A DNA stretch of 33,610 nt from a virus. The stretch's first letter is position 1, and each line of letters starts with the position of its first letter. Location of the stretch: IMG/VR virus record IMGVR_UViG_3300043119_000756, positions 1 to 33,610 of that record. The stretch is one strand, 5' to 3'. The notes under the pieces were generated by a model. The model ran no database searches and was not told where the DNA came from. It saw only the letters and a program-made list of their open reading frames with translations. The position numbers and the translations under genes are program-made. Shown piece after piece: positions 1 to 33,610 of the stretch.

Positions 1-87
1 CACGGGGGCCATTCCGGGCCGCCAGACCGGCAGCCCAAGTGCAGCGCAGGCAGCGCGGTAGCGGGCCGCAAGCGTCGGGGCGCTCAT
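1..87 (-). CDS. Hypothetical protein, partial at the left edge
   Basis: The reading frame starts at ATG 87-85 and is open to the edge of the window (29 codons, MSAPTLAARYRAAC...). The ATG overlaps the TGA of the upstream gene (ATGA), like most gene joints here. No family is recognised and the C-terminus is outside the window. If the sequence is circular, reading on into position 33610 gives five more residues and then a stop, for a 34-residue product. Confidence 0.5.
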   Translation of the reverse strand, partial: MSAPTLAARYRAACAALGLPVWRPGMAPV

Positions 88-644
88 GCCTCACCCCGCA
101 GCGCCGCGATCAGGTACACCCGCACCTCCTCCGCGTCATCCTCGCCCGGCGTCAGGTACGCGCCCAAGGGGTACTCGGGCAGCGAGGCAGCGGCCTCGGC
201 GATGACGGCGCGCAGGCGGTCGCGCTCGGCCAGGGCGGCGTCGCGCTCGCCCACTACGCGCTCCACCGCCGCGAGCAGGTCGGGCAGGTCATCGACGGCG
301 AGGTGGTCGGCGATGACGGCCCCGGTTCCGTTGGGGTGGACGGCGACCGCGACCGACCCAGCGAAGCCGCGCCACGCGACGACGTCGGCCAGGGCGGCGT
401 CGCGCTCGGCTTCGGCCGCCTGGGCGCGGGCCTCCATCTTGTTGTAGTTGCTGACCCCGTAGAACGGAAGCAGCGGGGTCGCGTAGCCCACCGTTGCGTT
501 CGCCTGTCGCCACGCGTCAAGCACGGTCGCCTCCACGCCGCTGGTTGTTGAGCCTTTGACCACCGACCACCGCCACCGGCCGGGGCTCAGGTCGCTGTCA
601 TACCGGGGGTCGGGCGTGTAAGCCTCGATGGTGATCTGGATCAT
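84..644 (-). CDS. Hypothetical phage protein with coiled-coil segment
   Basis: This 186-residue protein is not recognised. The N-terminus (MIQITIEAYTPDPRYDSD) looks beta-rich. Residues around 70-90 and 130-150 are rich in Ala, Glu and Arg (EARAQAAEAERDAALA, ERDAALAERDRL) and are likely coiled coil. The ATG overlaps the TGA of the small membrane-protein gene upstream, and its own TGA overlaps the next ATG, so it sits inside the leftward operon that starts near 1788. An accessory early function is possible but not shown. Confidence 0.7.
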   Translation of the reverse strand: MIQITIEAYTPDPRYDSDLSPGRWRWSVVKGSTTSGVEATVLDAWRQANATVGYATPLLPFYGVSNYNKMEARAQAAEAERDAALADVVAWRGFAGSVAVAVHPNGTGAVIADHLAVDDLPDLLAAVERVVGERDAALAERDRLRAVIAEAAASLPEYPLGAYLTPGEDDAEEVRVYLIAALRGEA

Positions 645-784
645 CGGGTCGCTCCATGCCGCTCGGCGCGGCAGTCGAGGTATCGGTTCTCAGCCGCGCC
701 CCACGCCACCACGGCGATGGCGAGGCCAATGAGGGCGGCGAGGGCGGCGATCGGCCAGGGGCCGAGGGGCCGAGGCGGGGTCAT
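641..784 (-). CDS. Small single-pass membrane protein (47 aa)
   Basis: This short gene runs from ATG 784-782 to TGA 643-641. Both ends overlap the neighbouring genes by ATGA. The product starts MTPPRPLGPW and has one hydrophobic stretch (PIAALAALIGLAIAVVAWG, residues about 11-29), followed by a polar, charged tail ending ERHGATR. That is the layout of a one-transmembrane protein with a short soluble C-terminus. A holin- or inhibitor-like role is possible, but nothing beyond topology supports it, and it lies far from the amidase gene. Confidence 0.6.
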   Translation of the reverse strand: MTPPRPLGPWPIAALAALIGLAIAVVAWGAAENRYLDCRAERHGATR

Positions 785-1179
785 TCGGGCACCGGGTAGC
801 CAACGGCGGCGGCGACATCGCGAAGCTGCGCGGCGCCGGCCCGCTGCACAGCGTCCACGATGCGGGCGCGGTGGTCATGCACGAAGATGTCGTCATCGAC
901 GGCTTGGCGGTGGACGGTTGCGCCCATGTGGATCCCCTCGGCGCTCTTGGGCACGCGGTGGACCATCCACGGGGGCAGACCCTCCCATCGCGGGGCGACA
1001 TCGGCCAGCACCACGATCCAGCTACGGCGGTTCTCGGCGACGATGACGGCATCGCGCCACATCGCGGAGCGGAGTGGGCCGCCGGAGCGGGTGCCGTCGG
1101 GGCGCTCGTAGCTTCGGCGGTTTAGGTCGAGGATCCACGCGGGGCTCCCGACGGCGATGGTGGCGGTCTGGTCAGGCAT
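781..1179 (-). CDS. Hypothetical protein
   Basis: The product is 132 residues from ATG 1179, which has an AAGGAG Shine-Dalgarno sequence six bases upstream. A longer start at ATG 1224 overlaps the previous stop (ATGA) and would add 15 residues (MTPPLPIPAARKEPT). I prefer the inner start for its ribosome binding site. The protein is mixed in composition, with Trp-containing segments (SPAWILDLNRRSYERPDG, SWIVVLADVAPRWEGLPPW), and is not recognised. It belongs to the leftward operon that begins at 1701. Confidence 0.65.
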   Translation of the reverse strand: MPDQTATIAVGSPAWILDLNRRSYERPDGTRSGGPLRSAMWRDAVIVAENRRSWIVVLADVAPRWEGLPPWMVHRVPKSAEGIHMGATVHRQAVDDDIFVHDHRARIVDAVQRAGAAQLRDVAAAVGYPVPE

Positions 1180-1220
1180 GGTCGGCTCCTTGCGGGCAGC
1201 GGGTATGGGTAGGGGCGGGG

Positions 1221-1454
1221 TCATCGTGCCTTCTCGATAGCGTTGAGTTGGTCACGCAGCATGAAAGCCCACTTCGTCCCCAGCGCTGTGTCCGGGAAGG
1301 ACATGAAGCCGCCCTGCCCGTTCGAGTTCAACTCCACCACAGGCTCCTGGTCGACCAGGATCGCCGTGATGTCAGCGGGGGTCAGCGCCCGCCATTTCTC
1401 GCTGTCTCGCACAAGACCCCAAGTCAGCCATCCGAACTGGTGCACCAAAATCAT
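1221..1454 (-). CDS. Hypothetical protein (77 aa)
   Basis: The start at ATG 1454 has GGAG six bases upstream. The upstream extension of this frame is Pro/Ser/Thr-rich and lies over the neighbouring gene, so it is rejected. The product starts MILVHQFGWLTWGLVRD and includes ALTPADITAILVDQEPVVEL. It looks like a small globular domain but is not recognised. Its stop overlaps the possible long start of the next gene. Confidence 0.65.
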   Translation of the reverse strand: MILVHQFGWLTWGLVRDSEKWRALTPADITAILVDQEPVVELNSNGQGGFMSFPDTALGTKWAFMLRDQLNAIEKAR

Positions 1455-1518
1455 AGTCGTCTCCGTTGGCCCCATCGGGCCGGTGTGGGGCCTTGCGGCG
1501 GCCCCGTGGCCGGGTGGC

Positions 1519-1701
1519 TCAAGCGTTGTCGATCCACTCGGCGGCGGCGCTGGCGTTGCGGCCGATCCAGCGGGTGAGGCCCGAGGCGTACCGGATGAAC
1601 CAACCGGGGCCGAAGTTCGGGACGTACTTCTCGGTGTAGTAGATCTGGACACCATCAAGGTTGCGGGCAGCGAGGGCGTTCAGGCGGGCGGTGGCGGTCA
1701 T
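1519..1701 (-). CDS. Hypothetical protein (60 aa), first gene of its operon
   Basis: The start is ATG 1701 with GGAG five bases upstream. An ATG at 1764 in the same frame lies inside the predicted -10 element and is rejected. The product (MTATARLNALAARNLDG, then VQIYYTEKYVPNFGPGWFIRY, WIGRNASAAAEWIDNA) is rich in aromatic residues and unrecognised. It is the first gene after the promoter and palindrome at 1760-1788, so its unit is probably controlled separately from the terminase gene behind it. Confidence 0.65.
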   Translation of the reverse strand: MTATARLNALAARNLDGVQIYYTEKYVPNFGPGWFIRYASGLTRWIGRNASAAAEWIDNA

Positions 1702-1759
1702 GGTGGCTCCGGTGGGCTGGGCCCGGTGGCGGTCGGCTGGTGTGCCGCCCCGCCCACAA

Positions 1760-1788
1760 AGCATAGCGCGCTATGCTGTACCCCGCAA
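1760..1788 (-). promoter_or_regulatory. Leftward promoter overlapping a perfect 18-bp palindrome
   Basis: On the minus strand TTGCGG (1788-1783) and TATGCT (1765-1760) are separated by exactly 17 bases, as in a sigma-70-type promoter. The last part of the spacer and the -10 lie in AGCATAGCGCGCTATGCT (1760-1777), a perfect palindrome. Its core recurs at 4044-4055 and 11709-11720. A protein bound here would cover the -10, so repression is the simplest reading. Predicted transcription starts near 1753, ahead of the gene at 1701. Confidence 0.65.
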
Positions 1789-1806
1789 GCCCGACCGAAA
1801 ACATTT

Positions 1807-3540
1807 CTACAGCGCGTCCAAAGCCCCCATCAGCACGCTAATATCAACGCCCCGTTCCGCCGCGTCCCTCGCCAGCGCATAGGCGCGCTCTACCGCATCG
1901 AGGCCATCGTCGTGGATGCTGGCCCGCGGGAAGCCGGCGAGCTGGACATCGAGCCGCAGGCGCGACACCTCGCCAGGCAGCACGCCCGCGTCCACGTCGG
2001 CGAGCTGCAGCTGCCCCGTCTCCAGCGGCAGCCCGAGGCTCGCCAGCCGCGGGGCCTTCGCCCCGGTCGTGTGCGCCAGGCCGAGCGGCGGCGCCGAGGG
2101 GCGGCGCGCCCTGTCTGCCTCGCGCTGGAGCCGGCTCCACTCGTCCTGCAGCAGCGCCCCGCCCTGGTTTGCCTCGGCCCCGACCTTGGGTGCCCAGCGC
2201 CGATACCGAGCCCACAGCCCCCACAGCCGGGCCACGGACTGCGCCGGGGCCTCGCGCACAGCGACGTGCTCAAGGACGGCGGCCAGCCCGGTGCGACGGT
2301 GGACGGCGACCACGGCGAGGCCCGAGAAGTCGTTGCGGTCCACTTGGTGGCTGTTCCGCGGGTCGAGCCACACCCCGATGTCGCAGTCGCCGAGGCCGAC
2401 CTCGAGCCCGTCGTGCGTCCGCCACCCCACGGGCAGCCCATCGCCGTCCTCGCGCAAGATGGCCCGCCGGATGTGGTGGACCGCGAAGACCTGCGCGTCG
2501 CCGCTGATGGGGCGCTGCTGGTAGTCGCGGAAAAAGCCGACCCGTCCGCCATCCCACAGCCGCTCGACCAGCGACCACAACGGCTGGTAGACCGGGTGGA
2601 GCACCCGCCCGCCGCGGTCGAGCTCATCCCGGTGCCGCAGGTACAGGGCCCTCGCCGTCGCCCTCCGCTGCGGGTCGCTGCGGTCGAGGTAGGCCCGGCG
2701 CACCTCCTCCCACCGCGAGCCCGGCCGGTCCACGCCCTCGCCCAGCCCCTCTGGCCAGCTCAGCACGGCGGGGAGCGTGGTGCGGTCCCAGCCGAGGTCC
2801 GTCTCGGCGTGGCTCGGCAGGCTACCCTCGCCCAGGTCCGTGGCGCCGTAGATGCAGGCCAGCCCACCCTCCGGTGGCCCAAGGTTCCCGATGTCGTCGG
2901 CCAATCGCGCGCGCATCCGGGCCCGCGTGCTCGGAGAGTCGAGGTGCTCCGGCTTTTCGACGTCATCGAGGACAACCAGCGTCGGGCGCTTCCCGTCCCG
3001 GTTGAGCCCCCGAATGGTGCCGCTGAGCGCCCGCGCCGACAGGTGCACCACGCCCCCGCCGCCGCTCACCTGAGCTTCGGAGAGGTTGCCGATCCACGCC
3101 CGCGCCCCGTGGAGCCGCCGCAGCAGGGGCCGCTCCGTCGCATCGGCGAGCCCGCGCAGCGTGCCGACTTCGGCGTCAACGGCGGTCGCCTCCGGGCCGA
3201 TGACGACGACATAGGGCTCCAGCCGATGCAGCACCCGATGCAGCAGACCCAAGCGAAGGAGCGAGGTCTTGGCACCGCCCCGCGGCCCCGTCACCACCCG
3301 CCGCCGCGGGCTCAGCCCGGCGCGCTCGGCCGGCAGCGGGAGGGTGTCGAACCAACCGCCGATGTCGTGGTGGAGGGCCGAATACTCGGCGCGCACCACC
3401 TCGGGAAAGCACACGCGCCCCCACAGCAGCATGTCCCGCTGGCACTCCCGGCGCAGCACCGGCAGCCGCTGCTCGGCGGGGAGCGCGGCGACGGCGCGCA
3501 GGTAGGCCGCCGTGCTGATGCCGCTGGCGCCGATGCTCAC
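1807..3540 (-). CDS. terL: Phage terminase large subunit
   Basis: This is the ATPase-nuclease that pumps DNA into proheads and cuts it. From a GTG start at 3540, overlapping the previous TGA as GTGA, the product is 577 residues. The longer in-frame start at 3762 is rejected because it covers a separate gene. Visible motifs are a Walker A-like GPRGGAKTS (85-93), Walker B LVVLDDVE (188-195), and a C-terminal RNase H-like nuclease with acidic residues in DCDIGVWLD (385-393), GAEANQGG (454-461) and IHDDGLDA (542-549). It is unusual that the gene sits more than 10 kb from the portal gene on the opposite strand, among early-type genes. Its own promoter and operator lie at 4026-4055. Confidence 0.92.
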   Translation of the reverse strand: MSIGASGISTAAYLRAVAALPAEQRLPVLRRECQRDMLLWGRVCFPEVVRAEYSALHHDIGGWFDTLPLPAERAGLSPRRRVVTGPRGGAKTSLLRLGLLHRVLHRLEPYVVVIGPEATAVDAEVGTLRGLADATERPLLRRLHGARAWIGNLSEAQVSGGGGVVHLSARALSGTIRGLNRDGKRPTLVVLDDVEKPEHLDSPSTRARMRARLADDIGNLGPPEGGLACIYGATDLGEGSLPSHAETDLGWDRTTLPAVLSWPEGLGEGVDRPGSRWEEVRRAYLDRSDPQRRATARALYLRHRDELDRGGRVLHPVYQPLWSLVERLWDGGRVGFFRDYQQRPISGDAQVFAVHHIRRAILREDGDGLPVGWRTHDGLEVGLGDCDIGVWLDPRNSHQVDRNDFSGLAVVAVHRRTGLAAVLEHVAVREAPAQSVARLWGLWARYRRWAPKVGAEANQGGALLQDEWSRLQREADRARRPSAPPLGLAHTTGAKAPRLASLGLPLETGQLQLADVDAGVLPGEVSRLRLDVQLAGFPRASIHDDGLDAVERAYALARDAAERGVDISVLMGALDAL

Positions 3541-3779
3541 GCCGCACCAAAAAGCAGCGCCTGACCCGCCGCCACCACGCCCGGCGCGAGCGGCTGCGGA
3601 CGCTTGCGGGCCGCCGCTCCGGGGTCCCAGCCCGCCGCCGCCTCGCTCGCCTCGGCCCACGTCGGCCACCGGCCGGGGTGAAGCTCCCAGGCGTCCGGCG
3701 CGGGCCGGTGCGCCGAGACGCTCCACGCGCCGCTCGGGCGCTGGAAGACCACACGGGTCCAAGGGTCGGCGGGGCTCAT
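3537..3779 (-). CDS. Hypothetical protein upstream of terminase (80 aa)
   Basis: The product begins MSPADPWTRVVFQRPSGAW and contains AWELHPGRWPTWAEASEAAAGW, which resembles a small beta-sheet domain followed by a helix. No family is recognised. Its ATG overlaps the stop of the gene before it, and its TGA overlaps the terminase GTG, so translation of terminase is probably coupled to it. Small size and position would allow a packaging accessory role, but the sequence does not prove this. Confidence 0.65.
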   Translation of the reverse strand: MSPADPWTRVVFQRPSGAWSVSAHRPAPDAWELHPGRWPTWAEASEAAAGWDPGAAARKRPQPLAPGVVAAGQALLFGAA

Positions 3780-3994
3780 GCCAGCCTCCCGAAAAGCTGC
3801 CGGGCCAGCATCACCGCCAGCCGCCGCCCCTCATCGGTGGTCGGGAAGCACACCACGCGCCCCTCCCGCACCGCGTACACCACCACGGGCGCGTCATCCC
3901 CGAGCTGCGCCGCCACGTCCTCGGCTGTCATCGGCGCCCCGTGCTCGGGCTGAACCACGAGCTCCCCACCGTCCTTGACCACGCTGAATCTCAT
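3776..3994 (-). CDS. Hypothetical protein (72 aa), first gene of the terminase unit
   Basis: The start at ATG 3994 has GGAGGT five bases upstream. The earlier in-frame ATG at 4045 lies inside the palindrome and upstream of the predicted transcription start, so it is rejected. The product (MRFSVVKDGGELVVQPEHG, then VVYAVREGRVVCFPTTDEG) looks like a compact beta-sheet protein ending in a helix (RRLAVMLARQLFGRLA). It is unrecognised. It precedes the 80-residue gene and terL. Confidence 0.65.
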   Translation of the reverse strand: MRFSVVKDGGELVVQPEHGAPMTAEDVAAQLGDDAPVVVYAVREGRVVCFPTTDEGRRLAVMLARQLFGRLA

Positions 3995-4025
3995 CCCCAC
4001 CTCCCGGCCGCACCGCGGCTCCACC

Positions 4026-4055
4026 CCTATATCGGCTCCACCCATAGCGCGCTAT
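4026..4055 (-). promoter_or_regulatory. Leftward promoter with ATAGCGCGCTAT palindrome over the -35
   Basis: On the minus strand TAGCGC (4054-4049) and TATAGG (4031-4026) are 17 bases apart, giving a start near 4019 and a short leader to ATG 3994. The 12-bp palindrome ATAGCGCGCTAT (4044-4055) covers the -35 and contains the TAG stop of the gene at 4052-4546. The -35 departs from the best form (TA for TT). An alternative -10, TATGGG (4046-4041), lacks a good -35. The site matches those at 1760-1777 and 11708-11721. Confidence 0.5.
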
Positions 4056-4546
4056 AGCCCCGTCGCGCCCGCCCTCGACATCGCCAGCGCCTGCGCCGCC
4101 GCAACCTCAGCGACCCGCTCCAGCGCGGCGCTCAGCGCGTCCCCCTCCGCAGCACCCGCGCCCGCGAGCCCCTCGGGGTCCACCCACGCCCGCTCGGCCC
4201 GCCACAAGGCGACGGCCTCCCCGACGCGCTTGGGGTCTTCGCTCGCCAGCCCGCGGCGCACCGCGAGGATGACGGCGCGCGCCACCTCCCGCTCGCTCAC
4301 CGGACCGTCATCCGGCTCGCGCTCCGGCTCGCTCGCTGCGAGTGCCTCCGCGGCAGCGGCAGCGGCGGCCGGGGCCTTGGCGGCGTCGCCTTCCAGGGCC
4401 GCCCCAATGGCCCGCCACGCAGCCACACGGGCCGCCGCGCGCAGAGTCGCCGGGGTGAGCGCGGGGGCGCCGGCGAGGGTGAGGGTCCACGCCTCGACCT
4501 GCTCGGTGAGCGGGGCGGGCGGTTCGGTGGTCTTCGGTGCCATCAT
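4052..4546 (-). CDS. Hypothetical protein; possible terminase small subunit
   Basis: The 164-residue product is Ala- and Glu-rich and mostly helical by composition. It has a central acidic, Pro-containing linker (SEPEREPDDGPVSEREVARA) and a C-terminal helical part. Two adjacent ATGs (4546 and 4543) are possible starts after GGAG. Small terminase subunits are short, helical and often lie just before terL, so this is a candidate by position and size only; no helix-turn-helix is obvious. A promoter lies between it and the terminase unit, which weakens the case. Confidence 0.6.
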   Translation of the reverse strand: MMAPKTTEPPAPLTEQVEAWTLTLAGAPALTPATLRAAARVAAWRAIGAALEGDAAKAPAAAAAAAEALAASEPEREPDDGPVSEREVARAVILAVRRGLASEDPKRVGEAVALWRAERAWVDPEGLAGAGAAEGDALSAALERVAEVAAAQALAMSRAGATGL

Positions 4547-4722
4547 CGCTCCGTGGGGGCCGCGCCCCGCAGCAGGTCCGCCAGCGCGCGCTCAGCGGCG
4601 GCGCGGGCATCGGTTTCGGTGGCGTGCATCACGAAGGAGCGCCACAGCGGCCGGTTCTCGTCATCCACCACCCATGCCGCCCATCCTCTGCGATTGGCTA
4701 GCGGGCAGGTGCCGGTCTTCAT
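4543..4722 (-). CDS. Hypothetical protein (59 aa)
   Basis: The gene runs from ATG 4722 (overlapping the methyltransferase TGA as ATGA) to a TGA that overlaps the next start. The product (MKTGTCPLANRRGWAAWVVD, DENRPLWRSFVMHATETDA, then helix ARAAAERALADLL) looks like a small beta-beta-alpha domain. It is not recognised. The tight joints suggest co-translation with the methyltransferase gene upstream. Confidence 0.6.
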   Translation of the reverse strand: MKTGTCPLANRRGWAAWVVDDENRPLWRSFVMHATETDARAAAERALADLLRGAAPTER

Positions 4723-5300
4723 GCTCGCCCCCGCGGGCGCCAGTCGCCGAGCCCGTGAATCGTCGTCGCCGGCTGGAACGGCCCGCGGTGCCAGACGCAG
4801 AAGACCGACCCGCAGGTGTCGCCGCTCCCCAGCACCGCGCCGCCCGGCCCGCCCCATCGAGGCCGCTGCGAAGAGACGGCCATCATGTGCGGCGGGTCGG
4901 TTTGGTTCATGAGCTGCTCGATCGTCGTCGCCCGCAGCAGCAGCCCGAGCACCGGGGCCCGGAGCGCCGACTGGAGCGCCCGCATGTCCCGCACCGTCTC
5001 GTAGACGCCGACGTAGTGCGGATTCGTGACGATGATCGGGGACTGCCCCGGCTCCAGCTTCGGCCGCCAGTCCGCCGCGGCGACGCGCTCGCACGGGTAG
5101 CCGGGGGCCGCGTCTGGGTCGATGTCGCACCCCAACGCCCCGACCGCCCAGACCTCGGCCCCGGCGCGGCCAAAGGCGCCGCCACCCGAGCAGGGCTCCA
5201 AGACGACATCAGGGGCGGCCACGCGCCGGGCGAGCCATTGGAGGCAAGCCAAAGCAAGCCGGTCATCGGTGTAGTAGCGACCCAATGGGTCACGGCTCAT
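4719..5300 (-). CDS. N6-adenine DNA methyltransferase-like protein
   Basis: The 193-residue product has the SAM-binding motif EPCSGGGAF (35-43), an acidic residue after the second strand (GCDID, 58-62) and the catalytic motif NPHY (93-96), a variant of (D/N)PPY that marks amino-methyltransferases. The C-terminal part (VLGLLLRATTIEQL, SSQRPRWGG, VFCVWHRG) fits small phage adenine methyltransferases. Methylating phage DNA could protect it from host restriction or alter regulation. The gene joins both neighbours by ATGA overlaps. No partner restriction enzyme is visible. The Pro-to-His change in the motif means activity should not be assumed. Confidence 0.8.
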   Translation of the reverse strand: MSRDPLGRYYTDDRLALACLQWLARRVAAPDVVLEPCSGGGAFGRAGAEVWAVGALGCDIDPDAAPGYPCERVAAADWRPKLEPGQSPIIVTNPHYVGVYETVRDMRALQSALRAPVLGLLLRATTIEQLMNQTDPPHMMAVSSQRPRWGGPGGAVLGSGDTCGSVFCVWHRGPFQPATTIHGLGDWRPRGRA

Positions 5301-5491
5301 CGGTCACCTCGCAGGTGCGCCGGGACTCGGCGCGAGCGGTCGGCCAGCGCGGAGATCAGCAGGTCATCGTGGGCGGTGGGCAGCGGCCGGCGACGCAGGC
5401 CCGGCACGTCGTCGGCCCGGTCGGCGTCGGCAGCCTTGCGGGCGCGGTGCTCTGCGGTGGTGCGCGGGCGGCGCATGATGTAGCGCCTCAT
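5297..5491 (-). CDS. Small Arg-rich hypothetical protein (64 aa)
   Basis: The product (MRRYIMRRPRTTAEHRARKA, then LRRRPLPTAHDDLLISALAD) is strongly basic, so nucleic-acid binding is plausible but unproven. The ATG at 5491 overlaps the stop of the upstream coiled-coil gene, and the TGA overlaps the methyltransferase ATG. A second in-frame ATG at 5476 is a possible start. No family is recognised. Confidence 0.55.
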   Translation of the reverse strand: MRRYIMRRPRTTAEHRARKAADADRADDVPGLRRRPLPTAHDDLLISALADRSRRVPAHLRGDR

Positions 5492-6357
5492 CGCACACCC
5501 TTAGCCCAAGCGGTCGCCAGCCCGAGCACCAGCGCGGCGCGGTCCATGAGTTCGCCAGCGCCGCCGATCGACACCCGCCCGAGCGCAACGGCCACCGGAG
5601 ATCCGCTCCGAAGCAAGGCGGCCACGTCAGCGCCGCGCAGGGCCGATACCACCCGCGGCGCGCGGGTGATGCGGTCTGCCGCGGCGAGTTGCTCCACCTC
5701 GCTGAGCACGCCAATGGAGGCGGGGCGGGCGGGGCTGGGCTCGGGGCGGGCCCGTGCCTCTCGCTCCAGCTCAGCGACGCGCGCCCGAAGCTCAGCGACG
5801 CGCGCCCGAAGCTCGGCCGCCTGCCCTCGGAGCTCAGCCACCTGCGCCTCTGCCTGCACCGCCCGGTCGCGCTGCTGTGCCGCGTGCGCGCGCTCAGCTT
5901 CGGCCTCGGCGGTGGCCTTGACCACGTCTGCGCGGCTGGTCTCCAGGGTGCGGACCCGTCGAGCATTGGCGTTGACCTTGGCTTGAGCGGCGCGCACAGC
6001 CTTGGCGAGCGCCGCCGACCGCTCCCGCTCCGTCTCCAGGGCGTCGCGCGCGACCTGCAGCCGCGTCCGAAGCCCATCGGTGAGCGCCACTGCCTCGTCG
6101 CGGTCTGAGCACAGCTCCCCGATTCGGTCGATGATGGGCTTGACGTGGAGGTGCTCGGGGGCTGGCCCCATGCCGAGGGCCCCCCGCACCGAGGCTGCCA
6201 AGTCATCCCGGCGAGCCTTCCAGCGTGACACCTGCCCGGCTTCGCTGTTGGCCCTGTTGGTGGACGTCTTCGCCGTCTGCTGTGCGACCGCGAGCAGGCG
6301 GCGCAGCTCGGCGACGTCTTCAAGGCTTGCGGCCCCAGCCGGAACCTCAGCGGTCAT
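5488..6357 (-). CDS. Coiled-coil protein with heptad repeats
   Basis: From ATG 6357, ten bases inside the end of the RusA-like gene, the product is 289 residues. The earlier ATG at 6441 lies deep in the resolvase gene and is rejected. Residues from about 85 to 215 are continuous heptad-like sequence (TLETSRADVVKATAEAEAER, AELRGQAAELRARVAELRAR), predicting a long coiled coil. The C-terminal 75 residues (SEVEQLAAADRITRAPRVVS...) look globular. A perfect 21-bp tandem duplication (5770-5811) encodes two heptads. No enzyme motif is seen; a scaffold or oligomeric accessory role in the early operon is likely. Confidence 0.7.
   Translation of the reverse strand: MTAEVPAGAASLEDVAELRRLLAVAQQTAKTSTNRANSEAGQVSRWKARRDDLAASVRGALGMGPAPEHLHVKPIIDRIGELCSDRDEAVALTDGLRTRLQVARDALETERERSAALAKAVRAAQAKVNANARRVRTLETSRADVVKATAEAEAERAHAAQQRDRAVQAEAQVAELRGQAAELRARVAELRARVAELEREARARPEPSPARPASIGVLSEVEQLAAADRITRAPRVVSALRGADVAALLRSGSPVAVALGRVSIGGAGELMDRAALVLGLATAWAKGVR
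5770..5811. repeat. Perfect 2 x 21-bp tandem repeat in the coiled-coil gene
   Basis: Two identical 21-base units occupy 5770-5790 and 5791-5811. Each encodes one heptad (LRARVAE in the minus-strand product), so a unit can be gained or lost without shifting the frame or breaking the coiled-coil register. Confidence 0.9.
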
Positions 6358-6808
6358 GCCCCACCCCGATGGCGCGCACGCGGACCTCGCAGCAGCTACG
6401 CTCGCGAGCGTCGCGGGCGTAGCTGCTGGTGTGCACCGCAACCGCGCCCCACACCCGCCGGGTGTTCTCGGCGCACACCTGCTTATCGTTCACCACCACG
6501 CCCGACTCTTGAAGCACGTCCATCACGCCCTTGAGCACGTTGTCAAGGTCCGGGCTCCCGACGTGCGGAGCTCGCGCTGCGCCGCCCCGGAGCGCCGGGG
6601 TCAGCGGGCGCTGAATCACGATGACCAGCTCCAACTCCACCGGCCCGTCGTGCCGCAGCATGCGCGCCTCCGCTACAGCAGCACAGGCGGCCCTCTTCCA
6701 CGCGACGTACTGGAGCGGCATGTAGACCCCGTTGACGCCCAGCCTTGGCCGATTCCAGGCCACAACGCCGTCGAACCGCACCGAGCACCACCCATCCTCG
6801 CCGCTCAT
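6347..6808 (-). CDS. rusA: RusA-family Holliday junction resolvase
   Basis: The 153-residue product matches the RusA endonuclease family, dimeric metal-dependent enzymes that cut four-way junctions. The signature PDLDNVLKGVMDVLQESGVV followed by NDKQV (86-111) carries the expected acidic residues D87, D89, D97 and D108, with K109. The N-terminus has the usual substrate-binding basic segment (AWNRPRLG, 17-24). In this phage it would resolve branched DNA from replication or ERF-driven annealing before packaging. It overlaps the next gene by 11 bases and the previous gene by ATGA. Confidence 0.88.
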   Translation of the reverse strand: MSGEDGWCSVRFDGVVAWNRPRLGVNGVYMPLQYVAWKRAACAAVAEARMLRHDGPVELELVIVIQRPLTPALRGGAARAPHVGSPDLDNVLKGVMDVLQESGVVVNDKQVCAENTRRVWGAVAVHTSSYARDARERSCCEVRVRAIGVGHDR

Positions 6809-7068
6809 GCCGCACCCCCGGCGGCGACGTGCTTATTCCAGCGGGCCCGCGCCCGCGCAAGCGAGTCGCTCGTGATGATGTCGGTTCGGCCGAGCAGCTT
6901 CCAGCAGCCCGACCAGGTGGCGAGGAGCCGCCCATCCTCCAGCCGGGCCACGAGCTTCCGCCGGATGAGGCTCCGCACGGTGGCCTCGCTCTTGGTGTCG
7001 GTCCCACCGCTTGCAGCGATGCACGCCAGGGCCCACCACTGCGGCTTGCTCAGGTCTTTCGCCTTCAT
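6805..7068 (-). CDS. Small winged-helix-like protein (87 aa)
   Basis: The sequence (LSKPQWWALACIAASGGTDT, ATVRSLIRRKLVARLEDGRL) follows the pattern of a winged helix: helix, a short helix-turn-helix ending in IRRKLV, and a hairpin wing. It could bind DNA, which makes it one candidate for the regulator of the palindromic operators, though dimerisation is not evident. It joins both neighbours by ATGA overlaps. The assignment rests on pattern alone. Confidence 0.6.
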   Translation of the reverse strand: MKAKDLSKPQWWALACIAASGGTDTKSEATVRSLIRRKLVARLEDGRLLATWSGCWKLLGRTDIITSDSLARARARWNKHVAAGGAA

Positions 7069-7310
7069 CGCCCCACCTCCGCGAGCCGCATGCGCAGCCC
7101 GGCCACCTCGATCTCGAGCTCATCGATGCGCACCGCCCGCTCGGCCGCCTCATCGCGCGCCTCGCCCCGCTGCACTTCGACCGCCGCGACCCAAGCCCGC
7201 ACCGCGAGCTCGGCCGCCCTCGACTCGCGCCGCAGGCTGGCAACCCCGATCAGCCACGCCAAGCCCTCGCGCCCCGTAGCCTCGGCCTCCCCGACCATGC
7301 GCTTACCCAT
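7065..7310 (-). CDS. Hypothetical helical protein (81 aa)
   Basis: The product is almost all charged and Ala/Leu helix (RAAELAVRAWVAAVEVQRGE, RIDELEIEVAGLRMRLAEVG) and probably forms a coiled coil. The start at ATG 7310 lies within the end of the preceding gene (ATGGGTAA). An inner ATG at 7298 is also possible. No family is recognised. Confidence 0.6.
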   Translation of the reverse strand: MGKRMVGEAEATGREGLAWLIGVASLRRESRAAELAVRAWVAAVEVQRGEARDEAAERAVRIDELEIEVAGLRMRLAEVGR

Positions 7311-7764
7311 TCACTACCTCCCACCGCCCCATCGTCACACCGTCCTTGCTGACCGCGCGCCCACCGCGCAGCAGCATCCAGTCCGACCCCGGCAGCGCTC
7401 CAAGCGCCTCGCCGTCAACGACCCGGTACAGGTGGCCGCCCACCCGCACCGTGCCCTCGGCAGGCGGCTCCACCCGCGCCGCCTCCCAGGCCGCCACATC
7501 GTCAGCGCCGAGCACCTCGCCGGCCGCGGGGCCGGGCCAGTAGCGGGTGGGCTCGTAGGAAGAGGAGCGCGGCCCCCGCACCACAAACCCGTGGTTGACG
7601 GCGAAGACGGCGTATACCCGCGCCGACGATGGCGTGGCGCCGCCAGGGATGACGGCCGCCACCGCTGCCGTGGTCGGGGCGTGGCCGCTGCTCGCCACCT
7701 CGGCCACGGCCTTGGTGAAGGCCTCGGCCATCCTGCGCTGGTAGCTGATCGCCGGCGCGCTCAC
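7303..7764 (-). CDS. Hypothetical protein (153 aa)
   Basis: The N-terminal half (RMAEAFTKAVAEVASSGHAP, TTAAVAAVIPGGATPSSARV) resembles a helical DNA-binding-type domain. The C-terminal half is beta-rich (TVRVGGHLYRVVDGEALGAL, MLLRGGRAVSKDGVTMGRWE). It is not recognised. It is the second gene of the leftward early operon, with ATGA coupling to the first. Confidence 0.65.
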   Translation of the reverse strand: MSAPAISYQRRMAEAFTKAVAEVASSGHAPTTAAVAAVIPGGATPSSARVYAVFAVNHGFVVRGPRSSSYEPTRYWPGPAAGEVLGADDVAAWEAARVEPPAEGTVRVGGHLYRVVDGEALGALPGSDWMLLRGGRAVSKDGVTMGRWEVVNG

Positions 7765-8075
7765 GACAGGCTCGCGCGGACGCGGGCGAGGGCCACCTTG
7801 ACTTGGTCACCGGCCTTGCCCAGCGGCGGGACATCGTAGATCGCAGCGATGGCCTCGCGGGCAAACTGGCGCGGCGAGGTGTCCCACACCACACTCCAGC
7901 GCGACTCAGACATCACCGATGCGAAAACGTCCGTCTCGTGCTCGTCATCGTGCGTCTTCAGCGCCGCCGCCAAGTCGCGGTCGAAGTCATCGCGCCCCGG
8001 CGTCTTGGTGGTCACGATGGCGATAAGCACCGCCACCACGTCATCCAGCAGGTGAACCTCACCAACCTTTCCCAT
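7761..8075 (-). CDS. Hypothetical protein, first gene of the leftward early operon (104 aa)
   Basis: The ATG at 8075 follows a purine-rich GAGGGAGGG ribosome binding site. The product (MGKVGEVHLLDDVVAVLIAI, TTKTPGRDDFDRDLAAALKT) is acidic and unrecognised. It is transcribed from the minus-strand promoter at 8112-8140, which is interlocked with the rightward promoter for the lipoprotein gene. As the first product of a switch-controlled unit it is a reasonable candidate for an early regulator, but no DNA-binding motif is clear. Confidence 0.65.
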   Translation of the reverse strand: MGKVGEVHLLDDVVAVLIAIVTTKTPGRDDFDRDLAAALKTHDDEHETDVFASVMSESRWSVVWDTSPRQFAREAIAAIYDVPPLGKAGDQVKVALARVRASLS

Positions 8076-8090
8076 CGCACCCTCCCTCGG

Positions 8091-8119
8091 TGGACACCCA
8101 CCGGCCCCAATGGTATAGC
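8091..8119 (+). promoter_or_regulatory. Rightward promoter for the lipoprotein and methyltransferase genes
   Basis: TGGACA (8091-8096) and TATAGC (8114-8119) are separated by exactly 17 bases. Predicted transcription starts near 8126, followed by an AAGGAG ribosome binding site (8148-8153) and ATG 8159. A half copy of the palindrome, CATAGCGCGC (8129-8138), lies just after the start point. Confidence 0.65.
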
Positions 8120-8140
8120 ACCGTGCGACATAGCGCGCAA
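8112..8140 (-). promoter_or_regulatory. Leftward early promoter interlocked with the rightward one
   Basis: On the minus strand TTGCGC (8140-8135) and TATACC (8117-8112) are 17 bases apart. The -10 shares 8114-8117 with the -10 of the rightward promoter, so polymerase can probably occupy only one at a time. The half palindrome at 8129-8138 overlaps this -35. Predicted start is near 8105, ahead of ATG 8075. Confidence 0.6.
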
Positions 8141-8158
8141 CCCCCCCAAGGAGAAATC

Positions 8159-8452
8159 ATGCCCCGCCCTCACGCCGCCGCCCTCCTCGCCCTCCTCGCT
8201 GCCGCCTGCTCGGCCATCGGCGACACCGCCGCCGACGACGGCACCACCACCGCCAGCGGCGCCGCCATCGAGGTGGTCGAGGTGGCCGCCGAGGTGGACG
8301 GAGTCGAGGTGCCGGGCGTCATCCTCAGCGCCCACGCCTGCGCGTACCCCTACAGCGCCGCCGGCCGGTGCGAGCCCGCCGCCTTCTTCAACGACCGCGG
8401 CACGGTGTACGTGGAGGCGAGCGGCTACTGGCGCCTCGTGGTGCTCCGGTGA
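8159..8452 (+). CDS. Phage-encoded lipoprotein (97 aa)
   Basis: The start at ATG 8159 has AAGGAG five bases upstream. The N-terminus (MPRPHAAALLALLAAACSAI) is a typical lipoprotein signal with lipobox LAAAC, so the mature protein would begin at Cys17 and be lipid-anchored. The rest is a short acidic linker and a small beta-rich domain (EVVEVAAEVDGVEVPGVILS, RGTVYVEASGYWRLVVLR) with two further Cys residues. It is transcribed early with a methyltransferase. Small phage lipoproteins of this kind often alter the host surface or block superinfection, but that role is inference here. Confidence 0.8.
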   Translation: MPRPHAAALLALLAAACSAIGDTAADDGTTTASGAAIEVVEVAAEVDGVEVPGVILSAHACAYPYSAAGRCEPAAFFNDRGTVYVEASGYWRLVVLR

Positions 8453-9513
8453 GCGCGCCGGGTGGGCCGCTGCGCTGTCTGGAGCTTTTCGCCGGGGCCG
8501 GGGGCGCTGCTCTTGGCCTGGCCTGGGCTGGCGTTGAGCACGTCGCCCTCATCGAGCGCGACCCGGCCGCCTGCGCCACGTTGCGGTCGGCCGGGCTTGG
8601 CCTGGTCATCGAGGGCGATGCCGAGGACGTGGCGGCCCGGATGAAGGACTGGAGCGCGGCCATAGAGCCCGCCGCGTGGGCCCGCGCTGGGGATGACCTG
8701 CTCGACTCGGAGATCGGGGGCGAGGACGATGACCCGGACGCTTGGCCCCTTGCGCGGGAGGCCCTGGCGTCGCGGCTGGTGGCCGAAGCGCAGCGGGTGG
8801 ACCTGCTCTGGTCATCCCCCCCGTGTCCGCTGCACAGCCGGGCCAACAGCCGGCGCCGCGCCGAGGCCTTCGACGGCTGGCCCACCACCCTGGCGTGGGT
8901 CGATGCGCTGGGCCCGGAGTGGGTCGCGGTCGAGAACGTGCAGGCGGCGCTTGATGTGGCTCGGGACGTGTGGACCGCGGCCCTCACAAGGCGCGGGTAT
9001 TCCGTGGTGTCCGCCATTCTCGACGCCGCTGACTACGGCGTGCCCCAATGGCGCCGCCGGGTAGTACTGCTCGCCCACCGCGGCGGGCCGGTGTTCCTCC
9101 CCGAGCCGACGCATGGCTTCTGCCGCGCGCCGCACCGGACGCTCGCCGAGGCCGTGCCGCTTCTGCTCGCCGAGGATGACCCTCACCTGCGCTACACCGA
9201 GGGGCGCGCGGCCTCGGAGCGGTGGAGGCTCGGGGTGCCCGCCCCGACCGTGATGACGACGGAGGTGAAGGGGACGCGGGCTTCGGCGGCCTCGGGGTGG
9301 ACCTTCCACGGCGGGCCCGACCGGGCGAGCGACGCCGCTTATCTGGCGGTGGGGCGGCGGCGCCTGACCTGGCAGGAGTGCGCGGCGCTCCAAGGCTTCC
9401 CCGAGCACCACCCCTGGCATGGGACCGCCGAGGAGCGGTATCGGCAGGTCGGGAACGCGGTGCCGCCGCAGTTAGCCGAGGCCATCGGGCGCGCCCTGGT
9501 GAGCGCAGCATGA
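8449..9513 (+). CDS. dcm: DNA (cytosine-5-)-methyltransferase
   Basis: The 354-residue product from GTG 8449 (GTGA overlap with the lipoprotein stop) shows the ordered C5-methyltransferase motifs: SAM-binding LELFAGAGGAALGL (11-24), catalytic SSPPCPLHS with Cys126, ENV (162-164), PQWRRRVVLLAH (199-210), and the C-terminal LQGFPEH (314-320) and QVGNAVPP (333-340). It transfers methyl groups to cytosine in a specific sequence, probably protecting phage DNA from host restriction. An acidic insert (GEDDDPDAWP, around 91-100) separates motifs I and IV. No restriction endonuclease is adjacent. The target sequence cannot be told from the protein. Confidence 0.93.
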   Translation: MSAPGGPLRCLELFAGAGGAALGLAWAGVEHVALIERDPAACATLRSAGLGLVIEGDAEDVAARMKDWSAAIEPAAWARAGDDLLDSEIGGEDDDPDAWPLAREALASRLVAEAQRVDLLWSSPPCPLHSRANSRRRAEAFDGWPTTLAWVDALGPEWVAVENVQAALDVARDVWTAALTRRGYSVVSAILDAADYGVPQWRRRVVLLAHRGGPVFLPEPTHGFCRAPHRTLAEAVPLLLAEDDPHLRYTEGRAASERWRLGVPAPTVMTTEVKGTRASAASGWTFHGGPDRASDAAYLAVGRRRLTWQECAALQGFPEHHPWHGTAEERYRQVGNAVPPQLAEAIGRALVSAA

Positions 9514-9722
9514 GCGCCGCCGAAGTCGCGCGCCGCTGCGCCACCCTCGGCCGCCGCATCGGGCCCGACGACGCGGCCTTCGTCTGGGACTACGCGACCG
9601 CCGCGTGGCTCGGCACGCCGGAGGGCCGCGCCGCCGTGGCCTGCTGGGGCGAGCGCGGGGCCGTCGCCGAGCACGCCGAGGCCCTGCTGCTGCGGGCGGT
9701 GGCCTCGGCGGTCGCGCTGTAG
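9510..9722 (+). CDS. Hypothetical protein (70 aa)
   Basis: The ATG at 9510 overlaps the methyltransferase stop (ATGA). The product is Ala-rich and helical (MSAAEVARRCATLGRRIGPD, then EHAEALLLRAVASAVAL) and unrecognised. It is the last gene of the three-gene unit from the promoter at 8091. Confidence 0.6.
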   Translation: MSAAEVARRCATLGRRIGPDDAAFVWDYATAAWLGTPEGRAAVACWGERGAVAEHAEALLLRAVASAVAL

Positions 9723-10043
9723 CCGCTTGCACGCCGGGCGCCGGCCCGGTACGATGCCGGCGTCGTCGTGCTTTCGCGGGCGCGGCGGCAGCGGATCCGC
9801 TCGGGGATGGGCCCCCGATCGGCCAGATGACCGCCGGGCGATGTTGCTCGGCGGCCGTCTGCGTTTTGGGCCCCCGCTTGCGGACGTGCCCGCGCCGTGC
9901 TATGCCTGCGGTGGGCCACGAGTGCCCTCGGCTGTACTCCTTCCGCCGCGCCTTGCCAGCGCACCCCGCCCGCCGCCCCGGAGTAGCTACCGGCCAGCGG
10001 CGGGCGGCTGGGAGGGGATGGTCTACTCCCGGAAGGAGACGAC
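9723..10043 (+). other. Intergenic region: promoter and long leader before the replication gene
   Basis: This 321-base gap holds the promoter at 9727-9755 and then about 280 bases of GC-rich leader. An open frame from ATG 9841 to TGA 10047 (68 codons, with a CYACGG motif) ends by overlapping the initiator ATG (ATGA), but it has no ribosome binding site and a Pro/Arg-rich composition. It may be a real small gene or chance. The leader could be structured. I see no operator palindrome here. Confidence 0.5.
9727..9755 (+). promoter_or_regulatory. Promoter for the replication gene
   Basis: TTGCAC (9727-9732) and TACGAT (9750-9755) are exactly 17 bases apart, right after the stop at 9722. The -35 resembles the TTGC type seen at 1788, 8140, 11695 and 14123. 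Unlike most of the others this promoter carries no ATAGCGCGCTAT palindrome. Confidence 0.6.
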
Positions 10044-10047
10044 ATGA
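9841..10047 (+). CDS. Doubtful small ORF in the leader (68 aa)
   Basis: The frame begins at ATG 9841 and ends with TGA overlapping the ATG of the replication gene, the joint style used throughout the window. It contains VPAPCYACGG but is otherwise Pro/Arg/Ser-rich, as chance frames in GC-rich DNA are. No ribosome binding site precedes the start. Low confidence. Confidence 0.25.
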   Translation: MLLGGRLRFGPPLADVPAPCYACGGPRVPSAVLLPPRLASAPRPPPRSSYRPAAGGWEGMVYSRKETT

Positions 10048-11189
10048 CGGACACACCAGCAGGGGCCTCGCCTCCGCTCAACCGTGGGCGAGCCGCGGAC
10101 CTCATCGGCAGGTCACCGCTCAGCGCCCACCAAAAGCTCATCCTGCTCGCGTACATGAGCCACCTGCCGAGCGAGCGCCCGCCGGATGCTGGCGTCGCGT
10201 GGCCGGGTCTGGAGACGCTCAGCGCCTGGGCTTCGTGCTCGCGCTCCACCGCGCAGGCGGCACGGGCTGAGCTTCTCGCCGCCGGCATCCTCGTGGCCGT
10301 GGAGCGGGGCGACACCTCGATGAAGTGCAGGCTGGACTTCGACCGCTTGGCGGGCTGGGAGCCCCCGGCCCGCGACAGCCGGAGGGGGGGTGCCGGTAAT
10401 CGGCAGGGTGCCGATGTTCGGCAGGGGGGGGTGCCGGTGTTCGGCATAGGGGGTGCCGATGTTCGGCAGGGGGGGGTGCCGGTGTTCGGCACCGAACCCT
10501 CCTCAGACAACCCTCCTCACCAACCCTCCTCAGACAACCCTCCTAAGCTCATGGCGGGCCCGGCCTGCGCCGAGCCCCCGGCGGCTGGCGCCGCCCAGCT
10601 CTCGCTCCTCGGGGCTGAGCCTGAGCTGCCGAAGGTCAAGCCGCCGAAGCCAACCAAAGCCGCCCGCGAAGTCGAGGCCGCCGCCGTGCTCTTCACCCGC
10701 CTCGAACGGCTGCGACTTGAGCGCTACCAGCGCCTTGGCCGGACCGTGCGGGGGCTCTCCCCCGAGGCATGGGTGCCGAAGCTGCGGAAGGCGCTGGCGA
10801 AGACCACGGCTGGCGACATCGAGGATGGATGGGTGTGGCTGCTGAGGCACCCGGACGCCGCTTGGTATCGGGGCGAGGACCGCGGCGGGAGCGACCGCTG
10901 TGTGGACTTCGCCATGCTGCTCGCGCATCCGGAGTATGGGGCGCGGCGGACCTGGGCGGGCCTCAACGGCCTGACGACGATCGAGCAGGAAGAGGTGGCC
11001 GCGTGGCTGGCGAGCGGTGGGCGCTCGGCGGACGCGCCGGCCTGGCGAGAGAGGATGCGGGCTGCCGGTGCGCAGGCGCCCAACTCCGAGGAGGAAGACG
11101 ATGAGCTATTCAACGGAATCGGAAGTACAGGACGCCATGAGGGCTCTTCACCGTCGGCTGCGGACGATGGGTATCGCTGCCCCTTCTGA
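10044..11189 (+). CDS. Replication initiator-like protein with winged-helix domain and internal origin
   Basis: The ATG at 10044 follows GGAAGGAG. The 381-residue product has an N-terminal winged-helix domain of the kind found in phage replication proteins (SPLSAHQKLILLAYMSHLPS, LETLSAWASCSRSTAQAARA, ELLAAGILVAVERG; about 24-92). Next comes a low-complexity linker (about 113-168) encoded by the iteron cluster, and then a charged helical C-terminal region. The arrangement parallels lambda O: an initiator gene carrying its own origin. No helicase or polymerase is present, so host enzymes would be recruited. The last 89 bases overlap the next gene in another frame, so the C-terminal end is less certain. 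Confidence 0.78.
   Translation: MTDTPAGASPPLNRGRAADLIGRSPLSAHQKLILLAYMSHLPSERPPDAGVAWPGLETLSAWASCSRSTAQAARAELLAAGILVAVERGDTSMKCRLDFDRLAGWEPPARDSRRGGAGNRQGADVRQGGVPVFGIGGADVRQGGVPVFGTEPSSDNPPHQPSSDNPPKLMAGPACAEPPAAGAAQLSLLGAEPELPKVKPPKPTKAAREVEAAAVLFTRLERLRLERYQRLGRTVRGLSPEAWVPKLRKALAKTTAGDIEDGWVWLLRHPDAAWYRGEDRGGSDRCVDFAMLLAHPEYGARRTWAGLNGLTTIEQEEVAAWLASGGRSADAPAWRERMRAAGAQAPNSEEEDDELFNGIGSTGRHEGSSPSAADDGYRCPF
10391..10491. repeat. Five iterons with inverted arms: candidate replication origin
   Basis: Five 15-bp copies of TGCCGRTGTTCGGCA lie at 10391-10405, 10409-10423, 10432-10446, 10454-10468 and 10477-10491. The first is degenerate (TGCCGGTAATCGGCA). The outer bases TGCCG/CGGCA are inverted, so each unit could bind a dimer. 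The last four are 22-23 bp apart, close to two helical turns, with G-runs between them. Position inside the initiator gene fits an iteron-type origin bound by the protein it encodes. Confidence 0.8.
10495..10547. repeat. Four direct repeats AACCCTCCT next to the iterons
   Basis: Units AACCCTCCTCAGAC (10495-10508), AACCCTCCTCACC (10509-10521), AACCCTCCTCAGAC (10522-10535) and AACCCTCCTAAG (10536-10547) follow the iterons with a 13-14 bp period. The stretch is less GC-rich than its surroundings and all pyrimidine-rich on one strand. It may be the unwinding or helicase-loading part of the origin. Confidence 0.75.
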
Positions 11190-11685
11190 CGCCACCGCGA
11201 AGGCCAGCGCCGCGGGGATGGTCGAGCTCTGGGGCGTGGACGGCACCTATGCCGCGCGCCTCATCGACGACGCCGAGGACGCCGGCCGCTGGCCAGAGCC
11301 CGAGACGCTGCGCCTGCTGCTGCGCCGCGCTCGCCTCGGGGTGGAGGGCATGCTGGCGAGCGATGAGCTTTGGGGGCGCTGGGCCGCCCTGGCGAAGCCA
11401 CAGCACTCGGCGCCGGACGCGGAAGCTCGGGCCTCGCGCCGCGCCGCCCGCGAGCTCTACGACGCCATCAACGCGCGGGCCGAAGACGTGATGACCGGAG
11501 CCGCCCCGCGCTCCAGCTTCATCGCCTGGGCTTGCGAGCAGGTGCCGAGCCTCGCCGCTCGCCTTGAAGCGCGCCGCTCCCCGCCCCCGCCCGCGCTTCC
11601 CCCGGTGCCGAAGTGGACGCCCCCGCCGACCGCAGCGGCAAAGGCCGTGGCTGAGCGCATTGTGCGCGCTGAGCGGAAAGTGTGA
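11101..11685 (+). CDS. Hypothetical protein following the initiator (194 aa)
   Basis: The start at ATG 11101 has GAGGAGG seven to eight bases upstream and lies inside the 3' end of the initiator gene (89-base overlap). The product (MSYSTESEVQDAMRALHRRL, MVELWGVDGTYAARLIDDAE) is helical, with a Pro-rich C-terminal tail (PPPPALPPVPKWTPPP) ending in a basic helix. It is not recognised. A replication partner, such as a helicase-loading factor, would be expected here, but no Walker motif is present. Confidence 0.65.
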   Translation: MSYSTESEVQDAMRALHRRLRTMGIAAPSDATAKASAAGMVELWGVDGTYAARLIDDAEDAGRWPEPETLRLLLRRARLGVEGMLASDELWGRWAALAKPQHSAPDAEARASRRAARELYDAINARAEDVMTGAAPRSSFIAWACEQVPSLAARLEARRSPPPPALPPVPKWTPPPTAAAKAVAERIVRAERKV

Positions 11686-11694
11686 GCGGGGAGC

Positions 11695-11723
11695 TTGCGC
11701 GCGGCGGCATAGCGCGCTATGGT
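11695..11723 (+). promoter_or_regulatory. Rightward promoter overlapping the CATAGCGCGCTATG palindrome
   Basis: TTGCGC (11695-11700) and TATGGT (11718-11723) are exactly 17 bases apart. The palindrome CATAGCGCGCTATG (11708-11721) covers the spacer end and the -10, in the same geometry as the leftward promoter at 1760-1788. Predicted start is near 11730, before ATG 11775. The unit it drives includes the ERF recombination gene. Confidence 0.68.
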
Positions 11724-11774
11724 GTGCGGGTTGGGAGCGCGGCGCACGGAGCGCACGGCCCGACCGGAGCGACG

Positions 11775-12077
11775 ATGCCAGAGACAGCAGCCCCCTACGA
11801 CCCGCGGGACATCATCCACGCCATCGAACGGCTTGCCGTTCACGACTCAGACGTGGCCGGGCGCCTGCTGTCCGCGTGCCGACTGGAGCGACTCTACGGG
11901 GCCACCCTTGGGTATCAGGAATGCACCCGGCTTGCCGACATGGCCGCCGCTGCCGGGTGTGCCGATGAGTATCGGATGGATTTCAAGCTGTGCGAGAACG
12001 TCATCGACGAGCACAACAACTATGGGCCGGAGCGCGCCCGCGAGCTTCACGAGTCACACGTCGCGGACTGCCGCTGA
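11775..12077 (+). CDS. Hypothetical protein, first gene of the recombination operon (100 aa)
   Basis: The start at ATG 11775 follows a GGAGCG sequence. An earlier in-frame ATG (11682) would place the start upstream of the promoter -10 and is rejected. The product (MPETAAPYDPRDIIHAIERL, VAGRLLSACRLERLYGATLG) is helical, with four Cys residues near positions 35, 50, 62 and 73 and another near the end (HVADCR). No family is recognised. Confidence 0.65.
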   Translation: MPETAAPYDPRDIIHAIERLAVHDSDVAGRLLSACRLERLYGATLGYQECTRLADMAAAAGCADEYRMDFKLCENVIDEHNNYGPERARELHESHVADCR

Positions 12078-12113
12078 CAACCCCGCCGCCGCCCCGAGCG
12101 GCACGGAGACACG

Positions 12114-12269
12114 ATGCCCTGGGACTACAGCGACTACGACGGGCCGAGCCGGGCAGACGAAGCCCGAGCCCGGCGGCGACAGGCCCGGCGGCCCCTCCAT
12201 GATGAAGACGGCACGCCGGCCGACGAAGACGAAGGCAGCGACGACGACACCACCGAAGGGGAGGAGTAG
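12114..12269 (+). CDS. Small acidic-tailed protein (51 aa)
   Basis: ATG 12114 has GGAG six bases upstream and the frame ends at TAG 12267-12269. The product starts MPWDYSDYDGPSRADEARAR, has a short Arg-rich stretch (RRRQARRP) and ends in a highly acidic tail (DEDEGSDDDTTEGEE). The tail codons hold the next gene's ribosome binding site (GGGGAGGAG). Acidic mini-proteins can mimic DNA, but this is speculation here. Confidence 0.55.
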   Translation: MPWDYSDYDGPSRADEARARRRQARRPLHDEDGTPADEDEGSDDDTTEGEE

Positions 12270-12272
12270 CCG

Positions 12273-12515
12273 ATGATCACCGCCAGCACCTACCAGGGCC
12301 AGCAAGCCCAGCTCCGCGCCGCCTGCGCCGAGGTCGCCCGCATCAAGGCCGCCTCGCGCCCCATCGCCCCGCAGGACGGACCGCCCGCGCCGCCCCGCGA
12401 GCGCCCCACCCGCGCCGAGGTGGACCGCGACTGGCGCATGCGCGAGCACACGCCCTGGCCCTCGGGTTGCGGGGAGCGGCACGGCGGGCGAGCCGTCTAC
12501 GGGCGGGCGCTGTGA
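12273..12515 (+). CDS. Hypothetical protein (80 aa)
   Basis: The ATG at 12273 has GGAGGAG seven bases upstream. The product has an N-terminal helix (GQQAQLRAACAEVARIKAAS), a Pro-rich linker and a Trp/Arg-containing C-terminus (TRAEVDRDWRMREHTPWPSG). It is unrecognised. Its TGA overlaps the GTG of the next gene. Confidence 0.55.
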   Translation: MITASTYQGQQAQLRAACAEVARIKAASRPIAPQDGPPAPPRERPTRAEVDRDWRMREHTPWPSGCGERHGGRAVYGRAL

Positions 12516-12733
12516 GGCCCGAGGCCTGGGGCCGGTGGCTGGCCGCCTGCCCTTGCGAGCGGTGCTGTGGCGCGCCGCATGACCCGCCCCCGACCGTGAG
12601 GCGGCGGACGCCTGGGCGGCGGCTGAGGCGCAGCGGGCGCCGCTGTGGCGGCTATGACGGGTGGCGGCGCGGGAAGCTGATCGGCGGGCGGTGGGCGCCT
12701 GTGCCGATGACGTGTGGAGTCGAGGCCTTCTGA
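12512..12733 (+). CDS. Cys-rich basic protein (73 aa)
   Basis: The GTG start at 12512 overlaps the preceding stop (GTGA). The product has a Cys cluster near the N-terminus (ACPCERCCGAP, residues 12-22) and single Cys residues near 45 and 68, within a strongly basic sequence (TVRRRTPGRRLRRSGRRCGG). It could bind zinc and nucleic acid. No family is recognised. Confidence 0.5.
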   Translation: MRPEAWGRWLAACPCERCCGAPHDPPPTVRRRTPGRRLRRSGRRCGGYDGWRRGKLIGGRWAPVPMTCGVEAF

Positions 12734-12750
12734 GGGCTGGGGAGAGGACC

Positions 12751-13416
12751 ATGATCGAGCAGAGCAACACCATCGGGGCCCTGGCGGGCGCGCTCGCAGC
12801 GGCGGCCCCTGGGCTGCGCGAGGCCCGCAAGGACCGCGGGAACAGCCACCTCAAAAGCAAGTACGCCACCCTCGAAGCCATCCTCGAAGCGGTGCGCGAG
12901 CCCCTCGCCTTGCAGGGGATCGCCATCACGCAGGGGGTGAGCGCGGACGGCGGGCGCGTCACCGTCACCACGCAGCTCAGCCACCTGTCCGGGGAGTGGA
13001 TGCGGACCGCGCTGACGCTGCCAATCCCCGACAACAAGGCGCTGACGGCGGTCCAGGCGATGGGCAGCACCATCACCTATGGCCGGCGCTACACGCTGAG
13101 CGCGCTGTGCGGCCTCGGAGCCGAGGAGCGGGACGAAGACGACGGGGAAGCGGAGCGCGCGCCGCCTCGCCGCGGCCGGGATGAGCTTCCGCCAGAGCGC
13201 GAGGAGCGGCAGGCCGGGCACCACGCGAGCTGGGCGGCGGCGCAGAAGGGGACGATGGCGCGCCTTCGGGACATCGGCATGACCTATGAGCAGGCCAACG
13301 CGTGGCTGAGCGACCACGGACGCCCCCGCCTGTCAGGCATGGACCCCGAGACGCGCGAGAAGGCGCTGGCCTACTTCGGGCGCGACCGGAGCGACGCGCC
13401 GCCCGCCGCCCGGTGA
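12751..13416 (+). CDS. erf: ERF-family single-strand annealing recombinase
   Basis: From ATG 12751 (after GGGGAGAGG) the product is 221 residues. It carries the ERF signature: SKYATLEAILEAVREPLALQ (36-55), then GIAITQ, and GSTITYGRRYTLSALCGL (105-122). Proteins of this family anneal complementary single strands and help circularise or recombine phage DNA. The C-terminal part is a charged linker and a small helical domain (GTMARLRDIGMTYEQANAWL). No exonuclease partner is visible. It is in the same operon as several small genes and probably works with the RusA-like resolvase. Confidence 0.9.
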   Translation: MIEQSNTIGALAGALAAAAPGLREARKDRGNSHLKSKYATLEAILEAVREPLALQGIAITQGVSADGGRVTVTTQLSHLSGEWMRTALTLPIPDNKALTAVQAMGSTITYGRRYTLSALCGLGAEERDEDDGEAERAPPRRGRDELPPEREERQAGHHASWAAAQKGTMARLRDIGMTYEQANAWLSDHGRPRLSGMDPETREKALAYFGRDRSDAPPAAR

Positions 13417-13757
13417 GGCCCGCGGGCGCGTGGCTTGATGGCGACGGCGACGCCGAGGAGCCCGAGGCCGAGCGCCACGAGGAGCCGCCGGAGTGGCGCG
13501 TGCTCGCCCGGCACCGCCTCTCCGGTGGCTGGGCCGACTACGGGCGGCACCGGAGAGACGTCGCCGAGGGCATGGCGAGCACGTGGAGAGGGCGAGGGTG
13601 GGAGGTCGAGGTGCGCGACGAACGGGCGCAGCGGCCTCTCTGGCAGGACATCGAGCCCGCGCGCGAGCCGCCCCGGATGGTCCGGGGTGAGCGGGTGGCG
13701 CGGGAGCGGGTGTGGGTAGAACTGCCGGGACAGGCCCGGCTTTGGGGGGAGCGATGA
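13413..13757 (+). CDS. Hypothetical protein (114 aa)
   Basis: The GTG at 13413 overlaps the erf stop (GTGA). The product is acidic at first (DGDGDAEEPEAERHEEPPEW) and then Arg/Trp-rich, with a beta-like segment (RGRGWEVEVRDERAQRPLWQ) and a C-terminal basic part. It is unrecognised. Coupling to erf suggests a linked function. Confidence 0.6.
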   Translation: MRPAGAWLDGDGDAEEPEAERHEEPPEWRVLARHRLSGGWADYGRHRRDVAEGMASTWRGRGWEVEVRDERAQRPLWQDIEPAREPPRMVRGERVARERVWVELPGQARLWGER

Positions 13758-14044
13758 GCACCTACGAGAGCCTCCGGGCCCAGATCAAGGCACACGAAGC
13801 TGAGGAGGCGCGCCTGCTCGCCGAGGTGGAGCGGCTGACGCAGCTGGCCGCCGCCGCCCGCCGCGAGGCCTTCGCCGAGGCCATCGACCTGATCGAGCAG
13901 CGCGCCGTGGACCGGGGCCGGCAAGTGGACGTGGCCCAAGCGGAGGGCGGCGCGTGGGAAGTGGTCGCCGGGAAGTCCTCGGAGCTCATCGCCGTGGCCG
14001 ACCTGCTGCGCCGCCGGCTGCCGGTCTTGACGCCCCCGGCCTGA
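13754..14044 (+). CDS. Coiled-coil hypothetical protein, last gene of the recombination operon (96 aa)
   Basis: The ATG at 13754 overlaps the previous stop. The first 50 residues (RAQIKAHEAEEARLLAEVER, LTQLAAAARREAFAEAIDLI) form a likely coiled coil, followed by a short globular end (SSELIAVADLLRRRLPVL). It is unrecognised. The gene is followed by the terminator-like hairpin at 14094-14130. Confidence 0.65.
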   Translation: MSTYESLRAQIKAHEAEEARLLAEVERLTQLAAAARREAFAEAIDLIEQRAVDRGRQVDVAQAEGGAWEVVAGKSSELIAVADLLRRRLPVLTPPA

Positions 14045-14093
14045 CCCGCTACGGGGGAGGCGCTGGCCCACCCGGCACGGTCCTCCCCGACCT

Positions 14094-14130
14094 CCCGCCG
14101 CGCTCTCACGGGTGCGGCGGGCTTGCTTTT
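14094..14130 (+). terminator. Rho-independent-like terminator after the recombination operon
   Basis: CCCGCCGC (14094-14101) and GCGGCGGG (14114-14121) form a perfect 8-bp stem with a 12-base loop, followed by CTTGCTTTT. The T-rich tail doubles as the -35 region of the late promoter, so the early unit ends exactly where the late unit begins. Confidence 0.65.
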
Positions 14131-14151
14131 GGCCTCGGCTCGGCGTAGGCT
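14123..14151 (+). promoter_or_regulatory. Late-operon promoter, probably giving a leaderless portal mRNA
   Basis: TTGCTT (14123-14128) and TAGGCT (14146-14151) are 17 bases apart. The expected start, about seven bases after the -10, falls at or next to the portal ATG (14159-14161), and there is no ribosome binding site before it. The portal message is therefore predicted to be leaderless. Confidence 0.6.
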
Positions 14152-14158
14152 GGCGCGC

Positions 14159-15427
14159 ATGAGCCTCTGGACCAACCTCCGCACGCGCTTTGCCCTGGCG
14201 CTCCGCTCCCTCCTCGGCCCCGGCGCCGAGGCTGAGACGCGCGCCCGCCTGCTCGGGCTGCCGGCGCCGCGACTGCCGATGGAGCGCGAGGTAGCCGTGG
14301 GCGGGCAGGACGCCAGCCGCGCGGCTTCGCGGTCGGCGCTGGTGAGCGCGGTGCTCGGGTCGAGCTTCGCGCAGACGTGCATGGGCAGGACGGCCAACGC
14401 CATCGCCGACACGCCGCTCAGCACGCTCGACCGCGCCGGGCAGCCCGTGGAGGCGCCGCAGGTGGCCGAGCTGCTCGGGTCCGCGTCCGGTGGCGAGCAT
14501 GGGCTGATGCTCCAACTTGCGCTCGACCTGCTCGCCGACGGCAACGCTTTCGCCGAGCTCCGGGGTGAGCCCACGCCGACCTCGCCGCGCCTCGGGCTCG
14601 TCATCCGGCACGACCCCGGCGACGTGACGCCGATCGTGGACGCCGAGGGGCTCATGGTCACCGGCTACCGCGTGACTACGCTGGCCGGGCAGTACACGGT
14701 CGCGCCCGGCCGCATGGCCCACGCCCGCCTGCTGCCGATCCGCGAGCGGCCCGACCACCTGCTCGGCGTGCCGCCGCTCTACGCGCTGCTGCCTGAGCTG
14801 GCGGGCGACCGCTCGCTCGCTGACTACCTCGCCACCCGGCCCCACGGTGTCGAGGACGGCGTGCTGCTGCGCTCTCGGAGCACGGATGCCGGGGGCCTCG
14901 CCGATCAGGTGCGGCTGGTCAAACGCTTCCGAGAGCGGACCGGCCTTTGGGTCGCCACCGATGGGGCCGAGTTGACCAGCCTGGGCGCTGGCATCGGCGC
15001 CCCGCGGGATGAGCTGCCGATGCGTGAAGACCTGCGCCGGTCGGTCATTCTCGCGCTCGGCCAGCCGCCGATTCTCTACGGGTTCAGCGTGACCAACGAC
15101 AGCGCCGCGCTGATGCAGGTCAGGGACGCCGCCGAGGCCCGCCGTGACCTAGCCGCCGTGCTCACCCGCGCCTTGCAGCCGATGGTCGATGCCGTCGCCA
15201 CCCCCGCCCAGCGCCGGGCCGGGCTGCGGGTCGCTTGCGACTGGCAGGCCGAGCTCGCGCTTGAAGCTCTCGCCGCCGAAGAGCAGCGCGCCCGGCTGGC
15301 CGCTGCCGCCATCGCTGCCGGCGCCGACCCGGCCCGCGCGTACGAGGCGCAGGGGCTCGTCTGGCCCGGTGCCGCCGCTCTCTCCCCCGCCGATGAGGCC
15401 GCTGGCCTTCGCCTCGTGAGGTCTTGA
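14159..15427 (+). CDS. Phage portal protein, HK97 type
   Basis: The 422-residue product has the features of HK97-family portals: an N-terminal helical part, SALVSAVLGSSFAQTCMGRT with an APQVAELL segment, a central region with LLADGNAFAELRG and the wing segment VTGYRVTTLAGQYTVAPGRM, HARLLPIRERPDHLLGVPPL, and a C-terminal stem with ELPMREDLRRSVILALGQPP. It forms the dodecameric ring through which terminase packages DNA and to which the tail connects. Start ATG 14159 was chosen because the earlier in-frame codon lies in the promoter. Its TGA overlaps the protease ATG (TGATG). Confidence 0.9.
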   Translation: MSLWTNLRTRFALALRSLLGPGAEAETRARLLGLPAPRLPMEREVAVGGQDASRAASRSALVSAVLGSSFAQTCMGRTANAIADTPLSTLDRAGQPVEAPQVAELLGSASGGEHGLMLQLALDLLADGNAFAELRGEPTPTSPRLGLVIRHDPGDVTPIVDAEGLMVTGYRVTTLAGQYTVAPGRMAHARLLPIRERPDHLLGVPPLYALLPELAGDRSLADYLATRPHGVEDGVLLRSRSTDAGGLADQVRLVKRFRERTGLWVATDGAELTSLGAGIGAPRDELPMREDLRRSVILALGQPPILYGFSVTNDSAALMQVRDAAEARRDLAAVLTRALQPMVDAVATPAQRRAGLRVACDWQAELALEALAAEEQRARLAAAAIAAGADPARAYEAQGLVWPGAAALSPADEAAGLRLVRS

Positions 15428-16572
15428 TGGTCCGCTCTCCGACTCGCCCGACCCGCCGCCGCGGCTCGCTCGCCCTCTCCGTGGAGCGCGAGGGCTCCGA
15501 GTACGTCCTGAACACGGGCGGTGCCTACGGGGGCGAGATGCACCTGACGGGCGCCATTCGCCTGCGCCTCGCTCAGCCCGGCGATGAGCTGCCGATGCTG
15601 CGCAATCACGACCAGAGCCGCCTCATCGGGGCGTGGACCGGCGTGCGGGTGGACGGGCGGCGCGTGGTCGCCACCGGCCTGCGCTGGGCCGCCACCGTCG
15701 ACGCCGCCGAGCAGCGCGTGCTCGCTGAGGATGGGCTGCTGCGGGCCGCCTCCATCGGCTTCTCGGGGCGCTGGCGCTACCGGGGCGACCTTGGCCCCGA
15801 GGAGCTTGCCGCGCTCGCTGCCGAGGGCGCCGATCTGACCCGCTTGCAAACCGTCATCGACGACGTGGAGGTCTACGAGGCCTCGATGGTCGCGGTGGGC
15901 GCCGATGAGGGCGCGCGGTGGTCGATGGACGACGGGATGGAAGACGAGGACGAAGGCCTGAGCGACGCGCAGCGCCTCGCCGTGGCACACCTCGTCAGGC
16001 ATCACGACATGAGCGAGGCCGACGCGCTCGCCGAGGTGCTCGGCCCGGTGCTGCCGGCCGCGCCTGTCGCCGAGGAGGCCGCCGCTGAGGAGGCCCCCGC
16101 CGACCCGCCCGCCACCGATGACGGCGCGCTGTACGACGTGCCCGCTGAGGTCCGCGCCGCGGCGCAGCAGGGCCTCGACTGGCGCCAGGAGTACGGGCGC
16201 GGCGGGACCGCCTCGGGCGTCCGCACCGCCCGCGCGCTCACCTCGGGCCGCGTGGAGCCTGAGCTGCTGCTGACCATCGCCGCGTGGTGGGCGCGCTTCT
16301 CGCAAGTCGAGGGCCCCGCCGAGGAGCCCGACGGCACCCCGAGCGCGCTGACCATCGCCCGCGCGCTGTGGGGCGGTGATGGCGCCAGCGCCTGGGCCGA
16401 CGGCCTCGCCGACGATGCCCGCTCCGAGGTGGAGGGTGAGGCCGCGCTGTCCGCAGCAGAAGCACCCACCGTCTCTGCTGAGCTTTCCGCGTGGTGGGCT
16501 GCTCGCCCGCCCGCCCCTGACCCCTTGACCCTGTGGTGGACCGGCGCCGCGGGCGACACCTCCCACCGGTAG
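15427..16572 (+). CDS. HK97-type prohead protease with long C-terminal extension
   Basis: The N-terminal 160 residues match prohead proteases (peptidase family U35): PMLRNHDQSRLIGAWTGV with probable catalytic His61, LLRAASIGFSGRWRY with Ser109, and the strand VEVYEASMVAVGAD (147-160). The enzyme trims the capsid delta domain during maturation. The remaining 220 residues are an acidic Ala/Pro/Glu-rich region (APVAEEAAAEEAPADPPATD) and a helical C-terminus with Trp-containing repeats (AWWARFSQVEG, AWWAARPPAPDP). The extension makes the protein about twice the usual length; it might serve as a scaffold. ATG 15427 overlaps the portal stop. Confidence 0.88.
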   Translation: MVRSPTRPTRRRGSLALSVEREGSEYVLNTGGAYGGEMHLTGAIRLRLAQPGDELPMLRNHDQSRLIGAWTGVRVDGRRVVATGLRWAATVDAAEQRVLAEDGLLRAASIGFSGRWRYRGDLGPEELAALAAEGADLTRLQTVIDDVEVYEASMVAVGADEGARWSMDDGMEDEDEGLSDAQRLAVAHLVRHHDMSEADALAEVLGPVLPAAPVAEEAAAEEAPADPPATDDGALYDVPAEVRAAAQQGLDWRQEYGRGGTASGVRTARALTSGRVEPELLLTIAAWWARFSQVEGPAEEPDGTPSALTIARALWGGDGASAWADGLADDARSEVEGEAALSAAEAPTVSAELSAWWAARPPAPDPLTLWWTGAAGDTSHR

Positions 16573-16581
16573 GAGCATCCC

Positions 16582-18240
16582 ATGACCGTGCCCCAGAACC
16601 CCGCGGAGGTCGTCGCCGAGCTGGCGGCCCTCCGGACGCAGACCGACACCCTCACCCTGCGCCTCGATGAGACGCAGGCGAGCATCGCCAAGGCTGGCGG
16701 CGCCGCGAGCGCGGCCGACCCGAGCCACGTCCCCGGCACCCTCTCCGCGTGGCGCACCGAGGCCGGAGCCTTTGCCTTCGACGACTGCCAGCGGCAGGTG
16801 GAGATCGAGGTGGACGGCGTCAAGCAGGCGGGCCTCGCCATCCGGCCCGGCTACCTCAGCGCCTCCGCTGACAAGCACGTCCCGGCCGACCACCGCGAGC
16901 CCCGTGCTGAGTGGCGCCGCAGCCTGGGCGCCTTGGCGGCCCTCGACCTCGCGGGCTGGCGCGGGCAGGTCCGCAGCTCCGAGTACGCGCAGATCGTTGA
17001 CGGCGCCCTGGCCGCGGCGGATCGCATGCCGGCCGGGCTTCGGAGCCACGCCGCTGCCTACACCCGCGCCCATGCCGAGCGGGTCACCCGTCAAGCCGGC
17101 GCGCTCAGTCGCCGTGAGGGCGCCTTCATCGCCAACACCAGCGGCACCGGCATCCCTGGCGCGGACTTTATCAACCCGGAGTTCATCGACCGGAACGTGA
17201 TCAACGTCTCCAGCGTTCGAGCCAACGTGGGCCTCGCGCGCTCCATCGCGAGCATCACCGGGCTCCACGAGGACGAAGGGCTGAAGGTCCGCGTCATCGT
17301 CTCCCCTGGCGGCTTCGCGAACTTCGACAGCCCCAAGACCGACACCCTCGGAACGTTCCCCATCACCAACGTCGAAACGACCACCGGCAGCATCACCGGC
17401 GGCATGGGTGTGTGGGCGCACAACATCGCCGACAAGGACATGCGGGGCGACCCCCGGCTGACGGTGGACCTCGTCGCCATGCTGCTCAACGGCGCCGATG
17501 AGGCCGACATGAGCGCCGACGACGCCACGCTGCTCCACGGCCACAAGGTCGACACCGCCGCTGCTCACCAGTACGCCTCGGCTGGTCTCGCTGCGCTGGC
17601 CTGGGATGGGCGCGACGCGAACCGCAGCGGCACCAACATCGACCCCCTCATCCGGTCCACCGGCCTCGTGCGCGAGGCCATCGCCCGCAGCGCGACCGTC
17701 AATGGCGTCTCGGGCGCCGGCCTCTCGGCCGCGACCGATTGGCTCAGCTCGCAGGCCAACTTCGTTAAGGCCCACATCGCTGCCAAGGACTCGATGGATG
17801 AGCAGTACCGGGGCGGCGGCTTGGTGCTCGTCATCAGCCGCAAGGCCGCCGACAAGCTGCGGTTCCTGCCGGTGACCACCACCGCGACCGGTACGCCCCT
17901 CATCAGGGTTGCCACCGAAGCGGAGCGCGCCGCAACCCCGCTGTTTGTGGGCGTCATCGCCGACGGGACGCTCGTCTTTGAGCACAGCTACATGGCCTCC
18001 GGCAAGTGGAGCACGTCGGGCCTCGTGACCGGCTCCGGGTCCATCGACGCCGCGGTCTACGTGCAGCTCGCCGTCTTCCTGTGGGTCACCGGCCCCGACC
18101 ACGGCCGCATCCTGCGCGAGATGGTGCCGCGGACGATGGCGACCACCTTGACCCGCGTCCGCCACAAGGTGCTCTACTGCCCTGTTCCCACGGCGCGCAA
18201 GCCCGTGTCGCTGCTCTTCAACGTCTCCGCTCAGTCGTGA
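16582..18240 (+). CDS. Major capsid protein, HK97 fold
   Basis: The 552-residue product starts at ATG 16582 after GGAG. Its N-terminal 40 residues are a coiled coil (VVAELAALRTQTDTLTLRLD, ETQASIAKAG), the usual scaffold or delta domain removed by the protease. Later segments (GTGIPGADFINPEFIDRNVI, NVSSVRANVGLARSIASITG, and KVRVIVSPGGFANFDSPKTD) are typical of the capsid core. The 552-residue length is on the long side for the family. It lies directly behind the protease, as in HK97-like head modules. Confidence 0.9.
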   Translation: MTVPQNPAEVVAELAALRTQTDTLTLRLDETQASIAKAGGAASAADPSHVPGTLSAWRTEAGAFAFDDCQRQVEIEVDGVKQAGLAIRPGYLSASADKHVPADHREPRAEWRRSLGALAALDLAGWRGQVRSSEYAQIVDGALAAADRMPAGLRSHAAAYTRAHAERVTRQAGALSRREGAFIANTSGTGIPGADFINPEFIDRNVINVSSVRANVGLARSIASITGLHEDEGLKVRVIVSPGGFANFDSPKTDTLGTFPITNVETTTGSITGGMGVWAHNIADKDMRGDPRLTVDLVAMLLNGADEADMSADDATLLHGHKVDTAAAHQYASAGLAALAWDGRDANRSGTNIDPLIRSTGLVREAIARSATVNGVSGAGLSAATDWLSSQANFVKAHIAAKDSMDEQYRGGGLVLVISRKAADKLRFLPVTTTATGTPLIRVATEAERAATPLFVGVIADGTLVFEHSYMASGKWSTSGLVTGSGSIDAAVYVQLAVFLWVTGPDHGRILREMVPRTMATTLTRVRHKVLYCPVPTARKPVSLLFNVSAQS

Positions 18241-18247
18241 GGTAACC

Positions 18248-18607
18248 ATGCCCGATCGCTTCATCGTCTCCATCCCCGGCATCACCGGCAACGCCGCCGC
18301 CACCGGAGAGTGGGTGGTCCCGCTCCCGATGGCCTGCCGCGTCATCGAGGCGTGGATCACCGATGCCGACGGCATCGCCGCCGACAATACTGACTACGTC
18401 GACAGCGACATCACCGGCACCACCGGCTACGACTCGCGCGCTGCGAACCAGGGCGCGCTGACTGCCGACACCCCCCTGCAGCTCACCCTGAGCCCCTCGG
18501 CGGCTGTGCTCGCTCGGGGCGCTCAGCTCAAGGTGACGCTCGCCAAGGGGGGCTCCGGCAAGGCCACCGAGATCGGCGTCTCGTGGCTGCTGGAGCCGGC
18601 CAACTGA
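18248..18607 (+). CDS. Probable capsid decoration or stabilising protein (119 aa)
   Basis: The product (MPDRFIVSIPGITGNAAATG, EWVVPLPMACRVIEAWITDA, LKVTLAKGGSGKATEIGVSW) is rich in beta strands and Gly/Ala/Thr, with no signal or membrane segment. Its place right after the capsid gene is where head-decoration proteins are encoded. The role rests on position and composition, not on a recognised family. ATG 18248 follows GAGGTAACC. Confidence 0.6.
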   Translation: MPDRFIVSIPGITGNAAATGEWVVPLPMACRVIEAWITDADGIAADNTDYVDSDITGTTGYDSRAANQGALTADTPLQLTLSPSAAVLARGAQLKVTLAKGGSGKATEIGVSWLLEPAN

Positions 18608-18633
18608 GCCGATCGCCGGCATCGTGCTAAGCT

Positions 18634-18663
18634 GAGGGCGGCGGGGTCACACCTGCCGCCCTC
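18634..18663 (+). other. Perfect 9-bp hairpin between two head genes
   Basis: GAGGGCGGC (18634-18642) and GCCGCCCTC (18655-18663) form a perfect stem with a 12-base loop. There is no T-tract, so a rho-independent terminator is unlikely. It could set message stability or partial termination so that capsid and first decoration protein are made in excess over the later genes. Confidence 0.5.
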
Positions 18664-18680
18664 TCTCGCTGGAGGCCCTC

Positions 18681-18977
18681 GTGGCTGCACAGACCCTCGA
18701 CCTCTCCACCGCCGTCCGCCAGCGGACCGAGGCTGTCACCGGCGTCGACAGCACGGACGGCCTCGACATCACCCTCGCCCTCGGGACCGCCGTGGTCATG
18801 CTGCGGGTGACGCACGCCTGCTCGTGGCGCTGGAGCGAGAGCGATGAGCTCGTGCCGGTCGATGCCGGGGCGTGGCTCAGCATCCCCGGCCCGAGCGCCG
18901 CCGGGCTGCCGGCCTCGACCACGCTCCACGTGCGGGCCGACAGCACGAGCGCGAGCGTCTACGTGGCGGTGTCGTGA
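18681..18977 (+). CDS. Small beta-rich head or fibre accessory protein (98 aa)
   Basis: The GTG start at 18681 has GGAGG upstream. The product (MAAQTLDLSTAVRQRTEAVT, LDITLALGTAVVMLRVTHAC, STTLHVRADSTSASVYVAVS) is a beta-sandwich-like sequence with no recognised family. Its TGA overlaps the ATG of the Ig-repeat gene (TGATG), suggesting the two products act together on the virion surface. Confidence 0.6.
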   Translation: MAAQTLDLSTAVRQRTEAVTGVDSTDGLDITLALGTAVVMLRVTHACSWRWSESDELVPVDAGAWLSIPGPSAAGLPASTTLHVRADSTSASVYVAVS

Positions 18978-20425
18978 TGGGGTGCGTGGTCTGGCCGGCG
19001 TACCCCGCGGGCGGGCCGCAGGCTGACAGCGGCGACGCGCTCACCTGGGCCGCCCCGGCCGCAACGCTCGTCACCGCCGGCACCACGTCCGGCGCTGTCT
19101 CGTGGCCGACCCCCACGGGCGGGTCGGGCAGCTACACCTACAGCGCCGCGGGTGTCGTCAGCGACTCGGCGGGCGCTTCGAGCACCGCGACCGTCGCGAC
19201 CGCCGGCACCGCGCCGGGCACGACCACCGTTTCGGGCCTCGTGAACGGCCAAACGGTCGTGCTACAGCGCACTGTCACCGATTCGGACGGCGCGACCGTC
19301 ACCGTGCAAGCCGCTGTCACCGTCGCCGCGACCGCAGCCGGCGTCACCCCCGGCACAGCGCCCTCGGGGCAGACCCTGGCGGCGGGCACCACCTCGGCCA
19401 CGATCGGCACCTGGGGCGCCCCGAGCGGCGGGACGGGCCCCTACACCTACGCCGTGACCGACCCCAGCGGCGGCACCACGATCAGCGGCTCTGGCCTCGG
19501 CCCGTGGACCGCGGCGGGCCTCACGGATGGCGTGACCTACGCCTTCCTGCTCACGATCACGGACTCGCTCGGCGCCAAGGGCTACAGCGTCGTGACGGTC
19601 TCGGTCGCCGCGGCTGCCTCGACTGGCGAGTGGGTTGTCGTTGACTCGCTTCGGTTTGACGATGGCGACTGGACTGCGGTCACGAGCACGTCCACGGCGC
19701 AGTCTACGTCCGCCTTCCAACTCACGTTGTACGCCGCCGACGGCACCACCCCGCGCGCGTACATCTACAACAACCTTGCGATTGCCCGGACGGTCACGCT
19801 TGACGCCGATGGGTTGACCCTTGTCAACGGCACAAGCGCGGTGGCCCCGGCCCTTGGCGTCTGGCCGGTTGGGTGGGAGGCGCTTCGCGGCGGCGCCCGC
19901 TCCGACGCTTGGCTCATCGAGGCGCTTGTCGAGGGTGAAGAGCCGGCAGGGTCGGGCGCTTTCGTTCACCTCCAGGGCATCAGCACCGCGACCGGCACCC
20001 CAGCGGCGACGCCGACAACCGGCGTCCGTGCCGTCAACTCGTCCACGAACGCGATCGTCTATGCGGCATCCTACATCGCCGCGTTCGACAACGTAGCGGT
20101 TCGCACGGTCGCCCCTGCCCCAAACCGCAGCTATGCCGCGTCTGTGCAGGTCACGATCGCCGACAGCCGCCGCCATGACGTGTTCATCACGCCGGGCGCG
20201 ACCGACTTCTGTGAGCCCCAGACCGGCCTCCGGGTGCGCGCTCAGGGTGCGTCGTCGTCGATGTCGGCGGTGGGCGCCGAGAACCCAACGTCCGCCGCTT
20301 GGTTCGGCACGTCCGTTTCGGCGCGCACGAAGTGGTGGCTATACCACGATGGAACAGCTACCTCCGGCTCGTTTGTCCGCGTGGTCGGTCTGCGCCTCCT
20401 CCGCAAGCCCCAAGGGAGCCTCTAA
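18977..20425 (+). CDS. Ig-like repeat protein, probable head fibre or surface adhesin
   Basis: The 482-residue product begins with two repeats of about 85-95 residues (roughly 18-115 and 118-210), each with a GSYTYS or GPYTYAV core strand and the closing strand pattern VTDSDGATVTVQ or ITDSLGAKGYSV. These match Ig/PKD-like modules common on phage surfaces. The C-terminal 270 residues are a different beta-rich domain (VDSLRFDDGDWTAVTSTSTA, RSDAWLIEALVEGEEP, HDVFITPGATDFCEPQTGLR) with little Lys and many Ser/Thr, as in receptor- or carbohydrate-binding proteins. Lying among head genes, it is more likely a head fibre than a tail fibre. Unlike its neighbours, parts of the C-terminal half use noticeably more A/T third bases. 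Confidence 0.72.
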   Translation: MGCVVWPAYPAGGPQADSGDALTWAAPAATLVTAGTTSGAVSWPTPTGGSGSYTYSAAGVVSDSAGASSTATVATAGTAPGTTTVSGLVNGQTVVLQRTVTDSDGATVTVQAAVTVAATAAGVTPGTAPSGQTLAAGTTSATIGTWGAPSGGTGPYTYAVTDPSGGTTISGSGLGPWTAAGLTDGVTYAFLLTITDSLGAKGYSVVTVSVAAAASTGEWVVVDSLRFDDGDWTAVTSTSTAQSTSAFQLTLYAADGTTPRAYIYNNLAIARTVTLDADGLTLVNGTSAVAPALGVWPVGWEALRGGARSDAWLIEALVEGEEPAGSGAFVHLQGISTATGTPAATPTTGVRAVNSSTNAIVYAASYIAAFDNVAVRTVAPAPNRSYAASVQVTIADSRRHDVFITPGATDFCEPQTGLRVRAQGASSSMSAVGAENPTSAAWFGTSVSARTKWWLYHDGTATSGSFVRVVGLRLLRKPQGSL

Positions 20426-20640
20426 TGCTTGCCGCCTTTGAGTGGGAACAATCCGACCCGCCGCCCGGTGGGCGCGTCTCCGTCGTCATTCGGATGACGC
20501 ACGCCGAGGCGTCGGCCCTCATCGACGCGACGACCGACAGCGCCACCACCCCGAGCGCCGCCGACAGCCGCGCCATCGCCCGGCCGATCGGGCTGGCGCT
20601 GCAAGCCGCCGTCGCCGACGGCTCCCTGGTGCTGCCGTGA
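20425..20640 (+). CDS. Hypothetical protein (71 aa)
   Basis: The ATG at 20425 overlaps the preceding TAA (TAATG). The product has a beta start (MLAAFEWEQSDPPPGGRVSV, VIRMTHAEASALIDATTDSA) and a C-terminal helix. It is unrecognised. It sits between the Ig-repeat protein and the amidase gene. Confidence 0.55.
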   Translation: MLAAFEWEQSDPPPGGRVSVVIRMTHAEASALIDATTDSATTPSAADSRAIARPIGLALQAAVADGSLVLP

Positions 20641-20732
20641 CCGCGCCCCGTGTCCGCCTGCTCGCGGTGGGCCGCTGGCCCGCGATCCTCGCCACGCTCC
20701 GGGCCGCCATGCTGCGCCCGCTGGAGGGCTGA
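20637..20732 (+). CDS. Very small ORF before the amidase (31 aa)
   Basis: A GTG at 20637 overlaps the preceding TGA (GTGA), and the frame ends at a TGA that overlaps the amidase ATG (TGATG). The product (VTAPRVRLLAVGRWPAILAT, then LRAAMLRPLEG) is basic and amphipathic or weakly hydrophobic. Both joints match the coupling used by real genes here, and the end of the frame supplies the amidase's GGAGG. It may be a real micro-protein or simply a coupling device. Confidence 0.4.
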   Translation: MTAPRVRLLAVGRWPAILATLRAAMLRPLEG

Positions 20733-21394
20733 TGCGTCCCTTCGTCGCCCTCATCCCAGGCCACGGCGCCCGCGTCACCAAGGAGGGCCGCGCCGTCCAT
20801 GACCCCGGCGCTTCGTGCATCGGGCGCGACTCCGAGGGCCGCGCCGAGACGTACATCGAGGAGGACCGCGTGCGGACCCTCGCCCCGCGCCTCGCCGCTC
20901 GCCTCGTGGCCGCTGGCGTGGCCGCCGCCATCTTCGACGCAGCGGCGCCCAGCCCCGACGCCGACCCCGGCCGGAGCTACCGGGTGCGGTGTCGGAGGGC
21001 GGTGGCGGAAGCGAAGGCCCGCGGCTTCGGCTCCGTGCTCGCGCTCCACCTGCACTTCAACGCGGGCCGCGGCACCTACACCGCCGCGATTTACCACCCC
21101 GGCGAGCGGCACACCGGGCTGTGGGCGATGGCCATCGAGAGCCACCTGTCCACGCTTTCCGGCATCACCCGCCGGCACGGGCCGAGCATCGTGGCCGACT
21201 TCCCGCGCGCCGACGGCCTCATCCGGGCCGCCTGGGCTGCGGGTGAGGGGTCGCCGGTAGCCGTCCACGCCATCGTGCTGGAGGCTGCCTTCATCGACCA
21301 GCCCGCACACTGGCCGCACCTGAGCGACGGCGGGCTCGACCTGCTCGCCGACGCCATCACCGCCGGCCTGCTCGCCGGCCTGGGGACGCCATGA
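20732..21394 (+). CDS. N-acetylmuramoyl-L-alanine amidase (Amidase_3-like endolysin)
   Basis: The 220-residue product has the zinc-amidase pattern: ALIPGHG with His11, an acidic ligand candidate in AETYIEED (39-45), HLHFNAG with His106/His108 and Asn110 (106-112), and a catalytic Glu in VLEAAFID (Glu184). These enzymes cut the bond between MurNAc and the stem peptide of peptidoglycan. No signal peptide or wall-binding domain is seen, so it needs a holin or acts from the virion. Its place between head-surface and connector genes is unusual for an endolysin. ATG 20732 follows GGAGG. Confidence 0.85.
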   Translation: MRPFVALIPGHGARVTKEGRAVHDPGASCIGRDSEGRAETYIEEDRVRTLAPRLAARLVAAGVAAAIFDAAAPSPDADPGRSYRVRCRRAVAEAKARGFGSVLALHLHFNAGRGTYTAAIYHPGERHTGLWAMAIESHLSTLSGITRRHGPSIVADFPRADGLIRAAWAAGEGSPVAVHAIVLEAAFIDQPAHWPHLSDGGLDLLADAITAGLLAGLGTP

Positions 21395-21648
21395 CCCGCA
21401 CCCGCACCCCTGACGGCGCGTGGAGCGCGCCCGAGCCTGAGCGCGCGCTGCCGCTGGCCGGCGCCGCCTATGGCACCATGCGCGCCGTGGTCGCCGCCCT
21501 GTCGCCGTTGGGCGAGCTCGGGCGGCACGTGTCGCGCGCGGAGGCACGCGCCCTGCTGCGGGAGGCCCGGCAGCTTGTGGCCGCCCTCGAGGGGATGCTG
21601 GCCGAGCCCGGCACCGCGGGGGCGCAGAGCCCCGACCGGAACACCTGA
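21391..21648 (+). CDS. Hypothetical protein after the amidase (85 aa)
   Basis: The ATG at 21391 overlaps the amidase TGA (ATGA), and its own TGA overlaps the ATG of the connector gene (TGATG). The product is helical in its centre (AAYGTMRAVVAALSPLGELG, RAEARALLREARQLVAALEG) with a Pro-rich start. No membrane segment is strong enough to call a holin. It is unrecognised. Confidence 0.6.
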   Translation: MTRTRTPDGAWSAPEPERALPLAGAAYGTMRAVVAALSPLGELGRHVSRAEARALLREARQLVAALEGMLAEPGTAGAQSPDRNT

Positions 21649-22301
21649 TGGCGACCACCGCGATCATCACCCGGACCGCGTACCTCGCCGGCTACGACCC
21701 CGGAACGTCCCCCGACTCGGAGACGAACACCCGGATCGACGCGCGCCTGCTCGACCTAAGCGCCGCCGTGATGCGCTTCATCGGCTGGCGGGAGAACGAC
21801 GCGGGGAACCTCACTCTCGCCTCGACCGCGCACACCATGCTCCTCGGCGACGACTACGCGCTGCGGGATGACCGGCGGCTCACCCTCCCGCTGTGCCCCG
21901 TCTCGGCGGTGTCGGACGTGCGGAGCGGGTCGGACGTGGGCGGCACCTCGGGCACCGACTACGACGTGCTCACCAGCGGGACCGACTACCGGCTGGACAC
22001 CTCGGACCCGGCCCGGCCTGCGCTGCGGTGGCTGCAGGGCGAGCCGACCGGCGAAGAACTGCGGGTGACGATGACGGCGGGCTGGAGCACGGTGCCGGAA
22101 GACCTGCAGGGCGCCGTCGCGCAGCTTGTGCGGTGGTCGCTCGCGCTCGACACCCGCCGCGGGCAGGCCTCTGTCAGCGCGCAGGGGATGGCCTCCACGT
22201 CCTACCGCCCCGAGGAGTGGCCGCCCGACGTGCTCGCCATCCTCGACCGCTACACCGTGCCGCCCTCGCGTGCGGTGCGGCGGCCTGCGGGGTCCGCTTG
22301 A
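21648..22301 (+). CDS. Head-tail connector protein (gp6-like)
   Basis: The 217-residue product resembles head-tail adaptor proteins: an N-terminal helical part (NTRIDARLLDLSAAVMRFIG), a beta insert with LPLCPVSAVSDVRSGSDVGG, YDVLTSGTDYRLDTS and LRVTMTAGWSTVPEDLQGAV, then helices with QLVRWSLALDTRRGQ. Adaptors of this type sit under the portal ring. Gene order (head, connector, neck, tail) agrees. Its end overlaps the next start as TTGA. Confidence 0.75.
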   Translation: MATTAIITRTAYLAGYDPGTSPDSETNTRIDARLLDLSAAVMRFIGWRENDAGNLTLASTAHTMLLGDDYALRDDRRLTLPLCPVSAVSDVRSGSDVGGTSGTDYDVLTSGTDYRLDTSDPARPALRWLQGEPTGEELRVTMTAGWSTVPEDLQGAVAQLVRWSLALDTRRGQASVSAQGMASTSYRPEEWPPDVLAILDRYTVPPSRAVRRPAGSA

Positions 22302-22858
22302 CCTTCGCCGAGCTTGCCGCTGAGCTTGCCGCTGCGCCGGCCCGGATGCTCGCGGCCCTGGGCGTCGTCGGCGAAGAGCTCGCCGAGGAGGGGCGCGGGC
22401 TCGCGGTCGCCAATGCCGCGGCGCGCGTCTACGGCCCCCGGTCCGGCCGCGGCACCTTGGGCGCGAGCGTGCGGGCGCGCTCAGCCGCGGGCCCCGAGGC
22501 CGTGGCGGTCGTGTGGACGGCAGGTGAGCCGGGCACGCCAGCGGCGGCCTACGCGAGGGCCCAAGAGCTTGGCGCGACCATCCGGCCGGTGCGGGCGCGC
22601 TACCTCGCCATCCCCACCGATGCGGCCATCCGGGGCGGGCTCACCTCGATCCGGCAGCTACAGCGGCCCCGCTTCGTGCCGAGGCGCGGGGGCGGTTGGC
22701 TGGTGTTCGGGGCGGACGGGCAGGGGCTGCTTTTCGTGCTCCACCCCGGCCCGGTGAGCATCCCCGCCAAGCGGTACCTTGGCGACGCCGTCGGCGACGT
22801 GGTGCGCGTGGTGCCGCAGCGGCTCCCGATGGATACGTGGTTCCGGGAGGCTGCATGA
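22298..22858 (+). CDS. Neck or tail-completion protein (HK97 gp10-like)
   Basis: The probable start is TTG 22298 overlapping the previous TGA; no ATG or GTG in the right place competes. The 186-residue product contains AAYARAQELGATIRPVRARY followed by LAIPTDAAI, a segment common in phage neck and virion-morphogenesis proteins. The N-terminus is a long helix (FAELAAELAAAPARMLAALG). Its position between connector and tail-terminator genes supports a role in joining head and tail. Confidence 0.65.
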   Translation: MTFAELAAELAAAPARMLAALGVVGEELAEEGRGLAVANAAARVYGPRSGRGTLGASVRARSAAGPEAVAVVWTAGEPGTPAAAYARAQELGATIRPVRARYLAIPTDAAIRGGLTSIRQLQRPRFVPRRGGGWLVFGADGQGLLFVLHPGPVSIPAKRYLGDAVGDVVRVVPQRLPMDTWFREAA

Positions 22859-23283
22859 GCCGCACGCAGATCACCGCTCTGAAGACCTATCTGGAGGGCC
22901 TGACCTTCACGGACACCGCGCTCCCCGGCGGCTCCGTGGCTCTCGCTGGCCGGGTCACCCTGCTCGGCCCGACCGATCCGCAGCCGCAGGGCGGGGCCCC
23001 GATGGCCTACGTGCTGCCGGCCTCCGTGGACGCGAGCGCCGAGGGCATCATGGTGACGGTCCGCAGCACCTACCAGGTCGCCATCGTGCTGCCGGTGGCG
23101 ACGCCCGCGGACGCCCTGCTCGTGGGCGCCGAGGTGCTGAGCACGCTGGCCTCGGCGGTCTACCGGGAGCTCCTCGGGGCCGCGACCAATGAGGCGGTGC
23201 TGAGCGGCGGCGGGGTGCATCACGATCGCCAAGCCCGCACTGTGACGTGCTTTTGCACCCTCACCCTCTCCCTGTTGGTGTGA
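22855..23283 (+). CDS. Probable tail terminator protein
   Basis: The 142-residue product (TALKTYLEGLTFTDTALPGG, VTVRSTYQVAIVLPVATPAD, then CFCTLTLSLLV) has the size, position and alternating helix-strand layout of minor tail or tail-terminator proteins that cap the tail tube below the connector. No signature motif is visible, so the call relies on gene order. The ATG overlaps the previous TGA (ATGA). Confidence 0.5.
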   Translation: MSRTQITALKTYLEGLTFTDTALPGGSVALAGRVTLLGPTDPQPQGGAPMAYVLPASVDASAEGIMVTVRSTYQVAIVLPVATPADALLVGAEVLSTLASAVYRELLGAATNEAVLSGGGVHHDRQARTVTCFCTLTLSLLV

Positions 23284-23284
23284 C

Positions 23285-24076
23285 ATGAGCTGGCCCGCCG
23301 CATCCTCCCGCCGTGCCCGGATCGCCGTCAGCTACGTGCACGACGGCACCAAGCCGATCCGCGTCAAGGTCGGCCCGGAGGCGACCGACTGGTGGGCCGC
23401 CGCGCAGGCCAACGGCTACGACCTGCTGTGCTGCGATGCCTCGGGCGTCACGCTCGCCCATCAGTGCCTCGAATGGACGGCGGGCGTCAAGGCCGACGTC
23501 AAGATCGCGCTCCCGGCCTCCAGCGCGGGCGTCACCCGCGTGGTCTACCTGTACGTGGGCGCCGCCTCGACCGTGGCCAGCGGCCCCTCCACCACCGTGA
23601 CCGGCGACACCACTGTGACCGGCCAGGCGGGCCTCGACACCGCGATCCCCGTGGTCGTGCTTGATGCCGTGGCGCCGGTGAAGACCGCGACCGGCGCGGA
23701 GCCCGGCGCGCGCGTCGGCGCCATCGTCGGCGAGAAGCTCGCGGTCCTGCTGCCGGTCCTCGTGGCCCTCGCTGAGCGGCCCATTCAGGGCGGCCGGGAG
23801 CTTGAAGACGTGGAGGGCGTGACCGTGGCCGTCGCCGCCGGCACCGGCGAGAGCGTGCCGACCACGCCCGCCGGCTGGGCGCTGAGCACCGATGTCCGCC
23901 TCATCGCCAGCCCCACCCGCGGGGTGGGCGTGCTCGCGCTGCTCGGGCCGGATGAGGCCGCAAGCGCGGTGCTCAGGATCACGGTCTACCTGCGAGGCCC
24001 CGCGTCGGGGGCTCTCCCTTCGCGCCAGGTGGTCTACACCGCAATTGTCGCGGCGCTCGCGCCGCTGGAGGTCTGA
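23285..24076 (+). CDS. Virion protein with DUF2341-like N-terminal domain
   Basis: The 263-residue product has an N-terminal segment (PIRVKVGPEATDWWAAAQAN, GYDLLCCDASGVTLAHQCLE, TRVVYLYVGAA; about 25-96) with the layout of DUF2341 domains: a D-containing strand, W-T-A motif and a Y-LY-G ending. These concanavalin-like domains occur in surface and fibre proteins. The rest is beta-rich with a helical centre (GAIVGEKLAVLLPVLVALAE). Between tail-terminator and tail-tube genes, a surface decoration of the tail is possible. The domain match is by eye only. Confidence 0.55.
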   Translation: MSWPAASSRRARIAVSYVHDGTKPIRVKVGPEATDWWAAAQANGYDLLCCDASGVTLAHQCLEWTAGVKADVKIALPASSAGVTRVVYLYVGAASTVASGPSTTVTGDTTVTGQAGLDTAIPVVVLDAVAPVKTATGAEPGARVGAIVGEKLAVLLPVLVALAERPIQGGRELEDVEGVTVAVAAGTGESVPTTPAGWALSTDVRLIASPTRGVGVLALLGPDEAASAVLRITVYLRGPASGALPSRQVVYTAIVAALAPLEV

Positions 24077-24077
24077 T

Positions 24078-25112
24078 ATGGCTCGCATCCTCTCCCGCTC
24101 CATCTACGCCGGCAGCTTCGGCCTCGTCACCAACGGCACGTCCGTCAGCACCTACGGCGACCTCCCAGCCTCGGGCGACACGATCCAGTGGAACCGCATC
24201 GCCGAGATCAGCATCACCGAGGCCGCAAACAGCCTGCTGATCGATGATCTCGCCGGGTCGGGCTCCGGCGTGGAGGGCGCGCGCTTCGTGGCCTCCAACA
24301 GCGCGGCCGGCGCCATCCGGCTCCCGATCACCTTCGTGGAGTCCGGCGCGGTGCTCGCCTGGGCTCTCGGCGGCACCCCCTCCAGCACCGGCTCGGGCCC
24401 CTACACGCACACCTACCCCATCGGCATCAACAGCCCGTGGCGGTCGGCCTTCATGCGCTTCACCGCGGCCGATGCGACCGGGCTGCAGGATGAGTGGCGG
24501 TGCCTGCAGGTCGACAGCATGAGCATCGACTTTGGCGCGGACGCCGTCGCTTACGCGACCCTCAACGTCACGGGGGCCGCCGCTGTCCGCTCTTCGGTCT
24601 TCCAACTTGGCGTAGCCTCCACCGAGACGCCCGCCGCCGCTACTATGGTCGCAGCCAAGCCCGTTCTTGGCTCGCTGTCTGGTGTGCTGAGCTGGGGCGG
24701 CAACAGCATCGCTGCGCGCACCGCCTCGCTCAGCATCACCCGGCCCCTCGACCGGGCCGCCGACTTCGGCAGCGCCATCCCCGGCGAGGGCGTGCTGAGC
24801 GGACCCATCGCCGTGTCGCTCACCGTCACCCGCGCCGCCGATGAGGCTGACACCAACACCCTGCGCGCGGCCCTCATGGCTGGCACGGCGGGCGACCTGA
24901 GCCTGCAGTTCACCGCGGGCTCCGCGACCCTGACCATCTACCTTGAGAACGCCGTACCCGTCAGCTACAGCGGGCCGCAGAGCTCTGGCGGGGCCCTCGT
25001 GGAGACGCTGGAGTTCAGGGCGCAGGCCCTCGAAACCGCCGACTACGGCGCCAAGATCGTGGTGGTCAACGCTGCCTCGGCCGCCGTCACCACCAACGGG
25101 ACGATGGCCTGA
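24078..25112 (+). CDS. Major tail tube protein
   Basis: The start at ATG 24078 follows GGAGG. The 344-residue product is beta-rich throughout. It has a tail-tube-like N-terminus (YAGSFGLVTNGTSVSTYGDL), a central segment AVLAWALGGTPSSTGSGPYT, and two similar halves ending with SMSIDFGADAVAYATLNVTG and SLSITRPLDRAADFGSAIPG. That is the pattern of phage tube proteins with a duplicated strand core. It is the last large tail gene before the tape-measure region, which fits. No sheath gene is nearby. Confidence 0.78.
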   Translation: MARILSRSIYAGSFGLVTNGTSVSTYGDLPASGDTIQWNRIAEISITEAANSLLIDDLAGSGSGVEGARFVASNSAAGAIRLPITFVESGAVLAWALGGTPSSTGSGPYTHTYPIGINSPWRSAFMRFTAADATGLQDEWRCLQVDSMSIDFGADAVAYATLNVTGAAAVRSSVFQLGVASTETPAAATMVAAKPVLGSLSGVLSWGGNSIAARTASLSITRPLDRAADFGSAIPGEGVLSGPIAVSLTVTRAADEADTNTLRAALMAGTAGDLSLQFTAGSATLTIYLENAVPVSYSGPQSSGGALVETLEFRAQALETADYGAKIVVVNAASAAVTTNGTMA

Positions 25113-26086
25113 TGCAGCCCGGCGCCGCCGTCATCGCCCGCGCCCTCTCGCAAGCCCCGCTCACCGGAGGCCTGCTGCCGGGCGTCACCGCGCTGTGGTG
25201 GCGGGCGCCCACCGCAGAGGAAGAGGACAAGCATCGGGGGCTCATCGAGGCCCTCGGGCAGCCACTTGACGACGACGGGGCCGCGGTTCTGCTCGCCTTC
25301 TGCCTGTCGCTCGTGGTCGGGTGGTGGGGCAGGGCTGAGGGTGAAGACGACCTGACCCCCATCGGCGAGCCGATCCCCTGCCGGATGCGCCGCGACGTGT
25401 GCCACCCCGACCAGCCGCTGCCGTGGCTGCCGGTGGAACTCGCCAGCGGCCACGAAGAGATCCTCATCTACGCCGTGACGCAGGCGCTCCAGACCCGCGC
25501 CCTCGCCTCGCGCCTCATCGCCCTCGCCGGGCACGTCGCGCCGCCGCCCGACTGCGTCCCGGTCCCAACCTGCCTTGGGTGGGTGGGCGTCCGGCTCGCT
25601 CACTGGCCCCGGCTCGCGAAGCACCCCGAGGTGCGGCTGCGGTGCCTGGGCGCGGCGCTCGCGCCGTGGAGGGATGGCGAGGACGGCGAGCAGAAGCGCC
25701 CCGATTGGCTGCTGCTCATGGGCGACGTGGCCGCTTTCATCGGCTGGCGGATCACCGAGGCCACGTGGATGCCGTGCAAGGCCACCGCGCTGGCCGGCGG
25801 CGACGGCGACCTGTGGGTGGGCAGCCTCACCGCCGCCGACGTGGCCGCCCTGTGGCGCGCGGCGCTAGCTCCGGCGCTCGATGCCGCCGCCGTCGTTCGG
25901 GATTGGCTGCCGGTGCGCGGGGAGGGCGACGCGCTGCCGCCGCTTCCGAGCGCGAGCACGGAGCCGTGGCTGGAGGATGAGGCGTACCAGGCCCTCGGCC
26001 CCGAGGCCCGGAGCTGGGCGCGGGCCGCCTGGGCCCATGCCCTGACGCAGCAGGCCGCCGCGCTCGGCCGGCCCGTGGTAGGGTAG
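25112..26086 (+). CDS. Unknown tail-region protein in the assembly-chaperone position (324 aa)
   Basis: Tail assembly chaperones, often made by ribosomal frameshifting, are normally encoded between tube and tape-measure genes. Here there is one uninterrupted 324-residue ORF (ATG at 25112 overlapping the tube stop) that is longer than usual. The sequence is Trp/Pro/Leu-rich (AVLLAFCLSLVVGWWGRAEG, LLLMGDVAAFIGWRITEATW) and not recognised. I see no slippery heptamer or overlapping second frame, so a standard G/GT pair is not supported. Confidence 0.7.
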   Translation: MQPGAAVIARALSQAPLTGGLLPGVTALWWRAPTAEEEDKHRGLIEALGQPLDDDGAAVLLAFCLSLVVGWWGRAEGEDDLTPIGEPIPCRMRRDVCHPDQPLPWLPVELASGHEEILIYAVTQALQTRALASRLIALAGHVAPPPDCVPVPTCLGWVGVRLAHWPRLAKHPEVRLRCLGAALAPWRDGEDGEQKRPDWLLLMGDVAAFIGWRITEATWMPCKATALAGGDGDLWVGSLTAADVAALWRAALAPALDAAAVVRDWLPVRGEGDALPPLPSASTEPWLEDEAYQALGPEARSWARAAWAHALTQQAAALGRPVVG

Positions 26087-26089
26087 CGC

Positions 26090-28723
26090 ATGGCCGACCG
26101 TCGCGTCACCTACCAGCTCAGCATCCTCGCGGGCAAGAGCCCCGAGGTCTTGCGGAGCGTTGCCAAAGAGGCGCAGGCCGCCGCCGCCGCCATCACCGCG
26201 CTCTCCGAGGCGCAGGCCAAGGCCGCGGGGTCGCTGGCCGGGTCGGGCCGGGCGACTGTGCAGGGCGCCATCAGCGGCACTTCGGCAAGCGCGGTCATCG
26301 GCGCAGGCAGCGCGGCGCGCGACCCGGCGCAGGTGGCGGCCCGCAAGGCCGAGGCCGACGCGCTCAAGGTTCAGCGCGAGGCCGAGAAGAAGGCCGCCGC
26401 GGAGCGCAAGGCCGAGGCCGCCGCGGTCGCGAAGGCGCAGAAGGCCGAAGCCTCGGCCGTCGCCAAGGCTGAGCGCGACCTGCAAAAGCAGCGGGACGCC
26501 CTGACCCGGCAGTCGATGGGCACAATCCAAGGCAACGCTCAGCTCGAGGTGGCGAACATCCGCAAGCTGCGGGCCGAGCTGGAGGCCCTCGGCAAGCTCG
26601 ATGAGGACGCCTCGCTCGTGCTGGAGGAGCGCGTCACGAACGTGCTGGCGGACGCTGAGAAGCGCGCGGCCCAGCTTGCAGCGCGTGGCGTGAACCCAAA
26701 CCAGGCCTTTGGCGCGCGCGGCACGCGGGAGACGGCCATCGGCGGGGGCGTCCTGTCGGGGTTCTTCGATCAGATCCTGGGCAAGGTTGACGGGACTGGC
26801 GTGCGGAACTTTTCGGAGATCACCGAGAAGGCCGCCGATGTCGCCGGGAAGGCCGACACCGCGCTCAAGACCCTGGCTGGCGCCCTCGGCGTCATCAGCC
26901 CCGAGGCTGAGGCTGCAGCCTCCGCGGCGGGCGACCTTGTGGGCAGCCTCGAAGTGCTGCTCACCCCGGCCGGCGCCGTGGTCGGGGCTGGGGCTGGCGT
27001 CGCTGCGAGCTTCGCCGCGGTCGGCGCCGCGAGCGTGGCCGCCGTCTTCCACATCGCCGGGATGGCTGATGAGCTGCGCGACCTCGCCAAGCTGAGCGGC
27101 GTGGAGCTTGTGCCAGAGGCCAGCATCGCCGGGGCTGAGCGCGCCGCCGACGCCCTCGGCGACGTGTCGCTGGCCGGGACGGCGATGGCGGGCGTGCTCG
27201 CTGGCGCCGCCGCACCGGCGCTGGAGGAGCTCGCGCGCGACCTGCTCGCGGTCGGGCTTCTCGCGGCTAAGAGCTTCGATGGTATGCTGGCGGGCGCTGG
27301 GGCGTTCGCGGATTACGTTACGGATAGCTTTGGGCAGGCCGTTGGGTTGGGCTTGACGTGGCCCTTTGAGCTTGCAACGCTGGCGGTCGAGAAGTACCTG
27401 ACGGCGCTGAACAGCATCATGGAGGCCACCGGCGTCCCGCAAGCGGTGAGGGCGCCCTTCATCAGCGCGCAGAACGCTGTGATGGACCTCGCTGACGACA
27501 TCGCCATGCTTCGCGGAGAGGCCGGGAACGCCGTCGCGGGCGCGGTTCGCAACGTCGCCGCCGACGTGGGCACCGGCTACCGGCTGCTCGCGGGCGAGGT
27601 GGACGGGCTGGCCGAGGCCTACGCCGACGCAGACAAGCTCTTGGCGGGCCGCAAGGCACAGCGCGCCGCCGAGGCCGCCGACGCCGCGGGCTCGCCCGCC
27701 GCCGCAGCCGCCGACGCCATCAAGGCCGAGGCCGACGCCACCGCGCAGGCCATCGCCGCCCTCGTGGCGCAGGTGGCGGACCTCCGCGACTCGACCGCCG
27801 CGCCCCTCGATGAGATCGCGACCCGCTACCAGCGGCTCCGTTTCGAGCTCTACGGCGTGGCGCAGGCCGCGGGCGAGGCCGGGGCCGCCATCGCAGCGCA
27901 GGCGCGGGTCGAGCTTGACGCCGCCGAGGAGCGCGACCGGGCCGCCGCGGTCGCCGAGTCCGTGGCGCTCACCAACGCGGACATCGCCGCCTCCGACAGC
28001 CGGCGCCGCGCCGAGTACGAAGCGCAGGCCGCGCGGCCGGGGCAGGTGGTGGCGCGCATCGGCGCCGCCTCGCAGCAGTTGCAGCAGGGGAACGTCGTCG
28101 GGGCGGTGGGCGCAGCCACGGGCGTCCCGTCCATCGCCATCGCGGGCGAGGCCCTCGGCATCTTGGCAACGCTGGGCGAGCTTGGCGAGGAGGAGCTGCG
28201 GACCCGCGGCGAGACCTTCGCGCGGGCCGTGGGCGAGGGGCTCCGCATCCTGCCGGGCCTCATCCTCGACATCCTCCCCGACCTCGCCATCGCGCTGGCC
28301 GAGGGGGTCGCTGACGCGCTGCTCGACCTCCCCGCCGCCATCGGCCAGGCCATCCGAGACGCCTTCCGCGGCAACAACGACGACCCCAACCAAATGGTCG
28401 GCGGCGCCCTGGGCGGTGCGGCAGCAGGCGCGGCAACCGGGGCCATCTTCGGCGGGCCCGTCGGCGCCCTCATCGGGGCAGGCATCGGCGCGGTAGCTGG
28501 CGGCCTCGCTGGCCGGGCCGCCGACCGCAACGAAGAGGCGAACCGCTCCCGCAGCGCCGCCGAGTCGGACCTTGCCGCCGGCATCGGCGCCCAGCCGCGG
28601 ACGCGCCGACCGGATAGCCGGGCGGTGTCCGTCGCCCTCACGGTGCGCGGCTCGGGAGTGGGCATGCAGCGCGCCATCGACCTCGACACCGGCCCCTACG
28701 GCCGCCTCACGGGGGCCCGGTGA
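26090..28723 (+). CDS. Tail tape-measure protein
   Basis: The 877-residue product sets tail length; with about 0.15 nm per residue it predicts a tail of roughly 130 nm. Residues 30-150 are Ala/Lys/Glu coiled coil (EREAEKKAAAERKAEAAAVA-like repeats). Hydrophobic segments follow (PAGAVVGAGAGVAASFAAVG near 300, LRILPGLILDILPDLAIALA near 730). Near the C-terminus there is a glycine-zipper stretch (GGALGGAAAGAATGAIFGGP and VGALIGAGIGAVAGGLAGRA, about 768-810), as in membrane-inserting proteins. This fits a tape measure that helps DNA cross the host membrane. Four bases separate it from the upstream stop. Confidence 0.88.
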   Translation: MADRRVTYQLSILAGKSPEVLRSVAKEAQAAAAAITALSEAQAKAAGSLAGSGRATVQGAISGTSASAVIGAGSAARDPAQVAARKAEADALKVQREAEKKAAAERKAEAAAVAKAQKAEASAVAKAERDLQKQRDALTRQSMGTIQGNAQLEVANIRKLRAELEALGKLDEDASLVLEERVTNVLADAEKRAAQLAARGVNPNQAFGARGTRETAIGGGVLSGFFDQILGKVDGTGVRNFSEITEKAADVAGKADTALKTLAGALGVISPEAEAAASAAGDLVGSLEVLLTPAGAVVGAGAGVAASFAAVGAASVAAVFHIAGMADELRDLAKLSGVELVPEASIAGAERAADALGDVSLAGTAMAGVLAGAAAPALEELARDLLAVGLLAAKSFDGMLAGAGAFADYVTDSFGQAVGLGLTWPFELATLAVEKYLTALNSIMEATGVPQAVRAPFISAQNAVMDLADDIAMLRGEAGNAVAGAVRNVAADVGTGYRLLAGEVDGLAEAYADADKLLAGRKAQRAAEAADAAGSPAAAAADAIKAEADATAQAIAALVAQVADLRDSTAAPLDEIATRYQRLRFELYGVAQAAGEAGAAIAAQARVELDAAEERDRAAAVAESVALTNADIAASDSRRRAEYEAQAARPGQVVARIGAASQQLQQGNVVGAVGAATGVPSIAIAGEALGILATLGELGEEELRTRGETFARAVGEGLRILPGLILDILPDLAIALAEGVADALLDLPAAIGQAIRDAFRGNNDDPNQMVGGALGGAAAGAATGAIFGGPVGALIGAGIGAVAGGLAGRAADRNEEANRSRSAAESDLAAGIGAQPRTRRPDSRAVSVALTVRGSGVGMQRAIDLDTGPYGRLTGAR

Positions 28724-29493
28724 GCGCCGGCTTGCTGTGGTGGACGCCCGCTGTCGGCGCGCCCCTGGTGTCCGTGGCGGTGCGCGTGGCTCGCTGTCAG
28801 CCCACCCCGGAGCGCCAGGGCACGGCCTCGCAGTCCATCGGCGGCACCGTGCGGCACAGCACGCTCGGGCAGGCCGACCGGGTGAGCATCACGCTCGGCG
28901 CCGCGCTCGACCCGACCGGCGACGCCACCGAGCGCACGGTGCGCGACCGGCTGCACAGCCTCGCCGACCACCTGCTGCGGGGCGAGGCTGTGGGCTTCGC
29001 GGCCATCGCGGCGCAGGCCTGGGCCGGGCAGGCCACGGGCTACCTCGGGACCGCAGGCGACACGGGCTTTGCCGCCGTGCAGACGCTCCCCGCCGGTGTC
29101 GCCGGGACGATGGTGGCCGGCGGCCGGGTCGTGCTGCGCGACCTCGGGGGCGTGCTGCGCCGCGAGGAGGGGCGGCTGGCGAGCTCCGCGGCCCCGCTCT
29201 ACTCGCTCGTTGACGGCGTGCTCGGCCCCTTCGTCGGGCCGGTGCTCATCCGAGAGCGCCTGACCTACCCGGCCCTCCGGCTCGCCCCGGACGCTCGCGA
29301 CCTGCTCATGGTGGCGGACGCGGACGGCCTCGTGTACCGGGTGACGATGGAGCTTGTGCAGGACGTAGCCGCCGAGCAGGCCTTGGCCGAAGCCGGAGCC
29401 GAGCAGGGCGCCCAGCGCGCCGCACTCAGCGGGCCGTCGCGCCCGACCGGGTGGCGGCCGTCGCGCACCTCGATCCCCTGGGGGCCGGCGTGA
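28720..29493 (+). CDS. Tail-tip protein, probable distal tail protein
   Basis: The GTG start at 28720 overlaps the tape-measure TGA (GTGA). The 257-residue product (WWTPAVGAPLVSVAVRVARC, SQSIGGTVRHSTLGQADRVS, ITLGAALDPTG) is beta-rich at first, has a central helical part (RDRLHSLADHLLRGEAVGFA) and an Ala/Glu-rich C-terminus. Gene order (right after the tape measure) is that of distal tail proteins. No sequence family is recognised. Confidence 0.6.
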   Translation: MSAGLLWWTPAVGAPLVSVAVRVARCQPTPERQGTASQSIGGTVRHSTLGQADRVSITLGAALDPTGDATERTVRDRLHSLADHLLRGEAVGFAAIAAQAWAGQATGYLGTAGDTGFAAVQTLPAGVAGTMVAGGRVVLRDLGGVLRREEGRLASSAAPLYSLVDGVLGPFVGPVLIRERLTYPALRLAPDARDLLMVADADGLVYRVTMELVQDVAAEQALAEAGAEQGAQRAALSGPSRPTGWRPSRTSIPWGPA

Positions 29494-31022
29494 CGTGGGC
29501 GGGCGGCTGGGCCGCCTCGCTGGCGCAGGGGTACGCCTCGCTGAAGGTTCTGCTCGGGCCGCTTGGCGCACCCATCGTGACCATCGGCGACGATGAGCTC
29601 GAGGCGCCAGTGGTGGTCAGCGGCGGCGGGCTGCGCCTGCGCGACTGGCAGACGTCGGCGCCGCAGCTCCGGGTCGCGCTCCGCGGCACTCCGCTCCGGC
29701 TGGCGGCGGTGCGCGGGGTCGCTCCGGGCGCGACTGTGCAGCTACAGGTCGAGACGGTGGCGGGGGTCGAGCGCGTCTTTGCGGGCCGGTTGCGCGAGAG
29801 CGTGACCACGGAGCCGGGCCGACTGGAGCTGGTCATCGACGGCGCCGAGACGTGGGCGCAGAGCAGGTACGCGGCGACCGGGTGGCGGCCGGGGCTTTGG
29901 GACGGCTTCACCGGCGAGAGCACGGTGACCAGCACCTACACCCCCGGCGACACCACCCTCCACACGGCCATCCCGTCGACGCCGTTCTGCGCGGGCCCCG
30001 GTGGGCCGTGGGTGCTCATCCACGTGGACATCGGCGCAGGCTACTACCTCGCCGCGAATACGCACAGCGTCAGCCTTCTCAGCGGGGTGACGATGCTTCA
30101 ATGGGTCGGCGAGGAACCCACCGCCGCCCCGCCCGGCACCGTCATCAGCTACGGGCCGCTCGTGGCCGGGTCGCCGCTCGATGTCCTGCTGCGCGTGCTC
30201 ATCAGCTCCGGGGCCGGCACCGGCGGCGCCTATGACGTGCTCCCCGACGGCCTCGCCATCCCCGCGGGCCTCATCGACACCGTGGACGCCGCCGCGCTCG
30301 CGTCCTGCGTCGGGGCGGTCGGGGTCACGGACCGCTACACCTTCGGCACCACCGCGCCGCAGCGCGAGCCCGAGGGCGGCGACCTGCTCGCGTGGGCCGC
30401 GTACCTGGGCCTGTGGCTGTGCCAGCGGCAGGGCATGCTCACCGTCCGGGCCGCTGTGGACCCGCACGATGCCGCCGCCTGGGCCGCGCTCTACGTGGGC
30501 GACGTGACCGACGCGCTCATCCTCGAAGTCGGCGCGCACACCAGCCGGGCGCCCGACTGCGTCCCCGAGTACCAGGCCCCATCGCTGTGGCAAGCGACGC
30601 CGCGCATCCTCATCCCCGACGGCGAAGTGGCCTATGGCTTCGCGACCGACCCGATGCGGGCGAGCCTCACGCCGACGACGCAGCCGGTGGGCAACTCCGT
30701 GGTGCAGCTCAGCTACCCCGGCGAAGTCGCGAGCATCGCGTGGCTCATCCCCACCGCCGAGATGGATGAGCACGTCGACGACTTCCGCCGCCGGGTGTCT
30801 CCGTGGTGGGGCCGCCAATGCGAGGCGGTCGAAGTCGTGCTCGGCGGCGAGGCGATGGGCTGGGCCTGCGGCGACCTCGTCAGCGTCACCAGCATCGCCA
30901 TCCCCGGACCCGCCGCTGACGGTGGCGTGGCCGTCGGAAGGCGCGCGCTGTGGGTGCCGCAGGCGTGGGATTGGACCGCTCGCCAGGTCGCCGGGACGCT
31001 CTACCTCCTCGCCGCGGGATAA
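29490..31022 (+). CDS. Tail-tip or baseplate hub-like protein
   Basis: The preferred start is GTG 29490, overlapping the previous TGA (GTGA); GTG 29451 is possible. The 510-residue product is beta-rich, with GDDELEAPVVVSGGGLRLRD, TVQLQVETVAGVERVFAGRL and VTTEPGRLELVIDGAETWAQ, as in hub proteins that bind the distal tail ring. A middle insert (FTGESTVTSTYTPGDTTLHT...) may reach the host surface. The position, second after the tape measure, agrees with a tail-associated adsorption protein. Identity by sequence is uncertain. Confidence 0.6.
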   Translation: MTWAGGWAASLAQGYASLKVLLGPLGAPIVTIGDDELEAPVVVSGGGLRLRDWQTSAPQLRVALRGTPLRLAAVRGVAPGATVQLQVETVAGVERVFAGRLRESVTTEPGRLELVIDGAETWAQSRYAATGWRPGLWDGFTGESTVTSTYTPGDTTLHTAIPSTPFCAGPGGPWVLIHVDIGAGYYLAANTHSVSLLSGVTMLQWVGEEPTAAPPGTVISYGPLVAGSPLDVLLRVLISSGAGTGGAYDVLPDGLAIPAGLIDTVDAAALASCVGAVGVTDRYTFGTTAPQREPEGGDLLAWAAYLGLWLCQRQGMLTVRAAVDPHDAAAWAALYVGDVTDALILEVGAHTSRAPDCVPEYQAPSLWQATPRILIPDGEVAYGFATDPMRASLTPTTQPVGNSVVQLSYPGEVASIAWLIPTAEMDEHVDDFRRRVSPWWGRQCEAVEVVLGGEAMGWACGDLVSVTSIAIPGPAADGGVAVGRRALWVPQAWDWTARQVAGTLYLLAAG

Positions 31023-31030
31023 GCTGACCC

Positions 31031-31363
31031 ATGCCCTTCCCCCTCTACCTCGCCCAAGCCGCAGCCCCCGCCATCGCCGCCGACGTCCCGCCCGACCTGC
31101 TCGCCGCGGGCGCCGGCTCCCTGCTCGGCGGCGGCGGCCTCGTGGGCGCCCTCGGCCTGCTCGCCCGATGGGTGGTCGGGGCGGTGGAGTCGCGCCTGAC
31201 CGCCGCCGACGTGCGGATCGCCGCGCTGGAGGGTGTCGTCGCTGAGCTTCGCGGCGACATGCGCGTGGCTGCGGAGCGCGACCGGGCCGCCGCAGAGCGC
31301 GACCGGGCCATGCGCGAGATGGTCGCGGCGATGCAGGCCACCCTCCTGGAGCGCAGCCGATGA
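31031..31363 (+). CDS. Membrane protein with C-terminal coiled coil, holin-like (110 aa)
   Basis: The product has a weakly hydrophobic start, then a Gly/Ala/Leu membrane segment (LLAAGAGSLLGGGGLVGALG, LLARWVVGAV, about 24-53) and a charged coiled coil (AAERDRAAAERDRAMREMVA). One membrane span plus a coiled coil fits small lysis proteins such as holins or spanin-like subunits. It is the first of a run of small genes after the tail module, where lysis genes are often found, although the amidase lies 10 kb upstream. No promoter or ribosome binding site is clear. Confidence 0.55.
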   Translation: MPFPLYLAQAAAPAIAADVPPDLLAAGAGSLLGGGGLVGALGLLARWVVGAVESRLTAADVRIAALEGVVAELRGDMRVAAERDRAAAERDRAMREMVAAMQATLLERSR

Positions 31364-31578
31364 GCCCACCCGCCCTGTCGATCGCCCACCACCGCGAGCC
31401 CTCGCCCATCGTCGCCCCCGCCGAGGCCCCGCTGCTGACCCCGATGCAGCGCGCCATCCTCGCGGCGCACCTAGCGGCCCTGCTCGCCCTCTTGGGGCCA
31501 GCCCCGACGCCACCCCCCGCGCCCGCGGAGCCGCCCGACACCCGGCCGTCGCTCCCCGGCCGCTTGACCGGAGCCTGA
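31360..31578 (+). CDS. Small membrane-type protein with Pro-rich tail (72 aa)
   Basis: The ATG at 31360 overlaps the preceding TGA (ATGA). A hydrophobic stretch (AILAAHLAALLALLGPA, about 32-48) precedes a Pro-rich tail (PTPPPAPAEPPDTRPSLP). A short hydrophobic helix and Pro-rich end recall Rz1-like spanins, but there is no lipobox Cys. It is coupled to the holin-like gene, which suggests a joint lysis role. Confidence 0.5.
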   Translation: MSPPALSIAHHREPSPIVAPAEAPLLTPMQRAILAAHLAALLALLGPAPTPPPAPAEPPDTRPSLPGRLTGA

Positions 31579-31580
31579 CC

Positions 31581-31853
31581 ATGCACGCCCCCATCCTCGA
31601 CAGCGACCACGCCCCCGACGACCTCACCCCCGACGACCCGTCTTGGGCCGCGGCCTGCGCGGAGTTCGGCGCCGACGCCCAGACCAACGCCGGGAACATC
31701 GACCCCGACCGCCTCCGCGCGGCAGCCTTCGTCTTCATCGACGCGGGCGGCCTTGTTGACGACGACTTCATCGCCCACGGTGACCGCGCCCCGCTGATCG
31801 CCGCGCTCCGGGCCATGCTCGCCGCTCTGGAGGCTTCCGATGTGCCGTCCTGA
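31581..31853 (+). CDS. Acidic hypothetical protein (90 aa)
   Basis: The product (MHAPILDSDHAPDDLTPDDP, RLRAAAFVFIDAGGLVDDDF, ALRAMLAALEASDVPS) is strongly acidic and helical at its end. No family is recognised. It begins two bases after the preceding stop and overlaps the next start by 14 bases. Confidence 0.55.
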   Translation: MHAPILDSDHAPDDLTPDDPSWAAACAEFGADAQTNAGNIDPDRLRAAAFVFIDAGGLVDDDFIAHGDRAPLIAALRAMLAALEASDVPS

Positions 31854-32199
31854 TTCGTGCTGGAGCCCGCCCGTCTGCATCAACCCGCTCGCCCTCCCCG
31901 CCGCCCGCCGCTTCGACCTCGTCTGGTCGCGCTCCATCCCCGGCAACCCGACCGGTTGGGGCGAAAGCACCGGCATCGGCGAGCACGTCAGCAGCGCCGA
32001 GTGGGCCAGCATCACCGGGGCTGCCCTGACCGGCGAAGCCGCCATGCTGGCCGCCCTCAACGCCAGCGCGGCAGCCCCCGCATGGGCGCGCGCCGAGGCG
32101 AAGGCGCTCGCGGCCGGTGGGCAGCCCGCGGTGGACGCGCTCGTGACGCTCATGCGCGCCCGGTGCATCAAGTGGAACGGGAAGCCGCTGGACTGGTAG
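31840..32199 (+). CDS. Hypothetical protein, last gene of the late operon (119 aa)
   Basis: ATG 31840 lies 14 bases inside the previous gene. The product starts MCRPDSCWSPPVCINPLALP (three Cys in the first 13 residues), continues FDLVWSRSIPGNPTGWGEST and ends CIKWNGKPLDW. The Cys-rich N-terminus could bind metal. It is unrecognised. The stop at 32197-32199 meets the opposing gene at 32201 with one base between, so no terminator separates the two convergent operons. Confidence 0.6.
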   Translation: MCRPDSCWSPPVCINPLALPAARRFDLVWSRSIPGNPTGWGESTGIGEHVSSAEWASITGAALTGEAAMLAALNASAAAPAWARAEAKALAAGGQPAVDALVTLMRARCIKWNGKPLDW

Positions 32200-32200
32200 C

Positions 32201-32431
32201 TCAGCGCGTGGCCCTGCCCCAAAGCACCCCGCCGCGCCACGCCAGCCACACGGCAGCGGAGGCGACGCCCCGGCCGGTCACCAGCATCGCGAGCAGAAGC
32301 GCCGAGACAGCAGCGTGAAGCCGCCAGTCTGCGGCGCTTTCGGCTGTCTCGGCGTTGTCGGCCCGGAGCGACGACGCCCGCACGTCGAGGCCGAGGATCG
32401 TGGTCAACCGCTCGCGCTCCGCATCGTGCAT
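32201..32431 (-). CDS. Membrane protein at the end of the leftward cluster (76 aa)
   Basis: The N-terminal half is charged (MHDAERERLTTILGLDVRAS, SLRADNAETAESAADWR). The C-terminal half has a hydrophobic segment (LHAAVSALLLAMLVTG) and a second, shorter one (VASAAVWLAWRGGVLW), suggesting one or two spans. It converges with the late operon. A lysis or membrane-accessory role is possible by topology only. Confidence 0.5.
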   Translation of the reverse strand: MHDAERERLTTILGLDVRASSLRADNAETAESAADWRLHAAVSALLLAMLVTGRGVASAAVWLAWRGGVLWGRATR

Positions 32432-32491
32432 CTGCCCCCCACGGCGCCGCCGGCTCCGGTGGAGCGCGTAGAGCGGAGCCTGTGGGGCATC

Positions 32492-32866
32492 CTACCCCGG
32501 TAGGGTCCGGGGCGGGTTTCGGGCGGTGTCAGCCTTGGCGTCGCTCAGCATCCGGGCGAGCAGGCCGCGCATGTAGACGATGAGCCCCGGCGTGTCCATG
32601 TCGTCGCCGGTCACGTCAAGCAAGCCGCCCCCGAGCAGGCGCATGGCGTCAGGGTCCGGCGGCAGCACCTGTTCCAGCGGGCCGGTCGGCAGCGTCATGA
32701 TCCACATGCTGGCCAGCGATGTCCGGTCGGACTGGAGTTGGGTCACCTGGGAGGCCAGCGCGTCAAGCTCGGCCTGCGCTGCGCTGCGCTCGGCTTGAAG
32801 GTACGCCACAAGCTCTTTCAGGCCGTTGTTCTCGGCCTCCAGTCGTTCGATCCGTTCGTCACCCAT
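32492..32866 (-). CDS. Coiled-coil hypothetical protein (124 aa)
   Basis: The preferred start is ATG 32866, which overlaps the stop of the 29-residue ORF (TGATG) and lies eight bases after GAGGGA; a GTG at 32869 in the same frame is also possible. The first 45 residues are a coiled coil (RIERLEAENNGLKELVAYLQ, AERSAAQAELDALASQVTQL). The C-terminal peptide ADTARNPPRTLPG is encoded by one copy of a 31-bp direct repeat and reappears at the start of the neighbouring micro-ORF. It is unrecognised. Confidence 0.6.
   Translation of the reverse strand: MGDERIERLEAENNGLKELVAYLQAERSAAQAELDALASQVTQLQSDRTSLASMWIMTLPTGPLEQVLPPDPDAMRLLGGGLLDVTGDDMDTPGLIVYMRGLLARMLSDAKADTARNPPRTLPG
32504..32534. repeat. 31-bp direct repeat, copy 1
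   Basis: This stretch is identical, base for base, to 32920-32950, 416 bases away. Here it encodes the C-terminal ADTARNPPRT of the 124-residue protein on the minus strand. Confidence 0.9.
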
Positions 32867-32907
32867 CACGTCACTCCCTCGCGCCCCTCGGCGCCGTCGT
32901 CGTTGTT
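32864..32907. repeat. 44-bp ribosome-binding and start cassette repeat, copy A
   Basis: Aligned with 33105-33145 it differs by three base changes and one 3-bp deletion. On the minus strand both copies encode the end NND(D)G-EGREGVT of an upstream gene, the ribosome binding site inside that end, and the overlapping TGATG joint. Confidence 0.85.
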
Positions 32908-32955
32908 GCCGCCCGGAGAGGTCCGGGGCGGGTTTCGGGCGGTGTCAGCCCGCAT
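32866..32955 (-). CDS. 29-residue mosaic micro-ORF
   Basis: The frame runs from ATG 32955-32953, overlapping the TGA of the Cys-rich gene (TGATG), to TGA 32868-32866, overlapping the next ATG. The product begins MRADTARNPPRTSPGG and ends NNDDGAEGREGVT. Its first part matches the C-terminus of the gene downstream, and its last part matches the C-terminus of the gene at 33107-33478. Both matches come from DNA repeats. It may be a remnant of recombination kept as a translational-coupling spacer. Confidence 0.4.
   Translation of the reverse strand: MRADTARNPPRTSPGGNNDDGAEGREGVT
32920..32950. repeat. 31-bp direct repeat, copy 2
   Basis: This stretch is identical to 32504-32534. It encodes the ADTARNPPRT segment near the start of the 29-residue ORF on the minus strand. 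Confidence 0.9.
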
Positions 32956-33107
32956 CAGCAGCTTTCATCGCACGGAGCCGCCCCGCACGTCTCGCACACC
33001 ACCCCTGACCAGTGGCACCCCGACTGCGCGGCCCCATCCACCGTGGGCTCGCCGCAGTCCTCGCACTCGCCGTCAGCCTTGCCCAGATACCATCCATCGG
33101 TACACAT
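32955..33107 (-). CDS. Cys-rich, zinc-ribbon-like mini-protein (50 aa)
   Basis: ATG 33107-33105 overlaps the previous TGA (TGATG) and the frame ends at TGA 32957-32955. The product begins MCTDGWYLGKADGECEDCGE and contains a second CxxC (VCETCGAAPCDESC). The pair CEDCG and CETCG, 24 residues apart, is the pattern of a four-Cys zinc ribbon; there are eight Cys in all. Small zinc proteins of phages often bind nucleic acids or host proteins. A ribosome binding site (GAGGGGG) lies about nine bases upstream. Confidence 0.65.
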   Translation of the reverse strand: MCTDGWYLGKADGECEDCGEPTVDGAAQSGCHWSGVVCETCGAAPCDESC

Positions 33108-33145
33108 CACGTCACCCCCTCGCGCCCCTCGACGCCATCGTTGTT
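33105..33145. repeat. 41-bp ribosome-binding and start cassette repeat, copy B
   Basis: This is the second copy of the 32864-32907 element. It spans the end of the 123-residue gene and the start of the Cys-rich gene on the minus strand. Confidence 0.85.
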
Positions 33146-33478
33146 GTCCGTCTCCGGCCGCCGGCCAGCCGCTACCTCATCGGCGACGTGGACCATCCAC
33201 GGGTCGCCACCCTGCTCGGCCCACACGCGCAGGTCGGCGGCGATGAAGGCGCGCTCGGCAGCCCGGCCGCGCGCCTCGTCGGTGGCAGCCGCCGCGCGCC
33301 GCATCAACCGGGTGCGGCACCGCACCGCCTCGCCAGGGGCGATTACGGCAGTCGGGCGCCACCGCCCACACCAGTCCCAGGCCGCCTCCCAGGCCGCCAG
33401 CGCGAGCAGATGCGCCCGCAGCCGCGCCTCATCCGACGTGCGCCGCTCCGTGCGGACGGATCGCAGGCGGCGGGTCAT
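33107..33478 (-). CDS. Hypothetical protein (123 aa)
   Basis: The ATG at 33478 overlaps the stop of the partial gene upstream (ATGA). The product is Arg/Ala-rich and helical (RLRAHLLALAAWEAAWDWCG, RRAAAATDEARGRAAERAFI) with a short segment DLRVWAEQGGDPWMVHVADE. It ends DNNDGVEGREGVT, shared with the 29-residue ORF. No family is recognised. Confidence 0.6.
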   Translation of the reverse strand: MTRRLRSVRTERRTSDEARLRAHLLALAAWEAAWDWCGRWRPTAVIAPGEAVRCRTRLMRRAAAATDEARGRAAERAFIAADLRVWAEQGGDPWMVHVADEVAAGRRPETDNNDGVEGREGVT

Positions 33479-33610
33479 TGACCACCCCGCTGCTCAACGT
33501 AGAGGCGCAGTCGATCGAGGTTCTCCACAGCAGACTCAAGGACAGCCACGATCGCGGCTCCCTCGGTTCTCTCCGTGAGGATCGGTTCGCGATCAGGCGG
33601 TCCATACGAT
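33475..33610 (-). CDS. Hypothetical protein, partial at the right edge
   Basis: The frame is open from the edge of the window to TGA 33477-33475 and ends AVLESAVENLDRLRLYVEQR GGQ, a likely amphipathic helix. Its start is outside the window, or may be GTG 33549-33547 (product MAVLESAVENLD...) after a GAGGGA sequence. Its stop overlaps the next ATG (ATGA). No family is recognised. Confidence 0.45.
   Translation of the reverse strand, partial: SYGPPDREPILTERTEGAAIVAVLESAVENLDRLRLYVEQRGGQ

Follow-up and report, generated by a model that had tools for sequence, protein, structure and literature searches.

Shared -10 bidirectional promoters, described in bacteria by Warman, Grainger and colleagues (PMC12825309, PMC10268837), are already an established class in which -10 elements of opposite strands overlap, leaving room for one polymerase, while additional -35 elements and regulators set the output in each direction. 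In Escherichia coli, 19% of detected RNAs arise from such promoters; their start sites usually lie 18 bp apart (distances of 10 and 23 bp are also common), and the two directions compete only once one of them is substantially activated (PMC12825309, PMC10268837). A word search of these two papers (PMC12825309, PMC10268837) finds no phage example. A second relevant system is the Pc/Pr pair of pLS20 (PMC4207663), in which divergent promoters overlap on a mobile element and operators lie over the core promoters. The pLS20 pair is a real switch, in which a regulator found among its own products acts differently on each promoter through multiple operators and looping (PMC4207663).

The locus compared here with these systems is the 83-bp gap at 8076-8158 in a small, unclassified tailed phage of bacteria (virus record IMGVR_UViG_3300043119_000756; GC 73%). 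The whole stretch of DNA analysed, 33,610 nt, is referred to as the window. The gap separates a leftward 104-aa gene from a rightward 97-aa putative lipoprotein gene and holds two predicted promoters, D+ (rightward) and D- (leftward), whose -10 elements have a TATA in common (Table 1). By its sequence D fits the established class, and we consider it reasonably probable that the gap works as one of its members, a bidirectional promoter that launches both arms of the genome, and not as a bistable switch. As in the bacterial cases, the -10 elements of opposite strands overlap. By contrast, D is known from sequence alone in a high-GC phage, its predicted starts (D+ ~8126, D- ~8105) are 21 bp apart when 7 bp are assumed from -10 to start, rather than the preferred 18, 10 or 23, and neither -10 element ends in the usual T. 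D resembles pLS20 Pc/Pr in the overlap of divergent promoters and the placement of a putative operator over a core promoter, but it has a single half-site and a candidate regulator, and shows no sign of two states. The predicted D+ and D- leaders are each about 30 nt long and each include a Shine-Dalgarno sequence. Reading the D- -10 element as TACCAT gives a start distance of 23 bp but a spacer of 19 bp, against the 17 bp of the phage's own promoters, and is a minor alternative.

Table 1. Positions of promoters, candidate operator sites, genes and conserved sequence in the window
Feature	Position	Strand	Remarks
Promoter A-, TTGCGG-N17-TATGCT	1760..1788	-	Upstream of the gene starting at 1701; conserved in the relative
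Palindrome CATAGCGCGCTATG, exact copy	1762-1775		Over spacer and -10 of A-
Promoter B-, TAGCGC-N17-TATAGG	4026..4054	-	Upstream of the gene starting at 3994; conserved in the relative
Palindrome copy CATAGCGCGCTATA	4043-4056		One mismatch to CATAGCGCGCTATG; over the -35 of B-
Second leftward gene	7303..7764	-	153 aa; N-terminal part winged-helix-like (AlphaFold2)
First leftward gene	7761..8075	-	104 aa; 40% identical in the relative
Identical block	8071..8119		49/49 in the relative; leftward start codon, Shine-Dalgarno, leader, whole D+, D- -10
Possible leader hairpin, CGGTGG-GTGT-CCACCG in RNA	8088..8103	-	6 bp; overlaps the D+ -35
Promoter D+ (rightward)	8091..8119	+	TGGACA 8091-8096, N17, TATAGC 8114-8119; extended -10 (TGG before TATAGC)
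Promoter D- (leftward)	8112..8140	-	TTGCGC 8140-8135, N17, TATACC 8117-8112
TATA common to both -10 elements	8114..8117		Self-complementary
Half-site CATAGCGCGC	8129..8138		Exact half of CATAGCGCGCTATG; conserved in the relative
First rightward gene	8159..8452	+	Putative lipoprotein of 97 aa; 92% identity with the relative
C5-cytosine DNA methyltransferase	8449..9513	+	PF00145, E=3.3e-38; no match in the relative
Promoter E+, TTGCGG-N17-TATGCC	9878..9906	+	Precedes the replication gene; carries no palindrome
Promoter C+, TTGCGC-N17-TATGGT	11695..11723	+	Upstream of gene 11775; conserved in the relative
Palindrome CATAGCGCGCTATG, exact copy	11708-11721		Over spacer and -10 of C+

The window has no terminal repeat, and its circular order is borrowed from a collinear relative, IMG/VR contig 3300034104_005655 (32300 bp), the map of which is taken as circular because a 127-bp exact repeat stands at its two termini. 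On this map the leftward genes run from 8075 down to 84 and from 33478 down to 32201, and the rightward genes from 8159 to 32199; the genome thus has two arms, one convergent junction and one divergent junction, the latter being the 8076-8158 gap. RusA and the terminase large subunit are encoded on the left arm, and a replication protein, an Erf annealing protein, the portal and the head/tail region on the right arm. The terminase large subunit gene (1807-3540) is distant from the portal gene (14159) and on the opposite strand. No DNA match to named phages was found, and distant protein matches were limited to the terminase and the methyltransferase. The portal, replication protein, winged-helix protein and palindrome queries gave no relative but this one, and the 104-aa protein and the methyltransferase led to none. 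Of the matches to the D pattern, the relative was the one gone through individually. Conservation is a comparison of two genomes, the window and this relative.

A sequence-only reading had described both D promoters, and its hexamers, 17-bp spacers, coordinates, shared -10 bases and operator half-site are all exact. Promoters were scored by their match to the E. coli consensus, from which the sigma-factor consensus of the host may differ. On this scale, which may not be the host's, D+ scores 9/12, and no other sigma-70 match in the window reaches 9; about 1.4% of gap shuffles attain that score on the plus strand. On the same borrowed scale D- scores 7/12, as do about 44% of gap shuffles and 220 matches in the window. 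A sigma-70 scan requiring T at position 6 of the -10 element detects neither promoter. The geometry is seldom reached by chance: when the 83-bp gap was shuffled 5000 times with dinucleotides preserved, 21 shuffles (0.4%) gave a divergent pair that is equally good and has a -10 overlap of at least 4 bp. Because TATA is self-complementary, one copy serves either strand and the sharing of the core is nearly automatic; what is not trivial is the presence of a plausible -35 element at 17 bp on each strand.

The E. coli score understates the case for D-, because this promoter belongs to a class of five promoters of the phage itself. A search for T[TA]GCG[CG], 16-18 bases and TAT returns five matches in 33.6 kb, compared to a mean of 0.1 in shuffles for spacer 17, a figure that is optimistic since the motif was drawn up after four members had been seen. 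All five have a 17-bp spacer, are intergenic and are oriented toward the next gene, and the four besides D- lie inside the arms (A and B on the left, E and C on the right). Promoter E (9878), which precedes the replication gene, played no part in motif building. The relative carries the same five promoters, with the fifth (E) in the form TTGCGT-N17-TATGCC, and D+ lies outside the class. The class -35 (TTGCG) is similar to a degenerate mycobacterial promoter consensus, TTGCGA/TANNNT (PMC12288462), and the GCTAT -10 of the phage to the Caulobacter consensus GCTANAWC (PMC8144410); neither likeness identifies the host, and scans of host genomes gave no match. A conserved TTGCTT-N17-TAGGCT, also seen at 14123-14159, stops 7 bp short of the portal start codon (14159) with no Shine-Dalgarno sequence, and possibly yields a leaderless late mRNA.

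Four of the five class promoters (A, B, C and D) carry the 14-bp palindrome CATAGCGCGCTATG or its half-site, while about 5e-5 copies of the exact 14-mer are expected. The palindrome occurs in two registers, over the spacer and -10 element at A and C and over the -35 element at B and D. The three full or near-full sites and the half-site are all at intergenic promoters, and the relative keeps all four, as in a phage operator regulon. The simplest reading of this distribution would be a dimeric repressor, and it is probable, to judge from the sites, that D and three other promoters are jointly controlled through one repressor-like site. In 434-type phage repressor/operator systems the palindromes are likewise about 14 bp long and are repeated at several phage promoters. 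The OR/OL triplets of those systems are clustered, whereas here single sites lie over four promoters and a CI/Cro-type gene was not detected among the proteins scanned. Other contigs bearing the palindrome were rejected as relatives, as they have no protein related to those of the window and mostly differ in GC, and so look like chance occurrences.

The half-site at D spans the -35/spacer of D- and positions ~+4 to +13 of the D+ transcript. The proposal that it biases the choice of direction holds in that the half-site is real, conserved and placed over the D- -35; a protein bound there would probably hinder both directions, leftward first, since the D- -35 is overlapped and the predicted D+ start is just upstream.

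The intergenic region is strongly conserved in the relative, which keeps D+, D- and the half-site. The identical block (Table 1) is followed by a stretch at 8120-8128 with 3/9 identical positions (33%) and constant length, and then by 15/15 identical positions at 8129-8143, while the coding DNA beside D has 52% nucleotide identity; a run such as that at 8071-8119 was reached in 0 of 20000 column shuffles. The variable stretch is the middle of the D- spacer and equally the discriminator/start region of D+, and variable spacer bases at an unchanged length are as expected for a promoter. Within 8071-8119, conservation of D+ is not separable from the constraints that the leftward gene places on its leader and its ribosome-binding site. 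A 116-bp block at 9937-10052, nearly all noncoding and just before the replication gene, is also identical in the relative. The strongest support for D is the class membership of D- together with the conservation of the region, both of which go beyond the argument of the sequence-only reading. Sequence and conservation support overlapping divergent promoters, and D is real, conserved and probably functional.

The alternative that survives best, though unlikely, is that D- alone is real and the D+ hexamers are a by-product, with the lipoprotein gene either off in this phase or transcribed from another site. The reading of TATA on both strands, the absence of D+ from the phage class and the sufficiency of a leftward leader to account for the conservation of 8071-8111 are consistent with this view, as is the location of TGGACA within a possible hairpin of the D- mRNA leader, where a 6-bp inverted repeat covers the D+ -35. 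The hairpin does not clearly exceed shuffles in stability, however (-10.7 kcal/mol for the element; z -1.1), and D+, which has the window's highest sigma-70 score, stands exactly in front of a gene that has a good Shine-Dalgarno sequence, a product 92% identical in the relative and no other class promoter facing it. More doubtful is a reading in which a regulator of non-CI/Cro type uses the one 14-bp palindrome in its two registers (-10 at A/C, -35 at B/D), with the D half-site tuning how polymerase is split between the arms over time.

It is very improbable that D is a developmental switch in which mutually exclusive promoters, biased by the operator, choose between the leftward operon and a lipoprotein-methyltransferase unit, as was first proposed. 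The D promoters do overlap with a common -10, and pLS20 demonstrates that overlapping divergent promoters with a regulator can switch (PMC4207663). The idea that D admits only one polymerase at a time is sensible and has precedent in this kind of layout; exclusive outputs, however, do not follow from overlap alone, since the basal activity of such promoters in E. coli is too low for competition (PMC12825309). Genes of the same lytic cycle and further promoters are located on each arm, and lytic functions split in this way require that both arms be expressed in one infection. The hallmarks of a CI/Cro switch are not seen: (i) the flanking genes encode the 104-aa protein and the putative lipoprotein, with no repressor-family match, instead of divergent regulators, (ii) Pfam and PHROGs matched none of the proteins scanned, a set that leaves aside about a dozen structural-region genes, to an integrase, another lysogeny function or a CI/Cro-type repressor, and (iii) in place of operators clustered over both promoters there is a single half-site. 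Lytic genes and promoters on both arms, with no integrase or CI/Cro found in the scanned set, thus make an exclusive two-state switch unlikely. The supposed rightward output is also not conserved as a unit, in that the relative lacks the methyltransferase, which appears to have been gained or lost recently. Least probable is a conserved block with a mainly non-promoter role at the RNA or DNA level, for instance in leader folding, in packaging or as a centromere-like site bound by a protein, as suggested by the long, perfect noncoding conservation and the inverted repeat at 8088-8103, since the D- hexamer pattern recurs with its 17-bp spacing at four other gene starts, the D- spacer contains variable bases and the fold is not unusual.

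The product of the second leftward gene is a candidate, and at this stage a guess, for the operator-binding protein, based on a fold modelled with moderate confidence. AlphaFold2 predicts a helix-helix-helix-strand-strand order (pLDDT ~71-83 at residues 11-60; mean 64), the structure search gives weak winged-helix matches of the MarR/ArsR type, none at E<=0.001, and a sequence search of solved structures found nothing; most of the presumed recognition helix is kept in the relative. An 87-aa gene at 6805-7068, winged-helix-like by eye, is absent from the relative; it is not preferred as the regulator because the relative keeps all sites without it. On the right arm, five 22-nt repeats (GGGGGGGTGCCGGTGTTCGGCA type) occur at 10384-10491 within the replication gene (10044-11189) and resemble the iterons of the lambda-type origin inside the O gene.

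In the preferred reading of the gap as a shared -10 bidirectional promoter, the single TATA would serve as the -10 core for both D- (TTGCGC-N17-TATACC) and D+ (TGGACA-N17-TATAGC), and D would start both arms during lytic growth. A dimeric protein binding DNA at CATAGCGCGCTATG would repress A, B and C, and the same protein may repress D more weakly, acting through the half-site over the D- -35 and mainly on the leftward start. When one direction is strong, the overlap may link the leftward and rightward outputs of D. At the level of sequence, D is a clean, conserved bidirectional promoter at the only divergence point of an unclassified high-GC phage, and it brings with it a testable promoter/operator class, made up of five promoters and four operator sites, in a group of viruses of which no member has been studied. 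Should the coupling prove true, the phage would balance the two arms of its genome via polymerase competition at one site.

Follow-up and report, generated by a model that had tools for sequence, protein, structure and literature searches.

The nearest precedent for the locus analysed here is gene 68 of Island3. The passages of PMC3029335 on this gene describe that its tail repeats the tail of the upstream gene over about 50 bp, that the gene is absent from Brujita, and that recombination between the repeats was inferred. Other related elements are the T4-type PeSL promoter/stem-loop cassettes (Arbiol 2010 and Comeau 2014, as cited in PMC4503421) and the Start-Associated Sequences (SAS) of Cluster K mycobacteriophages. 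The sections of PMC3203893 on SAS present a 13-bp sequence, GGGATAGGAGCCC, with 11–19 copies per genome, containing a Shine-Dalgarno core just upstream of the starts of unrelated genes and in some cases accompanied by an upstream inverted repeat.

The present locus is a hypervariable slot at the 3' end of a leftward gene set. It is bounded by two conserved genes, A and E, and holds 0–4 mostly unrelated genes over eight alleles. Its borders are a start-side element (D1) and a stop-side element (D2). From the sequence comparisons below we regard it as a well-resolved new case of the known boundary-sequence mosaicism; no description of the locus was found in the open-access literature. As in the Island3/Brujita pair, to the extent that the passages cited describe it, a short gene-tail repeat surrounds an inserted small gene that a relative is without. 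In contrast to that pair, the slot repeats both a start-side and a stop-side element, the former holding a ribosome-binding site and a start codon, and does so over eight alleles with their 0–4 genes. The likeness to T4-type PeSL, as portrayed in the citing article, consists in short intergenic elements at gene-shuffling sites, with possible hairpins in D2 and in the spacer between A and D1. Strong D1 and D2 matches, however, are located in the slot only, as opposed to the genome-wide spread of PeSL. A consensus scan for an early promoter and a terminator, as in PeSL, gave 0 sigma-70 promoters and 0 terminators; the TAGGAT or TAGACT of D2 could be a -10 box. Like SAS as presented in the sections cited, D1 is a conserved Shine-Dalgarno-bearing sequence directly before the starts of unrelated genes, but its sequence is different and slot-specific. 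With up to 2 mismatches allowed, GGGATAGGAGCCC had no match in the slot elements, and the 13 pieces searched together contained 3 scattered ones.

The window, that is the whole stretch of DNA analysed, is the entire 33,610-base IMG/VR record IMGVR_UViG_3300043119_000756. Its terminase shares 23–26% identity over 65–90% of the length with the 20 best of 107 matching phage records, and the hosts of these 20 are Mannheimia, Bacillus, Haemophilus, Pseudomonas and Paenibacillus only. A DNA search among annotated phages returned no match, and gene A alone as query of viral contigs found no relative. Capsid, terminase, D1/D2 patterns and alignments of E and A together led to seven other records (G001, G002, G003, G004, L079, L080 and L081). 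G001 matches the window at 79–92% identity over most of its length, covering 26,816 of 33,610 bases. G001 and G002 are identical across 1321 bases of the locus, and G003 contains the locus twice, with one copy per end and the copies differing (G003L and G003R). Hence, the allele set (n = 8) comprises the window and six other IMG/VR records, one of them with two alleles, while the seventh record duplicates another. The relevant features of the window are as follows.

32201–32431, minus strand: gene E, conserved downstream border gene; protein 95–96% identical in G001, G002 and G004
32432–32534, minus strand: D2 and the GC-rich leader of E (CTGACACCGCCCGAAAC, GC hairpin, TAGGAT)
32492–32866, minus strand: cargo gene C (124 aa), whose final codons and TAG stop fall within D2
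32856–32906, minus strand: D1', second start-side element, with the ribosome-binding site and start of C
32866–32955, minus strand: 29-residue ORF, a D2'/D1' fusion that no other allele has
32912–32950, minus strand: D2', truncated stop-side element, a repeat of D2
32955–33107, minus strand: cargo gene B, 50-aa zinc-ribbon-like protein (phrog_13157, E 1.3e-12)
33097–33147, minus strand: D1, boundary element on the start side, with the ribosome-binding site GAGGGGG, a small GC hairpin and, in GTGATG, the start of B
33107–33478, minus strand: gene A, conserved upstream border gene with homologs in the relatives
12661–13416, plus strand: ERF-family single-strand annealing protein, candidate recombinase (PF04404, E 1.3e-19)

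An earlier note on this DNA had reported a 41–44 bp element in two copies. The duplication is real: D1 and D1' align over 51 nt without indel at 86% identity, and over the 43 nt ending at the start codon they are 90.7% identical. The apparent length difference of 44 versus 41 bp is merely a matter of where the edges were drawn. Each copy is identical at 31 of 32 nt to the element of G004. The separate 31-bp repeat was likewise confirmed. The exact 31-mer starts only at 32504 and 32920 in the window, and 1000 dinucleotide shuffles of 32400–33610 gave no exact repeat longer than 16. It forms part of the alignment of D2 (32496–32534) with D2' (32912–32950), which shows 92% identity over 39 nt.

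D2 consists of CTG(A/T)CACCGC..GAAA, a GC-rich stretch and then TAGGAT or TAGACT; cargo genes terminate at varying points within or ahead of it. Across D2 and E, the window is about 92% identical to G001 and G004. A search with the D2 pattern found 4 viral contigs, every one a relative. The alleles fall into two clades with different forms of D2, and D2 of the first form also occurs inside G003R. In the other clade the place of D1 is taken by a joint of about 42 nt, J. The likeness between D1 and J is moderate: in 3 of 20 pairs none of 300 shuffles reached the observed score, while in the other pairs 4–296 shuffles did.

The contents of the slot differ between the alleles.

Window: B and C
G001/G002: a single gene of 108 aa
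G004: a single gene of 75 aa
G003R: a gene of 100 aa, a short frame resembling a zinc finger, and genes of 108 and 127 aa
G003L: one 90-aa gene (Y)
L079: zinc-finger gene, 90-aa gene and 111-aa gene
L080: zinc-finger gene only
L081: zinc-finger gene, 138-aa gene and 133-aa gene

The zinc-finger gene of L079, L080 and L081 was counted as border, so that L080 is scored as empty. The same cargo gene was found in different alleles in two cases only, namely the 127-aa gene of G003R and the 133-aa gene of L081 (89%), and Y and the 90-aa gene of L079 (97%). Other matches between cargo genes are gene tails within D2, or short. B is unrelated to C, neither is related to the remaining cargo, and the slot gene of G001 is unrelated to those of the window despite the similarity of the two genomes. 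Relatives elsewhere exist for three cargo genes: B, which occurs in 86 phage records and in 5 viral contigs outside the present phage group, Y (phrog_21631) and the 138-aa gene (phrog_22148). Gene C, whose N-terminus is likely a coiled coil according to prediction, had no homolog among 50,697 phage records, nor in G001/G002, and the 127-aa gene of G003R had no match among the same 50,697 records.

The positions at which homology begins and ends were determined for all 28 pairs of the 8 alleles, which are not independent of each other. In 15 of 15 pairs that share D2 but not the preceding gene, the match begins 0–11 nt upstream of the D2 core. In one further pair (G003R and L081), homology continues through the 127-aa/133-aa gene into the joint, and at E 1e-3 the other 12 pairs, all between clades, showed no match in D2. 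For the start side, the matching stretch that contains D1 stops at most 10 nt from the ATG of the first cargo gene in each of the six pairs formed by the window, G001, G004 and G003R. L080 and L081 have a common sequence up to D2, where L081 holds 822 nt more, corresponding to two genes. The match between Y in G003L and its copy in L079 extends from the ATG to the first base after the stop, and both flanks differ: Y is followed by D2, the copy by J and another gene. J lies upstream of this cargo in G003L and downstream of the same cargo in L079. Short border sequences are thus shared around non-homologous genes, and genes are present or absent at the same border, which are two marks of boundary-sequence mosaicism. 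The check that the earlier note had proposed, whether gene gain and loss in relatives falls exactly between the cassettes, therefore came out in its favor (15/15 D2 pairs; empty L080 versus two genes in L081).

The same note suggested that coupling cassettes are units of gene shuffling. Shuffling of the slot itself is borne out by the eight alleles; conservation of the TGATG coupling is not. In the window TGATG is found at three joints, between the A stop and the ATG of B, the B stop and the ATG of the 29-residue ORF, and the stop of this ORF and the ATG of C. The leftward frames are therefore linked as had been described, but there are four of them including the 29-residue ORF, rather than three. 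In G001, G004 and G003R (3/5 type-1 entries), the stop of gene A lies about 70 nt upstream and the TGA of D1 ends no gene. Stop-start coupling is therefore a trait of some alleles and not a conserved property of D1.

In the window, the elements and genes are arranged in the order D1-B-D2'-D1'-C-D2. As previously noticed, the 29-residue ORF is built from the tails of its neighbors: it is identical at 12 of 13 positions to the C-terminal 13 residues of C and continues into a tail encoded by D1', which gene A also has. D2' breaks off within its hairpin, and its junction with D1' has no long shared word. It is identical to D2 of G001 at 37 of 37 nt, whereas it agrees with the window's own D2 at 34 of 37; the latter may have mutated since the joining. 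The simplest account of this order would be that two occupied slots from different phages were joined D2-to-D1, with the 29-residue ORF as the seam left behind. The idea that this ORF is a real gene was dropped, since it is absent from the relatives and is explained by the D2'/D1' fusion; it is probably a scar rather than a gene. A spurious small ORF that arises from fused border elements calls for caution in the annotation of small genes.

Directly observed are thus the slot, its changing content, breakpoints at the elements and duplicated elements. On this basis, it is quite probable that we are dealing with an accessory-gene slot in which exchange takes place at short shared borders, and that the window represents two joined slots. 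D1, or its counterpart J, would supply a ribosome-binding site and a start codon to any gene behind it, and D2 would supply stop codons and continue into the leader of E. Small genes of foreign origin would be gained and lost as units running nearly from start to stop, by recombination in or next to these shared short elements. We infer that the cargo is expressed from D1 and that exchange proceeds by short-homology annealing, plausibly via the ERF protein of the phage. The window phage also encodes RusA. Homologs of ERF are present in G001 and G003; the records G004 and G002, the latter partial at 26 kb, yielded none. As stated in the relevant part of PMC3945230, Rad52-like phage recombinases, including an Erf, recombine short, diverged sequences. 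Annealing at D1/J and D2 is plausible because of this ability and the presence of ERF and RusA. A further step, that D1/J and D2 constitute a portable expression frame used by ERF as exchange sites, is speculative and we consider it rather unlikely. If true, any small gene between D1/J and D2 would go in from start to stop, would be translated immediately and could be stacked in arrays, and the phages would possess a cassette system that lets them test accessory genes without an integrase.

It is debated whether unbroken single-gene exchange in phages reflects random joining plus selection or annealing at short shared sequences. For the slot, illegitimate recombination at random sites with selection for intact genes is possible, though less likely than not; D1 and D2 would then be kept for expressing the slot gene and E. 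Gene-precise breakpoints are indeed common elsewhere between the window and G001, for example at the methyltransferase gap 8457–9507. Genome-wide, 13 of 23 homology edges lie within 6 nt of ORF ends, with 3.5 expected from 2000 random draws, in an ORF list that includes spurious frames. No flanking repeats were noticed at these other gene-precise breakpoints, which were not searched one by one. Because breaks lie at ORF ends throughout the genome, D1 and D2 may be markers of the slot rather than causes of exchange. We therefore regard the cassettes as markers of an exchange slot and their causal role in exchange as a candidate only. Random joining is less easily reconciled with the duplication of D1 and D2 in one allele and the position of J on opposite sides of the same cargo in G003L and L079, since both findings show the elements to travel with the genes. 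A single set of related genomes here includes an empty site, sites with one and with two genes, a transfer running almost from start to stop, and borders that are duplicated, which makes the two views testable at defined positions.

The doubling of both elements in tandem within 0.7 kb would also result from a local tandem duplication (A end and C end) in one lineage, followed by decay and with no exchange between phages. This explanation is improbable and already largely refuted: B and C are related neither to each other nor to other cargo, D2' equals D2 of G001 yet differs from the neighboring D2 at 3 of 37 positions, and other alleles carry other genes. It seems similarly improbable that two slot alleles of a mixed population were joined during assembly, even though the record is a metagenomic contig and the differing alleles at the two ends of G003 suggest mixed populations. 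A repeat-mediated mis-join would keep a whole D1 or D2, whereas D2' is cut in its hairpin with no long shared word, and multi-gene arrays are also found in L079, L081 and G003R. Arrays of genes that have a site at either side are reminiscent of integrons, whose attC sites have the core GTTRRRY. This core is absent on both strands from the six elements inspected (D1, D1', D1 of G004, J and two D2 forms), and no integrase was seen among 16 window proteins searched in Pfam. A dedicated site-specific, integron-like system with D1 and D2 as recognition sites is consequently very improbable.

Exchange at the slot borders, the reading we prefer, may also have shaped gene A. Its homologs occur in G001/G002 (62%), G004 (70%), G003 (twice), L079, L080 and L081, and the five that were aligned besides the window end near ...RRWA. 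In the window, the C-terminal part of A is chimeric and reads through D1; about 46 extra C-terminal residues (33107–33250) are missing in four other aligned alleles. This part is probably left over from an earlier cargo gene, and the tail through D1 suggests an earlier event like the joining of the slots.

Between the A stop and D1, three relatives contain a predicted hairpin of about 10 pairs (GCGCCCGGCC...GGCTGGGCGC; L012 1739–1763, L016 676–701 and L022 1722–1746), and the window is without it. The spacer of these relatives folds somewhat better than shuffles (z -1.7 to -2.4), scores that weakly support the hairpin. A conserved RNA structure in the leader of E was considered and rejected: 7 consensus pairs have changes on both sides, but mostly between the two clades. 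Five single E leaders fold no better than shuffles (z -1.5 to +1.0). The 20-base D1 core gave 40 matches in bacterial genomes, and tblastn of E, B and C against these 40 loci found no match. Weak tblastn matches of gene A in two of them (L060, E 2.7e-4; L027, E 0.008) were taken as chance.

The outermost parts of the window (1–644 and 33475–33610) include the tail of a gene at 84–644; it matches, with 86% DNA identity over 77–249, the second gene upstream of A in G001. Because of this match, the ends of the record seem to represent an arbitrary cut in a circular map. In record 3300042453_004843 (L022 and L023), the two contig ends carry different alleles of the same slot region. This would reflect a true duplication or else the assembly of a mixed population around a genome that is circular or redundant.

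Far from the slot, the gene for a C5 cytosine methyltransferase (PF00145, window 8452–9513) is replaced in G001. The edges of the replacement lie 5–6 nt from the gene start and stop, and we interpret it as another gene-precise exchange. The likely GTG start of the methyltransferase gene adjoins the stop of the preceding gene.
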